Assembly (NCBI RefSeq): GCF_036030735.1
Contig: NZ_CP107928.1
Location: 1,178,001-1,242,000 of the forward strand
Source: Streptomyces sp. NBC_00425
GTDB lineage: Bacteria; Actinomycetota; Actinomycetes; Streptomycetales; Streptomycetaceae
Direction of reading: 5' to 3'
DNA: 64,000 nucleotides
Shown here one piece after another: positions 1-64,000 of this stretch (its first letter is position 1; each line of letters opens with the position of its first letter). The notes under the pieces were generated by a model. That model saw only the letters and a list, made by a program, of their open reading frames with translations, was not told the DNA's origin and did no database searches. The position numbers were made by a program, and so were the translations under genes.

Positions 1-1437
1 GCCGCCTACGTCGCGGGCGCGACGAAACGGCTGGAGAAGGCCGAGGGCATCAAGGTCGACACGGTCGACCCGTTCAACGAGCCCAACACCGGCTACTGGG
101 GCACCCGCCTCGACGCGAACGGCGTGCCGGTCGGCGGCCGCCAGGAGGGCGCCCACATCGGTCCCGCGCTCCAGCAGAAGGTCCTCGCCGCACTGGCGCC
201 CGCGCTGAAGAAGGCGAAGACCAAGGCGAAGATATCGGCGATGGACGAGACCAACCCGTCCATCTTCGCGACCAACTGGAACTCCTACTCGCAGGCCTCC
301 AAGGACCTCGTGGACCAGATGAACGTCCACACCTACGGCACCGGTCAGCGCACCACCGTCCGCGACCTCGCCAAGGCCGCCGACAAGCCGTTGTGGATGA
401 GCGAGGTCGAGGGCGACTGGGGCGACGGGCAGAGCTTCACCGACATGCGTCCGGGCCTCGGGCTCGCCCAGCAGATGGTGAACGACCTGCGTGAACTGGA
501 GCCCAGCGCCTGGGTGTTCTGGCAGCCGGTCGAGGACTACGACAACATGAAGCCGGGCGGCGAGTCCGCCAAGGGCGGCAACTGGGGCGAGATCCAGCTC
601 CCGTTCAGCTGCACCAAGTCGGACACCCTGAAGTCGTGCCCGATCTACACGAACACCAAGTTCGACACGGCCCGCAACTTCACGCACTTCATCAAGCCGG
701 GCGACAAGCTCATCAAGGTGGACGACACCTCCAGCGCCGCCGCCGTGACGAAGGACGGCAAGGGCCTCTCCCTCGTCCACGTCAACTCCACCACCGCGGC
801 CCGCACGGTCACCCTCGACCTGTCGAAGTTCCGCACCGTCAAGCGGAGCGCGACCGTCACGCCGACCGTGACCAGCGCCGACGGCAAGCTGAAGCAGCAG
901 GCCCCGGTCAAGGTCGTCGACGGCAAAGCCACCTACACCGTCCCGGCGCAGTCCGTGACCTCCTTCGCCGTGAAGGGCGTCTCGGGCGTCGCGAAGAACG
1001 CGGGTCTGTTCAGCAAGGGCCACTCGTACACGCTGACCGGCGTGCAGAGCGGCAAGGCGGTGACCGTCGCTGCCAACGGCACGAGCCTCGTCATCGGCTC
1101 GGCCAACGGCAGCACCGCGCAGGCGTGGCAGCTCGACGCCCGGCACGGCGAGAAGGGCGCGCGCCAGCGGTACGTCTTCGCCAACCCGGCCGAGGGCAAG
1201 CGTCTCGCCGTCCGCGACAACGTGCCGGTGGTCGAGCCCGACACCGGCAAGCGTGACCCCGCCACCGAGTGGATCATGTCGACCACCGGTGACAGCACGT
1301 GGACCCTGGTCAACGTGGCGACCGGACGTCTCCTCGAGGTCGGCGGCCAGGCCACCAACGAGGGCGCGGCCGTCACCACCTGGCAGGCCAACTCCGGCTC
1401 CAACCAGCGCTGGAGGGTCACGGACGTGACGCCGTAG
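1..1437 (+). CDS. GH30-family endo-beta-1,6-galactanase-like enzyme with ricin-type lectin domain (5' truncated by window)
   Basis: The reading frame is open from base 1 and ends at TAG 1435-1437, so the N-terminus, including any signal peptide, lies outside the window. Visible residues 23-30 (DPFNEPNT) carry the NEP motif with the expected GH30 acid/base Glu at residue 27. LWMSEVEGDW supplies the likely nucleophile Glu at residue 135. The distance and the conserved QEG-H segment fit the GH30 galactanase-type glycosidases. After the barrel comes a beta-sandwich stretch (about residues 240-325) and a C-terminal beta-trefoil carbohydrate-binding domain (about 340-478) with QAW and QRW repeats typical of ricin-B lectins. 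It probably acts outside the cell on plant arabinogalactan-type glycans. Substrate is inferred from family likeness only; beta-glucosylceramidase-like or xylanase subfamilies of GH30 are alternatives. Confidence 0.82.
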   Translation, partial: AAYVAGATKRLEKAEGIKVDTVDPFNEPNTGYWGTRLDANGVPVGGRQEGAHIGPALQQKVLAALAPALKKAKTKAKISAMDETNPSIFATNWNSYSQASKDLVDQMNVHTYGTGQRTTVRDLAKAADKPLWMSEVEGDWGDGQSFTDMRPGLGLAQQMVNDLRELEPSAWVFWQPVEDYDNMKPGGESAKGGNWGEIQLPFSCTKSDTLKSCPIYTNTKFDTARNFTHFIKPGDKLIKVDDTSSAAAVTKDGKGLSLVHVNSTTAARTVTLDLSKFRTVKRSATVTPTVTSADGKLKQQAPVKVVDGKATYTVPAQSVTSFAVKGVSGVAKNAGLFSKGHSYTLTGVQSGKAVTVAANGTSLVIGSANGSTAQAWQLDARHGEKGARQRYVFANPAEGKRLAVRDNVPVVEPDTGKRDPATEWIMSTTGDSTWTLVNVATGRLLEVGGQATNEGAAVTTWQANSGSNQRWRVTDVTP

Positions 1438-1461
1438 CGCGTCTTACGTCTGCACGCCCCG

Positions 1462-2364
1462 TCAGTCCGTGGTCCCCGCCCGCGTCACGATCCCCGTGAC
1501 GCGGGCGGGGTGCTGTGCGGGGGCGGCCGCCGGGATGCGTTCCAGGACGCCCCCGGCGAAGACGTCGTACAGCGGCAGTGTCTCCAGGTGGACGTAACCG
1601 ATGTGGCAGTCGCAGACGGCGAGCGGGCATGCCCTCGGGCGCAGCGCGGCACGATAGGAGCCGTCGTAGAGGTTCCCCAGTTCGGCGCGGACGAAGTGGC
1701 AGCGCCGCACGGTGCCCTCGCCGTCGACCGAGATCACGGACTCGCCCGTGCGGCAGGGCAGGCCGGCGCTGGTGTGCGGGTGGCGGCTGTAGGGGAAGAG
1801 GGGGTCGATCGCGGTCCAGTCGTCGGCATCGGCGTCCGTGTACGTGTGCCCCTCGGCCGCGTTGATCCACAGGTAGACGTGCGCGGGCAGGTCGGCGCGC
1901 AGCCGGCGGGCCGCTTCCCGGTGTCCCGGCAGTCCGACCACGCCGACGCTGAAGCGCACGCCCCGGTCGGCCAGGTCGCGGCACTTGGCGAGGAACCGGT
2001 CGTACGGCGTCTGGCCCGGGTGGTAGGTGCACCACAGGGCCAGGGTGTCGGCGTCGGCCGCGCCCAGCCAGTCGGTGCGGCAGCTGAGGTTCGTCTGGAT
2101 CGCGACCCGGCGGATGTGCGGGAGGCGGGAGAGGTCGGCGAGGGCGCGCCGGTACCAGGAGCGGACCAGGCCCTCGCCCCAGGGGGTGAACAGGAGGGAG
2201 AGCCGGTCGCCGGTCCGGTCCGCCGCCCAGGCGACGAACCGTTCCAGGGCGGCGCGGTCGGCCCGCAGTTCGGCGGTCGAGTCCCGGCGCTTGGCGAACG
2301 GGCAGTAGGGGCAGTCGTAGTCGCAGGAGGCGAGCGGGCCGCGGTAGAGCACGGTCAGATCCAT
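1462..2364 (-). CDS. STM4011 family radical SAM protein
   Basis: A 300-residue radical SAM protein. The [4Fe-4S] cluster motif is CDYDCPYC at residues 14-21 (C-x3-C-x2-C), very close to the N-terminus. Further Cys near the C-terminus (CRTG, RRCHF and CPLAVCDC at about 205-255) suggest an auxiliary cluster region of SPASM/twitch type. It is the last gene of a five-gene operon whose members match, in order, the STM4015-STM4011 families named after Salmonella loci. It starts 10 bp after the STM4012 gene. Family members always travel together and their reaction is unknown; the presence of two radical SAM enzymes suggests modification of a shared small molecule or protein, which is inference. The terminal codons lie in a perfect terminator palindrome. 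Confidence 0.88.
   Translation of the reverse strand: MDLTVLYRGPLASCDYDCPYCPFAKRRDSTAELRADRAALERFVAWAADRTGDRLSLLFTPWGEGLVRSWYRRALADLSRLPHIRRVAIQTNLSCRTDWLGAADADTLALWCTYHPGQTPYDRFLAKCRDLADRGVRFSVGVVGLPGHREAARRLRADLPAHVYLWINAAEGHTYTDADADDWTAIDPLFPYSRHPHTSAGLPCRTGESVISVDGEGTVRRCHFVRAELGNLYDGSYRAALRPRACPLAVCDCHIGYVHLETLPLYDVFAGGVLERIPAAAPAQHPARVTGIVTRAGTTD
1474..1510. terminator. Perfect 16-bp hairpin between convergent genes, inside the 3' end of the STM4011 gene
   Basis: Left arm CCCCGCCCGCGTCACG (1474-1489) and right arm CGTGACGCGGGCGGGG (1495-1510) pair perfectly around a 5-nt loop. It sits 37 bp after the GH30 stop and overlaps the last codons of the convergent radical SAM gene. It can serve both directions; there is no U-tract, as is usual for Streptomyces terminators. 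Confidence 0.8.
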
Positions 2365-2374
2365 GGCGGCCCGG

Positions 2375-3733
2375 TCACTTCCGCTCGTAGGCGGCCATCG
2401 CGGTCCGCACGGCCGGGGAGAACAGCTCCGGGCCGACGGCGTCGGAGTGGGCGAGGCCCTCGGGGGTCAGCCGCAGGACGGCCGGGTCGGCGTCGGTCAG
2501 CCAGCCGCGGTCGGCGAACCGTTCGAGCTCGGGGCCGAAGTCGTCGGCGGGGCCGCCGCCGAAGCGGTCCCGGTACTCGTCCAGGCGCAGCCCGTCGGCC
2601 TGGAGGAGCGACTGGAGGAGGTGCCGGCGGCGCGCCTCGGCCGGGGTCATGCGGTGCCCGACCTGGGCGCGGGCGAAGGCTGCCGCGTCGCCGGCGACGT
2701 AGTCGTCGATGATGCCGCGGATCTGGTGCATGTCCACGGCGTAGTCGAAGGAGTAGTGCAGCCCGGACGTGTAGGAGCGGGCGCCGCAGCCGAGGCCGAT
2801 CATGCCGTCGATCTGGCAGGCGTAGTCGTCGGCGCCCTGCTGCGGGGCGTCGGCTCGGCGGAACATGCGCATGGAGTGCTGGGTGTAGCCGTGCGCGAGG
2901 AGGTGGTCGCGGCCGGCCCGGTACAGGGTCAGACGCTGCTCGTCCCAGGCCGGATCGTCGCCGGTCAGCGGGTCGGGGGCGGGGTGGCGTCGGCCGAGGC
3001 CGGTCAGCGGGCGGACGTAGAGGGGGTAGAGGTAGAGCTCCTCGGGCCGCCACGCGAGAGCCGCGTTCAGGGAGTGCAGCCAGGTCTGCTCGGTCTGGCC
3101 GTCGATGCCGTAGATCAGGTCGATGTTGAGGACCGGGATGCCGGCCTCGCGCACACGCCCGAGCGCCGCTTCCACGTCGGCGCGGCGCTGTGGGCGGACG
3201 GCTGCCCGGGCCTCGGCGTCGACGAAGCTCTGCACGCCCAGACTGAGCCGGGTGGCCCCGCGGTCGGCGAGGACGGCGAGCCGGTCGGCCGTGGCCGTGG
3301 CGGGCGACGCCTCCACGGAGAGCGGGACCGCGCGGAGGTCGGCGCCCATACGGTGCTCGGCGATGTCGCAGAGGCGCTCCAGTTCAGCGGCGGTGAGGAA
3401 GGTGGGGGTGCCGCCGCCGAAGGCCGCCGTGGCGAACCGGGGCCCCTCCCCGAGTGCGTCGCGCACGGCGGTGGCCTGCCGTTCCAGCGCGTCCAGGTAG
3501 GCGCCCGTCAGACCGTCGGGGGCGCCGATGCGGGTGAAGAGGTTGCAGAACCCGCAGCGGACCTCGCAGAACGGGATGTGCGCATAGAGGGAGAGGGAGT
3601 CCTTGGGCTCACCCGCCCAGAGCTCCGCGAGGAGGGGTCGGTCGGACAGCGGCCGGTAGGCCGTCTTGTGCGGGTAGGCGTAGACGTAGTGCTGGTAGGG
3701 GCTGGTGCGGGTGACCGGCTCGGCGGTGGTCAT
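2375..3733 (-). CDS. STM4012 family radical SAM protein (HemN-like)
   Basis: A 452-residue protein of the coproporphyrinogen-dehydrogenase-like (HemN/HemW) radical SAM group. The cluster-binding motif CEVRCGFC is at residues 56-63. AFGGGTPTFL provides the GGGTP SAM-contacting motif, and SLGVQSF and NIDLIYGI follow as in HemN-type barrels. A C-terminal winged-helix-like segment ends the protein. HemN itself is excluded by the operon setting and by family naming. The start codon overlaps the STM4013 stop by 4 bp (ATGA), indicating translational coupling. Its substrate is unknown; HemN relatives use SAM for decarboxylation or as methyl donor, so either chemistry is possible. Confidence 0.9.
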   Translation of the reverse strand: MTTAEPVTRTSPYQHYVYAYPHKTAYRPLSDRPLLAELWAGEPKDSLSLYAHIPFCEVRCGFCNLFTRIGAPDGLTGAYLDALERQATAVRDALGEGPRFATAAFGGGTPTFLTAAELERLCDIAEHRMGADLRAVPLSVEASPATATADRLAVLADRGATRLSLGVQSFVDAEARAAVRPQRRADVEAALGRVREAGIPVLNIDLIYGIDGQTEQTWLHSLNAALAWRPEELYLYPLYVRPLTGLGRRHPAPDPLTGDDPAWDEQRLTLYRAGRDHLLAHGYTQHSMRMFRRADAPQQGADDYACQIDGMIGLGCGARSYTSGLHYSFDYAVDMHQIRGIIDDYVAGDAAAFARAQVGHRMTPAEARRRHLLQSLLQADGLRLDEYRDRFGGGPADDFGPELERFADRGWLTDADPAVLRLTPEGLAHSDAVGPELFSPAVRTAMAAYERK

Positions 3734-4587
3734 CGGGCGGTCTCCGTCGGACGGGGTGCGGAATCACGGGGCGCGGGGTCGAGGAAGAAGTGGGCGTACG
3801 GCACCGTCCACACGGACTCGTGGCCCAGGCGGTGGCCGGTGTAGCCGTCGTCGCCGTAGGCGGTGCCGTGGTCGGAGCAGACGATCGCGAAGCAGCGGCG
3901 TCTGCTGCTCGCGGCGGTGAACAGCCGCCCGATGTGCCGGTCCACGTACTCCAGCGCGGCAGCGTGCGTCTCGCGGCTGTCGCCTGCCTCGCGGGTCGCG
4001 CCGGGCAGGTGGAACCAGTTCGGCTGATGCAGCGCGGAGACGTTCACGAAGAGGAACAGCCGCTGCTCGGGCGGAAGTTCGCGGACGGTCCGCTCGGCGC
4101 GGGCGATCTGGTTCTCGAAGGACTCCGGCGAGGTGACGCCGAACTCCGGTGCCCAGTGGGACTCGTGGAACAGTCCGGGCAGCACCGAGCCCAGCGGCCC
4201 CTGCTTGTTGAAGAAGCCCACTCCCCCGACGCAGACGGTGTGGTACCCGGCCTTCCCGAGGCCGGAGACCAGATCGGGCGTGTCGTAGACGAACGTGCCG
4301 CCGGCGGTGGTCTCGCTGCCGGCGAAGCTCGCCGCGAACAAGCGCGGATGGGGGCCGGGGGCGGCCGGGGTGGGCAGGAAGCCGGCGAAGATGGCCTGGT
4401 GGGAGGCGTAGGTGAAGCTGCCCGGGGCATGCCGGCGTTCCCAGCGGCCGTCCGGGAGGTGGCGCGCGAGGTGCGGGATGCGGCCCGCCCCCGCCAGCTC
4501 GGCGGCCACGTCGTACCGCAGGGTGTCCAGGGTGACCAGGAGGATGTCGTGGCTGCCGACGACGTCGTTCATGTCGGGCTCAGGCAT
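3730..4587 (-). CDS. STM4013/SEN3800 family hydrolase (alkaline phosphatase/sulfatase fold)
   Basis: A 285-residue member of the alkaline phosphatase/sulfatase superfamily. LVTLDTLRYDV near residue 20 gives the first metal-binding Asp. The SFTYASHQAIF segment near residue 60 holds a likely Thr/Ser nucleophile instead of the sulfatase formylglycine Cys. SDHGTAYGDDG with a following GHRLGHE near 240-260 supplies the Asp-His and His metal ligands. It has no signal peptide and is probably cytoplasmic. It overlaps the STM4014 gene by 8 bp upstream and the STM4012 gene by 4 bp downstream. A phosphoester- or phosphonate-type hydrolase or transferase role within the STM40xx module is inferred from the fold only. 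Confidence 0.87.
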   Translation of the reverse strand: MPEPDMNDVVGSHDILLVTLDTLRYDVAAELAGAGRIPHLARHLPDGRWERRHAPGSFTYASHQAIFAGFLPTPAAPGPHPRLFAASFAGSETTAGGTFVYDTPDLVSGLGKAGYHTVCVGGVGFFNKQGPLGSVLPGLFHESHWAPEFGVTSPESFENQIARAERTVRELPPEQRLFLFVNVSALHQPNWFHLPGATREAGDSRETHAAALEYVDRHIGRLFTAASSRRRCFAIVCSDHGTAYGDDGYTGHRLGHESVWTVPYAHFFLDPAPRDSAPRPTETAR

Positions 4588-5722
4588 GCGGTGTTCCTGT
4601 TCTGTGCGGGACGAAACCGCGCATCACGGCCGCCAGCTGCGCCGCGTACGTGTCCTGGCCCTCTGCCCCGCCGCCGGGCAGACCGGTGAGCCGGGGCAGC
4701 AGGTCGCCGAAGGCGTTGACCTCGCCGATCGCGGCCCCGCGCCAGCCGACGGCCGGCAGCAGGTCGACGCCGACGCACAGGGTGCGCGGGAAGCAGGCCG
4801 CGGCCTGCTCGCACACGCCGAGCACGTCGGCCCAGCGGGCGCCCGCGGCCTCGACGGCCTCGCGGGCGGTGTCCAGATCGCCGCGGCGGCCCCCGAGGTG
4901 CAGGTTGGTCAGGGGCGAGCGGCTGGTGCGGACGACGGCGTGGGTGGCGCGGCCGGCCACCACGACGACCCGGAGGTCGGCGGCCCGGCCGCTCTGGGAG
5001 GCCTTCGGCAGCCAGCGCTCCAGGTGGAGTCCGTCGGGGGCGAGCGCGTCGACGACGGCCGCGACGTCCCGCTCACGTTCGTAGCGGCGCACTCGCAGGG
5101 AGTTGTACAGGCTGCCGTCCGCGGTCAGTTCGACGGAGGTGGTGGCCCTGATCCGGCCTCCGCCGCCCGATTCGACGGCGAGGACCCCCGAGGCGGACGA
5201 CCCGTGCGCCGGCTTCACGAAGAGCCGGGGCATCCGGTGCTCGCGCATCGCGGCGCGCACGTCGTCCCAGCCGCGCACCGGTATGCCGTCCGGGCCCGAG
5301 GTGGGCGAGGCGGGCACCGGGACGCCCGCCGTGTGCAGGACGCCGTGACAGAGCCGTTTGTCGAACAGCACGGCCAGGTCGTCGGGGTCGGTGAGGCGGA
5401 CGCCGCCGCGCAGGCTGCGCACGGCGGCGACGAACGCGGCGTACCAGTGTGCCGAACCCTCGACCCGGGTGGGGTCCTGGGCGCCCCGCAGCAACCGGTC
5501 GACCCCGGCGTTCTCCCCGGGCGAGTCGATCCGGACGATCTCGTCGACGGCGAAGTCGGCTCCCCGGGCGCGCAGGACGTCCGCCCAGGGGACGATCCGC
5601 GGGGCGGGCAGTCCGGCCGTCCGCACGGCCTCCTCGAAGAGGGCGACCCGGCGGTTCTCGGGGTTGGCGACCACCGCGAGTCGCGGCACGGGATCACTCA
5701 CCGGCGCAGGCGTGCGGTCCAT
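4580..5722 (-). CDS. STM4014 family protein (ATP-grasp-like)
   Basis: A 380-residue protein with ATP-grasp features: LFVKPAHGSSASGV at residues 167-180 resembles the nucleotide-binding Lys and small loop. A DLRVVVVAGRATHAVVR strand and a GEVNAFGDLLP segment near the C-terminus occupy the positions of the metal-binding acidic/Asn motif. ATP-grasp enzymes join a carboxylate to an amine, thiol or hydroxyl through an acyl-phosphate. The N-terminal part (RLAVVANPENRR) is a Rossmann-like pre-ATP-grasp domain. I took the first ATG; the ribosome-binding site is weak, so a start a few codons later is possible. It lies 12 bp after the STM4015 gene and overlaps the STM4013 gene. Ligase substrates are unknown. 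Confidence 0.85.
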   Translation of the reverse strand: MDRTPAPVSDPVPRLAVVANPENRRVALFEEAVRTAGLPAPRIVPWADVLRARGADFAVDEIVRIDSPGENAGVDRLLRGAQDPTRVEGSAHWYAAFVAAVRSLRGGVRLTDPDDLAVLFDKRLCHGVLHTAGVPVPASPTSGPDGIPVRGWDDVRAAMREHRMPRLFVKPAHGSSASGVLAVESGGGGRIRATTSVELTADGSLYNSLRVRRYERERDVAAVVDALAPDGLHLERWLPKASQSGRAADLRVVVVAGRATHAVVRTSRSPLTNLHLGGRRGDLDTAREAVEAAGARWADVLGVCEQAAACFPRTLCVGVDLLPAVGWRGAAIGEVNAFGDLLPRLTGLPGGGAEGQDTYAAQLAAVMRGFVPHRTGTPHA

Positions 5723-5734
5723 GGGCTTCGTCGC

Positions 5735-6691
5735 TCACTCCCCCACGGCGACGTAACGCCACACCGTGCCGTCGTCGTCCGCGTCCTCGTCTGCGTCGCC
5801 GCGGTCGAGGTCCACCTCGACGCCCGCGGTCTCGAGGGTCTGCCGGACGCGCTCCTGGAGCGGCTCGCTGAGGTAGTGGTGGTGCAGGTCCAGCTTCCTG
5901 AGGTGGTTGAGGGGCTGTCCGTCGAGCAGGGCGGTGGCGCCCTCGTCCGTGAGCACGCCCATGGAGAGGTCCAGCACCTCCAGCCGGGGCACCACCGGGG
6001 CCGCCGCGATCGCGCCGGCCACCGCGTCCTGGATCTCGCTGTTGCGCAGGGCCAGGTGCCGCAGGCGGGGCAGGCGGGCGCCGGACAGGATCGGCTCGAG
6101 GTCGGCCGCCTCGCTGTCGCCGCCGTATTCGGGCGTGCCGAGCCACAGGTCCAGGTGCTCCAGCGCGGGCAGGTCGCTGCCGGCCACCCCGCGCACGACC
6201 TCGGCGGGCAGCCCGCCCGCCTCGATCACCAGCCGGCGCAGCGAACCGTGGCTCAGGGCGGGGAAGCGCAGCCCCGACCCTCCGCGGACCCCGAGCTCCT
6301 CCAGCGCGGGGAACGCCTTCAGGAGCGGGGTGACGTCGGTCTGGTTGATCCAGGAGATCTCGCACTCCTCCATCACCATGTCGCCGAAGAACAGCGCGCG
6401 CAGGGCCGGGAACCGGTCCCGGGCGGCGGTCAGCGCCTCGACGACGGGCGTGGGGTCCTCCTCGTAGGCCTCCTCCCACGCTCCGACGATCAGCGCCCTC
6501 ACGCGGGTGGTGTCGACCGCGGCGCAGAAGCGCGCGAACACGTCCGTCCATTTCTCGTCGGCGTCGTAGACGTCGCTGGTGACGCGCCAGGCCACGGAGT
6601 CCGGATCGACCGGCCGCGGCTTGTGCCGGGCGCCGGGAAACGTGTGGGCGGGCAGCCCGTGGAGCGCCTTGAGGTGTTCACCGATGGTCAT
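5735..6691 (-). CDS. STM4015 family protein, leucine-rich-repeat type
   Basis: First gene of the STM4015-STM4011 operon, 318 residues. From about residue 95 to 275 it shows irregular leucine-rich repeats (for example FPALRALFFGD, LPALEHLDLWLG, LPRLRHLALRNSEI and VPRLEVLDLSMG, spaced 25-30 residues). These predict a curved solenoid for protein or ligand binding, not catalysis. The C-terminus is an acidic Asp/Glu run. A GGGAG ribosome-binding site precedes the ATG. By family knowledge, STM4015 proteins accompany STM4011-4014. A scaffold or substrate-recognition role for the two radical SAM enzymes is inference. Confidence 0.85.
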   Translation of the reverse strand: MTIGEHLKALHGLPAHTFPGARHKPRPVDPDSVAWRVTSDVYDADEKWTDVFARFCAAVDTTRVRALIVGAWEEAYEEDPTPVVEALTAARDRFPALRALFFGDMVMEECEISWINQTDVTPLLKAFPALEELGVRGGSGLRFPALSHGSLRRLVIEAGGLPAEVVRGVAGSDLPALEHLDLWLGTPEYGGDSEAADLEPILSGARLPRLRHLALRNSEIQDAVAGAIAAAPVVPRLEVLDLSMGVLTDEGATALLDGQPLNHLRKLDLHHHYLSEPLQERVRQTLETAGVEVDLDRGDADEDADDDGTVWRYVAVGE

Positions 6692-6836
6692 ACGGCTGCT
6701 CCCGAGGGGAAATGGTGTGCGATCTGCGATGTGTCCGCAGTTCTACCAACAGCCACTGACATCGCCTCTCGCGGGGCCGGGTTCGGGGCCGCGTTCAGGG
6801 GCGGGGCCCCGTGCCTGGACGGCGCGGCCCGCCCCG

Positions 6837-7565
6837 TCAGCCGGCGGCGGCGCGGGCCAGCACCTCGCCGACCTGGCCGCGTACGGCGTCCCGGGCGCCG
6901 GCGGGCAACTCGCCGAGCTCCGTGCCCTCCAGGGCGCTGAGCACCTCCTCGGCGCCGGCACCGGGCTCGTACGGGGCGCTCCCGCTGAGCACGTCGTAAC
7001 CGTCGCGGACGGCCACGCGCAGGCGGGCGGGGCCGTCGTCCCCGGCGTGCAGCGCGACGGCGACGACGAGGGGCGGCGCGCCGCCCGCCTCGCCCGCCAG
7101 CTTGCGGTAGTTGCTGGCCAGCGGCGTGCGCCAGCGCAGGGCGAGCAGCACCGGACGCTTGGCGAGCAGCTCGGTCAGGTCGGTGTCGTAGACGCCGTCG
7201 GCGGTCAGGACCGTGGCCCGGGCGTCGAGGACCAGGGCGGCGGGGAGCAGACAGCGCAGGGTGCTGCCGACGATGTTGCCGCCCACCGTGGCCGCACGGC
7301 GTACCGCGCCGGTGCCCACTCCGCCGGCCGCCCGGTGCAGCACCTCCGGCACGGTCGCGTCGACGCGGTGCAGCAGAACGGCTCCGCCGAGTTCCTCGGG
7401 TCCGAACGCGTTGGCCTCCGGCAGCCGGCGAAGCGACACGGCCTGCTCGGGAAAGCCGTCCCGCTGCCAGCCCGCCCACACCAGGGTGGCCCCGCCGACC
7501 GGTACCGCGCCCTCGGCGAGACACCGCTGTGCTTCGGATATGGAGGAGGGAAGACGCAACTGCAC
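6837..7565 (-). CDS. FAD-binding protein of the molybdopterin-dehydrogenase (CoxM/XdhB-like) family
   Basis: A 242-residue FAD_binding_5-type subunit. The flavin loops are visible: AVPVGGATLVWAG at about 20-32 replaces the usual AGGTDL loop, and AATVGGNIV near 105 is the second FAD motif. In molybdenum hydroxylases this subunit passes electrons from the [2Fe-2S] subunit to NAD or a quinone. Here there is no molybdopterin or iron-sulfur subunit gene next to it: downstream is the STM4015 operon, upstream a pseudogene. It is either an orphan partner of a complex encoded elsewhere or a repurposed flavoprotein. The first loop deviates from consensus, so FAD affinity may be altered. The protein is close to but slightly shorter than family members (about 280 residues). 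Confidence 0.78.
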   Translation of the reverse strand: MQLRLPSSISEAQRCLAEGAVPVGGATLVWAGWQRDGFPEQAVSLRRLPEANAFGPEELGGAVLLHRVDATVPEVLHRAAGGVGTGAVRRAATVGGNIVGSTLRCLLPAALVLDARATVLTADGVYDTDLTELLAKRPVLLALRWRTPLASNYRKLAGEAGGAPPLVVAVALHAGDDGPARLRVAVRDGYDVLSGSAPYEPGAGAEEVLSALEGTELGELPAGARDAVRGQVGEVLARAAAG

Positions 7566-7740
7566 GACAACCGACCCGCCTTCCCGTGGAGTTCGTGGGG
7601 CGACCGCGCGTCGTCCCCGGCGTGATCAATGGCAGAACGGATTCTGCCCAGACTCACGGGGGCGCATACAGGGCTCATGGCCGCACCGCGCGCCACGGGA
7701 AATCGCGTTGCGGCCCTGCTCCGGTCGCTCGGACCCTGGA

Positions 7741-8057
7741 AGGCGTGTTCTCCCTCCGGCGCCCCGCCGCCCTCACCGACGCTTCGGGCGGCGAGCGGGT
7801 CGACATCGACCACTACGTCCTGCCCGACCCGCAGGACGACGGTCTGCTCGTCCTTGCCGCGATGGAGGCGCGGGCGCTGGAGAAGGCCCGGGAGGCTGCT
7901 GCTGCGGCACGCCTTCGCGGCGTTCGCCGCCCGGGGGCGGGACACCGTCGGGCTGGGCGTGGACGCCTCCGACGCGACCGGCGCGCTCGCGCTGTACGCC
8001 CGTCACGGCATGACCCTGCACTACGCCGTGGACACCTGGGAGGTCGTCCTGCGGTGA
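7741..8057 (+). pseudogene. Decayed two-domain GNAT acetyltransferase
   Basis: Two fragments of one acetyltransferase-like sequence lie in different frames. About 7745-7890 encodes VDIDHYVLPDPQDDG and an AAMEARALEKA helix, matching the N-terminal half of two-domain GNAT proteins. From about 7890 the plus-one frame encodes LLLRHAFAAFAARG, VGLGVDASDATGALALYARHGM and a normal C-terminal tail ending in TGA 8055-8057, typical of the second acetyl-CoA-binding domain. The roughly 130 residues that should separate them, including the acetyl-CoA loop, are missing. The locus therefore shows an internal deletion plus a frameshift and is most likely nonfunctional. A sequencing error cannot explain the missing middle. 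Confidence 0.7.
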
Positions 8058-8094
8058 CCGCGGGGGCGCCGCACCGGGCCGCAGTCACCGGTAC

Positions 8095-8126
8095 ACGGTC
8101 GCCGGCGGGTGAGCGCCGGCGACCGT
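8095..8126. terminator. Perfect 13-bp hairpin after pyc
   Basis: ACGGTCGCCGGCG (8095-8107) pairs with CGCCGGCGACCGT (8114-8126) across a 6-nt loop. It lies between the convergent GNAT remnant and the pyc stop codon at 8131-8133, so it can terminate both. Confidence 0.8.
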
Positions 8127-8130
8127 CCCG

Positions 8131-11100
8131 TCAGCCGACGACGACGAGCAGGTCGCCGCCCTCCACCTGCTGGATGCGGTTGATGGCGAGCCTGCTCACC
8201 CGGCCGGCCTTCGGCGCGGTGATCGTGGCCTCCATCTTCATCGCCTCGATGGTCGCGACGGTCGCGCCCGCCTCCACCTCGTCGCCCTCGGCGACCGTCA
8301 GGGTGACGACGCCCGCGAACGGGGCGGCGACGTGCCCGGGGTCGGTGCGGTCGGCCTTCTCCGTCACGGGGACGTCGGAGGCGGCCGCCTTGTCGCGGAC
8401 CTGGATGGGCCGCAGCTGGCCGTTCAGGGTCGACATGACGGTGCGCATACCGCGTTCGTCGGCCTCACCGACGGCCTGCAACTCGATCAGCAGACGCACG
8501 CCCGGCTCGAGGTCGACCGCGTACTCCTTGGCCTGGCGCAGACCGTAGAAGAAGTCCTTGCTGTCGAGGACGCTCGTGTCGCCGTAGGCCTGCCGGTGGG
8601 TCTCGAAGTCCCGCGTCGGGCCGGGGAAGAGCAGCCGGTTGAGGGTGGCTCGGCGGGTCTTTTCCAGGCCCTCGCGGTCCTCGGCGCTCAGCTCCTGGAC
8701 CGGCTTGGCCGCGCCGCGGCCCTGCAGGGCCTTGCTGCGGAACGGCTCGGGCCAGCCGCCGGGCGGTGTGCCGAGCTCTCCCCGCAGGAAGCCGATGACG
8801 GAGTCGGGGATGTCGTACCGGTCGGGCGTGGCCTCGAAGTCCTGCGGGCTGACGCCGGCGCCGACGAGGTGCAGCGCGAGGTCGCCGACGACCTTGGACG
8901 AGGGGGTGACCTTGACCAGGTGGCCGAGGATGCGGTCGGCGGCGGCGTACATCGCCTCGATGTCCTCGAAGCGGTCGCCGAGGCCGAGCGCGACGGCCTG
9001 GGTGCGCAGGTTGGAGAGCTGACCGCCGGGGATCTCGTGGTGGTACACGCGCCCCGTCGGGGAGGCGAGGCCCGCCTCGAAGGGGGCGTAGATCCTGCGG
9101 ACGCCCTCCCAGTACGGCTCGAGGTCGCCGACGGCCTGGAGGTCGAGGCCGGTGGGCCGCTCGGAGTGGTCGGTCGCGGCGACGATCGCCGACAGCGAGG
9201 GCTGCGAGGTGGTGCCCGCCATGGAGGCGACGGCGCCGTCGACGGCGTCTGCGCCGGCCTGGATCGCGGCCAGGTAGGTGGCGAGCTGGCCGCCCGCGGT
9301 GTCGTGGGTGTGCAGGTGCACCGGCAGGTCGAACTCGCGGCGCAGGGCGGAGACGAGCGTGGCGGCGGCCGGGGCGCGCAGCAGGCCGGCCATGTCCTTG
9401 ACGGCCAGCACATGGGCGCCGGCCTCGACGATCTGCTCGGCCAGGCGCAGGTAGTAGTCGAGGGTGTAGAGGCGCTCGTTCGGGTCGGACAGGTCGGAGG
9501 TGTAGCACAGGGCGACCTCGGCGACGGCCGTCCCCGTCTCCCGTACCGCGTCGATGGCGGGCCGCATCTGGCCGACGTCGTTGAGGGCGTCGAAGATGCG
9601 GAAGACGTCGATGCCGGTGGCCGCGGCCTCCTGTACGAAGGCGTCGGTGACCTCGGTCGGGTACGGCGTGTAGCCGACGGTGTTGCGGCCGCGCAGCAGC
9701 ATCTGCAGGCAGATGTTCGGGACGGCCTCGCGCAGCGCCGCCAGCCGCTCCCAGGGGTCCTCGGCGAGGAAGCGCAGCGCGACGTCGTAGGTGGCGCCGC
9801 CCCAGCACTCCAGGGAGAGCAGGTTCGGCAGGGTGTGGGCGACCAGCGGGGCGGAGGCGAGGAGGTCCTTGGTGCGCACCCGGGTGGCGAGCAGGGACTG
9901 GTGGGCGTCGCGGAAGGTGGTGTCGGTGACGCCGATGGTCGGCGACTCGCGCAGCCAGCGGGCGAAGCCCTCGGGGCCGAGGTGGACCAGCCGCTGGCGG
10001 GAGCCCGCGGGCGGCTCGCCGGCGGGCGTCGCGGGCAGCTTGGCGACCGGGTCGATCAGGTCGGGCCGCTCGCCGTGCGGCTTGTTCACGGTGACGTCGG
10101 CGAGGTAGGTGAGCAGTTTGGTGCCGCGGTCGGCCGAGTGGCGCGCCGTGAGCAGGTGCGGGCGCTGTTCGATGAAGGACGTGGTGACCCGTCCGGCCTG
10201 GAAGTCGGCGTCGTCCAGAACGGCCTGCAGGAACGGGATGTTGGTGGCGACGCCGCGGATGCGGAACTCGGCGACGGCGCGCCTGGCGCGTCCGATCGCG
10301 GTCGGGAAGTCCCGTCCGCGGCAGGTGAGTTTGACCAGCATGGAGTCGAAGTGCGCGCTGATCTCGGTGCCCGCGTGGGTGGTGCCGCCGTCGAGGCGGA
10401 TGCCGGAGCCGCCAGGGGAGCGGTAGGCGCTGATGCGGCCGGTGTCGGGGCGGAAGCCGTTGGCGGGGTCCTCGGTGGTGATGCGGCACTGCAGGGCCGC
10501 GCCGTGCAGGGTGACGGTCTCCTGCGACAGGCCGAGGTCGGCGAGGGTCTCGCCGGCGGCGATGCGCAGCTGTGCCTGGACGAGGTCGACGTCGGTGACC
10601 TCCTCGGTCACCGTGTGCTCGACCTGGATGCGGGGGTTCATCTCGATGAAGACGTGGTTGCCGGCGGGGTCGAGGAGGAACTCGACGGTGCCGGCGTTGC
10701 GGTAGCCGATCTGCCGGGCGAAGCGGACCGCGTCGGCGCAGATCCGGTCGCGCAGTTCGGGGGCGAGATTGGGCGCGGGCGCCATCTCGATGACCTTCTG
10801 GTGGCGGCGCTGGAGGGAGCAGTCCCGCTCGAAGAGGTGGATGACGCCGCCCTCGCCGTCGGCGAGGATCTGCACCTCGATGTGGCGGGGGTCGATGACG
10901 GCCTTCTCCAGGAAGACGGTCGGGTCGCCGAACGCGGAGGCCGCCTCGCGGGAGGCCGCCTCGATGGACTCGCGCAGGGCGGCCGGGTTCTCCACCCGGC
11001 GCATGCCGCGTCCGCCGCCGCCGGCGACCGCCTTCACGAACACCGGGAAGCCGATCTCCTCGGCGGCCCGGACGAGTTCGTCGACGTCGTTGGAGGGCGC

Positions 11101-11505
11101 GGACGAGCCGAGCACGGGGACGCCCGCGGCGCGCGCGGCGGCCACCGCGCTCGCCTTGTTTCCGGTCAGCTCGAGGGTGCGGGCGTCGGGGCCCACGAAG
11201 GTGATGCCCGCCTCCTCGCAGGCGCGGGCGAGTTCGGGGTTCTCCGAGAGGAACCCGTAGCCAGGGTATACGGCGTCGGCGCCCGCCCGGAGCGCGGCGC
11301 CGACGACCTCCTCCACGGAGAGGTAGGCGCGCACCGGGTGTCCCGGCTCGCCGATCTCGTACGCCTCGTCGGCTTTCAGCCGGTGCAGCGAGTTGCGGTC
11401 CTCGTGCGGGAAGACGGCGACCGTGCGCGCGCCCAGCTCGTAGCCGGCACGGAATGCACGGATCGCGATCTCGCCGCGGTTGGCGACCAGCACCTTGCGG
11501 AACAT
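8131..11505 (-). CDS. pyc: Pyruvate carboxylase
   Basis: A 1124-residue biotin enzyme that makes oxaloacetate from pyruvate, bicarbonate and ATP (anaplerosis, cytoplasmic). Domain order is complete. The biotin carboxylase domain (about 1-450) has the glycine-rich GGGGRGMR ATP loop and the FIEMNPRIQVEHTVTEE signature. The carboxyltransferase TIM barrel (about 530-800) starts at DTTFRDAHQSLLATRVR. The PYC/OADA tetramerisation region follows, and the biotinyl domain has EAMKME with the biotin-accepting Lys at about residue 1090. I chose the ATG at 11503-11505 (MFRKVLVANRGEIA) because the catalytic domain begins there and AAGGGG lies just upstream. Upstream in-frame starts would add an unrelated 27-residue tail. 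It is monocistronic and divergent from the GH43 gene. Confidence 0.97.
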   Translation of the reverse strand: MFRKVLVANRGEIAIRAFRAGYELGARTVAVFPHEDRNSLHRLKADEAYEIGEPGHPVRAYLSVEEVVGAALRAGADAVYPGYGFLSENPELARACEEAGITFVGPDARTLELTGNKASAVAAARAAGVPVLGSSAPSNDVDELVRAAEEIGFPVFVKAVAGGGGRGMRRVENPAALRESIEAASREAASAFGDPTVFLEKAVIDPRHIEVQILADGEGGVIHLFERDCSLQRRHQKVIEMAPAPNLAPELRDRICADAVRFARQIGYRNAGTVEFLLDPAGNHVFIEMNPRIQVEHTVTEEVTDVDLVQAQLRIAAGETLADLGLSQETVTLHGAALQCRITTEDPANGFRPDTGRISAYRSPGGSGIRLDGGTTHAGTEISAHFDSMLVKLTCRGRDFPTAIGRARRAVAEFRIRGVATNIPFLQAVLDDADFQAGRVTTSFIEQRPHLLTARHSADRGTKLLTYLADVTVNKPHGERPDLIDPVAKLPATPAGEPPAGSRQRLVHLGPEGFARWLRESPTIGVTDTTFRDAHQSLLATRVRTKDLLASAPLVAHTLPNLLSLECWGGATYDVALRFLAEDPWERLAALREAVPNICLQMLLRGRNTVGYTPYPTEVTDAFVQEAAATGIDVFRIFDALNDVGQMRPAIDAVRETGTAVAEVALCYTSDLSDPNERLYTLDYYLRLAEQIVEAGAHVLAVKDMAGLLRAPAAATLVSALRREFDLPVHLHTHDTAGGQLATYLAAIQAGADAVDGAVASMAGTTSQPSLSAIVAATDHSERPTGLDLQAVGDLEPYWEGVRRIYAPFEAGLASPTGRVYHHEIPGGQLSNLRTQAVALGLGDRFEDIEAMYAAADRILGHLVKVTPSSKVVGDLALHLVGAGVSPQDFEATPDRYDIPDSVIGFLRGELGTPPGGWPEPFRSKALQGRGAAKPVQELSAEDREGLEKTRRATLNRLLFPGPTRDFETHRQAYGDTSVLDSKDFFYGLRQAKEYAVDLEPGVRLLIELQAVGEADERGMRTVMSTLNGQLRPIQVRDKAAASDVPVTEKADRTDPGHVAAPFAGVVTLTVAEGDEVEAGATVATIEAMKMEATITAPKAGRVSRLAINRIQQVEGGDLLVVVG

Positions 11506-11856
11506 CCTGGACCCCTTCAGCCTGACGGTGACGGACCCATCGTGGCGGTGGGTGACCTTGTTGGCCATGTGAGTCGGGCCACTCACCGCATGTGTCGCTC
11601 GATTGGACCGTTTTGCCCTGAGACAGGATCACCTCGCCCTCCTCTACCGGGGACGAGGGCCTGCCGGCCTCGCCGCACCGGCGGCGGGTGCTCACCAGGT
11701 GGCCTGAATCCCCAACTGGGCAGCGCTCGCGGGCCTCTGGACGCCATCCCGCTCGTTCGACCTGTCGTACATCGTTCGGAAAGTCTTGACGCGGCCATGT
11801 ACACCGTTTGACACTCCAGCAACATCACGTCACACGTTTGAAACGGCGGTCCGCCC
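11506..11856. promoter_or_regulatory. Divergent promoter region between pyc and the GH43 gene
   Basis: About 350 bp without a convincing gene. The GH43-proximal part has lower GC content and contains two TTGAC-type elements (TTGACG at 11786-11791 and TTGACA at 11808-11813), but neither has a well-spaced -10 match. The half-site CGTTTGA also occurs twice (11805-11811 and 11834-11840), a possible operator for a sugar-responsive repressor. Assignment is tentative. Confidence 0.35.
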
Positions 11857-14800
11857 ATGGCGCACAGACATAGACTCCGAGGACGGGCAGGGCGCGGGGC
11901 GGGACGACTGGCCGCACTGACCGCCGTGTCCCTGATCGCGGGCCTGGCCGTGGCCACGACTCCGGTCCAGGCGACGGAGGCCGCCGACGTCACCGAGGGC
12001 CTGGCCCTCTGGTACAAGTTCGACGGCGCCTCCGGCACCACGGTCGCCGACGCCTCCGGCCACGGACTGAACGGCACGGTCAACGGGACCGCCGACTTCT
12101 CCTCGTCCGGCCAGGGCCTCTCCTTCAACGGCTCGGACACCTACGTCAAGGTGCCGAACGACGTGATGAAGGGCATGACGTCGATCAGCGTCGCGATGGA
12201 CGTGAAGATGGACGCGGCCCAGGCCACGCCCTACTTCCTCTACGGCTTCGGCAACACCAGTGGGGGCAACGGCAACGGTTACCTGTTCACCACGGGCAAC
12301 TCCCTGCGCACCTCGATCGCCACCGGCAACTGGTCGACCGAGCAGAACACCAAGCCGGCCGACTCCCACAACCTGACCCGCGCCGTGTGGAAGCACCTCA
12401 CCTACACCCAGTCCGGCACCACGGGCGTGCTGTACGAGGACGGCGTCGAGGTCGCCCGCAACACGTCGGTGACCATCACCCCCGGCGCGATCGGTTCGGG
12501 CACGACCACCGCCAACGCCATCGGCAAGTCCGTCTACTCGGGCGACCGACTGTTCAAGGGGAGCATGCGCGACTTCCGCGTGTACAACCGCGCACTGGAC
12601 GCCGGCGAGGTCGAACAGCTCTCCCTGCCCGTCGCCACCCAGGGGGTCGCGGACGACAAGGCCGCCCTGACCCTCGGTGACACGAGCGCCGTCACCGCCG
12701 ATCTGACCCTGCCGAAGACCGGCCCGGCCGGCGGCTCCACGATCACCTGGTCCAGCGACCACACCGACGTGGTGTCCGACGCGGGCAAGGTGACCCGGCC
12801 GGCCGCGGGCGAACCCGACGGCCACGCCACGCTCACCGCGACCCTGAAGAAGGGCTCCGTCTCCGCCACCCGGACCTTCGACGTCACCGTCGTGCCGGAC
12901 CTCGACGACAAGGCCGCGACCGAGCAGGCCGCAAAGGCCCTCGCCGTCCACAACCTGGACGACGCCCGCGGCAACCTCACCCTCCCCGCGACGGGCGCCT
13001 ACGGCACCTCCGTGACCTGGTCCTCCGCGAGCGAGGACGTCGTCTCGTCCGACGGTGTCGTCCACCGTCCCGCGCACGGCGCCGGCGCCACCACGGTCGA
13101 CCTGACCGCGACCGTCGCCAAGGGGGACGCGAAGACGACGCGCACGTTCACCGCGAAGGTCCCCGAACTCCCCGTGAAGGAAGCCCTCAAGGGCTACATG
13201 TTCAGCTACTTCACCGGCGAGGGCACCGCGGACGGCGAGCAGCTCTACGCGGCTCTCAGCAAGGGCAACGACCCGCTGAAGTGGCGGGAGCTCAACGACG
13301 GCAAGCCCGTCCTGACCTCCACGCTCGGTGAGAAGGGCCTGCGCGACCCGTTCATCATCCGCTCCCCCGAGGGCGACAAGTTCTACCAGATCGCCACCGA
13401 CCTCAGGATCTACGGCAACGGCGACTGGGACCGCTCGCAGCGCAGCGGCAGCAAGTCCATCATGGTGTGGGAGTCCACCGACCTCGTCCACTGGACGGAC
13501 CAGCGCCTGGTGAAGGTCTCCCCGGACAGCGCCGGCAACACCTGGGCGCCGGAGGCGTACTACGACTCCCAGCTCGGCCAGTACGTGGTGTTCTGGGCGT
13601 CCAAGCTGTACGACAACGCGTCGCACTCCGGTGACACCTACAACCGGATGATGTACACCACCACCCGCGACTTCTACACCTTCAGCGAGCCCAAGGTCTG
13701 GATCGACCGCGGCTACTCGGTCATCGACTCCACGGTCATCCAGCACGACGGCACGTACTTCCGCCTGTCGAAGGACGAGCGCAACAACACCTCCTCCACG
13801 CCCAACAGCAAGTTCGTCTTCGAGGAGAAGAGCAACTCGCTGCTGAACCTCTCCTGGACCGCGGTCGCCGAGGGCATCGGCAAGGGCGCGATGAACGCGG
13901 CCGAGGGGCCGCTGGTGTTCAAGTCCAACACCGAGGAGAAGTGGTACGCCTTCCTCGACGAGTTCGGCGGCCGCGGCTACATCCCGTTCGAGACGACGGA
14001 CCTCGCCGGGGGCGACTGGACCCCGTCCACCGGCTACGACCTGCCGTCGAAGCCGCGCCACGGAACCGTCCTGCCGGTCACCCAGGCCGAGTACGACCGG
14101 CTGCTGCGCGCCTACCAGCCGGACCAGATCGTCACCGGCGTCGAGGACGTGTCGGTGAAGACGCGGATCGGTGAGGCGCCGGTGCTGCCGGCCACCGTGA
14201 TCGCCACGTACGCCGACGGCGCGAAGCGGCCCGTCACCGTCACCTGGGCGGACATCGACGCCTCGCAGTACGCGCAGGCGGGCTCCTTCCAGGTGAAGGG
14301 CGACCTGCCGGGCGACACGGCGATCGACGTCCACGCGAACGTCACCGTCTCCGCGGAGGGCCCGGACGTCCCGGCCGACCTGCTCCTGCACTACGGCTTC
14401 GACGAGAGCGGCGGCAACATAGTCCGCGACTCCAGCGGCCACGGCTTCCACGGCACCTACGTCCGTACGCCCGCCTTCGGGACCGGCGTCGACGGCGGCT
14501 CGTTCAAGATGTCCGGCGGCTCCAGCACCTCAGACTCGCCGTACGTGAAGATCCCGAACGGGGTGCTCAAGAACGTCGACAGCGTCACCGTCTCCACGTA
14601 CGTCAAGTGGAAGGGCGGCGACAACTTCCAGTGGCTGTTCGGGCTCGGCCCCGACAGCAACAAGTACCTCTTCGCCACCCCCTCCAACGGCAGCGGCAAG
14701 CTGTTCTCCGCGATCACCAAGGCCACCTGGTCCGGCGAGAAGCAGATGATCGGCGGCTCGCAGCTCACCCCGGGCGAGTGGAAGCACCTCACCGTCACCC

Positions 14801-17034
14801 TGGACGGAGCGACCCAGACGGCGGTCCTCTACGTGGACGGCGCCGAAGTCGCCCGCGTGAACGGCGTCACCGTCAAGCCCTCCGAGCTGTACGACGCGGC
14901 GAAGGACGCCTCGGGCTACATCGGCAAGTCCCTGTACTCGCCGGACCCGTACTTCGCGGGCGAGGTCGACGACTTCCGGATCTACAACCGGGCCCTGACG
15001 CCCGCCGAGGTCCTGGAGCTCGCCGGCAACACCACCGGCATCGCCGCGGCGACCCACCCGGCGCTCAAGGTGGACGCGCTGATCAACGACAAGAACAGCA
15101 CGATCGTCCTGCCGCTGACCGAGGGCAGCGACGTCACCGCCCTGGCGCCGCAGTTCACCCTGGCCCACGGCGCGGGCATCAGCCCGGCCTCCGGCACCCT
15201 GCGCGACTTCAGCAAGCCGCAGACCTACGAGGTGACCGGCTCCGACGGCAGGAAGCGCACCTGGACGGTGTCCGCGCTCATCATGAGGAGCCCGGTCCTG
15301 CCGGGGCTGAACGCCGACCCGAACATCGTCCGCTTCGGCGACACGTTCTACATGTACCCGACCACCGACGGCTTCGAGGGCTGGAGCGGCACGCAGTTCA
15401 AGGCCTGGTCCTCCACCGACCTGGTGCACTGGACGGACCACGGCGTCATCCTGGACCTCGGTCCCGACGTGAGCTGGGCGGACAGCAGGGCCTGGGCTCC
15501 CACCATCGCCGAGAAGAACGGTAAGTACTACTTCTACTTCTGCGCCGACGCCAACATCGGCGTCGCCGTCTCCGACTCCCCCACCGGCCCCTTCAAGGAC
15601 GCCCTCGGCAAGCCTCTGCTGAAGGCGGGCCAGTTCCCCGGCCAGATGATCGACCCGGCGGCCTTCACCGACGACGACGGCCAGTCGTACCTCTACTTCG
15701 GCAACGGCCATGGGTACGTCGTCCCGCTGAACGCCGACATGACCTCGATCGACACCGCGAAGGTCCAGGACATCACCCCGAGCGGCTACAACGAGGGCGC
15801 CTTCGTCATCAAGCGCAAGGGCGTCTACTACTTCATGTGGTCGGAGAACGACACCCGGGACGAGAACTACCGGGTCGCCTACGCCACCGGAGACTCGCCC
15901 ACCGGCCCGTGGACCAAGCAGGGCGTGATCCTGGAGAAGGACGCCTCCCAGGGCATCCTCGGAACCGGCCACCACTCGGTCGTGAACGTGCCCGGCACCG
16001 ACGACTGGTACATCGCCTACCACCGGTTCGCGATCCCCGGCGGCGACGGCATGCACCGCGAGACCACCGTCGACAGGCTGGAGTTCGACGCCGACAAACT
16101 GATCAAGAAGGTCGTGCCCACGCTCACGAGCATCGACCCGGTGGGCGTCGTGCACGCCGGTCCGGACGCCAAGGGCGTGGAGGGCGACCGGATCGCCCTG
16201 AACGGCACGCTCTCCGGAGCGGGCAGCCCGAAGTGGACGGTCGAACAGGGCGCGCCCTGCACGGTCGCCGACCCGGCCGCCACCCGGACGACGGTCACCT
16301 GCACCGACGACGGCACGTTCACCCTCACACTGACCGCCGGACGCAGCACCGACACGGCCGTGGTCACCGTGACGAACGCGGCTCCCTCGATCACCTCCGC
16401 CACCGGACCCAAGTCCCCGGTGTCGGTCGGCCGGCCGGCGGTCGTCACCGTCAGCTTCGCCGATGCGGGCGCCCGTGACACGCACACCTGCGTGATCGAC
16501 TGGAAGGACGGCAGCAGGCCGGCGAAGGGCGCCGTCACGGCGTCCGGCTGCCGGGCCGAGCACACCTACACCTCGGCCGGTCTTCGCCGCCCGGTGATCA
16601 CCGTCACCGACGACGACGGCGGCAAGGCCACCACGACCCTGCCCGAGCTGGTCGTGTACAACCGGGCCGCCGGTCCGGTGGTGGGCGCGGGCCTGTCCGC
16701 GTCCCGCGGCAAGCCGAAGTTCTCCCTGTCGGCCGGCTACCTGCCAGGAGCCTCGGCCCCGGCCGGCGTGGTCACGCTCGACCTGCGGTCGCCTCTCACG
16801 AAGTTCCGGTCCGCTCACCTCGACTGGCTCGTCGTGACCGGCAACCGGGCCGTCCTGGAGGGCTCCGGCACGGTCAACGGCAAGAGCGGCTACCGCTTCC
16901 GCGTCACCGCCACGGACGGCCCGGACACCTTCCACATCAGGATCTGGAAGACGTCCGACGGGAAGGTCGCCTACGACACCGGCATCATGACGAGGATCGC
17001 CGGCGTCGTCACGGTCGGACTGCGGCACCGCTAG
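11857..17034 (+). CDS. Secreted double-GH43 glycosidase with two LamG domains and C-terminal PKD-like modules
   Basis: A 1725-residue exported multidomain enzyme. Residues 1-45 form a long, Arg-rich signal peptide ending near VQATEA. Then: LamG/concanavalin-like domain 1 (46-255); bacterial Ig-like repeats (260-440); GH43 domain 1 (445-765) with LRDPF, DSTVIQ and NAAEGPL as catalytic Asp, modulating Asp and Glu; a Big_4-like module (757-830); LamG domain 2 (843-1060); a cadherin-like linker; GH43 domain 2 (1145-1420) with NADPNI, IDPAAFTDD and NEGAFV as triad; then PKD-like modules to the end. GH43 enzymes are alpha-L-arabinofuranosidases, arabinanases or beta-xylosidases acting by inversion. 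With the GH30 galactanase-like gene in the window, arabinogalactan is a plausible target, but this is inference. The ribosome-binding site is poor. Confidence 0.88.
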   Translation: MAHRHRLRGRAGRGAGRLAALTAVSLIAGLAVATTPVQATEAADVTEGLALWYKFDGASGTTVADASGHGLNGTVNGTADFSSSGQGLSFNGSDTYVKVPNDVMKGMTSISVAMDVKMDAAQATPYFLYGFGNTSGGNGNGYLFTTGNSLRTSIATGNWSTEQNTKPADSHNLTRAVWKHLTYTQSGTTGVLYEDGVEVARNTSVTITPGAIGSGTTTANAIGKSVYSGDRLFKGSMRDFRVYNRALDAGEVEQLSLPVATQGVADDKAALTLGDTSAVTADLTLPKTGPAGGSTITWSSDHTDVVSDAGKVTRPAAGEPDGHATLTATLKKGSVSATRTFDVTVVPDLDDKAATEQAAKALAVHNLDDARGNLTLPATGAYGTSVTWSSASEDVVSSDGVVHRPAHGAGATTVDLTATVAKGDAKTTRTFTAKVPELPVKEALKGYMFSYFTGEGTADGEQLYAALSKGNDPLKWRELNDGKPVLTSTLGEKGLRDPFIIRSPEGDKFYQIATDLRIYGNGDWDRSQRSGSKSIMVWESTDLVHWTDQRLVKVSPDSAGNTWAPEAYYDSQLGQYVVFWASKLYDNASHSGDTYNRMMYTTTRDFYTFSEPKVWIDRGYSVIDSTVIQHDGTYFRLSKDERNNTSSTPNSKFVFEEKSNSLLNLSWTAVAEGIGKGAMNAAEGPLVFKSNTEEKWYAFLDEFGGRGYIPFETTDLAGGDWTPSTGYDLPSKPRHGTVLPVTQAEYDRLLRAYQPDQIVTGVEDVSVKTRIGEAPVLPATVIATYADGAKRPVTVTWADIDASQYAQAGSFQVKGDLPGDTAIDVHANVTVSAEGPDVPADLLLHYGFDESGGNIVRDSSGHGFHGTYVRTPAFGTGVDGGSFKMSGGSSTSDSPYVKIPNGVLKNVDSVTVSTYVKWKGGDNFQWLFGLGPDSNKYLFATPSNGSGKLFSAITKATWSGEKQMIGGSQLTPGEWKHLTVTLDGATQTAVLYVDGAEVARVNGVTVKPSELYDAAKDASGYIGKSLYSPDPYFAGEVDDFRIYNRALTPAEVLELAGNTTGIAAATHPALKVDALINDKNSTIVLPLTEGSDVTALAPQFTLAHGAGISPASGTLRDFSKPQTYEVTGSDGRKRTWTVSALIMRSPVLPGLNADPNIVRFGDTFYMYPTTDGFEGWSGTQFKAWSSTDLVHWTDHGVILDLGPDVSWADSRAWAPTIAEKNGKYYFYFCADANIGVAVSDSPTGPFKDALGKPLLKAGQFPGQMIDPAAFTDDDGQSYLYFGNGHGYVVPLNADMTSIDTAKVQDITPSGYNEGAFVIKRKGVYYFMWSENDTRDENYRVAYATGDSPTGPWTKQGVILEKDASQGILGTGHHSVVNVPGTDDWYIAYHRFAIPGGDGMHRETTVDRLEFDADKLIKKVVPTLTSIDPVGVVHAGPDAKGVEGDRIALNGTLSGAGSPKWTVEQGAPCTVADPAATRTTVTCTDDGTFTLTLTAGRSTDTAVVTVTNAAPSITSATGPKSPVSVGRPAVVTVSFADAGARDTHTCVIDWKDGSRPAKGAVTASGCRAEHTYTSAGLRRPVITVTDDDGGKATTTLPELVVYNRAAGPVVGAGLSASRGKPKFSLSAGYLPGASAPAGVVTLDLRSPLTKFRSAHLDWLVVTGNRAVLEGSGTVNGKSGYRFRVTATDGPDTFHIRIWKTSDGKVAYDTGIMTRIAGVVTVGLRHR

Positions 17035-17073
17035 AGAAACGCCTGGCACGTCGTCGTGCCGGACCGTTAGGGT

Positions 17074-17105
17074 CATGGGCCCCCTGCCACCGCAGGGGGC
17101 CCATG
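17074..17105. terminator. Perfect 14-bp hairpin after the GH43 gene
   Basis: CATGGGCCCCCTGC (17074-17087) pairs perfectly with GCAGGGGGCCCATG (17092-17105) around a 4-nt loop, 40 bp after the GH43 stop. It ends just upstream of the ribosome-binding site of the next gene. A possible -10 (TAGGGT, 17068-17073) for that gene abuts the left arm. Confidence 0.75.
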
Positions 17106-17126
17106 CCTTTGCAGGGGGATCCTCAC

Positions 17127-18695
17127 ATGCGCACGCCCGACGCGATCTGGGCCGCGGCCGATCTGCCGACCCGGCGGCTGGCCGGGCTCGCGCTCAACCC
17201 GGCCACGCCGGTCGACCTGCTGCTGCGGCTGCTGACGGACGGGCCGCTCGCGGTACGGATGGTGCTGTGCCGGGACCGGTTCCTGCCCGACGCCGTCGTG
17301 GACGCCGTCGTCGAGCATCCCGACGCGTACACGCGCAGCTTCTTCGCCCGCAACCCCCATGTCGACCCGCGCACCCGCACACGGCTCCTGACGGACCCGG
17401 ACTGGATCGTCCGCGCCCACCTCGCCGACGGGCCGCGGCCGACCGGTCCCGTCGTGCAGCCGCTGCCCGACGACGCCGTCGTCCACATGATCACCAGCTA
17501 CGAGGACGAACTCCTCGGCGGCTTCTTCTACCGGCAGATATCCGCCGGGTTGCAAGGGGCGATGCCCACGCACCCGGTGGCGAAGGTCCGTCTCTGGGGA
17601 ACCGGAGGGTGGAGCTCCCTCCCCGCCCAGACGCGGGCCGCCCTGCTGGCCGACCCCGACGACGCGGTACGGGAGAGAGCCGAGCGCAACGCGCGGGAGG
17701 AGGATCCGGCGTGGGTGGAGAGCGTCCTGCCTCCGTACTCCTGCCACGCACGCACCGACGCCCTGCTCCACCGCGCGCTCAGCAGAGCCGTGGTGGACGG
17801 CGTCCTCACCGCCCCGGCCGGCCCCGACGACCGGTCGATGATCGCGAGCAACCCCGGTCTTCCGCCCGACGTCGTGGCCCTGCTGTCCGGCGACGCGGAT
17901 CCGGAGGTCCGGCGGGAGATCGCGCGCCGACGGGACCTCGGGCCCGCCGAACGCCGCGCCCTCGTCGAGGACCCCGACCCCGCGGTACGCCGGACGATCG
18001 CCCGGCACCCCGACCTCGGCCCCGACGAGCGCGCCGCCCTCGCCGCGGACCCCGATCCCCGCGTGCGCCTGTCCGTCTCCGTCCACCCGGCCTGGAGCGA
18101 GCCGGAACGGTCCGCCATCGACTACCAGGTGTCCCAGCAGGGCGACTTCGGCTTCCACCACTGCTCGCGGACGCCGCGGGACGCCGGGGCCGTCCGCCGT
18201 GACGCGCTCTCCGGCCACCCGCTGCTGCGGCGGGCCGCCGCGACGGAGCGGGCGCTGCCTGCGGACCTGGTGGCCCTGCTGGCCGCCGACGACGACCTCG
18301 GCGTCCGGGTGCTGCTGGCCCAGAACCACCCGAACCCCCCGGCCGGCCTGCTGCTGCGCTGCTTCCTCGAGTACACCGGCAGCGAACGCGAGTGCCTCCT
18401 GACGCGGCCGGGTTTCCCGAGCGAGGGCCTCGCCGTCCACGCCGACGACGCGGACCCGGCCGTCCGCCGCCTGGCCGCCCGCGATCCCGGGACGCCCGCG
18501 CACACCGTGGAGCGGCTCACCCGGGACCCCGACCCCGCCGTGCGGGCCGCCTTCGCCCGCCACCCGAACCTCCCCGGGCCCCGGCTGACGCAACTCCTCG
18601 AGGACGAGGAGCTGGTCCACCACGCCGCCGCCAACCCGGCGTTGGCCGCCGCCGCGATCCGCCGCCTGGTGACGTCGTCCCTGCCTCTCAGCTGA
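17127..18695 (+). CDS. Leucine-rich-repeat-variant (LRV/HEAT-like) repeat protein
   Basis: A 522-residue soluble repeat protein. Repeats of about 24 residues recur throughout, with patterns such as LALNPATPVDLLLRLL, LAADPDPRVRLSV, LVEDPDPAVRRTIARHP and LTRDPDPAVRAAFARHP. These pairs of short helices are typical of LRV proteins and build an alpha-solenoid for binding partners. No catalytic motif or signal peptide is visible. I start at ATG 17127 (MRTPDAIWAAADL) because AGGGGGAT lies upstream; the earlier ATG at 17103 falls in the terminator arm. Its stop overlaps that of the convergent DUF5682 gene by 8 bp, with no terminator between. The binding partner is unknown. Confidence 0.8.
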   Translation: MRTPDAIWAAADLPTRRLAGLALNPATPVDLLLRLLTDGPLAVRMVLCRDRFLPDAVVDAVVEHPDAYTRSFFARNPHVDPRTRTRLLTDPDWIVRAHLADGPRPTGPVVQPLPDDAVVHMITSYEDELLGGFFYRQISAGLQGAMPTHPVAKVRLWGTGGWSSLPAQTRAALLADPDDAVRERAERNAREEDPAWVESVLPPYSCHARTDALLHRALSRAVVDGVLTAPAGPDDRSMIASNPGLPPDVVALLSGDADPEVRREIARRRDLGPAERRALVEDPDPAVRRTIARHPDLGPDERAALAADPDPRVRLSVSVHPAWSEPERSAIDYQVSQQGDFGFHHCSRTPRDAGAVRRDALSGHPLLRRAAATERALPADLVALLAADDDLGVRVLLAQNHPNPPAGLLLRCFLEYTGSERECLLTRPGFPSEGLAVHADDADPAVRRLAARDPGTPAHTVERLTRDPDPAVRAAFARHPNLPGPRLTQLLEDEELVHHAAANPALAAAAIRRLVTSSLPLS

Positions 18696-21486
18696 CGGCC
18701 AGCAGTGCCTCCAGCGCGGCGGCGGTGGCCGGGTGACGGCCGAGGAGGACCGCTCCGGACGGGGCGGGCCCTGCGGCCCCCCACTCCCCGTCGCAGCCCA
18801 GCAGGTCGGCCAGGGCGTCGCAGGTCGCCGGGTGGGCGGCCAGGAGCGGCACGCCGCCGCCTCCGGCTCCCACGCCGGCCCGCGCACGCACGCCCGGCGG
18901 TTCGTGCGGCAGCCGCCACGGCGGGACCCACGCGTCCAGCTCCGGCAGCCGGGCGGGGAAGACCCGGCCGGCCTCGCGGATCAGCAGCGGCGCCAGCTCG
19001 GCTCCGCCGGCGCGCAGCGTGGTGATCAGCGTCGGCAGCCAGGGCAGCAGCACCCGGTCGGGGAGGCGGGCGAACGCGTTCGACACGGCCTCCACGACGA
19101 AGTCGGCCAGTCCCGGCACCGGTTCGAGGGCATGCACGAACCCGCTGAGGTAGCGGGGGTAGGCGGGGACCACCAGCGGGTTGCCGAGCAACTCGTCGCA
19201 GCGCGCCCGCAGTTGCGGCCTCGGCAGTGTGCCGAGGTGGGTCTGCGCCGCCCACAGCAGTGCGGTGCGCGCGGGCTCCGTCGGGTGGGACTGGGCGAGG
19301 GCCAGCTCCAGCTGGGCCCGGTCGCAGCCGAGCGACAGCGCCAGGCTCTCCATGCCGAACAGGAAGCCCAGCATGGCGGCGACCTGGCGGACGGTCGCGT
19401 CCTCGTCGGTGAACGCCGTCGGGAGCAGGGTGCAGTAATGCGCGTAGCCCGTCTTGACGAAGGACTCCATCCAGGGCGGCAGGACCGGTTCGGCCGTGCG
19501 GTAGTACGCGAGCAGCCGGCGGACGCGGCGCAGCACCTCCGGCGCCCCGTCGACGGAGCGCTCGTGGGCCAGCACCTCGAGGGCGCGGGTGCCCAGCTCG
19601 TCGGCCAGGCGGCGGCTGCGCAGATGGAGCGTGGCGTCCTCGACGGCTTCGAGGACCTGGGCCGCGGTGGCCTGCGGGGCGTAGGCGGCGCGGCGCAGGC
19701 GCTGTTCGAGGACCTGCTCGATGCTGACGCCCTCGTAGCCGAGTTCGATGAGGGCGCGCTGATGGGTGCCCAGCGCCAGGTCCCAGGACTCCTGCAGGGA
19801 GCGCTCGCCGAGCCGCCGTTCGCCCATGATCGGCCGGGCGGCGCCCTGCGGCAGCAGCCGGCGCAGCATCCACAGCAGGTCGGAGCAGTGCGCCAGGTCC
19901 GGCCGGGAGCCGATGTCCAGCAGGGCGCGCTGCACTCCGCGCTGCTCGAGCCTGAGGTCAAGCGGGGCGAGCCGGTCGTGCACGTCGCGGGCGAGCGGCG
20001 GCAGCGCGTCGTAGCCCACCTGGCCGAGGCGGTCGCCGCCCATCATGATCTCGACGAGCCGGCCCACGTCCCGGCGGCCGGGCACGGCGTCCTTCTCGAT
20101 GCAGGTGACCGCCGCGTCCTGGAAGTCGTACGGAGTGGGCTTGGCGCGGTCGCGCATCCCGGCGAGCAGGATGGACGTCTCGAAGACGGCGATGGCGTCG
20201 GCGGTGGAGGCGAGGTAGCCGTTACGGCGGGCGGCGCGCACGATCTCCACGCACCAGCCGAGCAGTTCGGCCTCGTCGAGGGCGTCGAGGGCGGGCGGCC
20301 GCCGGAGGAAGCCGGTGAGCCGGTCGGCGGGCGGAAGGGCGGGCGCCGGAACGGCGGCGGGCAGGGCCTTCTTCGGCTTCGTGGTCTTCTTCGTGCCCGC
20401 CTGGCCGTCCAGGCGGTAGGGGCGGACGCCGGTGCGCCGGACGTTCTTGGCCCATTCCGTCGCCGCGATGGACACCGAGCCCGCCGCGAGGCCGAACTGC
20501 GCCTCGATCGCCGCGTGACTGGAGGGGATGAGGCCGTGGCGCCACCGGGTGCCGCTCGGCGGGCTGATGACGAAGCCGTCACTGCCGTCGACGCCGAACT
20601 CCGCGACGCGGCTGGCGGCGTGGAAGGCGCCGCAGACGTAGAGGCAGTCGGCGGGGTCGGCGCCGGTGGCGGCCAGGTGCTCGCGCATCCTCGTCCACAT
20701 GTACCGTTCGCGGTCCTCGTCGACCCGCACCTTCCCTGGGTCGCCGGGGGCCAGACGCCGGAAGAGGCTGCCGATGAGCAGCATCACCTGGCGGTAGGTG
20801 TCGTGGTCGCTGTCGCCGAGGGGCAGCTCCACGTACTGGTGCCACCACTCCGACCAGTGCCGCACCCGGCCGTGACGCAGCAGATGCTCCTCCAGTTCGG
20901 CGAAGCGCGGGCGCAGGTCGCCGATCTCCACGCCGACGGCGTCGCCGTGCAGGGCGGCCTGCTCCGGTGTCTCGGGCACGTCTGCGCCGGCCTCGGCCAG
21001 GGGGGCGGCGCCGGAGTCGGTCTCCCACTGGAAGACGTGGTCCGAGGAACGGTCGACGAGGACCAGTTCGACGCCCGGCGTGTCGAGCGCGTAGGCGATG
21101 GCCTGGTACTCGGCCGAGGCCTCGGTGACCGGCGCGACCACCGACAGCGGCGACCAGTCGGCGGGGAACCCCTCGATCTCGGTGGCGAACGACTGCACCG
21201 CCACCGGCAGCCGGCAGTTGCGCAGCTCGGTGAGGAGCGGCGCCATGTCCTCGCACAGCTCGAGGTAGACGACCTTCGGCTGCTTCTCGCGCAGCCGGCG
21301 CGCCATGGCGATCGCCGAGGCCGGCGAGTGGTGGCAGACCGGGAAGATCTCCAGCGGCTCGCGCACGGCGCGCTCGACGTCGTCGACGATGCCCCGCAGG
21401 ATGCCCTCCAGGGCGCCGGGTCCGTCGGCGAACGCCGTTGCGGCCTCGTGCAGTTGACCGCGCAACGCGTCGAAGGCGCCGCTCAT
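18688..21486 (-). CDS. DUF5682 family protein
   Basis: A 932-residue protein, last gene of the SWIM-VWA-AAA operon. The start ATG overlaps the AAA gene stop by 4 bp (ATGA). The N-terminal 250 residues contain PVCHHSPASA and KVVYLELCEDM, an arrangement of paired His and acidic residues resembling the TraB/EreA-ChaN-like hydrolase families; that comparison is mine and tentative. The rest is a long helical, Leu- and Arg-rich region of possible TPR/HEAT character ending with an HxA-type repeat. No signal peptide or membrane span is seen. DUF5682 genes are regularly found with MoxR ATPase and VWA genes, and the cellular function is not established. A C-terminal substrate or effector role for the ATPase-VWA pair is inference. 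Confidence 0.85.
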   Translation of the reverse strand: MSGAFDALRGQLHEAATAFADGPGALEGILRGIVDDVERAVREPLEIFPVCHHSPASAIAMARRLREKQPKVVYLELCEDMAPLLTELRNCRLPVAVQSFATEIEGFPADWSPLSVVAPVTEASAEYQAIAYALDTPGVELVLVDRSSDHVFQWETDSGAAPLAEAGADVPETPEQAALHGDAVGVEIGDLRPRFAELEEHLLRHGRVRHWSEWWHQYVELPLGDSDHDTYRQVMLLIGSLFRRLAPGDPGKVRVDEDRERYMWTRMREHLAATGADPADCLYVCGAFHAASRVAEFGVDGSDGFVISPPSGTRWRHGLIPSSHAAIEAQFGLAAGSVSIAATEWAKNVRRTGVRPYRLDGQAGTKKTTKPKKALPAAVPAPALPPADRLTGFLRRPPALDALDEAELLGWCVEIVRAARRNGYLASTADAIAVFETSILLAGMRDRAKPTPYDFQDAAVTCIEKDAVPGRRDVGRLVEIMMGGDRLGQVGYDALPPLARDVHDRLAPLDLRLEQRGVQRALLDIGSRPDLAHCSDLLWMLRRLLPQGAARPIMGERRLGERSLQESWDLALGTHQRALIELGYEGVSIEQVLEQRLRRAAYAPQATAAQVLEAVEDATLHLRSRRLADELGTRALEVLAHERSVDGAPEVLRRVRRLLAYYRTAEPVLPPWMESFVKTGYAHYCTLLPTAFTDEDATVRQVAAMLGFLFGMESLALSLGCDRAQLELALAQSHPTEPARTALLWAAQTHLGTLPRPQLRARCDELLGNPLVVPAYPRYLSGFVHALEPVPGLADFVVEAVSNAFARLPDRVLLPWLPTLITTLRAGGAELAPLLIREAGRVFPARLPELDAWVPPWRLPHEPPGVRARAGVGAGGGGVPLLAAHPATCDALADLLGCDGEWGAAGPAPSGAVLLGRHPATAAALEALLAVS

Positions 21487-22607
21487 GACAGGGTCGCGAT
21501 GGCGTCGCGGCCGCCCTCGAGGAACTCCGGCCAGGAGCCGCCCTGTTCCTTGCTGCGCGGTTCGACGACACCGTGCAGGTACTTGTTGAGGATGGCGAGG
21601 TCCTCGGGTGCGCGCCGGGCCAGCGAACCGACGAGCGAGGAAGCGAGGGTGCGGGCGGTGAGGGCGCGCTCGCCGAAGAAGTTGCTGTGCAGGACGGCGT
21701 CCTCGAGGACGCCGATCTGTTCGGCGGTGGACAGGGCGGACTCCAGCTTCTCGTCGTCGCTGCCGGCGGCCGCCGAGGAGGCCCGCAGGTCGGCGAAGCT
21801 CTGCAGCAGCACGTCGAGCAGGGTCGGCGGGACGTCCAGCTCGATGCGGTGGCGGCGCAGCAGTTCCTCGGTGCGGAAGCGGACGATCTCCGCCTCGCTC
21901 TTCTTGTTGGTGACGACGGGGATGCGGACGAAGTTGAAGCGGCGCTTGAGCGCCGAGGAGAGGTCGTTGACGCCGCGGTCGCGGCTGTTGGCGGTGGCGA
22001 TGACGGAGAAGCCGGGCTTGGCGAACACGATGTTGTCGCTGTCCTGGTCGCTGCCCAGCTCCGGGACGGAGATGTACTTCTCCGAGAGGATCGAGATCAG
22101 TGCGTCCTGGACGTCGCTGGTGGAGCGGGTGAGCTCTTCGAAGCGGCCGATCGCGCCGGTCTCCATGGCCGTCATGATCGGCGAGGGGATCATCGACTCC
22201 CTCGACTGGCCCTTGGCGATGACCATGGAGACGTTCCACGAGTACTTGATGTGGTCCTCGGTGGTGCCCGCAGTGCCCTGTACGACCAGCGTGGAGTTGC
22301 GGGAGATCGCGGCCGACAGCAGTTCGGCCAGCCAGCTCTTGCCGGTGCCCGGGTCGCCGATCAGCAGCAGGCCGCGGTCGGAGGCGAGGGTGACGATGGA
22401 GCGCTCGACGAAACTGCGGTCGCCGAACCACTTCTGGGCGATCTCCCGGTCGAGGCCGTCGGCGCGCTCGGAGCCGAGGACGAACAGCCGGACCATCTTC
22501 GGCGAGAGCCGCCAGGAGAACGGCTTGGGGTTGTCGTCGATCGACTCCAGCCAGTCGAGTTCCTCGGCGTACTTGAGTTCGGCGGGGGCGCGCAGCAGGT
22601 CGGTCAT
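21483..22607 (-). CDS. MoxR-type AAA+ ATPase
   Basis: A 374-residue AAA+ ATPase. Walker A is GDPGTGKS at residues 84-91. A sensor-1-like ATANSRDRG and an Arg-rich ALKRRFNF follow, with a helical lid to the C-terminus. The insertion pattern and the neighbouring VWA gene place it in the MoxR/RavA/CoxD-like group. These work with VWA proteins as remodelling or metal-insertion chaperones in the cytoplasm. It starts 30 bp after the VWA gene with an AAGG-type ribosome-binding site and overlaps the DUF5682 gene. Because no metallo-enzyme target gene is adjacent, its client may be the DUF5682 protein or an unlinked partner. Confidence 0.9.
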   Translation of the reverse strand: MTDLLRAPAELKYAEELDWLESIDDNPKPFSWRLSPKMVRLFVLGSERADGLDREIAQKWFGDRSFVERSIVTLASDRGLLLIGDPGTGKSWLAELLSAAISRNSTLVVQGTAGTTEDHIKYSWNVSMVIAKGQSRESMIPSPIMTAMETGAIGRFEELTRSTSDVQDALISILSEKYISVPELGSDQDSDNIVFAKPGFSVIATANSRDRGVNDLSSALKRRFNFVRIPVVTNKKSEAEIVRFRTEELLRRHRIELDVPPTLLDVLLQSFADLRASSAAAGSDDEKLESALSTAEQIGVLEDAVLHSNFFGERALTARTLASSLVGSLARRAPEDLAILNKYLHGVVEPRSKEQGGSWPEFLEGGRDAIATLS

Positions 22608-22637
22608 CGAAGGGCCTTTCGGAACGAAGGGGGCTGG

Positions 22638-24116
22638 TCAGGTGAGGAACGTCTTGAGTTCGTGGACGAGCTTGTCGATGCGGCCGGAGATCACGGGGGT
22701 GCCGAGCGCCTTGAACCGCTCCCGGAACCAGGGGTTGACCTCTTGCCGGCCGAAGCTCGTGACCGAGCCGACGGGGATGAACTTGACGCCGGAGCGGTGG
22801 ACTTCCTCGATGCCCTCGAACAGGGGCTGGGAGCGGTCGAACTCGTAGAAGTCCGAGATCCACACCATGACGGTGTTCTTGGGCTCGGCGATCTTCGGAC
22901 GGGCCATGGCCATGGCGACCGGACCGTCGTTGCCGCCGCCGAGCTTGGTGCGCAGCAGCACCTCGAACGGCTCGCGGACCCAGGGAGTGAGGTCGATCGC
23001 GCGGGTGTCGTAAGCGATCAGGTGCACGTCGACCTTGGGCAGTCCGGCGAAGATCGACGCCAGGATGGTGCAGTTGACCATGGAGTCGAGCATCGAGCCC
23101 GACTGGTCCACGACGACGACGAGCCGTTGCGGCGTCGTTCTGCGGGCGGTGTGCCTGTAGTAGAGGCGGTCGACGTAGAGGCGTTCCTCTTCGGGGCTGT
23201 AGTTGGTGAGGTTCTTCCAGACGGTCCGGTCGAGGTCGAGGTTGCGGTACACGCGCTTGGGCGGCACCGAGCGGTCTATCGCGCCGACCGTGGACTTCTC
23301 CACCTGGGTGCGCAGCACGTCCGCGACCTCGTCGACGAATCGGCGGATGAGCGCCTTGGCGTTGGCCAGAGCGACGCCGGAGAGGTTGTTCTTGTCGCGG
23401 AGCAGTTGCTCGATGAGCGACATGCTCGGGGTGAGCCGCGCGGCCAGTGCGGGGTCGGCGAGCACTTCGCGCAGATGCATGCGCTGCACCAGGTCGGCTT
23501 CCACGTCGGCAAGTTCCGCACCGATGCCGGGTACGAGGCCGCCCGCGCCTTCGGCCGGACCCCGGCCGCCGCGCAGCTCGCCCGGGCGGCATCCGAGGGC
23601 GCGCTCCAGCCAGCCGGCGTCACTCTGCCAGCGGGACAGCTGCTCGGCGCTGACGGCTCCGGCGCCCGTCGCGAAGACGTTCAGCAGCACCTTGGACACG
23701 AGTGCGGCCCGCCGCACCTCGTCGGCCCGATGGCCGCCGTCGCCACTGGGGGCTTCGGCTTCGGCTTCGGCTTCGGCTTCGGCTTCGGCTTCGGCTTCGG
23801 CTTCGGCTTCGGCTTCGGCTTCGGCTTCGGCTTCGGCTTCGGCTTCGGCTTCGGGGATCATCAACCCGTCGAATTCCGCCGCGAGTTCCGGGTGACGCTG
23901 GACGAGGGAGTCGACGGAGGTCCGCGGGTCCAGCAGGGCGGCCGGCAGACCGATGTCCTCGACGACGGCGAGGCTCGCGGACTCCAGGGCCATCTGCTCC
24001 TCGGAATCGAAGAGCCGGGCCAGCAGCCGCCAGTAGAGCACCTGCCGGCGGTTGTCGTCGGGGACGGCGGGGGCCGTGGGAATCTCGGGGCCCGGTCGCA
24101 GCATGTCGTCGCTCAT
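22638..24116 (-). CDS. VWA domain protein (CoxE-like) with (Glu-Ala)17 linker
   Basis: A 492-residue protein. The N-terminal helical region (1-88) is joined to the rest by an uninterrupted run of 17 Glu-Ala pairs (89-122). The C-terminal VWA domain (about 325-490) has the metal-ion-dependent adhesion site VVVVDQSGSM (DxSxS) and a later TKLGGGNDG Thr/Asp pair. CoxE-type VWA proteins pair with MoxR ATPases. The start ATG at 24114-24116 overlaps the SWIM gene stop by 4 bp; an upstream in-frame ATG would add an unlikely Arg-rich tail. The EA run is coded by a perfect hexanucleotide repeat, so its length may vary between strains without breaking the frame. Confidence 0.9.
   Translation of the reverse strand: MSDDMLRPGPEIPTAPAVPDDNRRQVLYWRLLARLFDSEEQMALESASLAVVEDIGLPAALLDPRTSVDSLVQRHPELAAEFDGLMIPEAEAEAEAEAEAEAEAEAEAEAEAEAEAEAEAEAPSGDGGHRADEVRRAALVSKVLLNVFATGAGAVSAEQLSRWQSDAGWLERALGCRPGELRGGRGPAEGAGGLVPGIGAELADVEADLVQRMHLREVLADPALAARLTPSMSLIEQLLRDKNNLSGVALANAKALIRRFVDEVADVLRTQVEKSTVGAIDRSVPPKRVYRNLDLDRTVWKNLTNYSPEEERLYVDRLYYRHTARRTTPQRLVVVVDQSGSMLDSMVNCTILASIFAGLPKVDVHLIAYDTRAIDLTPWVREPFEVLLRTKLGGGNDGPVAMAMARPKIAEPKNTVMVWISDFYEFDRSQPLFEGIEEVHRSGVKFIPVGSVTSFGRQEVNPWFRERFKALGTPVISGRIDKLVHELKTFLT
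23751..23852. repeat. Hexanucleotide microsatellite, 17 perfect copies of GGCTTC
   Basis: 102 bp of uninterrupted GGCTTC units read as GAAGCC (Glu-Ala) on the minus strand inside the VWA gene. Perfect copies with no synonymous drift indicate recent or ongoing slippage. Confidence 0.97.
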
Positions 24117-26056
24117 TTCCGCAGCAGCCTTCCCGCCCGTTCGCGCAGGACGGTCACGGCGTCGGTGGCGGCCTTCTCGGCCCGGGCGCCGGCCTTGTCG
24201 GCGGTGCCGCCGGCCCACGCGCCCGCGTGCAGGGCGACGGCCTTCCTGCGCACGGTGGTCTCGACGGCGAGCGGCTGGAGACGCAGGCCCCCGTCGTCCC
24301 AGCGGAGCAGGCCCACGCAGGCGCGGGAGCCGGCCACGGCCTCGGGCGTGAGCGGTCCGGCGGCCGGGATGCGGTCAGTGTCGACGGGAAGGTCGCGGCC
24401 GGCGACGGTGAAGGTGAGGACCTCGCCCTCCTGCCGCCGGTCGTAGCCCTCCAGGAACACCGGCTCGGCGAGGCACGCGGGATGGCGGTTCAGGGGTGCG
24501 GTGAGCGGCGCGACGGCGGTCGGCAGGACGACCCGCGCGGTGGCGAGGGCGTCGGCGGGGTCGCCCGGACGGGCCAGGGCGTCGTCCCAGAGGAGGTCGC
24601 CCTCTTCGGTGAGGGGCATGGCGTCGAGTTCCATCGACCGGCCCTCGCCGAGGGCGGTGAGCAGCGAGAGGCGCGGCCGCAGCAGTTGCCAGACGCCGGC
24701 CGCGACGACGGTGTCCGGCTTCGGCGCGCAGACGCTCGCGCGGACCAGCCGCGGCGCGCTGCCGTCGGCCGGTTCGAAGACCGCGTGGACCTGGGCCTGT
24801 GCGGCGGTGGCGTGTTCCTGGAGGTCGACGCCGAGCGGCAGGAGCCGGCCGGTGGCGGTGGCGGCCACGGGGGTGTCGGCCGCGCCCGGGGTGGTGAGCA
24901 GCAGGGCACGGGACCACAGGTCGGCCCAGCGGCGCTCCGGGACGCGTTCGAGGGCCGCGCCGGGGCAGGAGGCGGCGAGTTCGGCGGCGAATCCGTCGAG
25001 CAGGACGGCCAGTCGGCGCAGTCCGGGCTCCGGCAACATGGCGGAGACGATCGGGGCGGCTCCGCCGGCCAGCTCGTGGTCGATGCCCTGCCAGCCGGTG
25101 CGGGCGAGGTCCGTGAGCCAGGTGCGGGCCGCCGCCAGCAGGTTCACCGCCGTGCGGGGGCCGGCGGCGGCGGGCGCCGGCTCCTCGCGAAGGCGGCCGC
25201 TCAGTTCGTCGGCGCTCGCGACGAGGGCGTCGTGCACGGCGCCGAGCAGGGCGGCACGGGCGGCGGCGAGGGCGACGAGGTGGTCCTCGCTCGCGGAGCC
25301 CGCCGCGGCCTTCTCGGCCGCCTCCTCCACCCGGGGGGCCAGCGGGCTGCCGGAGACCGCCCGGGCGAGGTCGCCGAGGCCGCCGACCCGGTCGGGGCGG
25401 GGGCGCAGCAGACCGGCGGCGAGGGCGTGGTCGAAGGCGTCGACCGCCGACAGCGCCTCGTCGAGTCCCTCGACGGGGGCGGCGCCAGGGCCGGTCCGGG
25501 CTCCCTGTGCGGCTTGCGGCCCGTGTCCGGTGCCCGGGGCGGAGTCCGTGCGGGTCGGCGGGAACCACTGCAGTTCCGGCAGGGGCACGGTGACGGGGGC
25601 GAGCTCGAGATAGGCCAGGTGCCGCAGGAACCGGCTGAAGACGGGGGCGGCCGTCGCCTTGCCGTCGGCCTGGGGCGGGCGGGCTCCGGTCATCGCGACG
25701 GTGAGGGCGGCGGCGTCGGCCTGCGGGCCGGCGGGCTCCACGCGCAGGTAGCGGGCGACGCGGTCGGCGCCGTACTGCAGCACGGCCTCGGTGATCAGTG
25801 CGCGGATGTGGTTGCAGAACGAGCCGCGCGCGCCGCCGCAGGGGCGGTTGTTGTTGGTGCTGCACGCGAAGGCGTAGGTGCCGGCGGCGACCGACGAGAC
25901 GTACACCCGCTCGATGTCCGAGCCGCTGGAGACGACGCCCTGCAGGCGTCCGTCGGCCAGTTCGACGAAGGGGACCTTGGCGAGTTTGCGCGGCCGCGCG
26001 GGCGGCACCACCCGGGCCGTGCTCGCCCTCTCCCAGTTCTCCCGGTCCGAGAACAC
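24113..26056 (-). CDS. SWIM zinc-finger protein
   Basis: First gene of the four-gene operon, about 647 residues from a GTG at 26054-26056, preceded by AAGGAG at optimal spacing. Upstream in-frame codons give an implausible Cys/Arg tail. Near residue 75 the segment ACSTNNNRPC...GSFCNH is a Cys/Cys/Cys/His zinc-binding arrangement ending in the CxH of SWIM fingers, which usually bind DNA or protein. The remaining 550 residues are Ala/Leu-rich helices with no catalytic motif I recognise, ending in LLRK. It overlaps the VWA gene by 4 bp. The finger may target the AAA/VWA machine to nucleic acid or to a client protein; this is inference. Confidence 0.85.
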   Translation of the reverse strand: MFSDRENWERASTARVVPPARPRKLAKVPFVELADGRLQGVVSSGSDIERVYVSSVAAGTYAFACSTNNNRPCGGARGSFCNHIRALITEAVLQYGADRVARYLRVEPAGPQADAAALTVAMTGARPPQADGKATAAPVFSRFLRHLAYLELAPVTVPLPELQWFPPTRTDSAPGTGHGPQAAQGARTGPGAAPVEGLDEALSAVDAFDHALAAGLLRPRPDRVGGLGDLARAVSGSPLAPRVEEAAEKAAAGSASEDHLVALAAARAALLGAVHDALVASADELSGRLREEPAPAAAGPRTAVNLLAAARTWLTDLARTGWQGIDHELAGGAAPIVSAMLPEPGLRRLAVLLDGFAAELAASCPGAALERVPERRWADLWSRALLLTTPGAADTPVAATATGRLLPLGVDLQEHATAAQAQVHAVFEPADGSAPRLVRASVCAPKPDTVVAAGVWQLLRPRLSLLTALGEGRSMELDAMPLTEEGDLLWDDALARPGDPADALATARVVLPTAVAPLTAPLNRHPACLAEPVFLEGYDRRQEGEVLTFTVAGRDLPVDTDRIPAAGPLTPEAVAGSRACVGLLRWDDGGLRLQPLAVETTVRRKAVALHAGAWAGGTADKAGARAEKAATDAVTVLRERAGRLLRK

Positions 26057-26439
26057 ACCATCTCCTTTGCGGCACGCGGCTGCACACGCCGACTCGGCGC
26101 AGCACAAGGGGGGTCGTCGCACCCGAGCGGCGCGACATGAACGAACTTAGCGGCGGCCACTGACAACGCCGTGCGCGACCGGAGGCCGCAGGGCGCCGCG
26201 CGGTCGGTGTGCCGGTTCGGGACGCAGGGCGTCACGGTCACCCGGCTGATCCGGCGGCGCCGCCCGGCGCCGTGCGCCCAGGCATTCGCCCGGTCCGACG
26301 CCCGGTGCCCAGGGTGTCGGCGGTCGCCCGGCACGCGGGCGCCGCCGGCCGGCCCCTCAGTCGTTTCCTGCGGCCAGCCTACGGGCCGCTCCCGCACGAG
26401 TGGCGGGGATCGCGGGGAATCCGCGGCCCACCGGGTGAC
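26057..26439. other. Upstream region of the SWIM-VWA-AAA-DUF5682 operon
   Basis: About 380 bp of very GC-rich DNA with no ORF showing believable composition on either strand. The operon promoter should lie here but I cannot point to convincing -35/-10 boxes. The distal half also serves as 3' flank of the nonapeptide-repeat gene. Confidence 0.4.
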
Positions 26440-26799
26440 TCACGAAACGGGGCGGCTGCGGCCGTACTTCCATGCGCAGGCCAGCAGCGTCAGCCCGGCG
26501 GCGGCCGTCGTCGCCGCGGCCACCGTTTCGCGCGGACGGCGGGTGAGCACCGAACCGGCGGAACGGGCGCTCAGCACCGAGCCCGCGCTGAGCCAGGATC
26601 CGACCGAGGCGACGGACAGGGCGGAGCCGACCGACCCCACGGACAGGAATCCGCCGACGGAGGCGACGGACAGGGAGCTGCCCACCGAGCCGACGGAGAG
26701 GAAGGAGTTGACGGAGCCGATCGACAGCGCCGAGTTCTTCGACCACAGCGAACACCAGGAGCCGTCGGCCCCGTCGCCCTTCGCCACCCGTCTCGTCAT
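26440..26799 (-). CDS. Small nonapeptide-repeat membrane protein, function unknown
   Basis: A 119-residue protein I do not recognise as a named family. Residues 25-87 are seven tandem nonapeptides of the pattern L-S-[VI]-[GA]-S-V-x-S-x, such as LSVGSVGSS, LSVASVGGF and LSVASVGSW. A hydrophobic stretch at about 93-110 (VAAATTAAAGLTLLACAW) with a basic KYGRSR tail is the only likely membrane segment. No signal peptide is evident, so the repeat domain is probably cytoplasmic with a C-terminal anchor. Alternating Ser and aliphatic residues suggest a beta-strand-rich stack. It ends 25 bp before the flavin reductase stop region and may be transcribed after that gene, though the gap gives no proof. 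Confidence 0.6.
   Translation of the reverse strand: MTRRVAKGDGADGSWCSLWSKNSALSIGSVNSFLSVGSVGSSLSVASVGGFLSVGSVGSALSVASVGSWLSAGSVLSARSAGSVLTRRPRETVAAATTAAAGLTLLACAWKYGRSRPVS
26539..26727. repeat. Seven 27-bp tandem repeats coding the nonapeptide
   Basis: The seven 27-bp units code residues 25-87 of the small membrane protein. Units share GAC-GGA and CCGAC blocks but have diverged by substitutions, the last two most, suggesting older duplications than the GGCTTC repeat. Confidence 0.75.
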
Positions 26800-26823
26800 G
26801 AGCCGAGCATAAGGGCGTACCGG

Positions 26824-27429
26824 TCAGGACGGCGGCAAGTCGCGGTAGGCGACGCGGGCCAGGTCGTGGATTTCGCCGACGGTGCCCCACTCGTTGCCGC
26901 CCAGCCTCGAGAGAGGCCTCAGCCGGCGGATGTCCGGGCGGCCGTCGACGACGACGTCCTCGTCCACGGCGGCGTGCACGACCTCGCCGAGGACCAGGGT
27001 GCAGTCGCCGATGACGACGGTGGAGTGCAGGCGGCACTCCAGGGCCACGGGTGAGGCCGCCACGCGGGGCGGCCGCACGCGCAGGGAGGGCTCCCGCTCG
27101 ATGCCGACCGCGTCGAACTCGCCCTCGTGCGCGGGGAAGTCGGTGGCGGTGGCGTTGATCTGTCCGAGGAGCTCCTCGGGTGCGAGATTGACGACGAACT
27201 CGCCGGTGGCCTCGACGTTGCGCAACGAGTCCTTCCGTCCCACGGACGTGAACTGGACGATCGGCGGGTCGGTGCAGGCCACCGTGAAGAAGGAGTGCGG
27301 GGCGAGGTTGGCGGTGCCGTCCGCCGCGAGGGTCGACACCCAGGCGATCGGCCGGGGTACGACGACGGCGGTGAGCAGCCGGTAGAAGGCGCCCGGGCCC
27401 AGGGCTTCGGGATCATGATCGACGCGCAT
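26824..27429 (-). CDS. Flavin reductase family protein (FMN-binding split barrel)
   Basis: A 201-residue protein of the flavin-reductase-like split-barrel family. The N-terminal VVPRPIAWVSTLAADGTANLAPHSFFT is the characteristic FMN-contacting block. SVGRKDSLRNVEATGEFVVNL and an ECRLHSTVVIGDCTLVLGEVVH core follow in the usual order. Such proteins reduce FMN with NAD(P)H for a partner monooxygenase or act as stand-alone flavoproteins; no monooxygenase gene is adjacent. Length is normal. The ATG at 27427-27429 begins directly at the conserved N-terminus. Confidence 0.88.
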   Translation of the reverse strand: MRVDHDPEALGPGAFYRLLTAVVVPRPIAWVSTLAADGTANLAPHSFFTVACTDPPIVQFTSVGRKDSLRNVEATGEFVVNLAPEELLGQINATATDFPAHEGEFDAVGIEREPSLRVRPPRVAASPVALECRLHSTVVIGDCTLVLGEVVHAAVDEDVVVDGRPDIRRLRPLSRLGGNEWGTVGEIHDLARVAYRDLPPS

Positions 27430-27513
27430 GTCAGCCAGTTCTACCCGAGAACGTCCCCCCGCACGGAACCGGCCGCCGCGCCGCGGCTCCGCAGCGACCG
27501 CCGCACGCGTCTC

Positions 27514-28233
27514 CTAGGACCTGACTTCGGCCACCGCCGCGGTCACCGCCTCCGGCAGGGCGCCCGGCTGCGGGTTCCCCTCGACGGCGCCGACCAGGTC
27601 CCGGGCGAGGCCTCGCACCGTGCCGCCGGTGTTCCGGGCGGCCAGGACCAGGACCCGCCAGGCCTCGTCGGCGCTCAGACCGAAGGACGCCATGAGGACG
27701 CCGCGGGCCAGGTCGATCACCGGGCGGGTCCGCAACGCACGCCGCAGTCGCACGAGTTCGATGCGCAGGTGTCCCGGGGGGCTTCCGTCGGGCACTCCGC
27801 CCCGCCGGCCGGCTGAGCGCGTGCCGCCCGGATCGGGGCCGGCCGCGAACAGCGATCCCGTGCCGGTCAGCGTCAACAGCCGTTCCACCGCCGGGCCGAC
27901 CGAGCGCAGGACGACCGTCCTGCCCTGCCGCAGGCCTTCCTCGCGCACGCCGAGCAGCACGTTCAGGACGGAGCAGTCACAGAACACCACCCCGTCCAGC
28001 TCCAGGTCGATCCCGTCCCGCGCCGCGTCGAGGGCGGCGCCCAGGGCGCGTTCGAGGGGCCCGGCCGAGTCGAGGTCGAGCTCACCCCGTACCGCCACGA
28101 CGACCCGCTCCCCGTCGGTACGGACGGTGATGTCAGTCCCGGGCGTCGCCCCGACGTGGCGCGCGTCGCGGGACTCCGCACCCGTGCACGCATCCCCGCC
28201 TCCGGCGTCCGCGTCGTATACCGGTTCCGCCAT
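27514..28233 (-). CDS. STAS-ANTAR fusion protein (anti-sigma-factor antagonist joined to RNA-binding antiterminator domain)
   Basis: A 239-residue regulator. Residues 35-130 form a STAS domain (VAVRGELDLDSAGPLERAL and VVFCDCSVLNVLL). The Asp-Cys-Ser of the second motif keeps the Ser that is phosphorylated in anti-sigma antagonists. Residues 155-215 (RIELVRLRRALRTRPVIDLARGVLMASFGLSADEAW) match the ANTAR three-helix RNA-binding domain, which binds dual hexaloop hairpins to prevent termination. A GGGAGG ribosome-binding site precedes the ATG. The fusion suggests that a partner-switch signal controls antitermination. It is divergent from the HTH gene, sharing a 126-bp promoter region. Confidence 0.85.
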   Translation of the reverse strand: MAEPVYDADAGGGDACTGAESRDARHVGATPGTDITVRTDGERVVVAVRGELDLDSAGPLERALGAALDAARDGIDLELDGVVFCDCSVLNVLLGVREEGLRQGRTVVLRSVGPAVERLLTLTGTGSLFAAGPDPGGTRSAGRRGGVPDGSPPGHLRIELVRLRRALRTRPVIDLARGVLMASFGLSADEAWRVLVLAARNTGGTVRGLARDLVGAVEGNPQPGALPEAVTAAVAEVRS

Positions 28234-28324
28234 GACCGCCTCCCTCGGTCACTCCACATGTCACCTCAAGACTCACCCTCCGACCGTCGTACGTCAACAG
28301 ATACACGAAATGAAGTTCCGGCTT

Positions 28325-28353
28325 TTGTGTTCGCGAAAGCTCGGGCATAAGAT
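28325..28353 (+). promoter_or_regulatory. Sigma70-type promoter placing transcription start at the ATG (leaderless HTH gene)
   Basis: TTGTGT (28325-28330), a 17-bp spacer and TAAGAT (28348-28353) fit HrdB-type promoters. The ATG begins 6 bp after the -10 box, where transcription should start, and no ribosome-binding site is present. This indicates a leaderless mRNA. Confidence 0.7.
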
Positions 28354-28359
28354 GCCCCC

Positions 28360-28680
28360 ATGGAGGGAGTGCCCGAGCCACACAGCGGATGGACGTTTCT
28401 GACCAACCACGCCCGCGTACTCGCGGCCATCGCGGACGACCACAGCGCCCGCATCCGGGACATCGCCGCACACTGCCGGCTCACCGAGCGGGCGGTCCAG
28501 AAGATCATCGCCGACCTGGAACAGGACGGCTATCTGTCCCACACGAAGGAAGGGCGCAGCAACATCTACCGGATCGAGCCCGGCCAGGTGCTGCGTCATC
28601 CCGCCGAAGCGGGACTGAGCGTGGCGTCACTGTTGTCGCTGCTGGCCCATGACGAGGCGGGCCGCGCCCGGCGTCCGTGA
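28360..28680 (+). CDS. Small winged-helix HTH transcriptional regulator
   Basis: A 106-residue DNA-binding protein. HARVLAAIADDHSARIRDIAAHCRLTERAVQKIIADLEQDGYLSHTKEGRSNIYRI is a typical MarR/ArsR-like winged helix: helix-turn-helix followed by a beta-hairpin wing with RSNIYRI. There is no ligand- or metal-binding domain beyond a short helical tail. Its promoter implies leaderless translation. The divergent neighbour is a STAS-ANTAR gene, which it may regulate. Homologues are common, uncharacterised actinobacterial regulators. Confidence 0.85.
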   Translation: MEGVPEPHSGWTFLTNHARVLAAIADDHSARIRDIAAHCRLTERAVQKIIADLEQDGYLSHTKEGRSNIYRIEPGQVLRHPAEAGLSVASLLSLLAHDEAGRARRP

Positions 28681-28861
28681 GGCCGTGAGCCCGAGGCCGG
28701 ACGATCCGCCGCTCGTGACCGACAGGCGTCGGCCGCACACAGCCGGACACCAGGATGCGCCACGTCCTCGACACGGCGACGGGGCGTCGCCGACAAGAGA
28801 CGAAGGTCACGAATACGTATCGGACATTTAACACCTCAATCTTCACACCAGGTACACAAGT
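28681..28861. promoter_or_regulatory. AT-enriched promoter region of the NlpC/P60 gene
   Basis: No gene is visible. Bases 28805-28862 are clearly more AT-rich than the surroundings (for example GGACATTTAACACC), as expected for a promoter. I cannot fix the sigma class. Confidence 0.4.
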
Positions 28862-28985
28862 TGGCTAGGTTGACGCCCAGGCCGTTCGACTGCCTTTCAG
28901 GGCAGGGGGCTTGGGTCACCCGCAACAGGGGTCGCCCGGATTCCGCCGCAACACCCCGGCGGAGCACGGAAGGAGAACGTCTTCC
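28862..28985 (+). ncRNA. Candidate structured 5' leader (possible riboswitch) of the NlpC/P60 gene
   Basis: About 120 nt between the AT-rich promoter and the start codon are rich in paired G and C tracts: GGGCAGGGGGCTTGGG, then ACCCGCAACAGGGG, then CCGCCG (28943-28948) pairing with CGGCGG (28957-28962) just before the AAGGAGAA ribosome-binding site. Streptomyces cell-wall hydrolase genes are known targets of c-di-AMP (ydaO-type) riboswitches, and the position and G-rich blocks are compatible. I cannot confirm the conserved core by eye. Confidence 0.4.
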
Positions 28986-30740
28986 ATGGCGACGGATCGC
29001 AGCCCTCGGTCCCCAGGCGGCGCCGACGAGCCGAGCCGGGCGGAGATCCAGCAGCGTGTCAACTCGCTGTACGACCGGGCCGAGACCGACACGGGCACCT
29101 ACAACGCCACGCGCGCCATGTCGAACCTCTCGCGCCGGACGGTCGGCTCCGTCGCCAACAGCGGCCGCGGATCAGCCGATCCGTCGCTCGACTCGGTGGC
29201 CAGGCAGTGGTTCGACGTGGCGCGCGACAAGATCGGACCGACCACCGCGGCCGTGCTGCCGGCCGACCGCCGGCCGCCCCGTCCGGCCCGGCCCGGCCCC
29301 TCCGCGGACAGTGCGACGATCCGCGAGCTCGAAGCGGCGGCGCGACGGATTCCGGAACTCACCGGCCCGGCCGTGGCCGCGCCGCCCGCAGCGATCGAGG
29401 CGCGCCGCAGCGAGCCCAGGGCCCTCGAGGCAGCCGCACCGGCCGCGCTCCCCGCACCCCTGGCCGCCCTCCCCGCGCCGGCCGCGCTCCCCGTCGCTCC
29501 CGCCTCAGCCTCAGCCGCCGTCGCTCCCGCGGACCGGCAGGCCTCGCTCAGGAGCACCAAGGAACAGATCGGGCGCAAGCTCGCCACAGCCCGTGAGGTG
29601 CTGGCGCGGGCCGTCGCCCAGCCCGCGCCCGCCCAGCAGTCCGCTCTCACCGCGTTCATCCCCGCGCAGTCCACATCCTCCCCGTCGACGCAGTCCCTGC
29701 CCGCGGCGACCGCGCAGACGGGCTATGCGCCCGCCGCCGGACCTCAGCAGCCGGCCGCACCGCAGCCGGTCCAGCAGCCCTGGGACACCGCGGAACAGCA
29801 GGCGTTCCGTGCGGAGATCACCGCCGCCTGGGCGGGACGGCCCGCCGCCGCTCCCGCCATGGCCCCTCCCGCCGTACCGCCGGCCGGGCCGGACAGCCTC
29901 CTCGACACCGGCGGGTTCTCGTTCCCCGCACCGGCGCCTGCGTTCTCGGCATCCGACATCGCCCTGGTGGAACCGGCGCCCGACCTAGGGGTGGAACCCG
30001 GCTTCGGTACACCGTCGTTCGGCTACGCGATACCCGGCCTCGGCGCCGCGGCACCGGAGTCCGGCTTCGCGGCCTCCCCGGCGGGTGCGGTCGCGCCGGA
30101 CCACCTCATGGACGAACTGGGGACGATGACGCCTCCCGCCGGTTACGCGTACCCCGAAATTCCGGTCGCGTCCCCCGAGTTCGGCTTCGCCTCGGTCGCG
30201 ACCGCCCCCGCGTACCCCACGTCCGGACTCGGCCTCCCGGCGCCCACGCCGGACGTGCTGACCGCCGGTCACGGCTACCAGACCTCCGTCGGGCTCGCCG
30301 CGCCCGCGGCTCCGCTTCCCGAGCCGGTCCGGCCGGCCGCCCCCGCCGACGTCACCGTCCGCGCCACCGGGACGGCCTATCTGGGAAAGGCGGACAAGGC
30401 GCTCGCCTTCGCCCGGGCCCAGATCGGACGGCCCTGCGTGTGGGGAGCCACGGGACCGGAGTCCTACGACTGCTCCAGCCTCACCCAGGCCGCCTGGAAG
30501 GCCGCCGGGGTGAGCCTGCCGAGGGCCGCCATCGATCAGGCCAAGGCCTTCACCCGGATCAGCCTGGCCGACCTGCGTGCCGGCGACCTCGTGTTCTTCT
30601 TCGACGACCTCAGTCACGTCGGGCTGTGCACGGGGAACGGCATGATGATCCACGCCCCCGGTCCGGGCGCCGCCATCCGCGAAGAGGCGATCCTTCCCTA
30701 CGGAGAGGGCGCGCTGCGCGGCGCCGTCCGGCCTGCCTGA
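28986..30740 (+). CDS. NlpC/P60 (C40) cysteine peptidase-like cell-wall hydrolase
   Basis: A 584-residue protein. Its C-terminal 125 residues are a complete NlpC/P60 domain. YDCSSLTQAAW carries the catalytic Cys, DLSHVGLCTG the His, and GNGMMIHAPGPG the third polar position. These enzymes cut the D-Glu-mDAP bond in wall stem peptides. Residues 1-60 include a helix (SRAEIQQRVNSLYDRAETDTGTYNA-like) resembling the coiled coil of secreted C40 enzymes. The middle 350 residues are Pro/Ala-rich linker. I start at ATG 28986 because AAGGAGAA precedes it; the upstream ATG at 28911 lies in the structured leader. Strikingly, no signal peptide or Tat motif is visible from either start, so the export route is unclear. 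Confidence 0.85.
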   Translation: MATDRSPRSPGGADEPSRAEIQQRVNSLYDRAETDTGTYNATRAMSNLSRRTVGSVANSGRGSADPSLDSVARQWFDVARDKIGPTTAAVLPADRRPPRPARPGPSADSATIRELEAAARRIPELTGPAVAAPPAAIEARRSEPRALEAAAPAALPAPLAALPAPAALPVAPASASAAVAPADRQASLRSTKEQIGRKLATAREVLARAVAQPAPAQQSALTAFIPAQSTSSPSTQSLPAATAQTGYAPAAGPQQPAAPQPVQQPWDTAEQQAFRAEITAAWAGRPAAAPAMAPPAVPPAGPDSLLDTGGFSFPAPAPAFSASDIALVEPAPDLGVEPGFGTPSFGYAIPGLGAAAPESGFAASPAGAVAPDHLMDELGTMTPPAGYAYPEIPVASPEFGFASVATAPAYPTSGLGLPAPTPDVLTAGHGYQTSVGLAAPAAPLPEPVRPAAPADVTVRATGTAYLGKADKALAFARAQIGRPCVWGATGPESYDCSSLTQAAWKAAGVSLPRAAIDQAKAFTRISLADLRAGDLVFFFDDLSHVGLCTGNGMMIHAPGPGAAIREEAILPYGEGALRGAVRPA

Positions 30741-30794
30741 GGCGCGCCTCAGGGGCTTTCGCTCGCACACGCCGGCGCGCCGGGGGCGTCCGCT

Positions 30795-30826
30795 CGCGCC
30801 GGCCCCGCCCGCCCGGGGCCGGCGCG
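30795..30826. terminator. 12-bp hairpin between convergent genes
   Basis: CGCGCCGGCCCC (30795-30806) pairs with GGGGCCGGCGCG (30815-30826) over an 8-nt loop. A short palindrome GAGGCGCGCCTC also overlaps the NlpC/P60 stop codon. Together they can end both the NlpC/P60 and the small Cys-protein transcripts. Confidence 0.7.
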
Positions 30827-30860
30827 GGGACCGGGCGTCGCGACGTGAGCCGCCGGCCCG

Positions 30861-31076
<216 letters not shown>

Positions 31077-31111
31077 CTACTCGCTAGTAGCTTCCGCGTC
31101 AGGAGGATTGC

Positions 31112-31143
31112 ATCATGTTACTTACGGTAGTGGAAAACATGAT
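31112..31143. promoter_or_regulatory. Candidate operator: 8-bp inverted repeat upstream of the methyltransferase gene
   Basis: ATCATGTT (31112-31119) and AACATGAT (31136-31143) are perfect inverted copies separated by 16 bp, inside an unusually AT-rich patch between divergent genes. Centre-to-centre spacing is 24 bp, so the half-sites sit about two helical turns apart. A dimeric regulator could bind it. Confidence 0.45.
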
Positions 31144-31233
31144 TCCGGCCCGTTTCGGGAAGTCTTTCCGCTCACCTGGCGTGAACCCGTCCGTGCGGCC
31201 CCCGGGACCCGCACATCACGAGGAGGAGCCGAC

Positions 31234-31869
31234 ATGACGAGCGAGGACGACGGACAGCGCGCGGCGCGGGTGTTCGACGCACTGGGGCCCTCGTACGAGA
31301 AGGCGTTCGCCCACTCGGAGGCGCACCGCCGATCCCTGGACTGGCTGCTCGGGCGGCTGACACCGGGCAGCGACGTGCTGGACGTCGGCAGCGGAACGGG
31401 AAGGCCCACGGCGGCGACCCTGGCGGCCGCGGGCCATCGCGTGCTGGGCGTCGACGTGTCCCCCGTCATGGTCGACCTCGCCGCGCGCCAGGTGCCGGAC
31501 GCCACGTTCCGGTGCGTGGACGTACGTCGGCTCCCGCTGCGGGAGCGCTCCTTGAACGCCGTCTGCGCGTACTTCTCCCTGCTGCAGATGGAACGGGCGC
31601 AGCAGAGCGAGCTCATCGGCACCCTGGCGCGGGCGCTGTTGCCGGGCGGCAGCCTCGCCCTGGCCACCGTGCCGGTGGACGTGGAGGGCGTCGACGCCGT
31701 GTTCATGGGGCAGCCGGTGCGGGTGACCAGCTACGCCCGGGACGGCCTGGTCGACGTCGTCACCGCCGCCGGCCTGACCGTACTGGACGAGGAGAGCGTC
31801 CTGTTCACCCCCGACCACCCCGAGGCCGGCCCCGAGCCCCATCTGTTCCTGCACTGCGGCAAGCCGTAG
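31234..31869 (+). CDS. Class I SAM-dependent methyltransferase
   Basis: A 211-residue methyltransferase. Motif I is VLDVGSGTGRP at about residues 49-59. Motif II is VLGVDVSPVMVDLA, and the later post-motif ALLPGGSLALATVP fits the family. There is no signal peptide. I chose ATG 31234, which has GAGGAGGAG upstream; longer in-frame starts lie in the promoter patch. Substrate cannot be read from the sequence; family members methylate small molecules, often in secondary metabolism or quinone pathways. It stands alone and converges on the PAP2 gene. Confidence 0.85.
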   Translation: MTSEDDGQRAARVFDALGPSYEKAFAHSEAHRRSLDWLLGRLTPGSDVLDVGSGTGRPTAATLAAAGHRVLGVDVSPVMVDLAARQVPDATFRCVDVRRLPLRERSLNAVCAYFSLLQMERAQQSELIGTLARALLPGGSLALATVPVDVEGVDAVFMGQPVRVTSYARDGLVDVVTAAGLTVLDEESVLFTPDHPEAGPEPHLFLHCGKP

Positions 31870-31888
31870 GCCCGCCCTCCGCCGTCGT

Positions 31889-32461
31889 TCAGTCCCCGAC
31901 GCGGGCGGCGAGCGCGAGGACGAGTGCGGCCGCACCCGTGCCGAGGACCGCACCGGCCACCACGTCACCCGGATAGTGCACACCGGTGTGGACCCTCGAG
32001 TAGCCCACCGCGCAGGCCAGCACGCCGAGCGGTACCGCGCAGACCGGCAGCGTCGGGCCGACGGCTGCGGCGAAGGCTACGGCCGAGGCGGTGTGCCCGG
32101 ACGGGAACGACGCCGAGTGCGGCATCGGCACGTGCCGGCCCGGGTACGGCGAGTCCTCCGCGCGATGCGGCCGGGGACGGCGCACGAGCTGCTTGCCGAG
32201 CAGGTTGGCACTGGCCGAGGCGACGCCGATGGCCGCGACGCCGAGCAGCGCTGCGCGGCGCGGGCGGCCGCCGCGCAGGGCGAGCGCGGCGGCGACCGCG
32301 AAGGACAGCTTGGAGTGGTCGGCGGCCGCGGACAGCCGGCGCAGCGCGGTGTCCAGGGTGGGCGTCCTGGTCACGGTGACCGCCTCGTACAGAGCCTGGT
32401 CCAGGGTGGCGAGGTCGCCCACCAGTCGCCGGGCGGTCAGCTTCGCTGGGCGGTCAGACAT
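31889..32461 (-). CDS. PAP2-family phosphatase
   Basis: A 190-residue membrane phosphatase. The three signature blocks are present in order: KQLVRRPRP, SFPSGHTASA and YSRVHTGVHYPGD, giving the two catalytic His and the phosphate-binding Arg/Lys. Several hydrophobic helices surround them. Family members remove phosphate from lipid phosphates such as phosphatidic acid or undecaprenyl pyrophosphate on the outer face of the membrane. The gene overlaps the diacylglycerol-kinase-like gene by 8 bp, so a phosphorylation/dephosphorylation pair on a shared lipid is likely. The exact lipid is unknown. Confidence 0.9.
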   Translation of the reverse strand: MSDRPAKLTARRLVGDLATLDQALYEAVTVTRTPTLDTALRRLSAAADHSKLSFAVAAALALRGGRPRRAALLGVAAIGVASASANLLGKQLVRRPRPHRAEDSPYPGRHVPMPHSASFPSGHTASAVAFAAAVGPTLPVCAVPLGVLACAVGYSRVHTGVHYPGDVVAGAVLGTGAAALVLALAARVGD

Positions 32462-33845
32462 CGTAGGCCTCCTTGATCGTGCGGGGGTCGGGATGGCCGA
32501 GCGCGAGTCGGGCGACGCGCCGCCAGTCGACCGTGGGGGGCGCGTAGGCCGCGCCGGGGCGGTGCCGCGGCACCCGGACCCGCAGCGCGGCGGGCCGTAC
32601 CGTGCACACCACGGGAATGTCGAGTTCGAGGGCCTCGCCGTCGACGGCCACCGCGATGCGCTCGCGGTCGGCCTCGACGACGACGCGTTTGGAGGTCACC
32701 GAGGTGATGCTGCCCGCGCGCTCGCCGAGCAGGGCGAGTTCGGCGGCCTGGGCCGCGCTCTCCACCCGCACGCCGATCACCCCGAGCAGCCCCGAGTCCA
32801 GCCGGGGGCGGCGGCCACCGCCCAACGGGTCGGCGCGGGCGTAGGCGTTGTTGCTGACCAGCAGCGCCTGCGGCGCGTGCACCGCGGTGTCGTCCGTGCG
32901 CACGGCCAGAACCGGACCCGAGGCGCCCTGCAGCAGGTCGGGCAGGTGGTCGAGGGCCGTGGCGGCCTTGGCGTCGCGGTAGTCGGGACTCTGCACTATC
33001 TCCGCGTACGCCCCGAAGGAGACGGTGTTGACGAAGGGCCGTCCGCTCACGTCCCCGAGGTCCACACGCAGTTCGACGCCGCTCGTGAGGGCGTCGAGAC
33101 TGCGCACCGGGTCGGTGCGGTCGAGGCCGAGGTCCATGGCGAAGTGGTTGCGGGTGCCGGCGGCGACCACCAGGAAGGGCACGTCGAGTTCGGCGGCCAC
33201 ACCCGCGACCAGCGCCTGGGTGCCGTCGCCGCCCGCGACGCCGAGCAGGTCCGCGCCCTCGGCGACGGCCCGACGGGCCTCCGCCGCCGGGTCGACGTAA
33301 CCGTCGTCGACGCCGAGCAGGATCACCCGCGCGCCGAGCGCCTCGGCGCGCGCCGCGAGGTCGTGCTTGACGACCTTGCCGCCGCCCGAGCGCACGTTCA
33401 TGATCAGCACCGGTCGGCGCGGCGGCGGGGTCCTGCGGCCGTGGGTGCCCTTGGGACGGCGCACGCTGCGCAACGCGGACCGGGCCGAGGCCAGCGCCCC
33501 CGCCCACAGCGCGAGCGCGCCCACCGCCACCGGCCACAGCCCCGACGTCGCGTACAGCACCAGCACGCCCACGGGCGCGGTCACCGCCAGGAGACCCCCG
33601 AGCAGTCGGGGGCCGCCCCGGTGCGCCAGCATCCACCACACGCCCGCCGCGGCCAGCGCGAGCAGGGCGAACCCGGCGAGCAGCACCAGCCAGCCGCCGG
33701 AACCGGCGCCGGCCATGACCACCGCCACGCACGCGGCCACCAACACCAGGGCGAGCCGCGCCCAGCCGCGCGCGCGGGCGACGGCGTCCTGTTGGGCCTG
33801 GCCGACGTGCGGCAGCGCCCACTTCGATCTGCCTGTTCCGTTCAC
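32454..33845 (-). CDS. Diacylglycerol kinase family lipid kinase with N-terminal membrane segments
   Basis: About 463 residues from a GTG start at 33843-33845. The first 120 residues hold about four hydrophobic helices. The kinase part (about 140-430) has GVAGGDGTQALVAG (the GGDGT nucleotide motif) and VVAAGTRNHFAMDLGLD, followed by a beta-sandwich domain as in YegS/DagK proteins. It probably phosphorylates diacylglycerol or a related lipid. The start is uncertain because the ribosome-binding site is weak; a frame-internal stop rules out the nearest better-placed ATG. It overlaps the PAP2 gene by 8 bp and is co-transcribed with it. The fusion of membrane helices to a DagK domain is unusual, since most homologues are soluble. 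Confidence 0.82.
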   Translation of the reverse strand: MNGTGRSKWALPHVGQAQQDAVARARGWARLALVLVAACVAVVMAGAGSGGWLVLLAGFALLALAAAGVWWMLAHRGGPRLLGGLLAVTAPVGVLVLYATSGLWPVAVGALALWAGALASARSALRSVRRPKGTHGRRTPPPRRPVLIMNVRSGGGKVVKHDLAARAEALGARVILLGVDDGYVDPAAEARRAVAEGADLLGVAGGDGTQALVAGVAAELDVPFLVVAAGTRNHFAMDLGLDRTDPVRSLDALTSGVELRVDLGDVSGRPFVNTVSFGAYAEIVQSPDYRDAKAATALDHLPDLLQGASGPVLAVRTDDTAVHAPQALLVSNNAYARADPLGGGRRPRLDSGLLGVIGVRVESAAQAAELALLGERAGSITSVTSKRVVVEADRERIAVAVDGEALELDIPVVCTVRPAALRVRVPRHRPGAAYAPPTVDWRRVARLALGHPDPRTIKEAYDV

Positions 33846-34181
33846 CGTGCGCCCGCCATGCTCCGAGGCTCCTTGTCGTGCGTCGACAGCACCAACGATC
33901 TCGATCAATTGTCCATGGCGCGGTGCCCCGGCGTGACCGCGACCCCGGGGATGCGGTGTCCGGGGCGGCCTTCCGAACCGCGGCGACCCCGACGGGCCGG
34001 ACGCCGCACGCCGGACGCCGGACGCCCGTCCTCTGCCGCCTCTCACCTGTCGCCTGTCTTCCCGTCGCCTGCCGGCGGACGGCGCGTCACCGGGGCGGGG
34101 GCCGCGAACCCGTGGTGCCGTGACCTGAGTTGCGCCTTCGACGTACGGGGCCCGTCACGGGGCCGCGGCCCGGGGAGGCGG
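33846..34181. other. Gene-free stretch upstream of the lipid kinase operon
   Basis: About 336 bp with no convincing gene. Bases 33888-33915 (near GATCTCGATCAATTGTCC) are the only AT-enriched part and probably hold the kinase operon promoter. The rest is repetitive GC-rich DNA, including several direct copies of ACGCCG/GGACGCC. Confidence 0.4.
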
Positions 34182-34222
34182 ACGACCAGGGGCCCGTCGC
34201 GGTGCGACGGGCCCCTGGTCGT
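34182..34222 (-). terminator. Perfect 19-bp hairpin ending the DUF1996 gene
   Basis: ACGACCAGGGGCCCGTCGC (34182-34200) pairs with GCGACGGGCCCCTGGTCGT (34204-34222) around a 3-nt loop, 20 bp past the DUF1996 stop. It is the strongest terminator in the window. Confidence 0.9.
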
Positions 34223-34241
34223 GCCGACCGGACTCAGCAGC

Positions 34242-36491
34242 TCAGTTGCGCCGGGCGTTGCGGCGCAGGACGACGAAGCCGCCGATCACCAGCAGCGCGC
34301 CGAGCGCCCCGGGCCACAGGTTGGCGCCGGTCTCGGCGAGGCCGCCCTGCACCGCCTGCTGCTCGGTGCCGCCGGTGACGGCGCCCGGGTCGGCCGGGGG
34401 CTGGACCTGGGACTGCGACTGCGACTGTGCCGGGGCGGACACGGTCGGCGGAGCGGTCGCGGGGGCTCCGATCTCGCCGCCCGAGCCCGCCGGAGGCGCC
34501 GAGGTGGCCGCCTTCGCCGACGGCTTCGCGTCGACGCGGGGCTCGTTCTTTGCCGGCGCCTGGGGAGCGGGCTTGCCGGCGGACGGCTGAGCGTTCTGAC
34601 CGGCTCCGTCGTCGTTTCCGGAACCGTTGCCGCCGGCCTTGCCGCCAGCCTTGCCGCCGCCGTTGCCACCGGCGTTGCCCCCGGCGTTGCCGGAACCGTT
34701 GTCGCCGCCGTTCCCGTTGTCGCCGTTGCCGGAAGCGTTGTCGCCGCCGTTACCGGCGCCGTCGCCGCCGGCGTTACCGGAACCGTTGTCGCCGGCGTTT
34801 CCGTTGTCCCCGTTACCGGAACCGTTTCCGCCGTTGTCGCCGCCGTTCCCGTTTCCGCCGTTGTTGTCGCCGTTTCCGCCGTTCCCGTTTCCGCCGTTGT
34901 TGTCGCCGTTTCCGCCGTTTCCGTTGCCGCCGCCGTTCTGGCCGGCTCCGCACTGGCGGCCCTCGTTGATGCAGTCGACCATCTGCCGCATCAGGGACTC
35001 GTCGAAGACGTTGATGAAGTCGCCGTGGTCGGTGACCGCCTTGTGCAGCTGCTCCGGGAAGGAGTCCACCGCGAACAGGGGGGTCGTCCGGCCGCCGTCC
35101 TGCAGGCTCGGCGCGTCGACGTCGTACACGATGCGCTGCACCAGCTGCGGCACGGCCTCGAAGCCCGCCGGGCAGGAGCCGTCGGCGCCGGCGAACGCCA
35201 CATGGGTGCGGTGGTTGGCGCTGTCGATGTTGGAGCCGTCCCAGCAGCTCTGGAAGCGGAAGGTGCGCACCACATCGCTGCCGGACGGGCAGAGCGGGTA
35301 CTTGTCCTTGAGCTGCCGGTCCTCGAACCCGGTGCAGCTCCACGACGCGTTGGCGTTGGCCGTGCCGTTGACGAAGGCCTTGGCGTCACCGGTGATGATG
35401 CGCAGCAGTCGCGGCATGGCCGTGACCTTGGAGCGCGGGTTGCCGACGAAGGTCAGCGTGACGTCCTTCGGGGTGATGATCTTGCCCGCGTTGCCCTCGA
35501 CGCCGCCGCCCGGGCTCTGCGCGTCCTGCTCCTGGGCGCCGTTCTGCAGGCGCAGCACGGGCCAGTAGTAGGTCGACTTGTCGCCCTGGTCGACGCAGCT
35601 CGTCTCGGCCTTGGCCAGGTCGTCGTCGGAGGCGAAGGCGCTGTTCGACTGGTTGCCCACGTAGTCGTGGAAGTGGTGGGCGCCGTTGCTGACGCCCGGC
35701 GCCACGATCACGTTGTCCGAGTTGAACAGGCCGCCCGCATTGACGCCGCAGCTGGTGACGAAGACGCCTCGGGAGGGGCCGGAGCGGGGGTCGGGCGTCT
35801 GCTGGGCCGGCTGGACGGAGGCGATGTCCGCGAAGTCGGCGGCGACCGGACCGTTCCCGGCCTGCCCGCCGTTGCCCTGCTGCCCCTGCCCGCCCTGCTG
35901 GCCGCCGCCCTGACCCTGACCGCCTCGGCCCTTGTCGTCCTGGCCCTGGTCGTCCTGGCCCTGGCCGTCCTGGCCGCCGCCCTGGTTCTCGTCGCCCTTG
36001 CCGTCGGCGCCCTCGTCCGCCTGGTCGTCGGAGGCGCGCAGGGTGCAGGCGGCGAGGGATTCGAGCCCCTCGGGGCGGTCGCCGACCCGGTCGATGGCGA
36101 CCGCGATCCGTTCGATCGTCGCGCCGCGCTTCTCCTTGAGCGGGTTCATCACCGCGTTGTCGGCGAAGCCCGCGTCCTGGCGCACGGCCTGCGCCGACTC
36201 CTGGAGTTGCCGGTAGGCCGCGGCGACCTGCTCGTCGAGCACCGCGAGTTCGCGGTCGACCTCCGCGGAGGCCTGCTCCGGGACGGTCGTCAGCTTGGCG
36301 CCCACGTCCGGGCAGTCGATGGTGACGGCGCTGTTGCCGCCCTTGCGAACGGAGTCGCCCGAGGTGCCGTCCTCGGTCGCCGAGGCGTAGACGTTCGCCG
36401 CCATCAGCCCGCCGCCGCCGAGGATGAGCGCCATCGCGGCGAAGCTGGCCCGCCGTCCGCCCGTCGGTCTTCTGCGCCTGTTCTGTGCCAA
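34242..36491 (-). CDS. DUF1996 domain protein with LAETG cell-wall sorting signal
   Basis: A 749-residue exported protein. The N-terminus has a basic run ([14 protein letters not shown]) and a hydrophobic helix, consistent with a signal peptide. A helical region (60-150) and a Gly/Gln/Asp-rich linker precede the DUF1996 domain (about 225-500), with the HHFHDYVGN block and several Cys pairs. Residues 525-650 are Gly/Asn-rich low complexity. The C-terminus is LAETG at 718-722, then a hydrophobic helix and RRNARRN tail: a sortase signal of the LAXTG type that class E sortases use in actinobacteria. The protein is therefore predicted to be covalently linked to peptidoglycan. No sortase gene is in the window. 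The role of DUF1996 is unknown. Confidence 0.87.
34600..34945. repeat. Low-complexity repeat coding Gly/Asn-rich stalk
   Basis: Degenerate short repeats built from GTTTCCGCC, GTTGTCGCC and GTTGCCGCC code runs such as [10 protein letters not shown] within the DUF1996 protein, forming a flexible, hydrophilic stalk between the domain and the wall anchor. A 39-bp block near 34850-34915 occurs twice almost identically. Confidence 0.8.
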
Positions 36492-36650
36492 GGAGTGCTC
36501 CTACGCGTCGTCGGCGGCCACGGACATGAAATCCCCCGGCCTCATACGCTGCCGGACACGGAAGTGTTCAACCGCACGGCGAATTCACAGCAAGATCTCA
36601 GACAAGCCCCGTCTCCCGCGTCTTCACCGCGCGCAGGGCGCTGCCGGCCG

Positions 36651-37460
36651 TCATCCCGCCGGAGTATCCACGAGGCCGGGCCGAGCCTGCCGCCTGCGGT
36701 CCGCGCGCAGTTGCAGCAGACCCATCACGACGGCGGCGGCCACGGCGATGAGATGCTCGCGGCCGGCGAGGTTGGGCTTGGCTATCGACTCCCACACCAT
36801 CGAGCCGCCGGTGAGCGTGAACACGATGGGCGCGCGGCGGACGACGGAGAGATAGGTGAAGAGCCCGACGACCGCGGCGGACGGGCCGGTGTCGAGCACC
36901 TGCCCGGCCTCGGGCGGCAGTCCGAGGCCCCAAGAGCCGGGTCCGATCGCCAGCATCACCCGTACGGAGAGGGTGCCGGCCAGGGTGGAGGCGTAGGCGA
37001 TCAGCAGGGTCCTGCGACGCCCGAGGGCGAGCTCCGCCAGGGCGAAGGCGAGGAACAGCTGGGTGATGCCGGCCCACACCGGCAGGTCGAGTGCCGGGAC
37101 GTACAGCGAGACCGGGGTGCGCAGGAGGGCCAGCCACAGGGGCAGGTCGCCCTGGACCCCGCCGAGGAGGCGGACCCCCGTCGCGCCGACGGGGTGCTGG
37201 GCGATGCCGTGGAAGAAGATCACGCCCGCGCAGGCGACGACCGCCAGCAGCAGCGCGGCGGGCCCGCGCCGGCCGAGTTGCCGTACGGGGTCGACGACGA
37301 TGCCGTGCCACTCGCCCCGCAACGTGCGGCCGAGGAACACGGCGGCCCGGCGGAGCGGGTTGCCGGGCGGTTCGTCCGCGGTACGGTCGGCGCGAGGCTC
37401 GCCACCGGTGTGGCCCTCGTGAGGCCGCTCCACTTCCGGGCGCAGGCGCAGCATGCTCAT
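36651..37460 (-). CDS. Rhomboid-like integral membrane protein
   Basis: A 269-residue protein with about six hydrophobic helices after a charged N-terminal 65 residues. The order of helices and short motifs resembles rhomboid proteases: LAFALAELALGRRRTLL, then DTGPSAAVVGLF in place of the GASG Ser motif, and REHLIAVAAAVVMG in place of the catalytic His helix. The Ser and a His are present but the surrounding glycines are altered. Activity is therefore uncertain and it may be an inactive rhomboid homologue. I start at ATG 37458-37460 with GGGGAGA upstream. It is divergent from the cupin gene. Confidence 0.65.
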   Translation of the reverse strand: MSMLRLRPEVERPHEGHTGGEPRADRTADEPPGNPLRRAAVFLGRTLRGEWHGIVVDPVRQLGRRGPAALLLAVVACAGVIFFHGIAQHPVGATGVRLLGGVQGDLPLWLALLRTPVSLYVPALDLPVWAGITQLFLAFALAELALGRRRTLLIAYASTLAGTLSVRVMLAIGPGSWGLGLPPEAGQVLDTGPSAAVVGLFTYLSVVRRAPIVFTLTGGSMVWESIAKPNLAGREHLIAVAAAVVMGLLQLRADRRRQARPGLVDTPAG

Positions 37461-37728
37461 GGTCTCCCCAACCACTTGTCGCACGAGGTGTGTGCGAGTC
37501 CCGCTCTGGGAGACGCAGAGATCGGGCGACAGGATCACTCGGTGGGCCGGCCTTGACTCCCGGTCACCCCGGCGTCACCCCCGTGTGACGTGGGTGGGCT
37601 ACTGTCACCGCTGTGGAACGCACTGACCAGCGGAACATGAACCCTGCCGAGTTACCGGACCCGGCGGGCCCCGGAGGACTCCCGCGGGCCCGGCGTATCG
37701 GGCGCCTGCCGTTCCCTGCGACCGCCGC
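37461..37728. promoter_or_regulatory. Divergent promoter region, rhomboid-like and cupin genes
   Basis: It contains a 6-bp inverted repeat, CGTCAC and GTGACG (37571-37576 and 37583-37588), followed by TACTGT, a possible -10 box for the cupin side. No gene is seen. Confidence 0.35.
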
Positions 37729-38136
37729 GTGAACCGCCCCGCGCCCGTCGGGAGCCGGCCCGCCGCCGAACCCGCACCGGTTCTGCTCGCCGACGGCCTC
37801 CTCACGGAACGACTGGCTCTGGCCGCGCCGGAGGGCACCAGGGTGGTGGTCGCCGACTACGAGATCCCGCCGGGCGGCTCACTGCCCTGGCACTATCACG
37901 ACGGCCGGGTCGTCGCCGTCGTGACGGCCGGGGTGCTGACCCGGACCCTGGCGGACGGATCCGAGTGCGTGACGCCCGCGGGGGGCTGCATCGTGGAGCC
38001 GGTGGGGCCGCGGGGCGTCCACATGGCGGAGAACCGGGAGTCCGGCCCCCTGCGCATCTGCGCCCTGTTCTTCCTTCCCCGGGACTGCGCACTGTCTACG
38101 CGCGCAGACCCCCCGGCGGCGGCCGCGCGCGACTGA
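37729..38136 (+). CDS. Single-domain cupin protein
   Basis: A 135-residue cupin starting with GTG. WHYHDGRVVAVVTAGVLTRTL gives the first cupin motif (two His and a Gly), and GCIVEPVGPRGVHMAEN the second with its His. These residues can bind a divalent metal. The length allows one beta-barrel domain only. Small cupins act as dioxygenases, isomerases or sensors; nothing here decides which. The following gene is convergent. Confidence 0.85.
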   Translation: MNRPAPVGSRPAAEPAPVLLADGLLTERLALAAPEGTRVVVADYEIPPGGSLPWHYHDGRVVAVVTAGVLTRTLADGSECVTPAGGCIVEPVGPRGVHMAENRESGPLRICALFFLPRDCALSTRADPPAAAARD

Positions 38137-38208
38137 CCGGACCACGCTCGCGCCGCGGACGGCGACACGGTTCGGGAGGCCCGGTCGTGGCACGCTCCGG
38201 CCTGCGCG

Positions 38209-39636
38209 TCAGCGCTGTGGGCGGCGGCCCGTCTCCTGGTGGGGGAAGCTCTGGTCGGCGCCCGGCAGAGTGGGCCTGGGCAGGGTGGCGACCTCCGTCT
38301 GCGCCTTCACCAGCTGTTCCTCCGTGCCGTCCGGCAGCGCCGGTGCGAGTGCGCTGCCGTCCTCGAAGCGGAACGCCGAGGTGAGGTCGCCGAACGCGCT
38401 GCGCCGCCAATCGCTGATGTTGGGCTCCAGGACCCCGGTGAGTCGTTCCAGCAGCCGCAGGGTCGACGTGTGGTCGAAGCTCTCACCGGCCACCCAGCCG
38501 CCCACGGTCCAGGGCGAGACGATGATCGCCGGGACCCGGAAGCCGCCGCCGATCGGGAGGCCGCCGACGAACTCGCCGGGCGTGCCGACGGGCGGAGTGG
38601 GGGGCGGCACATGGTCGAAGAGGCCGTCGTTCTCGTCGTAGTTGAGGATGAACGCGGTCTTGGCCCAGACCTCCGGGTCGGCCGCGATGGCCTCGATCTT
38701 CGAGGCGACGAAGGCCGCGCCGGCCGCCGGCAGGTAGTCCGGGTGCTCGGACTGGTGGCCCGGGGGCATGATCCAGGACACCGTCGGCAGGCGGTCGTTG
38801 CGGGCGTCGTCCTCGAAGGCGCCCTCCGGCTGGGGTCGTACGCCCCGCTCGTACAGTTCGGTGCCGGGCAGCGCGTTCCTGAACGCGGCGAACTGCTCCA
38901 GCACGTTGCATCCGTAGTCGTCCTCCTGCTGGTACACCTTCCAGCTGACGCCGGCCGCCTGGAGACGTTCGGCGTACGTCGTCCAGCTGAAGGGCGTCGG
39001 CGCGGAGTTGCCGGTCACCGGGCCGCCGTGGAGCGCCTCCGGGTCGATGGAACCGGTCATCCACATCAGGCGGTTCGGCCAGGTCGGACCCAGCACCGAG
39101 CTGAAGTAGTGGTCGCAGACGGTGAAGGTCTCGGCGAGGGCGAACTGGAACGGGATGTCCTCGCGTGTGTAGTAGCCCATGACGTAGGGGCCGTCGGCGC
39201 CGTCGGCTCTGCGGTGGGCGGGCAGCCAGCGGTCCATCCGGCCGGCGTTCCAGGCGTCGTGCTGCACCGACCAGGAGTGGCTCGTCGAGGGGATCGCCTG
39301 GGCGCTGGAGGTGCGGGTGTCGAGGTGGAAGGGCAGCAGGTAGCCGCTGGGGTTCTCGTCGTCGGGCTGGTAGAAGACCGACCGTCCGCTGTCGAGGGTG
39401 AGCGCGTCGGGGTCGGAGAAGCCGCGCACGCCGGAGAGGGTGCCGAAGTAGTGGTCGAAGGAGCGGTTCTCCTGCATCAGCAGGACGACGTGCTCGATGT
39501 CGGCGAGCGAGCCCCCACGGGGCTGTCCGGCCGCGACGGCCTTCTGAACGCTCGACGGGAGCAGGGAGAGGGCTGCTGCGGCGCCCAGCGCTCCCGCGGC
39601 CGAGCCCAGCAGTCGGCGTCGGGTCAGCTCTGCCAT
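38209..39636 (-). CDS. Tat-exported phospholipase C / phosphoesterase family protein
   Basis: A 475-residue phosphoesterase of the bacterial phospholipase C (PlcC-like, acid-phosphatase-related) family. It starts MAELTRRRLLGSAAGALGA: the twin-arginine motif (residues 6-7) and hydrophobic segment predict Tat export. The core shows IEHVVLLMQENRSFDHYFGTLSGVRGF at about 46-72, the canonical metal-binding and nucleophile block, and NDGLFDHVPPP and SPWTVGGWV near the C-terminus. The two beta-sandwich C-terminal domains found in Pseudomonas hemolytic PlcH are absent, as is common in actinobacteria. It probably releases phosphate headgroups from environmental phospholipids, for phosphate supply. No PhoP box was looked for by alignment. 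Confidence 0.93.
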   Translation of the reverse strand: MAELTRRRLLGSAAGALGAAAALSLLPSSVQKAVAAGQPRGGSLADIEHVVLLMQENRSFDHYFGTLSGVRGFSDPDALTLDSGRSVFYQPDDENPSGYLLPFHLDTRTSSAQAIPSTSHSWSVQHDAWNAGRMDRWLPAHRRADGADGPYVMGYYTREDIPFQFALAETFTVCDHYFSSVLGPTWPNRLMWMTGSIDPEALHGGPVTGNSAPTPFSWTTYAERLQAAGVSWKVYQQEDDYGCNVLEQFAAFRNALPGTELYERGVRPQPEGAFEDDARNDRLPTVSWIMPPGHQSEHPDYLPAAGAAFVASKIEAIAADPEVWAKTAFILNYDENDGLFDHVPPPTPPVGTPGEFVGGLPIGGGFRVPAIIVSPWTVGGWVAGESFDHTSTLRLLERLTGVLEPNISDWRRSAFGDLTSAFRFEDGSALAPALPDGTEEQLVKAQTEVATLPRPTLPGADQSFPHQETGRRPQR

Positions 39637-39806
39637 GTGTGTGCCCCTTGGTGGTGGGAGGAACCGGTGGGAGGGCCGGCCCGTGCCCCACGGGGGCGGT
39701 TCTGTGCTCGTCTCCGCCCGGGCCGGAACGCGGAGGGTCGCTGCGGCCGGCGCTCCGTGCGAGCCGGCCGACGCTGGTGCTCAGCCGCCGTGCCGCGCCC
39801 GGCCGT

Positions 39807-40343
39807 TCAGTTCCACAGCTCGTCGCTGTCGCACACCCGGGCGCCCATGTTGCGCCGCATCATGGTCAGCGCGGCGTCCGCCAGGTCGGCGTGGATGTGG
39901 GCCACGGCGTCCCGGGGGACGGTCACCTCGAGATGGCGGATGTGGGCGTCGAGGGCCGAGTAGAGCACGCACTGTTCCGTGACCTGCCCGCAGAGCACGA
40001 CGCGATCGATTGCCTCCTGGTCGAGGAGGTACGACAGCGGGGTCTCGAAGAAGACGGAGTGCCGCGCCTTGACGACGAAGAGGGACTCCTCGTCCGGCAC
40101 CAGCGGCTCGACGAGTGGGGCGTACCGGCCGGCGAGCGCCCTGTCGAGGAGTTCGCCGTGGTGGGAGCGCCACTGGCCGAAGTTGTCGTTGACGTAGACG
40201 ACGGGCACGCCTGCGCCGCGGGCCCGTTCGAGGAGACCGGCGATCACCGGAACCACGCTGTCGGCGGACGGCAGCAGGAACTCCGCGTCCGGATGGTCAT
40301 AGGTGTTGATCATGTCGATCACGATCAGTGCGGTCTTGCTCAT
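39807..40343 (-). CDS. Isochorismatase-family cysteine hydrolase
   Basis: A 178-residue protein. The catalytic triad is readable: Asp10 (VIDMINTY), Lys92 (VVKARHSVFF) and Cys125 (GQVTEQCVLYSA), with the cis-peptide Val-Thr before it. The family includes nicotinamidases, N-carbamoylsarcosine amidases and isochorismatases. The presence of Cys, not Gly, at the active site favours an amidase-type reaction. I start at ATG 40341-40343, where the conserved strand begins. Upstream bases include a possible promoter but no stronger start. Substrate undetermined. Confidence 0.9.
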   Translation of the reverse strand: MSKTALIVIDMINTYDHPDAEFLLPSADSVVPVIAGLLERARGAGVPVVYVNDNFGQWRSHHGELLDRALAGRYAPLVEPLVPDEESLFVVKARHSVFFETPLSYLLDQEAIDRVVLCGQVTEQCVLYSALDAHIRHLEVTVPRDAVAHIHADLADAALTMMRRNMGARVCDSDELWN

Positions 40344-40512
40344 GCGGCTATGCGTTCCCGTTCGCCCCATTCGAACGCCGATATGACGGCACGTCACTCT
40401 TCCGCCTCACGTGCTGCGGCCCGGTGGTGCGAAATCTCGGTGGCGAAGACGGCGCACCCCTCGGTTACAGTGCTCCGCCGGCAAGGCGCCGGCCCGGCGA
40501 GAGGACACAGCG

Positions 40513-41238
40513 GTGGGCTTTGGGGTGGGGAACGTGGGGAGCACGGGGATCGTGGGGAACGCGGGAAACGCGGGAAACGCGGGGCGGGTTCGGCGGGGGA
40601 TGACGCTGGCGGCCGTGGCGACAGGTCTGGTGACGGGTCTGGTGACGGGGTGCACGGCCGAGCGGGAGGGCTCGGACGCCGCGACCGGGACGTCCGCGAA
40701 GGGGAGCGCGAAGGTCGCGAAGCGCGGGGGGTCGGTCGGGGCCGCCGGGTCCGCCTGCGAACTGCCGGTCGCCTTCGACGTCGCGGAGTTCTGGAAGGCC
40801 GAGGCCGTCGACGGCGGGGACTCGTCCACCGGCGACCTGGCCGGGCTCGGGGACGCGTTCCTGCGCCAGGGCCCGGTCACCCTGGTCTGCGAGATCGACG
40901 CGAAGCCCGCCGGCAAGATCGGGTTCCTCCGGGTGTGGACCGGCGCCCCCGGCAAGGCCGACGCGCGGACCGTGCTGAAGGAGTTCGTGGCCGCCGAGCC
41001 TGCGGCGAGCGGGGCCGTGTACCGCGAGCTCGAGGCGGGTGACGTCACCGGCGTCGAGGTCGCCTACACCACCACGAGCAAGCTCCTCGACGAGAGCAAG
41101 CAGGAGCACGCCTTCGCCGTCACCACGTCGAAGGGCCCCGTCGTCCTGCACCTCGGCGGCATGGACACCGGCGAGCACGAGGCGATGCTGCCCGCCTACG
41201 AGCTCGCCAAGAGCACCCTGCACACCGACGCCGCCTGA
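40513..41238 (+). CDS. Putative lipoprotein, DUF-type, with Gly/Asn-rich N-terminal extension
   Basis: About 241 residues from a GTG at 40513, which has a GAGAGG ribosome-binding site; earlier in-frame codons look non-coding. Residues 26-47 form a lipoprotein signal: RVRRGM, a hydrophobic helix and the lipobox VTGC with the acylated Cys at 47. Before it lies an unusual cytoplasmic extension built of GNAGNAG-type repeats. The mature domain (about 80-241) contains Cys-linked strands such as ACELPVAFDVAEFW and VTLVCEID, typical of uncharacterised actinobacterial lipoproteins. It is probably anchored on the outer membrane face of the cell envelope. Function unknown. Confidence 0.75.
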   Translation: MGFGVGNVGSTGIVGNAGNAGNAGRVRRGMTLAAVATGLVTGLVTGCTAEREGSDAATGTSAKGSAKVAKRGGSVGAAGSACELPVAFDVAEFWKAEAVDGGDSSTGDLAGLGDAFLRQGPVTLVCEIDAKPAGKIGFLRVWTGAPGKADARTVLKEFVAAEPAASGAVYRELEAGDVTGVEVAYTTTSKLLDESKQEHAFAVTTSKGPVVLHLGGMDTGEHEAMLPAYELAKSTLHTDAA

Positions 41239-41289
41239 CGCCCTCCCGCTCGCCTGGCCGACGCCCGCCGTCCGGGCGGCGCGGGCCCG

Positions 41290-42135
41290 TCAGCCGCCGA
41301 GCCGGGCGCGCATGCGCGCGGCGGCCCGGACGGCGGCGTCTCCGCAGCAGTTGTTGAACAGCACATGCACCTGTTCGGCCCGCCGGGCGAGCGCGCGGAT
41401 CCTCGGCGCCCACTCGTCGAGCTCACCGGGGCCGTACTCGTGGCGGAAGCGGTCCTCCTTGCTGCCGGTGCCCCAGTGCGGGCTACGGCCGTGCAACCGG
41501 ACGACCGCCAGGCGCTCGCAGGTGACCGGTGTGACGGGTGGGACGGCCGTCGGCAGGGACTGCTCCATGTCGACGGCGACGGCGGCGAAGCCGTGGGTCC
41601 GCAGCAGGTCTGCCGTCGCCCGCTCCTGCTCACCCCGCCACCAGTCCTGGTGCCGGAACTCGACGCAGACCGGCCACCCGGCGGTGCGCTCCGCGCACTG
41701 GGCGAGGAACGCGTGGGCCCGCGCGCCGGGCCGGAACCAGGGCGGGAACTGGAAGAGGACCGCGCCCAGCCGGCCGGCGTCCCGCAGCGGGCGGATGCCG
41801 TCCGCGAACCTGCGCCACACCTCGTCCAGGGCCCGCGGCCCGCGGGAGTCCGCCGGCAGGCCGGGCGGCATCGCGGCGGACCGGGTGGGGTGGCCGGTCA
41901 GCAGCGAGAACGCCTTCACGTCGAACACGAACCCGTCGGGGGTCCGCTCGGTCCACAGCCGGCAGGTGCGTTCGCGGGGCAGCCCGTAGTACGTCGCGTC
42001 GACCTCGACGACCGGGAACCGTTCGGCGTAGTGCAGCAGCCGGCCCGCAGCGTCGCGCCGCCCGGCCGGATACCAGCCGCTGGACACCAGCGTCCGGTCC
42101 GTCCACGAACAGGCGCCCACCAGAATCTCACCCAT
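41290..42135 (-). CDS. DUF72 family protein (YecE-like TIM barrel)
   Basis: A 281-residue DUF72 protein. The block ILVGACSWTDRTLV at the N-terminus, VVEVDATYYGLP near 48-60 and CVEFRHQDWW near 155-165 are signature segments of the family, and RLHGRSPHWG follows. The fold is a TIM barrel. The biochemical role of this widespread family has not been settled. The ATG at 42133-42135 begins immediately before the conserved strand. It is divergent from the first SpoIIE phosphatase gene. Confidence 0.9.
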   Translation of the reverse strand: MGEILVGACSWTDRTLVSSGWYPAGRRDAAGRLLHYAERFPVVEVDATYYGLPRERTCRLWTERTPDGFVFDVKAFSLLTGHPTRSAAMPPGLPADSRGPRALDEVWRRFADGIRPLRDAGRLGAVLFQFPPWFRPGARAHAFLAQCAERTAGWPVCVEFRHQDWWRGEQERATADLLRTHGFAAVAVDMEQSLPTAVPPVTPVTCERLAVVRLHGRSPHWGTGSKEDRFRHEYGPGELDEWAPRIRALARRAEQVHVLFNNCCGDAAVRAAARMRARLGG

Positions 42136-42179
42136 GGGCGGCCGGTTACCCCGTCCGACGGGCTTTTCTCCGGTGCGAG

Positions 42180-42193
42180 CGGATGCACATCCG
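42180..42193. promoter_or_regulatory. 14-bp perfect palindrome between DUF72 and SpoIIE genes
   Basis: CGGATGCACATCCG (42180-42193) is a perfect palindrome, closely followed by CACATGTG (42196-42203). Both lie in the 120-bp divergent intergenic space, suitable for operators. No regulator is assigned. Confidence 0.4.
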
Positions 42194-42256
42194 GTCACAT
42201 GTGGCGCATTCTTGCTGTGTCGCCCCACGCGGCGGCGCACGGACGAGGTAGGGCCG

Positions 42257-45052
42257 ATGACTGGGAGCGCCAGGGACGAGCGGAAGCCGTCCGGACCGCC
42301 GCCCGCGCTGCTGACCGGGACTGTCGCGGACGCGCTGCGGACGACGGCCGGGCGCGCGGCGGGCGTCTACCTGCGCTCCCGCAGCTCCGAAATGCTGCGC
42401 CTCGCGGTCCTCTCCGGGCTGCCCGGTCAGCTGTTCCGCCCCTGGTGGCGGGTGAACGTGGACCGGCCGTTCCCGGTGGCCGACGTGCACCGGACGGGCG
42501 TCCCGGTGGTGCTGGCGAACGCCACCGAGGTGATGCGCCGCTATCCGCAGTTCGCGGCCGGACTGCCCTTCCAGTTCGGTTCGGTGCATGTGCCAGTCGT
42601 GGCGGAGGACCAGGCCTTCGGAGTGCTGACCGTGCTGCGGGCGGCGGCGGCCGACGCGGCGGAGGTGCAGGCGGAGGGCGAGCGGCTGTCGGCCGTGGCG
42701 GACGCCCTGGGCGCGGACCTGCTGCGGCTGGGCGCCGACGGCGGGACCGTCACCTGGGACGATGCGCCGCTGTGTGTGCGGCCGCCGGCCGCCGGACCGG
42801 CGCCGGGGCGCGTCGGACGGCTCTCGTGGACCCCGGCGACCGGCGCGCTGGCCGTGGATGCGCAGGCCTGCGCCCTCCTCGGTCTGCCGCCGGGCGACCT
42901 CCCCGGCACGCTGGACGCCCTGACCAGGGCCGTCGACCCGGCGGACGCCCACCGGCTGCCCGACCTGCTGCGCCGGACGGCCCGGGGCCGGCCCCCGCCG
43001 CTGCCGATCCAGGTGCGGACCGCCGGGGGCGGCCTGCGGCTGCTGGACCTGTGGCGGGCCACGGACGCGGAGGCCGCGGGCGTCGGCCCGGCCGCCGAGG
43101 CCCGGTGGCCCGCCGTCCGCACCGGGGAGGCGCGCGAGCACGGGCGGGCGTCTGCGCCGTCCCGTCGGCCCGAGCGGGCCCGGGCGGCCGGGGAGGCCCG
43201 GGAGGCGCCGGAATCCGGCGGGCCCGCCGCGTCGGACGGCGGCGGGGCCTTTGCCTCTCCCGACGCACCGCACCCCGTCGCCGGGGTCGTCCTGGACCCG
43301 GGGCCGGGCGCGCTCGCCGACGGGGCCGCCGATCTGCTCCCGGAGGGCGTGTTCTGCCTCGACCGGATGGGCTTCGTCGTCTACGCCAACCCCCGGGCCG
43401 GTCACCTCCTGGGCGTGCCGCGGGAGCTGCTGGTCGGTCGGCCGCTGTGGGAGGCCGTGCCGTGGCTGAACCAGCCCACGTACGAGGAGCACCTGCGGGG
43501 CGTCCTGCTGTCGCCGGAGCCCGCGCACTTCGACGTGCGGCTGCCCGCCGCGCCCGAAAGGCCCGCGGCGCCTCGGCCGTACGAGGGCGACTGGCTGCGG
43601 ATGTCGCTGTACCCGGGCGCGGATCTCGTCACCTGCAAGGCCGTCCCGGCCGACCGTGTGCCGCACGACGACGTCCCCGAGGCCGCCGGGCCGGACGGCC
43701 CCGCGCCGGACGCCGCCGCCTCGACGGCCCCGCTGTACCGGCCGATCGTGCTGGCCATCGCGCTGACGGAGGCGGTGACCGCCCGGCAGGTGTCGGCGGT
43801 GGTCATGCAGGAGCTGCTGCCGGCGTTCGGCGGCCGCCGGCTGGCCATCTACCTGCTTCAGGAGCGGCATCTGTACCTGGCCTGGGAGTCCGGGTTCCCC
43901 GAGGGCTTCCTGGCGCCCTTCGAGGGGGTGGCGTTGGACGCCCGGCTGCCGGGCGTGGAGACGCTCACCACGGGCCGGCCGCTCTTCTTCGACTCGATGC
44001 AGCAGCTGGCCGACGCCTACCCGGGCATCGAACTCGACGCCGAGGAGGGCGCCCGCGCCTTCCTCCCGCTGATCGCCTCGGGCCGCCCGGTGGGCTCGTG
44101 CATCCTCGGCTTCGACCGTCCGCGCAGCTTCGGTTCCAAGGAACGCACGGTGCTGACCGCGCTGGCGGGGCTGATCGCCCACGCGATGGAGAAGGCACAG
44201 CGCTACGACACCGAGGCGGCCCTCGCGCGCGGCCTGCAGCAGGCCCTGCTCCCCCGCCGGCTGTCGCAGCACGCGCGCGTGGAGACCGCGGGCCGCTATC
44301 TGCCGGGCACCGAGGGCATGGACGTGGGCGGCGACTGGTACGACGTGGTGGAGTCCGGGGACGGGCTGGCCCTGGTCATCGGCGACGTCCAGGGACACGG
44401 GGTGCAGGCCGCGGCGACCATGGGGCAACTGCGCAGCGCGGTGCGCGCGTTCGCGCTCGGGGACCGGCCGCCCGAGGAGGTCATGGGCGGCACGAACCAC
44501 CTTCTCATCGACCTGGACCCGGGCCAGTTCGCGAGCTGTTGCTACGTCCGGCTGGATCCGTCCACGGGTCGGGCCCGGGCGGCCCGCGCCGGGCATCTGC
44601 CCCCGCTGCTGCGCCACCCGGACGGCCGGACCGAGGTCCTCGAGCTGCCCGGCGGGGTGGTCCTGGGGGTGGATCCGCGTGCCCACTATCCTGTCACCGA
44701 GCTGCTGCTGGAGCCGGGCGCGATCCTCGCCCTCTACACGGACGGGCTGGTCGAGCGGCCCGGACACGACATCGACGACGGCATCGCGGAGCTGCGCAGG
44801 GTGTTGGCCGAGGCCGGCGGAGCACAGGGCCGCCCGAGCGAGGGGGACCCCACCGCCTCGGCCCAGGCCACGGGTCCCGCCGGCTCCATCGGTGCTACCG
44901 GCTCCGTCGGCGGCGCCGGCCGTTCGCTCGCCGACGTGGCGGACCGGCTGACCGCGGCGGCCCGCCGGTCCGCGGACCGGTTCGACGACATCGCGCTGCT
45001 GCTGGCCACCCGGCGGGGCCGGGCCGGGCCGGAGCCGCCGGGCCGGGTCTGA
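42257..45052 (+). CDS. SpoIIE/PP2C-type phosphatase with GAF, PAS and GAF sensor domains
   Basis: A 931-residue cytoplasmic regulator. Order: N-terminal GAF-like domain (about 10-160), a second PAS-like region (175-290), Pro/Ala/Arg-rich linker, PAS domain (about 350-480, VFCLDRMGFVVYANPRAGHLLGV), GAF domain (500-650), then a SpoIIE/PP2C domain (660-920). The Mg-binding motifs of the phosphatase are intact: GGDWYDV, IGDVQGHG, LYTDGLVE and FDDIALLL. Such proteins dephosphorylate anti-sigma antagonists (STAS proteins) in partner-switch pathways. Unlike the next gene it has no C-terminal anti-sigma-type kinase domain. The ATG at 42257 is preceded by GAGG. The two SpoIIE genes are 68 bp apart and similarly oriented. 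Confidence 0.88.
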   Translation: MTGSARDERKPSGPPPALLTGTVADALRTTAGRAAGVYLRSRSSEMLRLAVLSGLPGQLFRPWWRVNVDRPFPVADVHRTGVPVVLANATEVMRRYPQFAAGLPFQFGSVHVPVVAEDQAFGVLTVLRAAAADAAEVQAEGERLSAVADALGADLLRLGADGGTVTWDDAPLCVRPPAAGPAPGRVGRLSWTPATGALAVDAQACALLGLPPGDLPGTLDALTRAVDPADAHRLPDLLRRTARGRPPPLPIQVRTAGGGLRLLDLWRATDAEAAGVGPAAEARWPAVRTGEAREHGRASAPSRRPERARAAGEAREAPESGGPAASDGGGAFASPDAPHPVAGVVLDPGPGALADGAADLLPEGVFCLDRMGFVVYANPRAGHLLGVPRELLVGRPLWEAVPWLNQPTYEEHLRGVLLSPEPAHFDVRLPAAPERPAAPRPYEGDWLRMSLYPGADLVTCKAVPADRVPHDDVPEAAGPDGPAPDAAASTAPLYRPIVLAIALTEAVTARQVSAVVMQELLPAFGGRRLAIYLLQERHLYLAWESGFPEGFLAPFEGVALDARLPGVETLTTGRPLFFDSMQQLADAYPGIELDAEEGARAFLPLIASGRPVGSCILGFDRPRSFGSKERTVLTALAGLIAHAMEKAQRYDTEAALARGLQQALLPRRLSQHARVETAGRYLPGTEGMDVGGDWYDVVESGDGLALVIGDVQGHGVQAAATMGQLRSAVRAFALGDRPPEEVMGGTNHLLIDLDPGQFASCCYVRLDPSTGRARAARAGHLPPLLRHPDGRTEVLELPGGVVLGVDPRAHYPVTELLLEPGAILALYTDGLVERPGHDIDDGIAELRRVLAEAGGAQGRPSEGDPTASAQATGPAGSIGATGSVGGAGRSLADVADRLTAAARRSADRFDDIALLLATRRGRAGPEPPGRV

Positions 45053-45120
45053 GCGGCGCGGTCCGTCACCCTCGGTGACGGCTCTCGCCTCAGGGGGCCG
45101 GGCAGTGTAGACATGAGCAC

Positions 45121-47817
45121 ATGGTCCGACTCCTGGGGCGCTCGGATGCCCGTCAGGCCCGTGGTCCCCGGGGCCCGCTGGGCCGGCGTGCTCCCGAGAG
45201 CACGCTGGGCGGGCGCAGTCTCGCGGTGCAGGTGTTCGTGCTGCAGGTGGTCATCGTGCTGCTGCTGGTCGTGGCGGCCGTGGTGGCGCTGCTGCTGCAG
45301 GTGCGGCACGACACCACACAGGAGGCCCGCAACCGCTCGCTGGCCGTCGCACAGACCTTCGCGAACTCGCCGGGCATGGTGGCGGCGCTGAGCAGCCCGG
45401 ATCCGACGGCCGTGCTGCAGCCCAAGGCCGAGGCCGCCCGCACGGCCGCCGACATGGACTTCATCGTCGTCATGAACACCGACGGCATCCGTTACACGCA
45501 TCCCAAGCCGGACCGCATCGGCAAGAAGTTCGTCGGGACCCTCCAACCGGCGCTGGACGGCGGCGTCGTGGTCGAGGAGGTCGACGGGACCATCGGCCGG
45601 CTGGTCCAGGCCGTCGTCCCGGTGAAGGCCCCCGACGGGCAGGTGGTCGGGCTGGTGTCGTCCGGCATCACGACCGCGCACGTGGGCGGCAACGCCGACC
45701 GGCAGCTGCCGCTCGTCCTCGGCAGCGCCGCTCTGGCCCTGGTGCTGGCCACGGCGAGCACCGCGCTGGTCAGCCGCCGGCTGCAGCGCCAGACGCACGG
45801 TCTCGGGCCGCGCGAGATGACCCGGATGTACGAGCACCACGACGCCGTGCTGCACGCCGTGCGGGAGGGCGTGATCATCGTCGGCGGCGAGGGCGATCTG
45901 CTGCTCGCCAACGACGAGGCGCAGCGGCTGCTCGACCTGCCCCCGGACGCCGAGCGGCGGCAGGTCCTCGACCTGGGTCTGGACCAGGACACCGCCCGGC
46001 TGCTGGCCTCCGGGCGGATGGTCACGGACGAGGTGCACCTGGTCGGGGAACGGCTGCTGGCGATCAACCAGCGGCCCACCGACCTGGCGGGCGGTCCGGC
46101 CGGCAGCGTCGCGACCCTGCGCGACTCCACCGAGCTGCGCGCCCTGTCCGGGCGGGCGGAGGCGGCCCGCGAGCGTCTCGACATGCTGTACGCGGCCGGG
46201 GTCGGCATCGGGACGAGCCTGGACGTGACCCGGACGGCCGAGGAGCTGACGGCGCTGGCCGTGCCGAGGTTCGCGGACTTCGCGACCGTCGACCTGTTCG
46301 ACGCCGTCCTGGAGGGCGAGGAGCCTCAGGGGCGGGGATCGCTGCGGCGTACCGCGGTCGACGGGATCCGCAAGGGCGCTCCGCTGTACGCGGTGGGCGA
46401 TCGGATCCGGTTCGTCGACTCCGCGCCGCAGGCCCGCAGTCTGAGCACCGCACGGGCCGTCCTGGAGGCCCGGCTGCTCCGGGCGTCCGGCTGGCGGGCC
46501 CAGGACCTGGAACGGACCGAGCAGGTCGTGGAGTTCGGCATCCACTCACTGATCACGGTGCCGGTCCGGGCCGGAGCGCTGATCCTGGGCGTGGTCAGCT
46601 TCTGGCGTTCGGAGCGGCCCGACCCGTTCGATGCGGACGAGGTGGCGCTCGCCGAGGAGCTGGTGGCGCGGGCGGCGATCTCCATCGACAACGCGCGCCG
46701 CTTCACCCGCGAGCACGGCATGGCCGTCACGCTGCAGCGGAGTCTGCTGCCCCGTACGCTGCCGGAGCAGAACGCCCTGGACATCGCCTACCGGTATCTG
46801 CCCGCGCAGGCCGGTGTGGGGGGCGACTGGTTCGACGTGCTGCCCCTGTCGGGAGCCCGGGTCGCTCTCGTCGTCGGTGACGTGGTGGGGCACGGGCTGC
46901 ATGCGGCGGCGACCATGGGTCGGCTGCGCACGGCGGTGCACAACTTCTCGGCGCTGGATCTGTCCCCCGAGGAACTGTTGGGTCTGCTCGACGAGTTGGT
47001 GGCGCGCATCGACCAGGACGAGGCGGGCGACCGGGGCAACGCGGCCGTCTCCGGGGCGACCTGTCTGTACGCCATCTACGACCCGGTGGCGCGGCGCTGC
47101 ACGATCGCCCGCGCCGGGCATCCGCCGCCGGCGGTGGTGCATCCCGACGGCCGGGTCGAGTACGCCGACGTGCCGGCGGGGCTCCCGCTCGGACTGGGCG
47201 GTCTGCCGTTCGAGACGGTCGAGCTGGAGCTGGCCGAGGGCAGCCGGCTGGCGTTGTACACGGACGGGCTGGTGGAGGACCGGGAGCGGGACATCGACAC
47301 CGGCCTGGAGATGTTGCGCGCGGCCCTGGAGCGGAGCGCCGACGGTTCGCCGGAGGAGGCCTGCCAGGCGGTCCTGGACGCGCTGCTGCCGGCCCGGCAG
47401 GGCGACGACATCGCGCTGATCGTCGCGCACACCCGGGCCCTGGGTGCGGACCGGGTCGCCGAGTGGGACGTGCCGGTGGACCCGGCGGCGGTCGCCGAGG
47501 TGCGGTCGGCGGCCATGCGGCAGCTGGCGCGCTGGGACCTCGACGAGCTGTCCTTCGCGACGGAGCTGATCCTCAGCGAGCTGGTCACCAACGCGATCCG
47601 TTACGGCAGCGGGCCCGTGCGGGTGCGGCTGCTGCGCGACCGCACGCTGATCTGCGAGGTCTCCGACGGCAGCAGCACCTCGCCGCATCTGCGGTACGCG
47701 GCGATGACCGACGAGGGTGGGCGCGGGCTGTTCCTGGTGGCGCAGCTCACCGAGCGCTGGGGCACCCGGTACACGCCCAAGGGCAAGGTCATCTGGGCCG
47801 AACAGCCGCTGCCCTGA
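45121..47817 (+). CDS. Membrane-bound SpoIIE phosphatase with extracytoplasmic Cache sensor and anti-sigma-type ATPase
   Basis: An 898-residue signalling protein. Residues 35-60 (AVQVFVLQVVIVLLLVVAAVVALLL) and about 195-220 are transmembrane helices bracketing a Cache/CitA-like extracytoplasmic sensor (60-195) with ADMDFIVVMNTDGIRYTHPKPDRIGK. Inside follow a PAS domain (240-335), a GAF domain (350-530), a SpoIIE/PP2C phosphatase (540-770, GGDWFDV, VGDVVGHG, LYTDGLVE and DDIALIV) and a HATPase_c anti-sigma kinase domain (790-898, ELVTNAIRYG, EVSDGS and GRGLFLV). One polypeptide therefore combines sensing with both antagonist dephosphorylation and kinase activity of a partner switch. The ATG lies 7 bp after a possible -10 box TAGACA, so the mRNA may be leaderless. 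Confidence 0.9.
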   Translation: MVRLLGRSDARQARGPRGPLGRRAPESTLGGRSLAVQVFVLQVVIVLLLVVAAVVALLLQVRHDTTQEARNRSLAVAQTFANSPGMVAALSSPDPTAVLQPKAEAARTAADMDFIVVMNTDGIRYTHPKPDRIGKKFVGTLQPALDGGVVVEEVDGTIGRLVQAVVPVKAPDGQVVGLVSSGITTAHVGGNADRQLPLVLGSAALALVLATASTALVSRRLQRQTHGLGPREMTRMYEHHDAVLHAVREGVIIVGGEGDLLLANDEAQRLLDLPPDAERRQVLDLGLDQDTARLLASGRMVTDEVHLVGERLLAINQRPTDLAGGPAGSVATLRDSTELRALSGRAEAARERLDMLYAAGVGIGTSLDVTRTAEELTALAVPRFADFATVDLFDAVLEGEEPQGRGSLRRTAVDGIRKGAPLYAVGDRIRFVDSAPQARSLSTARAVLEARLLRASGWRAQDLERTEQVVEFGIHSLITVPVRAGALILGVVSFWRSERPDPFDADEVALAEELVARAAISIDNARRFTREHGMAVTLQRSLLPRTLPEQNALDIAYRYLPAQAGVGGDWFDVLPLSGARVALVVGDVVGHGLHAAATMGRLRTAVHNFSALDLSPEELLGLLDELVARIDQDEAGDRGNAAVSGATCLYAIYDPVARRCTIARAGHPPPAVVHPDGRVEYADVPAGLPLGLGGLPFETVELELAEGSRLALYTDGLVEDRERDIDTGLEMLRAALERSADGSPEEACQAVLDALLPARQGDDIALIVAHTRALGADRVAEWDVPVDPAAVAEVRSAAMRQLARWDLDELSFATELILSELVTNAIRYGSGPVRVRLLRDRTLICEVSDGSSTSPHLRYAAMTDEGGRGLFLVAQLTERWGTRYTPKGKVIWAEQPLP

Positions 47818-47883
47818 GGGGGCGTGGACCTCCGGCGTGCGTGCGCGTGAGCCGTCGCGGCCGGGGCGCGCATACCGCCGTCC

Positions 47884-47910
47884 GCTCATAAATGCTGCTT
47901 ATGAGCTCAT
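47884..47910. promoter_or_regulatory. Nested inverted repeats upstream of fprA-like gene
   Basis: GCTCATAA (47884-47891) and TTATGAGC (47899-47906) are perfect 8-bp inverted repeats, with a 7-bp spacer. ATGAGCTCAT (47901-47910) is an overlapping perfect palindrome. They lie 20-40 bp before the iron box and may form a separate operator. Confidence 0.5.
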
Positions 47911-47931
47911 AGAGTGGACCCACGTACCGAG

Positions 47932-47950
47932 TTAGGTTTGCCTTAGTTTA
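47932..47950. promoter_or_regulatory. Iron box (DmdR1/DtxR-type operator)
   Basis: TTAGGTTTGCCTTAGTTTA matches the actinobacterial iron-box consensus TWAGGTWAGSCTWACCTWA at 16 of 19 positions; the three mismatches lie at positions 8, 15 and 16. It is 46 bp upstream of the ferredoxin reductase ATG, so iron-replete DmdR1-type repressor would block expression. Confidence 0.75.
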
Positions 47951-47995
47951 GGCTTTCCCCGAGTCGATCTGTCGCCGCTCGAAGGGAACCTGATC

Positions 47996-49360
47996 ATGCC
48001 CCGCCCCCTGCGGGTAGCCATTGTCGGAGCCGGCCCCGCCGGGATCTACGCCGCCGACGCGCTGCTCAAGTCCGCCGTGGCCACCGACCCGGGTGTCTCC
48101 ATCGACCTCTTCGAACGCATGCCGGCCCCCTTCGGCCTGATCCGCTACGGCGTCGCCCCCGACCACCCCCGCATCAAGGGCATCGTCACCGCCCTGCACC
48201 AGGTCCTCGACAAGCCCCAGATCCGCCTCTTCGGCAACGTCGACTACCCGAGCGACATCAGCCTGGACGACCTGCGCGCCTTCTACGACGGCGTCATCTT
48301 CTCCACCGGCGCCACGGCCGACCGGGAGATGTCGATACCGGGCATCGACCTCGACGGCTCCCACGGCGCCGCGGACTTCGTCTCCTGGTACGACGGCCAC
48401 CCGGACGTACCGCGCACCTGGCCGCTGGAGGCCGAGAAGATCGCGGTCCTCGGCGTCGGCAACGTCGCCCTCGACGTCGCCCGCGTGCTCGCCAAGACGG
48501 CGGACGAGCTCCTGCCCACGGAGATCCCGGCCAACGTCCACGACGGCCTCAAGGCCAACAAGGCACGCGAGATCCACGTCTTCGGCCGGCGCGGGCCCGC
48601 ACAGGCCAAGTTCTCGCCGATGGAACTGCGCGAACTCGACCACTCCCCCACCATCGAGGTCATCGTCGACCCCGAGGACATCGACTACGACGACGGCTCG
48701 ATCGCGACGCGACGCGGCAACAAGCAGGCCGACATGGTCGCCAAGACGCTCGAGAACTGGGCGATACGCGACGTGGGCGACCGCCCCCACAAACTGTTCC
48801 TGCACTTCTTCGAGTCACCGACCGAGATCCTCGGCGAGGACGGCCACGTCGTCGGCCTGCGCACCGAGCGCACCGCCCTCGACGGCACCGGCAACGTCAA
48901 GGGCACCGGCCAGTTCAAGGACTGGGACGTCCAGGCCGTCTACCGCGCCGTCGGCTACCTCTCCGAGAAGCTGCCGAAGCTGCCCTGGGACCTCGACTCC
49001 GGCACCGTCCCGGACGAGGGCGGCCGGGTCATCGAGGAATCCGGCGCACACCTGCAGTCCACCTACGTCACCGGCTGGATCCGACGCGGCCCGGTCGGCC
49101 TCATCGGCCACACCAAGGGCGACGCCAACGAGACCGTGTCCAACCTCCTCGACGACCACGCGAACGGCCGCCTGCACACCCCCGACACACCCGAGCCGGA
49201 AGCCGTCGACGCGTTCCTCGCCGAGCGCGAGGTCCGCTACACCACCTGGGAGGGCTGGCACCGACTCGACGCCGCCGAGAAAGCCCTCGGCGAGCCACAG
49301 GGCCGCGAACGCGTGAAGATCGTCGAACGCGAGGACATGCTGCGGGAGAGCGGCGCGTAA
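47996..49360 (+). CDS. fprA: Ferredoxin-NADP(+) reductase, adrenodoxin-reductase type (FprA-like)
   Basis: A 454-residue FAD/NADPH oxidoreductase. FAD motif GAGPAGIYAA is at 11-20, and NADPH-binding VLGVGNVALDVARVL at about 151-165. MPAPFGLIRYGVAPDHP and FGRRGPAQAKFSP are diagnostic of the FprA/adrenodoxin-reductase subfamily. It passes electrons from NADPH to ferredoxins that feed cytochrome P450s and other cytoplasmic enzymes. AAGGGAAC precedes the ATG. An iron box upstream suggests repression under iron-rich conditions and induction when iron is scarce, a plausible setting for supporting siderophore metabolism or iron release. The gene stands alone. Confidence 0.93.
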   Translation: MPRPLRVAIVGAGPAGIYAADALLKSAVATDPGVSIDLFERMPAPFGLIRYGVAPDHPRIKGIVTALHQVLDKPQIRLFGNVDYPSDISLDDLRAFYDGVIFSTGATADREMSIPGIDLDGSHGAADFVSWYDGHPDVPRTWPLEAEKIAVLGVGNVALDVARVLAKTADELLPTEIPANVHDGLKANKAREIHVFGRRGPAQAKFSPMELRELDHSPTIEVIVDPEDIDYDDGSIATRRGNKQADMVAKTLENWAIRDVGDRPHKLFLHFFESPTEILGEDGHVVGLRTERTALDGTGNVKGTGQFKDWDVQAVYRAVGYLSEKLPKLPWDLDSGTVPDEGGRVIEESGAHLQSTYVTGWIRRGPVGLIGHTKGDANETVSNLLDDHANGRLHTPDTPEPEAVDAFLAEREVRYTTWEGWHRLDAAEKALGEPQGRERVKIVEREDMLRESGA

Positions 49361-49479
49361 GCACGGTGACGGGGCTCGGGGGCGGACGCCTCCGGGCCCT
49401 TTCCCCCGGCGTGCACGCCCGGCGCGCGGCCTCGGCGAATCCGTTGGTCCGCAAGATCGCCGGCTGTTAGCGTCCCGGG

Positions 49480-50445
49480 GTGTTCTCACTCCAGGAGCCT
49501 CCCCTCTTCACCCGGCTGCGCGATGCGCGCCGGGTGCTCGTCGCCGGCGCGGGCGGCGGTTTCGACGTGTACGCGGGGCTTCCGCTGGCGTTCGCCCTGC
49601 GGGCGGCGGGCAAGGAGGTCCATCTCGCGAACCTCTCGTTCGCCGATCTGTACGGGCTGCCCTCGGACGTGTGGGTGCAGCCCGACGTCGCGGCCGTCGG
49701 CCCCGACCTCGCCGTGCGGGGCGACTACTTCCCCGAACGCACACTGGCCCGCTGGCTCGACCGGCAGGGTCTGCCCGCCACGGTGTACGCCTTCCCGCGC
49801 ACCGGCGTACGGCCGCTGCGCGCCGCCTACCGGGCCCTGGTGGACCACCTGGGCGGGGTGGACGCCGTGGTCCTGGTGGACGGCGGGACCGACATCCTGA
49901 TGCGCGGCGACGAGCACGGCCTGGGCACGCCCGAGGAGGACATGGCGAGCCTGGCCGCCGTCCAGGGCCTCGACGACGTCCCCGAACGGCTGGTGGCCTG
50001 TCTGGGCTTCGGCGTGGACGCCTATCACGGGATCAGCCACTCCCTGGTGCTGGAGAACCTGGCCGAACTCGACCGGGCGGGCGCCTACCTCGGCGCGTTC
50101 TCCCTGTCGCAGCTGAGCCCCGAGGGTTCCCTCTACCTCGACGCGGTGGCCGACGCGCACGCCTGCACGCCGGGCCACCCCAGCATCGTCAACGGGTCCG
50201 TCGCCGCCGCCGTGCGCGGCGACTTCGGCGACGTCCGGTTCACCGAGCGCACGAAAGACGGCGAGCTGTTCGTCAATCCCCTCATGGCGCTGTACTTCTG
50301 CGTCGACGCGCCCGGCCTGGCCCGCGGCAACCTGTACCTGGACCGGCTGGCCGACACCGTCCTGATGCGGCAGATCAGCTCCCGCATAGAGGAGTTCCGC
50401 GACGAGCTGCCCCGGTTGCGGCAGCCGCGCGCCTACCCGCACTGA
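49480..50445 (+). CDS. DUF1152 family protein
   Basis: A 321-residue protein with a GTG start at 49480. VLVAGAGGGFDVYAGLPLAFALRAAGKEVHLANLSF is the conserved Rossmann-like N-terminal block of DUF1152. VDAVVLVDGGTDILMRGDEHGLGTPEEDMASL and the HGISHSLVLENLAEL segment follow. The fold suggests nucleotide or cofactor binding; the function of the family is unknown. A TTGGTC-18-TAGCGT promoter (49444-49473) sits so that transcription should begin at the GTG, which implies a leaderless transcript, as for the HTH gene. It is convergent with the PadR-linked membrane protein. Confidence 0.85.
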   Translation: MFSLQEPPLFTRLRDARRVLVAGAGGGFDVYAGLPLAFALRAAGKEVHLANLSFADLYGLPSDVWVQPDVAAVGPDLAVRGDYFPERTLARWLDRQGLPATVYAFPRTGVRPLRAAYRALVDHLGGVDAVVLVDGGTDILMRGDEHGLGTPEEDMASLAAVQGLDDVPERLVACLGFGVDAYHGISHSLVLENLAELDRAGAYLGAFSLSQLSPEGSLYLDAVADAHACTPGHPSIVNGSVAAAVRGDFGDVRFTERTKDGELFVNPLMALYFCVDAPGLARGNLYLDRLADTVLMRQISSRIEEFRDELPRLRQPRAYPH

Positions 50446-50468
50446 GACACGGCACGTCGTGCGGGCGG

Positions 50469-51485
50469 TCAGCGGGCCGCGACGTCACGGCCGCCGACGA
50501 CCGCGAGGGCGGCGGTCAGGAGCAGCAACGCGGCCGCCTGGACGGCGAATCCGGCGACCATCACCATGGGCAGAGGCATGGACACGCCGAGCCAGGTGTA
50601 CGCGGCGGTCACGCGCAGCGTGAGGACCAGCAACCCGAGCACGGCCAGGGCGAGCGCGCCCTCCCCGCCCGCGATACGGCCCCGGCGGCCGCGTCGCACC
50701 AGCCAGCCGAGTGCGCCGAGGACGAAGCAGGTGGTCGGCGCCCACACGGAGTCGACCACTCCGGGCAGCACGACCACGGAGGCGCCCATGACGACGCAGC
50801 ATCCGAGATAGACCGTGCCCGGCGTACCGGCGGGCAGCGCCGCCGGGGGCGCGTCGCGGTGGCAGGCGGTGCACAGGGCCAGGGCCGGCAGCCAGGCGAA
50901 GGCCGCCGCGGCGGCGGCGTAGGCGGGCTCCGGCGGGGGGAAGTCCCTCACGAAGGGCGCGAGGAACGGCCAGAGGGTGGGCAGGGCTGCGAGCAGCACG
51001 CTGATCCGCGCGGTCCTGCGGCGGTCGCGCAGAAGGGCGAAGTAGCCGACCGTCCACCCCAGCGGCAGCACCCAGGCGGCGACGGCGGCCGTGGCGACGA
51101 CCGGCCCCTGCCCGGAGAACCCCGACATGAACACGTCCCGGGCGAAGGCGCCGTGCGTGGACGTCCAGGTCAGCTCCAGTGCCCGGTCGGCGACCGCGGC
51201 GGCCGCCTGGAGCAGCACGGCGGAGAGCGCGAAGAGCCGGGCCGCCGAGCCGAGCAGCGCGTAGCGGCGCGGCGCGGCCGCGGTGCCCAGCCGGGCGCGC
51301 AGGGCGAGGGCGGCGACGCTTGCCGCCTCGCCGAGAGTCGGCCGGCTCTGGTCCTGGAGATCGCGGTCGGTGTCACCGAGGAAGACCTCGACCATCTCCT
51401 CCTCCCGCTCCTGGCGGTAGTACGCGGGCAGCAGCCGCAGCACGGCGCGGTAGCGCGCTTCGAGAAGGGTCGTCGTGCCGGTCAT
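50469..51485 (-). CDS. Membrane protein with PadR-linked N-terminal domain
   Basis: A 338-residue protein. The soluble N-terminus LEARYRAVLRLLPAYYRQEREEEMVEVFLGDTDRDLQ is the helical region found in proteins co-encoded with PadR regulators. About eight hydrophobic segments follow. The start ATG overlaps the padR stop by 4 bp (ATGA), so expression is translationally coupled. Such proteins are thought to sense or resist envelope stress; the mechanism is not known. No transport or catalytic motif is visible. The predicted orientation places the N-terminal domain in the cytoplasm. Confidence 0.72.
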   Translation of the reverse strand: MTGTTTLLEARYRAVLRLLPAYYRQEREEEMVEVFLGDTDRDLQDQSRPTLGEAASVAALALRARLGTAAAPRRYALLGSAARLFALSAVLLQAAAAVADRALELTWTSTHGAFARDVFMSGFSGQGPVVATAAVAAWVLPLGWTVGYFALLRDRRRTARISVLLAALPTLWPFLAPFVRDFPPPEPAYAAAAAAFAWLPALALCTACHRDAPPAALPAGTPGTVYLGCCVVMGASVVVLPGVVDSVWAPTTCFVLGALGWLVRRGRRGRIAGGEGALALAVLGLLVLTLRVTAAYTWLGVSMPLPMVMVAGFAVQAAALLLLTAALAVVGGRDVAAR

Positions 51486-51865
51486 GCCATACCTCCGGCG
51501 AGTCCGGGCCCGGGGGCCGGCGGGATGACGGTTCCGGGGGCGCGGCGGCCCTCGGCGATGCGGCGTCTGGCCGCTCCGGCGCCGGCCGCCATGCGGTCGG
51601 CCTCCGCCGCGAGGGCCTGGACGCCGTCGTCGGTGACGCGGTAGTAGCGCCTGAGCCTGCCCTGCTGGACCTCCTCGCGGTCCAGGACGATGAGCCCGTC
51701 GGCGGTGAGCCGGTCGAGCACGCCGTAGAGCGTGCCCACCCGCAACTGCACCTCGCCGTCCGAGAGTTCCTCTATCTCCCGCAGGATGCCGTAGCCGTGC
51801 CGCGGCTGGTCGGCGAGGGCCGTCAGCACGAAGAAGGCGGCCTGGGTCATGCTCCTCGATGCCAT
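51482..51865 (-). CDS. PadR-family transcriptional regulator
   Basis: About 127 residues from ATG 51863-51865. The N-terminal winged helix (MTQAAFFVLTALADQPRHGYGILREIEELSDGEVQLRVGTLYGVLDRLTADGLI) is the PadR signature, including RVGTLYGVLDRL. VQQGRLRRYYRVTDDG forms the wing, followed by a dimerisation helix. PadR proteins are repressors that control the adjacent gene. An operator-like dyad lies just upstream. The gene forms an operon with the membrane protein. Confidence 0.93.
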   Translation of the reverse strand: MASRSMTQAAFFVLTALADQPRHGYGILREIEELSDGEVQLRVGTLYGVLDRLTADGLIVLDREEVQQGRLRRYYRVTDDGVQALAAEADRMAAGAGAARRRIAEGRRAPGTVIPPAPGPGLAGGMA

Positions 51866-51875
51866 GGGACCGAAT

Positions 51876-51894
51876 ATATCGGCTCCCAAGATAT
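51876..51894. promoter_or_regulatory. Candidate PadR operator
   Basis: ATATC (51876-51880) and GATAT (51890-51894) form an inverted repeat with 9-bp spacing, inside ATATATCGGCTCCCAAGATATCC, upstream of the padR start. Autoregulation through ATATC-type dyads is common for PadR proteins. Confidence 0.6.
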
Positions 51895-51949
51895 CCTGCG
51901 CGACGAAACGCCGCTTCGGCACCATCCGGCCGTGGGCTGCCGGCGGCCG

Positions 51950-53674
51950 TCAGCCGTCGTCGCGCGGGTACGTCGCGATCACCCTGCCCTTGACGTCGGC
52001 GCGGAGGTACCCGCTGCCGTAGTCGTCGGACAGGTAGACGCTCATCGACGGTTCGGTGTCGAAGACCGTGGACCCCGGGTCGACCAGCAGGTAACGGCTG
52101 GTGGGATGGGGGACTCCGAGACTCTTCGCGGCCCGCGCCAACAGCCCGGGCACCTTGTCCCAGTCGTAGACGTCCAGGTCGACGGGGACCTCGCCGCTCA
52201 TCACCGTGCCGCCCGGGCCGTCCTTCACCGCCACGTCCCCACCGCGGTACGTGTACCGGTCGTAGAGCTTCGGGCGGCCCTTCACCGAGACCTCGGCGAT
52301 GGCGTACTCCTCGTACACCGCGAGGCTCGTCACCTTCGCCCCGCCCGTGGCCGCCGACAGCTTCGCCACCACGTTCTTGACGCCGTCCCCGCTGAGCAGG
52401 TCGACCTTCTGCGGGTCGGACGCGTCGTCGGAAGCCGCCCCGGAGGCGTCGTCGGAAGGGGCCCCGGACGGTCCGGAGGCCGCCTGCCGGGCGCTCTGCG
52501 ACGCGGACACGCCGGGCAGCGGTGAGGCGGCTCCGCTTCCGCCGCTGTCGCCGCTGTCCTGGAGGTACGGAAGCAGCGTCCACGCCAGGACGCCGGCCAG
52601 GGCGGTGGCCAGCACGGCGACGGCGACGGCCGCGCCACGGCCACGGCGGGCGGGGGGCCGGGCGTCGGCAGGCGGGACGACCGTGGCGACACCCGGCGGG
52701 GCCGAGGGCGGAGTGAGGGAGTACGAGGTCGTCGAGGGCTGCGGCGTCCGGACCGGCGGGACCGGAACCGGCGGAACGGCCGCGCCCGCCGGCGGGACCG
52801 GAGCGGACGGGAAGACCGCGCCCGGCGCCGGCGCGGCGGCCGTCACGGCCGCGAGCATCAGGTCGACCCGGGCCGCGTCGGGGCGGGCCTGCGGGTCGCG
52901 CACGAGCAGCGCCGAGAGAACGGCGGTCAGCGGTCCCGCGCTGCGCGGCGAGGGCACGTCCTCGCTCAGCACGGCGGCCAGGGTGGCGAGCGTGCTGCCC
53001 CTGCGCAGCGGATGGTGCCCTTCCACGGCGACGTACATCAGCATCGCGAGGGACCACAGGTCGGCGGCGGGGCCGCCCTCCTTCCCGCTGACCCGTTCCG
53101 GCGCCATGTAGTCGGGCGAGCCGATGACCGAGCCGGTGGCGGTGAGGCCGGCCGACTCCCGGACGGCGGCGATGCCGAAGTCGGTGAGCACGGGCCGGCC
53201 GTCGGGGCGCAGCAGGACGTTGGCGGGCTTCACGTCACGGTGCTCGATGCCGACGGCGTGCGCGGCGCGCAGCGCGGCCAGCACCTCGCGGCCCATCCGG
53301 GCCGCCTCGACCGGGGACATCACGCCCCGCTCCAGCCTGTCCTGCAGGGAACCGCCCTCGACGAGCTCCATCACGATCCACGGATACGTGTGCTCGCCGC
53401 CGTCGACGATGTGATGGATGGTGACGACGTTGGGATGGTGGACGCGCGCCAGCGCGCGGGCCTCCCGCAGGACGCGCTCGCGCAGCACGCCGGCGGCCGC
53501 CGGGTCGTGCTCGGCGAGGTCCGGGTCCGCGTGCCGCACTTCCTTCACCGCCACCGCGCGCTGCAGGACCAGGTCGTGGGCCCGCCACACCAGGCCCATC
53601 CCTCCCCCGCCGAGTCGCTCCACCAGCTCGAAGCGTCCGTCGACGACGCGTCTGTGGGTTCCCCCTGTGCTCAT
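51950..53674 (-). CDS. Membrane Ser/Thr protein kinase
   Basis: A 574-residue Hanks-type kinase. The P-loop LGGGGMGLVW is at 21-30, catalytic Lys44 (AVKEVR), HRDVKPANVL with Asp147, DFG with Asp165, and GSPDYMAPE as activation segment. The kinase domain ends near 275. A Pro/Ala-rich juxtamembrane region leads to one transmembrane helix (about 345-368) and an extracytoplasmic domain (about 415-574) with no PASTA repeats. Its strands (VTSLAVYEEYAIAEVSV and LYDRYTYRGGDVAV) form an unrecognised sensor fold. It is preceded by a spacer and the PadR gene, which is transcribed separately. Signals and substrates are unknown. Confidence 0.93.
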   Translation of the reverse strand: MSTGGTHRRVVDGRFELVERLGGGGMGLVWRAHDLVLQRAVAVKEVRHADPDLAEHDPAAAGVLRERVLREARALARVHHPNVVTIHHIVDGGEHTYPWIVMELVEGGSLQDRLERGVMSPVEAARMGREVLAALRAAHAVGIEHRDVKPANVLLRPDGRPVLTDFGIAAVRESAGLTATGSVIGSPDYMAPERVSGKEGGPAADLWSLAMLMYVAVEGHHPLRRGSTLATLAAVLSEDVPSPRSAGPLTAVLSALLVRDPQARPDAARVDLMLAAVTAAAPAPGAVFPSAPVPPAGAAVPPVPVPPVRTPQPSTTSYSLTPPSAPPGVATVVPPADARPPARRGRGAAVAVAVLATALAGVLAWTLLPYLQDSGDSGGSGAASPLPGVSASQSARQAASGPSGAPSDDASGAASDDASDPQKVDLLSGDGVKNVVAKLSAATGGAKVTSLAVYEEYAIAEVSVKGRPKLYDRYTYRGGDVAVKDGPGGTVMSGEVPVDLDVYDWDKVPGLLARAAKSLGVPHPTSRYLLVDPGSTVFDTEPSMSVYLSDDYGSGYLRADVKGRVIATYPRDDG

Positions 53675-53696
53675 GGAGGGAGCTTAGAGGCAGCGA

Positions 53697-53715
53697 CCGA
53701 CACGCGGTGTGTCGG
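53697..53715. promoter_or_regulatory. 7-bp inverted repeat upstream of the Ser/Thr kinase gene
   Basis: CCGACAC (53697-53703) and GTGTCGG (53709-53715) are perfect inverted repeats with a 5-bp spacer, between the kinase gene and the divergent Cys-rich gene. It may be an operator or a hairpin. Confidence 0.4.
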
Positions 53716-53856
53716 CCGGAGGGGGCACAGCGCGAATGGTCCGGTCGCCCACGGGCATGCTGTGAACGAGGTCACTTCCGCCGGGCCGTGCCGTAACCGC
53801 TCCCGGTCCGCTCTCCCTCCCCTCTCCTCCCGCCCTCCCCACGAAGGACGTGCGCT

Positions 53857-54543
53857 TTGGCTCTCATGCACCCTGACGCCCCCTCGGCCCGCCGTCCGGG
53901 CCGCTGCTGGACGATCCGCGTGGTGGGGCACCGGGACCGCACCGCGTCGGTCACCTGCTCCTCCGCGTGCGCGATGCCGCCACGCTCCCGGGACCTCGCG
54001 GCCCTGCGCCGTTTCGCCGAGGCCCACGCGGCCGCGCACGCCCGGGCGGCGGCGGTGCATCACGACGCCGCCTGCTGGTGCCGTCGTCAGCGGTGCGCGC
54101 CGCACGAGGACATCCGGGTCTCCTGCGCGGGCACGGTCGTCCTCGTCCTGCGGCACGACCCGTCGGTGGGGCAGGTGTGGACGCTCAGCGAAGTGTGCTC
54201 CGCGTGCGCCCCGTTGATGCCTCACACGCGCGTGCTGAGCCGGTCGGCTCCGCCGCGGCCCCGGGTGCCGGACCCGGCGGCTGCGGACGCTGGGTCGGAG
54301 GCGAACGCCCGCGCGGGCGGCGGCCCGGTGGAGGCTTCCGGCTCCGGTGCGGGGCGGGAGGCGTACGGCGGGCACGGTCCGTCGGGACCCACGATGCCCG
54401 CCGTCGGACCGGCACGGCTCGTCCCCGGCGGCTTCAGCGCACCCCCCACGGGAGCCGGCGCCGGCCCGGAACGGGGCGGTGTGCGGCGACGCCCCGTCGG
54501 GGGGCGGCGCGGGCGCTCGGGAGCAGGCGGCGGCGCAGCCTGA
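53857..54543 (+). CDS. Cys/His-rich hypothetical protein with low-complexity tail
   Basis: A 228-residue protein of no family I know. The frame begins with TTG at 53857 (AAGGA 8 bp upstream); ATG at 53866 is an alternative. The N-terminal 125 residues look genuine: WTIRVVGHRDRTASVTCSSACAM, HHDAACWCRRQRCAPHED and VCSACAP place Cys and His in clusters suited to zinc binding. From about residue 125 the composition becomes Gly/Pro/Arg-rich, and the last part overlaps no other believable gene. It lies divergent to the kinase gene and convergent to the roadblock gene. Confidence 0.6.
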   Translation: MALMHPDAPSARRPGRCWTIRVVGHRDRTASVTCSSACAMPPRSRDLAALRRFAEAHAAAHARAAAVHHDAACWCRRQRCAPHEDIRVSCAGTVVLVLRHDPSVGQVWTLSEVCSACAPLMPHTRVLSRSAPPRPRVPDPAAADAGSEANARAGGGPVEASGSGAGREAYGGHGPSGPTMPAVGPARLVPGGFSAPPTGAGAGPERGGVRRRPVGGRRGRSGAGGGAA

Positions 54544-54584
54544 CCTGCGGCGCCCTCCTCGACACCACGCCCTTGGCCGCCCCC

Positions 54585-54731
54585 GGCCGGCTTCAGCACA
54601 GGTGCCGGGACCGCGGCCGGCTTCAGGGCCGGTGGCGAGACTGGGGCGGGATTGAGGGCGGTGGCGGGACTGCGGCCGACTTCGGGGCCCTGGGCGGGAC
54701 GTGGTGGGTTCAGGGGCGGTGGCGGGACTGT
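54585..54731. repeat. Five imperfect 29-30-bp tandem repeats
   Basis: Units starting at 54585, 54615, 54645, 54674 and 54703 follow the pattern GGCCGGCTTCAGGGCCGGTGG...GGGAC. They lie between the convergent genes and run into the 3' end of the roadblock gene. Confidence 0.75.
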
Positions 54732-55198
54732 GGTGGGATGCGGACGGGCAGGGCGCCCTGGATCCGGCCGCGGGCATGCGGCGGAGGGAACCGGCCGCCC
54801 TCGGCGCCGAGGGGCCCTTCGTCCGCGGACCGGGCGGCCACGAGTTCGGCGATGCGTGCGCCGCAGCGCCGCCCCTCCAGGTGCAGTCGCCCGACGTTGA
54901 CCCGGTCGTCGGCGAGCAGGGTCAGCACGGCGGTCGGCCCCGCCGCGTAGGTCGCGAGGTAGCCGTCGGCGCCGCGCACCAGGAGTTCGCGGAAGTCGCC
55001 GCGGTCCGCCAGGTCGACCATGCGGCGTCCGACGCCGAGCGCCGCGGCGGTGAGCGCGGCCAGTCCCTCCGGTTGGACGTCCGGCATGTCCTGGGCCAGG
55101 ACGAGACCGTCGGCGCCGGCCGCCAACGCCCCCGTCAGCTGCGGCATTCGGGCGCGCAGCCGGTGCAGTTCGTTCGCGACCTCGACCTCGACGGCCAT
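54710..55198 (-). CDS. Roadblock/LC7 domain protein
   Basis: A 162-residue protein. ELHRLRARMPQLTGALAAGADGLVLAQDMPDVQPEGLAALTAAALGVG and RRMVDLADRGDFRELLVRGADGYLATYAAGPTAVLTLLA form the roadblock/LC7 fold. In actinobacteria these proteins are usually MglB-like partners of Ras-type GTPases in the cvn (conservon) operons, together with a histidine kinase-like protein. No GTPase or kinase of that type is next to it, so it is isolated here. AAGGGA precedes the ATG at 55196-55198. Its final 40 residues are Pro/Arg-rich and enter the tandem repeat region. Confidence 0.82.
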   Translation of the reverse strand: MAVEVEVANELHRLRARMPQLTGALAAGADGLVLAQDMPDVQPEGLAALTAAALGVGRRMVDLADRGDFRELLVRGADGYLATYAAGPTAVLTLLADDRVNVGRLHLEGRRCGARIAELVAARSADEGPLGAEGGRFPPPHARGRIQGALPVRIPPQSRHRP

Positions 55199-55859
55199 GA
55201 CCGGTGTCCCTTCGGCGCGTTGGCGACTGGGGCGGAGCAAGTGCGGAGCGGCGCGGGATGGTTCGGGTGCCCCAGAGGTTACGGAACGCGGCAGCCGAAG
55301 GCGATGGCTTTGGCACATTCCTTTGGCATGCCCGGGGTTCGCCCGGCGGCGCGGGCCGGACGTCCGCAGGCCGCACGCCGCACGCCGCACGCGCAGGCTG
55401 CTCGGCGGGAAGAGGTGCCGGGCCCGGCTCGCGCGGCGGACGCCCGCGGGGACCGCGGGCGCGCGGACGGGGCCCGCCCCTCAGCGGATGGTGGGCGAGC
55501 CCCGTCCGCCGTCCTATTGTCGCGTTCCCGACCGGGAGAGCCCATGAGTGCGGGGTGCCCGCCCGTGGTGCACGGCGCACACCCCGGGCGGGCGACGCAC
55601 ACACTGCGCGCGCCTCCGCAGATGCGGCGGTCGTTGCGGATGCGGCGGATGCGGCGGATGCGGCCAACCGGGCGGATTCGGACGCGTGACGGGCGCCGTG
55701 CCGGGGAAGGGGCTCCTGAACGGAGGCGTCCTCGGGCGCCCTCGCCGTCATCCGTCGGACCGCCCACCCCCTGCGGCGAGCGATACTGGCCTTCGCGCGT
55801 CGTCGCATGTCGTCGCCGCGCCGCCGCCCGGCCGCCCGCCCGCCCTCACGAATGGACCC
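55199..55859. other. 661-bp gene-free stretch
   Basis: No ORF on either strand has convincing composition. It includes short direct repeats: a GCACGCCGCACGC block near 55370-55390, and three successive GCGGATGCG units near 55635-55665. The promoters of the roadblock gene and of the next gene should lie at its edges. Confidence 0.5.
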
Positions 55860-57050
55860 ATGCACATCGCCGCGACCGATTCGCCCATGACGCCCTCCAC
55901 GGTGTGGCAGGCCCGTGGCCGCCACACCGGACCGACCGCGCCGGACGTCCTGCGCAAGAACCTCCAGGCCCTCAAGGACTCCGGTGCGGTGCAGGATTTC
56001 GCGGAGCTGCCCGAAGCGGACACGCCGGACGGGGAGACGGCCTTCGAGGCCAGGTGGCAGCCCGAGGAGGAGGTGACGGTCCGCGCCCGGCTCACCCTCG
56101 CCGAGTGGTCGGGCCGGGGCCAGGAGTGGACGCTGACGGCGGAGGCGGACCGGCCCTGGGACCGGCGCTGGCCGTCACCCGCAGGCGTCTTCTGGCCCTG
56201 GGACGCGGACGCCCCGTGGGGCCACGAGACCGTCACAGGCGAACGGTTCCTCGACGTCAACCCGCTGCCCGCGGACGACAAGGAGCTGCGGCGCACACTG
56301 CGGGCCGCCCTGCGCGACACCTGGGCCGTGCACTTCGTCGTCCACGAGGCCATGACACCGGACGAACAGGGCCGTCGCTCGCTGGTCCCGTTGCTTCCGC
56401 CCGGCCTGCATCACCGGGTAGTCGAGCACCGGGCCGCCCCGCACCAGCTGCGCACGGTGAACTGGGCCCTGAAGGAGTCGGGGGCGGAGGTGCCGCGCGG
56501 CGGTGCGCTGGTGCTGCCCGGCGTACCCGCTCCCGCCGACTACGACCCCGCCGCGTTCTCGGTGCGCAGCGTGTTCCTGGACGGCACGCACCCCACCGAG
56601 CTGCTGGACGCCGTGCGGCGTTTCGCCGCTCTGCCCCGGCCGCTGCCAGAGGGCGGCGACGCCGCGCTCACCGTGCTGCGGGAGGAGTGGCAGCTGCTGA
56701 CCCTGGAGGAGGAACTCGCCCGGGAGCGCGCGCTCGTGGCGATGTACAAGGACGCGCTGGAGGCGATGACGGAGTCCCGCGATCTGTACCGGGAGGCCGC
56801 CGAGCACGCACACGAGGCGCTGGCCGCGTACCGGGAGGCCGCGGCCGAGGCCGACGCGGCGGGAGTGCCGCGGCAGGCGCAGGCCAAGCGGGCCGCCTCA
56901 CCCTTCCAGCAGCTGGGCCGCACCCTGGAGCGTTTCAAGGAGTCCACCAAGGGCCTGCGGCCGGTGCCGGCGAGCACGCCCGCCGACGGGCCGGAGCAGG
57001 ACGGCGCACCCGGGTCCGGCGCAGGAGAGGCCGGCTCGAAGCGCCCGTAG
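55860..57050 (+). CDS. Conserved hypothetical protein
   Basis: A 396-residue protein starting at ATG 55860 (MHIAATDSPMTPSTVW); ATG 55887 is an alternative. The region of residues 20-200 is mixed alpha/beta with many Trp (SPAGVFWPWDADAPWG). A region of about 260-360 is helical and heptad-like, suggesting a coiled coil (LTLEEELARERALVAMYKDALEAM). I recognise no named family and no catalytic motif. There is no signal peptide. It is followed by 350 bp and the YkvA-like gene in the same direction. Confidence 0.65.
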   Translation: MHIAATDSPMTPSTVWQARGRHTGPTAPDVLRKNLQALKDSGAVQDFAELPEADTPDGETAFEARWQPEEEVTVRARLTLAEWSGRGQEWTLTAEADRPWDRRWPSPAGVFWPWDADAPWGHETVTGERFLDVNPLPADDKELRRTLRAALRDTWAVHFVVHEAMTPDEQGRRSLVPLLPPGLHHRVVEHRAAPHQLRTVNWALKESGAEVPRGGALVLPGVPAPADYDPAAFSVRSVFLDGTHPTELLDAVRRFAALPRPLPEGGDAALTVLREEWQLLTLEEELARERALVAMYKDALEAMTESRDLYREAAEHAHEALAAYREAAAEADAAGVPRQAQAKRAASPFQQLGRTLERFKESTKGLRPVPASTPADGPEQDGAPGSGAGEAGSKRP

Positions 57051-57400
57051 GCGCGCGCCGGCGTCTCGCGCCCGACCGTCCCGCGCGCGGCCCTGCCCAT
57101 GACGGGGTCGACGCCGGACGCCCGCCGAGGGCCGCAGGCAGCCGCCGCTGTGCGCCCCGTTCCGCCGCCGCTGTGCGCCCGTTCCGCCCCCGGCGTACAC
57201 CCCGCCCCCGCCGTCCGGCCGGTCGCGTCGATCGGCCGCGGCGCGCCCGCGCGACGGCGTCCGATGCGGTAATCCTGCCGGAAACGGGCATTCGAGCACC
57301 CGAAGCGGGGAAATCGACAGACAGGGACCGCTGCCCGGGGTCCGGACAGGAAGCGCAGAGCACGGCCGGACGTAGCGCGACGGACCACAGGGGAGGACCC
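57051..57400. other. Gene-free stretch upstream of the YkvA-like gene
   Basis: About 350 bp. It contains a 24-bp direct repeat pair (57141-57163 and 57164-57188) of the pattern GCCGCCGCTGTGCGCCC-GTTCCGCC. The promoter-like AT-enriched part is near 57268-57320. No gene seen. Confidence 0.45.
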
Positions 57401-57700
57401 GTGGATGCGCCAACCACGCTCGTCGTCGTCGTGGCGGTGGCAGCCGTCGCGGTGTTCGCCGCGGCCGCCGCGGTGCTGACGCGGCTGATCCGGACCCGCC
57501 GGGGTCTCAGACAGGCCGGACTGCCCACCGGCCCGCGCTGGGTGTTCTGGGGGGCGGTTCTGTACTTCGTGTTTCCGGCCGATCTGCTGCCGGATCCGGT
57601 CTATCTCGACGACGTCGGCATGCTTCTGCTGGCCCTGCGTTCACTGCGCCGCGCCCCCGACCGCACCACCGGGAACGTGTCAGAACGGGTCCCCGACTGA
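57401..57700 (+). CDS. YkvA/DUF1232-like small membrane protein
   Basis: A 99-residue protein from GTG 57401, with GGGGAGG just upstream. One transmembrane helix at the N-terminus (TLVVVVAVAAVAVFAAAAAVL) is followed by the DUF1232 core (WVFWGAVLYFVFPADLLPDPVYLDDVGMLLLAL), which has the LLPD and D-DD motif residues typical of YkvA proteins. It is probably a cytoplasmic membrane protein. Family function is unknown. It ends 224 bp before the graspetide precursor gene. Confidence 0.82.
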   Translation: MDAPTTLVVVVAVAAVAVFAAAAAVLTRLIRTRRGLRQAGLPTGPRWVFWGAVLYFVFPADLLPDPVYLDDVGMLLLALRSLRRAPDRTTGNVSERVPD

Positions 57701-57794
57701 CCGCCGAGGAAGACGTTTTCACCACCGCTCGACCCGATCTCCCCTGCTCCACGCCCTGCTCGGCGCCCAACTCCCCGACGATCACGGAGAGTAA

Positions 57795-57825
57795 GGAAAC
57801 CAACCACCCGTTCGATTCGTATAAG
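57795..57825 (+). promoter_or_regulatory. ECF-like promoter candidate for the graspetide locus
   Basis: GGAAAC (57795-57800) and CGTATAAG (57818-57825) are separated by 17 bp, resembling ECF sigma (SigE-like GGAAC and CGTC) promoters. It would give a leader of about 90 nt before the precursor ATG. A plain TATAAG-type -10 is the alternative reading. Confidence 0.4.
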
Positions 57826-57923
57826 TGACTGAAGGGCGCACCCACCCAGCACAAAGCAGCGGGCCCGAGTGACGTCGCACAGCGGCACCGCTTGATCGAG
57901 GCAGTACCGACGAGGGAGAGACG

Positions 57924-58115
57924 ATGCAACCGTTCACGCTCAACTACGCACGCCCCGCGGCTGAGTTGGAGTTTGCCACTCCGTATGCCTACGACCCCGG
58001 AATGCAGTTGAACGTAACTTTCGACGGCCGGATCGCCGCTCGCGACCACGCCCTCCTGCGCGAACTGGCGACCACCACCTCGACAGCGGGCTCCAAGACC
58101 CACTTCGACGACTGA
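57924..58115 (+). CDS. ATP-grasp-modified RiPP (graspetide) precursor peptide
   Basis: A 63-residue precursor with a GAGGGAGAG ribosome-binding site. The leader has the conserved PFTLNYARP block (residues 3-11) and a YDPGMQLNV segment (23-31). The C-terminal core TTTSTAGSKTHFDD (50-63) holds four hydroxyl residues and one Lys as likely nucleophiles, with Asp62-Asp63 as carboxylates. This is the composition of graspetides, in which an ATP-grasp ligase joins Thr/Ser/Lys side chains to Asp/Glu as ester or amide links. The ligase gene starts 17 bp downstream. The pairing and number of links are inference. Confidence 0.88.
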   Translation: MQPFTLNYARPAAELEFATPYAYDPGMQLNVTFDGRIAARDHALLRELATTTSTAGSKTHFDD

Positions 58116-58132
58116 ACACAGGCCGACGAAAA

Positions 58133-59119
58133 ATGACCGTGCTCATCCTGACCTGTGAAGAAGACGTCACGGCGGACATGGTGGTCGTGCACCTGAACGC
58201 CGCGGGCGTCCCCGTCGTCCGGCTCGATCCGGCCGACCTGACCCATACCGTCGCGCTCTCCGGCGAGTACGTGCACGGAGCCTTCCGTGGCCATCTGTCC
58301 TCCGCCGGACGGCTGGTGAGCCTCGAGGGGCTGCGGTCGGTGTGGGTCCGCCGGCCCGGCTCCCCGGCGGCCCGGGCGTCCCAGCCGTCCTCGTGGCTGA
58401 CGGAGGAGGCCTCGCAGGCGCTCTACGGCATGCTCCGAGGGACGGGGGCGCGCTGGATGAACCACCCGGACGCTTCCGTCCGGGCCCGGCACAAGCCGTG
58501 GCAGTTGCGGCTCGCACAGCGCAGCGGCCTGCCCGTGCCCGCCACGATCGTCACGACGTTCCCGCAGGCGGCCCGTGAGTTCGCGGACCGCTATCCGGAC
58601 CTGGTGGTCAAGCCGGTGTCCGGGGCGCATCCGCAGGATCCGCCCCGGGCGGTGCCCACCACGAGGGTCCCGCCGGACGCCGACTTCGCCGCCGTCGCCT
58701 ACGGCCCGACGCTGCTGCAGCGCCGGGTGGCCAAACGGGCCGACATCCGGCTGACCGCGGTCGGTGACCGCCTCCTCGCCGCCCGCAAGGACACCGTCCC
58801 CGGCGATGACCCCGACGTGGTGGACGTGCGCTATACGCCGTCCGCCACGCCCTGGCGTCCCGCCGACGTGCCGCCGCGCCTGGCCGAGGCGGTGCGGACG
58901 TATCTGCGGGAGGCGGAACTCGCCTACGGGGCCTTCGACTTCGCGGAGGACGCCGACGGAACCTGGTGGTTCCTGGAGTGCAACCAGTCGGGTCAGTTCG
59001 GCTTCGTGGAGGTGGACACCGGTCAGCCCATCGCCCGCACCATCGCCGAGTGGCTGGCCGGGCCGCCGGCGGAGCGCGACGCCCGGCGGGTCGACCGGTG
59101 CGGTTCCGCGGCCCCGTGA
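58133..59119 (+). CDS. ATP-grasp peptide ligase (graspetide maturase, SAV_5884-like family)
   Basis: A 328-residue ATP-grasp ligase. The N-terminal pre-ATP-grasp domain is at 1-110 and binds leader peptides in relatives. The catalytic part has Lys160 (DLVVKPVSGAHPQ), KRADIRLTAVG at 201-211, and the Mg-coordinating residues Asp269 (GAFDFAED), Glu282 and Asn284 (FLECNQSGQFG). It would activate an Asp carboxylate of the core as acyl-phosphate for attack by a Thr, Ser or Lys side chain. The ribosome-binding site is weak, so translation may depend on the precursor gene. No methyltransferase of the isoaspartate-type, which usually follows this family, is adjacent. The Asn/Glu residues are intact, so activity is expected. 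Confidence 0.9.
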   Translation: MTVLILTCEEDVTADMVVVHLNAAGVPVVRLDPADLTHTVALSGEYVHGAFRGHLSSAGRLVSLEGLRSVWVRRPGSPAARASQPSSWLTEEASQALYGMLRGTGARWMNHPDASVRARHKPWQLRLAQRSGLPVPATIVTTFPQAAREFADRYPDLVVKPVSGAHPQDPPRAVPTTRVPPDADFAAVAYGPTLLQRRVAKRADIRLTAVGDRLLAARKDTVPGDDPDVVDVRYTPSATPWRPADVPPRLAEAVRTYLREAELAYGAFDFAEDADGTWWFLECNQSGQFGFVEVDTGQPIARTIAEWLAGPPAERDARRVDRCGSAAP

Positions 59120-59270
59120 GGCGCCCGGACGCGGCCGGAGCCCGGAAGAGCTCCGCCGCGCCGGGCCCGTCAGACGGCCGCCCTCGGAGGGCCGGCCCCG
59201 ATGCCGTCGGTCCGGACGGCGACGGGCCCGGGGGCGGACGCCGCACGGCCGGGCCCGGCCGTCCATGGCC

Positions 59271-59519
59271 TCAGACGGCCAGCGACAGTCCGTCCGAGCC
59301 CTCCGCGGGCGTACGCGTCTGCGGCACGGACTCCAGCAGGGCGTCAGCCGCTGCGACCGCCTCCCGGACGTCGGACGTGCCCATGAGCACGCACAAGGTG
59401 TATGTCACGTCCTGGAGTTCACGAGCCGCCTGCGGCGTCTCCCTCTCCGCCTGTGCGATCTTCAGCGTCGCGTAGCGGGTCAGCAACGTCCTGGCGATTT
59501 TCGGATCCGGAACGATCAC
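59271..59519 (-). CDS. DUF5133 family protein
   Basis: An 82-residue protein from GTG 59517-59519, with AGAGAGGGGC upstream. VIVPDPKIARTLLTRYATLKIAQAERETPQAARELQDVTYTLCVLMGT is the hallmark of DUF5133, a small helical actinobacterial family, often found near secondary metabolism and regulatory genes. No function is known. It converges on the ligase gene with 150 bp between them. The bases beyond the start contain a further open frame of unclear coding value. Confidence 0.85.
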   Translation of the reverse strand: MIVPDPKIARTLLTRYATLKIAQAERETPQAARELQDVTYTLCVLMGTSDVREAVAAADALLESVPQTRTPAEGSDGLSLAV

Positions 59520-59794
59520 GAGCGCCCCTCTCTCTGTTGTGCGCTGCGTGTGCCCGGACTCCGGCGAATCATGCATGACACACGGACTTGTCACTCCCCA
59601 GGGGCACGATCCGGCCACGGACGGTCAGGCGATCCGGGCGCTGTGCGGGCCGCTGTCGGCCGCAACGCGGGTGCGCTCGAGCAGCATCCGGCCGGAGGTC
59701 GGCCGGATGAAGTCGATGACGAGGCCGAGCCCGATGGACGTGCCGGCTCCGTGCGACGACGACGTCGTCGACGTCCGTCCTCCCGGTGGTCGTG

Positions 59795-60655
59795 TCAGAC
59801 GGCGGCGTCCAGTTCCGCGAGTTCGCCGGCGGTCAGGGCGAGTTCCGTCGCGGCGAGGGAGTCGAGGATCGTCTCGGGCCTGCTGGCGCCGGGGATGGGC
59901 ACGACCACCGGCGACCTGGCGAGCTCCCAGGCCAGGCACACGCGCTGCGGGCTGACCCCGTGCCGCTCGGCGACATGCGCGAACGGCGCGTAGGAGGAGC
60001 CCAGTTCGCGGGCGCGGGAGATGCCGCCGAGCGGGCTCCACGGCAGGAACGCGATGCCGAGCTCGTCGCACAGGCGCAGTTCGGGCTCGCTGGAGCGGAA
60101 GGCCGGGGAGAACTGGTTCTGCACGGCGACCAGGCGTCCGCCGAGGATGTCGTTCGCCTCCCTGATCTGCCGGGGGTCCGCGTTGGAGATGCCGGCGGCG
60201 CGGATCTTGCCCTCGTCCAGCAGTTCCCGTATCGCGCCGACGGACTCCGCGTACGGGATGCGCGGGTCGGGGCGGTGGAACTGGTAGAGGCCGATCGCCT
60301 CCACGCCGAGCCGGCGCAGTGACGCCTCGCAGGCCGCCTTGAGGTGGGCGGGGCCGCCGTCCAGGGTCCAGCTGCCGTCGCCGGGGCGCAGATGGCCGCC
60401 CTTGGTGGCGACGAGGACGTCGCCGCCGCGGTCGTGGGAGGCCAGGGCCTTGGCGATCAGGGTCTCGTTGTGGCCGACCTCGTCGGCGTGGAGGTGATAG
60501 GCGTCCGCGGTGTCGATCAGCGTCACGCCGGCGTCCAGCGCGGCGTGGATCGTCGCCAGGGAACGTGCTTCGTCGGGTCGTCCCTCGATCGACATGGGCA
60601 TGGCGCCGAGGCCGATCGCGCTGACGTCCAGTTCACCGATGCGGCGGGTCTGCAT
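59795..60655 (-). CDS. Aldo/keto reductase
   Basis: A 286-residue NADPH-dependent oxidoreductase. The catalytic tetrad is complete: Asp48 (LIDTADAYH), Tyr53, Lys85 (VATKGG) and His127 (YQFHRPD). GISNADPRQIREAND and the C-terminal VVVPIPGASRPETI, which binds the cofactor phosphate, fit the AKR superfamily. The ATG at 60653-60655 starts the conserved strand MQTRRIGELDVSAIGLGAM; the next upstream start would add an Arg-rich tail. Substrate cannot be told. The adjoining genes do not form a pathway. Confidence 0.93.
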   Translation of the reverse strand: MQTRRIGELDVSAIGLGAMPMSIEGRPDEARSLATIHAALDAGVTLIDTADAYHLHADEVGHNETLIAKALASHDRGGDVLVATKGGHLRPGDGSWTLDGGPAHLKAACEASLRRLGVEAIGLYQFHRPDPRIPYAESVGAIRELLDEGKIRAAGISNADPRQIREANDILGGRLVAVQNQFSPAFRSSEPELRLCDELGIAFLPWSPLGGISRARELGSSYAPFAHVAERHGVSPQRVCLAWELARSPVVVPIPGASRPETILDSLAATELALTAGELAELDAAV

Positions 60656-60827
60656 GGGGTCGCGACCTCTTCTTCTCGGGTGCGGGCGGGCAGGGAGAGG
60701 TCCGGTGCGCCGGGACGGTGATCGCGACGCACCGGACCTCTCCACCCTGGCCCCGCCGTCGGCCGCGGGTCCAATGGAGATAACCGAACGCATTCAGCAG
60801 CCGGGCCGCTGAATCGCCCGGGGCCGG

Positions 60828-62105
60828 TCAGGAACGGCCGGCCAGGTACTCCGTGACGCCCGGCGCCTGGTGCGCGTCCTCGACGCCCACCACGCCGCCG
60901 AGCGCCTTCGCGTCCGGCTTGAGCACATAGGTGGACAGGGCGGCGGGCTTCTTGACGTCGGAGAAGTCCTGCGGCGAGCCGAGGCCGGTGTCGGCGTTCT
61001 TCTGCGAGCGGTGGGCCTTCACCACGTCCTCCCGGGCCAGGCTGCCGGCCGCGCAGGCCTTCTTGAGGTCGGCGCCGAGCAGTTGCGCGGCGTTGTAGCC
61101 GGACAGCGTGCCGGCGTCCACCGGGGAGTCCGGGTACTTCTTGCCGTAGGCGGCCGCCATCTGTCGCACGCCGGGCAGGTCCGAGCTCACCGCGGGCGCC
61201 GCGCTCACCACGTTCAGCATGGCCAGCAGTGCCGGCGCCGCGGGGGTCTTCATCAGCTGGGGCGCGAAGCCGGGCGCGCTGCTGACGACGGGCACCCGCA
61301 GCCCGCGTGAGGCGGCGACCCCGACCAGCGAGGCCGTCTGCGCCGGACCCGCGCTGATCAGGACGGCCTTCACACCCGCTTTGCGCAGCGCCGACACCTG
61401 GGCCGACAGGTCGGTGTCGGTCGCCTTGATCTTCTGCGGCACGATCGTGAGCCCGGCCCGCCCGGCAGCCCAGGTGGACCCTTCCAGGGCGTTGGCGCCG
61501 TAGTCGCCCTCGAAGTAGACATGGCCGACGGCGTCGCCCTTGGCCAGCCCCTTCGTCCGGGTGAGGAAGTCGACGGCGGCGATCATGTCGACGTCGTAGG
61601 TGGTGCCGATGACCTGGACGGAGTCCTTGCCGAGCAGGGAGGCTGCCCACGCCTGCGGGAAGGTCAGCAGGTGGTCGCGCTCGATGTCGTCGAGGAGGGC
61701 GGCGACCACGGGCGATCCGATGACCTGCGGCAGGGCGACGACGTCGGGGGCCAGGTCGGCGTAGGCGGTGACCGCCTTCTGCACGTCGTAGCCGTGGTCC
61801 TTCACCACGATCTCGACCTTGCGGCCGCAGACGCCGCCGGCCGCGTTGGTCTCGTCGGCCCACATCTGCTGGGCCTGCACGATGGACTTGCCGAGGGTCG
61901 CGTAGGGGCCGGTCAGGTCGGTGAGGGCGCCGAGCCGGAGGGTCTTGTCGGTCACTCCCGGGCCCTCCTTGACGCCGTCGGCGCCTTCGGAACCGCCGCC
62001 GCCCTGGGCCTTGGAGCTGCAGCCGGTGGCCGTGACGAGCAGGGCCGCGAGCGCGGCGGCGATGAGGGGGACGTGGGCGCGGTGTCTGTGCTGCGTGCGG
62101 TTCAC
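60828..62105 (-). CDS. ABC transporter substrate-binding lipoprotein, branched-chain amino acid type (LivJ-like)
   Basis: A 425-residue lipoprotein starting at GTG 62103-62105, with AAGGAG upstream. The signal RHRAHVPLIAAALAALLVTATGC contains the lipobox VTATGC-type with the acylated Cys near residue 29. Periplasmic-binding-protein type 1 motifs follow (LRLGALTDLTGPYATLGKS, VVKDHGYD and VLISAGPAQTASLVG). It captures a small ligand outside the membrane and hands it to the permeases. Its GTG overlaps the livM stop by 4 bp (GTGA). The ATPase genes (livG, livF) are not in the window and must lie elsewhere. The ligand may be branched-chain amino acid, urea or an amide. Confidence 0.9.
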   Translation of the reverse strand: MNRTQHRHRAHVPLIAAALAALLVTATGCSSKAQGGGGSEGADGVKEGPGVTDKTLRLGALTDLTGPYATLGKSIVQAQQMWADETNAAGGVCGRKVEIVVKDHGYDVQKAVTAYADLAPDVVALPQVIGSPVVAALLDDIERDHLLTFPQAWAASLLGKDSVQVIGTTYDVDMIAAVDFLTRTKGLAKGDAVGHVYFEGDYGANALEGSTWAAGRAGLTIVPQKIKATDTDLSAQVSALRKAGVKAVLISAGPAQTASLVGVAASRGLRVPVVSSAPGFAPQLMKTPAAPALLAMLNVVSAAPAVSSDLPGVRQMAAAYGKKYPDSPVDAGTLSGYNAAQLLGADLKKACAAGSLAREDVVKAHRSQKNADTGLGSPQDFSDVKKPAALSTYVLKPDAKALGGVVGVEDAHQAPGVTEYLAGRS

Positions 62106-63214
62106 GGGGTGGGCTCCTTGGCTCGGACTGCGGAGGCGGGTGGACGGTTCACGGCCGCCGGGGACGGGGCGCCGGGTCGCAGACGGACGCGGAGGCGGCG
62201 GGTGAAGCCGCGCAGTCCGTCGGGGGTGTACAGCAGGACGAGGACGATGGCCGCGCCGTAGAGGTAGCGCGCCGCCTCGGTGGGTCCGACCCCGCCGTCG
62301 CCGGCGCCGGGGGCGGTCACCAGCGGCAGCTGGTCGGCGTAACGGGTCATCAGCAGGGGCAGCGCGGTGACGAACACCGCGCCCGCGGCGGCGCCGGCGA
62401 CGGACCCCAGCCCGCCGATGACGATCATCGCCAGGTAGTCGACCGAGAGGGCCAGGCCGAAGTAGTCCGGGACCACCCGGCGGAAGGCCAGCGCGAGGAG
62501 GACCCCGGCCAGGCCCGCGTACATCGACGACACGACGAAGGCGGCCGAGCGGTAGCGGGCGACGTCGACGCCCATCACCGCGGCTGCGGTCTCGCTGTCG
62601 CGCAACGCGGTCAGGGCGCGTCCCGGGCGGCCGCGCAGCAGGCCGCGCGCCGTCCACCAGGTGCCCGCCAGCAGCACGAGCCCGAGGTACCAGAGGCGTT
62701 CCTCGCCGCCGAACGGCACGCCGAGGACGACGAGCGAGGACCCGTCGCCGGCGAAGGAGAACCCGCCGACGGTCAGCGGGGGCACCGAGCGGCCGTTGAA
62801 GCCGCCGGTGACGGAGTCGGCGGTGAGCAGCACGTGGTGGCCCAGGAAGACCAGGGCGAGCGTGGCGACGCCCAGGTAGATGCCGCGCACCCGACCGGCG
62901 ACGGGGCTGAAGAGCCCGCCGGCCACCCCGGCCAGCAGCACCGCGAGGAGCGCGGCGAGCGCGGTCGGCAACCCGGGGCCGGGTTCGCCCGCCAGCCAGG
63001 TGTAACCGTAGGCGCCCACGGCGAGGAAGAAGGCGTGCCCCAGGGAGAGCTGGCCTGCGGCTCCGGTGAGCAGGCCGAGGCCGACGGCGCCGACGGCGGC
63101 GGCCATGGAGAACAGGCCGATGCGCAGCCAGAAGGCGTCGAGGTAGAAGGGCGGGGCGCACAGCAGGAGAGCCGCCAGGAGCGCGCCCGCGCCCTTGGGG
63201 ATGCGCTCAGACAC
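62102..63214 (-). CDS. Branched-chain amino acid-type ABC permease (LivM-like)
   Basis: A 370-residue inner-membrane permease with about nine to ten hydrophobic helices and a GTG start (AGGGAG upstream). The LivM signature RPGRALTALRDSETAAAVMGVDVARYR, which contacts the ATPase subunits, is at about 205-231. AGAAGQLSLGHAFFLAVGAYG is the other conserved stretch. It overlaps livH by 8 bp and the binding-protein gene by 4 bp, so the three are one operon. The C-terminal tail after the final helix is long, basic and Pro-rich. Confidence 0.9.
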   Translation of the reverse strand: MSERIPKGAGALLAALLLCAPPFYLDAFWLRIGLFSMAAAVGAVGLGLLTGAAGQLSLGHAFFLAVGAYGYTWLAGEPGPGLPTALAALLAVLLAGVAGGLFSPVAGRVRGIYLGVATLALVFLGHHVLLTADSVTGGFNGRSVPPLTVGGFSFAGDGSSLVVLGVPFGGEERLWYLGLVLLAGTWWTARGLLRGRPGRALTALRDSETAAAVMGVDVARYRSAAFVVSSMYAGLAGVLLALAFRRVVPDYFGLALSVDYLAMIVIGGLGSVAGAAAGAVFVTALPLLMTRYADQLPLVTAPGAGDGGVGPTEAARYLYGAAIVLVLLYTPDGLRGFTRRLRVRLRPGAPSPAAVNRPPASAVRAKEPTP

Positions 63215-64000
63215 GTGCCGCTCCCTTCGCGCCGAACAGCCCGGTGGGACGCACCAGCAGGACGGCGACCATCACGGCGTAGGGGGCGACGTCGCCGAAC
63301 CCCTCGCCCAGCACGTGCAGTTCGGACTGGTAGCCCGCGGCCAGGGCTTCGGTCAGGCCGATGAGCAGGCTGCCCGCGAGGGCGCCGGGCGGCGAGGCGA
63401 GTCCGCCGAGGATCGCCGCCGGGAAGGCGTTGAGGGCGATCTGGCCGGTGGTCCGCTCCAGTCCGGGAGCGGGGAACGCGGCGAGGAACACGGCCGCCAG
63501 GGCGGCGAGGGCGCCCGCCAGGCACCAGGCGAGCATGCGCACCCGGCTCAGCCGCACCCCCATCAGGGCCGCGGCCTCCGTGTCCTCGGCGGCGGCCCGC
63601 AGGGCGAGACCCCAGGGCGTGAACCGGAACAGGGCGAAGACGCCGCCGATGGCCAGCGCGGAGACGACGATCGCGGCGATCCGGCTGTCGGCGACGGTCA
63701 CGGAGCCGAGCCGGGTCACCGAGTCGCCCCAGGGGTCGCCCAGGGTGAGCAGATCGCCGCCGATGCGCCGGGACAGGTCGGTCAGCAGCACGATGTCGAC
63801 CCCGATGGTGACGATGGTCTGGACATGGGCGGCCCCGGGGTCGGGGTCGCCGCGTTGCAGCAGCAGCCGGTCCAGTGCGCCGGCGAGCGCCGCGGTCGCA
63901 AGGACGGACACCGCGAGCGCGCCGGCGAATCCCAGGTCGTCGTGGAGGACGGCGGTCAGGTAGCCGCCGAACAGCAGCAGGGACCCGTGGGCGAAGTTGA
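63207..64000 (-). CDS. Branched-chain amino acid-type ABC permease (LivH-like), truncated at the window end
   Basis: The frame runs in from the right edge of the window, so the N-terminus is missing. Visible sequence from the edge includes NFAHGSLLLFGGYL, the LivH N-terminal block, and then about 235 residues with six hydrophobic helices. The ATPase-contact motif FTPWGLALRAAAEDTEAAALMGVRLSRVRM sits in the usual position, followed by ALNAFPAAILGGLASPPGALAG. Stop is at 63207-63209, overlapping livM by 8 bp. It is the first listed gene of the transporter operon; further genes may lie upstream of it. Confidence 0.9.
   Translation of the reverse strand, partial: NFAHGSLLLFGGYLTAVLHDDLGFAGALAVSVLATAALAGALDRLLLQRGDPDPGAAHVQTIVTIGVDIVLLTDLSRRIGGDLLTLGDPWGDSVTRLGSVTVADSRIAAIVVSALAIGGVFALFRFTPWGLALRAAAEDTEAAALMGVRLSRVRMLAWCLAGALAALAAVFLAAFPAPGLERTTGQIALNAFPAAILGGLASPPGALAGSLLIGLTEALAAGYQSELHVLGEGFGDVAPYAVMVAVLLVRPTGLFGAKGAARV

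Follow-up and report, generated by a model that had tools for sequence, protein, structure and literature searches.

We analysed a stretch of 64,000 nucleotides of Streptomyces sp. NBC_00425 (the window), in which two adjacent genes on the forward strand make up a compact graspetide locus. The first gene, at 57924-58115, encodes a precursor of 63 residues of the Strep_pep/GRASP_targ type, which in profile searches scored 118 bits against PF14404 (Strep_pep) and 47.5 bits against TIGR04186 (the cut-off is 25 for both). The second, at 58133-59119, encodes an ATP-grasp graspetide synthetase of 328 residues that matched TIGR04187 with 380.8 bits (cut-off 350) and PF21068 with 33.4 bits (cut-off 27), as is found in synthetases of the MvdD/TIGR04187 type. 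These matches bear out the preliminary description of the stretch as far as the precursor and its adjacent ATP-grasp ligase are concerned. Strep_pep is named in a passage of PMC8939145 among the precursor families that date back to a 2009 survey.

The precursor gene is preceded by a presumed ribosome-binding site, GAGGGAGA, on the forward strand at 57912-57919, most bases of which are kept in the upstream alignment. Residues 3-11 of the precursor form the leader motif PFTLNYARP (57930-57956), which is presumed, by analogy with graspetide leaders generally, to be the docking site of the ligase; P3, F4, L6, Y8, A9, R10, and P11 show no variation in 81 loci (the window locus and the 80 relatives described below). 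The core region TTTSTAGSKTHFDD starts approximately at residue 50 and extends to residue 63 (58071-58112), is invariant in 81 of 81 loci, and contains Asp only at its two C-terminal positions and none in the loop. The window locus thus has the adjacent precursor with a leader motif and a core rich in donor and acceptor residues that characterize a graspetide locus. Further upstream on the same strand is a conserved promoter-like block of 32 nucleotides (57795-57826), which consists of GGAAAC (57795-57800), 17 nucleotides, CGTATAAG (57818-57825), and a final T (57826).

Conservation of the core and of the upstream block

A scan of species genomes gave 454 relatives of the ligase, and the best 80 were taken, 79 of which are titled Streptomyces and one 'Actinobacteria bacterium'. 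In each of these best 80 of 454, a precursor gene immediately precedes that of the ligase. Overall precursor identity is 73-95%, and the last 14 residues do not differ in any of the 80. Because these loci are the closest of the 454 relatives, the sample favours orthologues, and a wider genome sample was therefore added. Of 199 genomes of the genus, 107 gave a PF14404 match, which exceeded the cut-off in 105 and covered the full length in 104; a 396-genome phylum sample gave 9 genomes with a match, and all 9 belong to the same genus. The codons of the core vary synonymously at most positions across the 81 loci, with zero amino-acid changes. The T50 codon, for example, is ACC in 56, ACG in 21, and ACA in 4 loci; for F61, D62, and D63 even the codons are constant. 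Unlike the 14-residue core, the leader is variable at many positions. Since the core is fixed while its codons and the leader change, strong purifying selection acts on the product, which points to a conserved target. The synonymous-only variation, together with the presence of the gene pair in 80 of 80 loci, indicates that the pair is not a product of chance.

The upstream block shows 0-4 mismatches to its consensus in all 80 related loci and 1 in the window. A neighbour of the main clade (L107) has 6 mismatches, and the divergent paralogues described below (L113-L148) have 15-19, which is the level of a stray match. A genome-wide search at three or fewer mismatches gave no second copy of the last 22 nucleotides of the block. 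A sigma-70 promoter scan of the locus found no consensus match, and terminator and Rfam scans gave no result. The arrangement of GGAAAC, 17 nucleotides, and CGT resembles ECF promoters, and we infer that an ECF sigma factor may recognize the block and place the genes under stress control, as the preliminary description had suggested. The conservation of the spacer suggests that a further protein may be bound there.

Relation to prunipeptin and the predicted rings

Prunipeptin was reportedly described by Unno and Kodani in 2021 from Streptomyces prunicolor (MIBiG cluster BGC0002725), and its cluster presumably consists of just two genes. One of the best 80 loci (L030) comes from S. prunicolor NBRC 13075 and is a two-gene locus with its precursor at positions 5793-5984. 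In the S. prunicolor genome the MvdD-type pre-ATP-grasp domain was matched three times; at two of the three ligase loci a neighbouring gene encodes a TIGR04188 methyltransferase that exceeds the cut-off, and the third is the two-gene locus. Since it is the sole graspetide-ligase locus of S. prunicolor without a PIMT-type neighbour, the two-gene locus is very probably that of prunipeptin. As there, a PF14404 precursor with the same core lies directly upstream of the ligase in the window. The two ligases are 83% identical over residues 1-316, and the two precursors differ at 14 of 63 positions, all of them in residues 5-49. The preliminary description had regarded the product as previously undescribed, a claim that an identical characterized locus with a known product was to overturn; the S. 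prunicolor locus, with its identical core, is very probably such a locus. The locus in the window is a common one that has almost certainly been described before, and its product has very probably been made already.

In a reference entry in PMC13097080, prunipeptin is called a bicyclic peptide and is assigned to a cryptic cluster of S. prunicolor. According to a passage in PMC11888242, the cluster family of BGC0002725 has 3,589 members, 99.53% of them in Streptomyces, and this almost complete restriction fits both the frequency of PF14404 within the genus and its genus-only occurrence in the phylum sample. An antiSMASH table for one Streptomyces strain in PMC13127372 gives prunipeptin (78%) as the nearest known cluster for two regions.

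We are confident that the window holds a prunipeptin-type two-gene graspetide locus, the ligase of which would build a bicyclic peptide through D62 and D63 without an aspartimide. The ligase would dock on the leader (PFxLNYARP), as the published relative and the chemistry of graspetides lead one to expect, and would use ATP to activate the C-terminal D62 and D63 as acyl phosphates. Each activated Asp would then be joined to a hydroxyl group of Thr or Ser or to the amine of K58, and the outcome would be a bicyclic peptide that has lost 2 x 18 Da and contains no aspartimide. The general order of events in graspetides, an acyl phosphate followed by attack of Ser, Thr, or Lys, is given in a passage of PMC13097080; ring formation and the number of rings are predicted here by analogy with the published relative and this chemistry. 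The two C-terminal Asp residues allow two side-chain rings, which agrees with the word 'bicyclic' in the title of the prunipeptin report. The C-terminal carboxylate may, in addition, form a link of its own.

The choice of donor was approached through paralogues, which were collected from forty genomic stretches, picked towards low-scoring or second copies, and from seven loci of the 396-genome phylum sample. Together with the 81 earlier loci they gave a comparison set of 127 precursors ending in THFDD and 125 distinct ligases; one locus (L147, in genome G086), in which the frame of the Strep_pep precursor is interrupted before the core, was dropped. T51, S53, T54, A55, G56, S57, T59, H60, F61, D62, and D63 are constant in all 127 precursors. 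T50 is replaced by Ala or Ser in 5 and T52 by Ala in 5, and K58 is replaced by Gln in 11 and by Ala in 8. Since Gln or Ala takes the place of K58 in 19 of 127 precursors, a Lys-Asp amide is not universal. The links between Asp and Thr, Ser, or Lys proposed in the preliminary description stand as candidates, but the one involving Lys does not extend to the whole family. Two readings follow: K58 may not be a donor, or the paralogues without it would make a different ring.

The first of these readings, to which we give somewhat less than an even chance, is that both rings are esters between Thr or Ser and Asp (nested, for example, with T51 linked to D63 and T54 to D62), which leaves the Lys free to vary. 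It would account for the replacement of K58 in precursors in which T51, S53, T54, S57, T59, D62, and D63 are all fixed. The 19 replacements, however, belong to a single paralogous group (L113-L119, L121-L127, L130, L135, L137, L141, and L148, all without the conserved upstream block), which falls within one clade of 20 in the ligase tree (support 0.84); the remaining member, L120, has K58 and the T52A replacement. The ligase of this clade may have changed its chemistry, whereas K58 is invariant in the 91-member ligase clade that contains the window. In addition, every precursor with T52A retains K58, and every one with Gln or Ala at position 58 retains T52, which would fit two residues able to replace each other, although the absence of the double replacement from the 127 precursors is without statistical weight (Fisher p = 1.0) and T52A arose in about two events on the tree. 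The natural paralogues with Gln or Ala in place of Lys58 offer a handle on the selection of an amide or an ester link by the ligase.

The same genome contains a second graspetide-like pair outside the window (L092, 8869-9135 and 9132-10085; G000:C1:9238868-9240084). Its precursor of 88 residues ends in a tail rich in Cys, Ser, and Asp, SASESCSCGCSDDCCVDCP, which has no Thr or Lys and raises the question of whether Cys serves as a donor. The ligase of this pair scores far below the TIGR04187 cut-off, and its relatives at E <= 1e-60 are found in 10 of 199 genus genomes (itself included). The Cys-rich tail is retained in 6 of 11 loci of this type.

Neighbouring genes and the role of the peptide

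The ORFs of the 81 loci were predicted with a rough caller and grouped, and the 25 largest groups were examined with Pfam. Since the caller missed 25 of the 81 known precursors, the counts are lower bounds. The most frequent neighbours were a DUF5133 protein (at least 72 of 81 loci; 59271-59522 in the window), a small DUF1232 protein (at least 52; 57401-57700 in the window), a protein of about 400 residues without a Pfam match (at least 49), an AraC-type regulator (at least 39), and an aldo/keto reductase (at least 37). The small DUF1232 and DUF5133 genes flank the window locus and recur beside the locus in many species. Less frequent were a DUF5753 regulator (at least 16 of 81 loci, with DUF397 in at least 12), a PF04672 SAM methyltransferase (at least 13), and two groups of PF02653-type ABC permeases of the branched-chain amino acid type (at least 11 and at least 7). 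Some 4-5 kb downstream of the locus, DUF397, the DUF5753 regulator, and PF04672 occur as a group in at least 12-16 of the 81 loci, for example at 9402-11597 of L034; PF04672 was not among the window ORFs scanned. A passage in PMC13097080 reports the DUF397-DUF5753 pair beside graspetides of groups 11 and 13; unlike there, the pair accompanies a minority of the 81 loci. Among the representatives of the recurring neighbour groups we recognized neither a protease nor an exporter of the RiPP type; the conserved neighbours were rejected as tailoring, export, or immunity genes.

The open-access literature searched yielded no biological role for the peptide, and the near-constant peptide sequence in so many species makes this role intriguing. 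It is possible, though we think it doubtful, that the product is not a secreted antibiotic but stays within the cell or bound to its leader, where it would serve as a regulatory or protein-bound element. The lack of a recognizable protease or exporter in the recurring neighbour families is consistent with such a role, as is the constancy of the core across many species, which contrasts with fast-evolving antimicrobials. However, genes for export and processing may be unlinked, and PF02653 permeases, probably bystanders, are encoded some 5 kb downstream of the locus in at least 11 of the 81 cases, the window among them. Moreover, of 28 single-contig genomes, 23 carry the locus no further than 15% of the contig from one of its ends, a region in which secondary-metabolite genes are common. 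A broader proposal, which we regard as rather improbable taken as a whole, is that the invariant cyclic peptide, present in about half of Streptomyces species and in the main branch equipped with its own conserved promoter, would be a genus-wide signal or cell component and not an antibiotic, and that the paralogues lacking K58 would have swapped an amide for an ester by way of Thr52.

The methyltransferase and comparison with known graspetides

The preliminary description had also stated that no PIMT-type methyltransferase lies nearby, that the ligase family commonly includes one, and that the gene might be encoded elsewhere. The first statement was correct, since the sole TIGR04188 match in the window, at about 31357 and some 27 kb from the locus, scored 16.8 bits. 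The second holds for the family but not for the branch to which the locus belongs. Among the top-scoring 100 genus ligases listed, a TIGR04188 match lies no more than 3 kb from 82 and Strep_pep no more than 1.5 kb from 10; no ligase has both neighbours, and 8 lack both. The score ranking favours the PIMT-linked branch, so that 82 to 10 is not a frequency ratio. Among the matches listed, none of 115 places with full-length Strep_pep has TIGR04188 within 10 kb. When three PIMT-type queries were compared with the flanks of the 80 loci (at most 6 kb, and shorter than 5 kb to one or both sides in 11 loci), none of the 80 matched, whereas the other two loci of S. prunicolor did. Absence of the methyltransferase is thus normal for the Strep_pep branch, and no gene elsewhere is needed; this PIMT-free branch is an ordinary part of the ligase family, and the window locus falls within it. 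The genome search gave the third statement little to stand on. Of 16 TIGR04188 matches at E <= 10 across the whole genome, the best (G000:C1:6248503-6249417) reached 266 bits, below the cut-off of 380, lies about 5 Mb from the locus, and has no TIGR04187 ligase nearby, for which reasons it was rejected as a dedicated partner. That the peptide is a graspimiditide modified in trans by such a protein is therefore very improbable: this distant protein, the frequency of such partners among the top-scoring ligases listed, and the non-PIMT PF04672 gene present some 5 kb downstream in at least 13 of the 81 loci speak for it, but TIGR04188 matches of any kind at E <= 1e-60 occur in 183 of 199 genus genomes, the flanks compared in the prunipeptin-type loci match none of the three queries, and the two Asp residues of the core are putative acceptors, leaving no Asp in the loop.

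Among synthetases of known structure, PDB 9bou_A is identical to the window ligase at 257 of 314 aligned residues (577 bits), and this branch of ligases therefore already has a structure; our literature search found no publication on it. Synthetases of the microviridin type and related graspetide synthetases (PDB 5ig8, 5ig9, 7m4s, and 7mgv) are likewise ATP-grasp enzymes that align over nearly the full length but, unlike 9bou_A, match weakly, with about 75-95 bits. The locus resembles those of the group 13 graspimiditides (fuscimiditide, amycolimiditide, and albusimiditide) in that the PIMT-linked ligases of the genus also belong to TIGR04187. Passages in PMC13097080 and PMC13001092 describe group 13 as almost always having a PIMT-type methyltransferase and a methylated Asp in the loop; at the window locus we found neither a TIGR04188 methyltransferase nor a loop Asp available for methylation, and the two PIMT-linked ligases of S. 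prunicolor show no more than 39% and 34% identity with the window ligase. The closest likeness is to the probable prunipeptin locus (taken as L030/L101), which shares with the window the precursor and ligase as its only genes, the identical core, and the same upstream block, and from which the window precursor departs in 14 of its 63 residues, none of them among residues 50-63.
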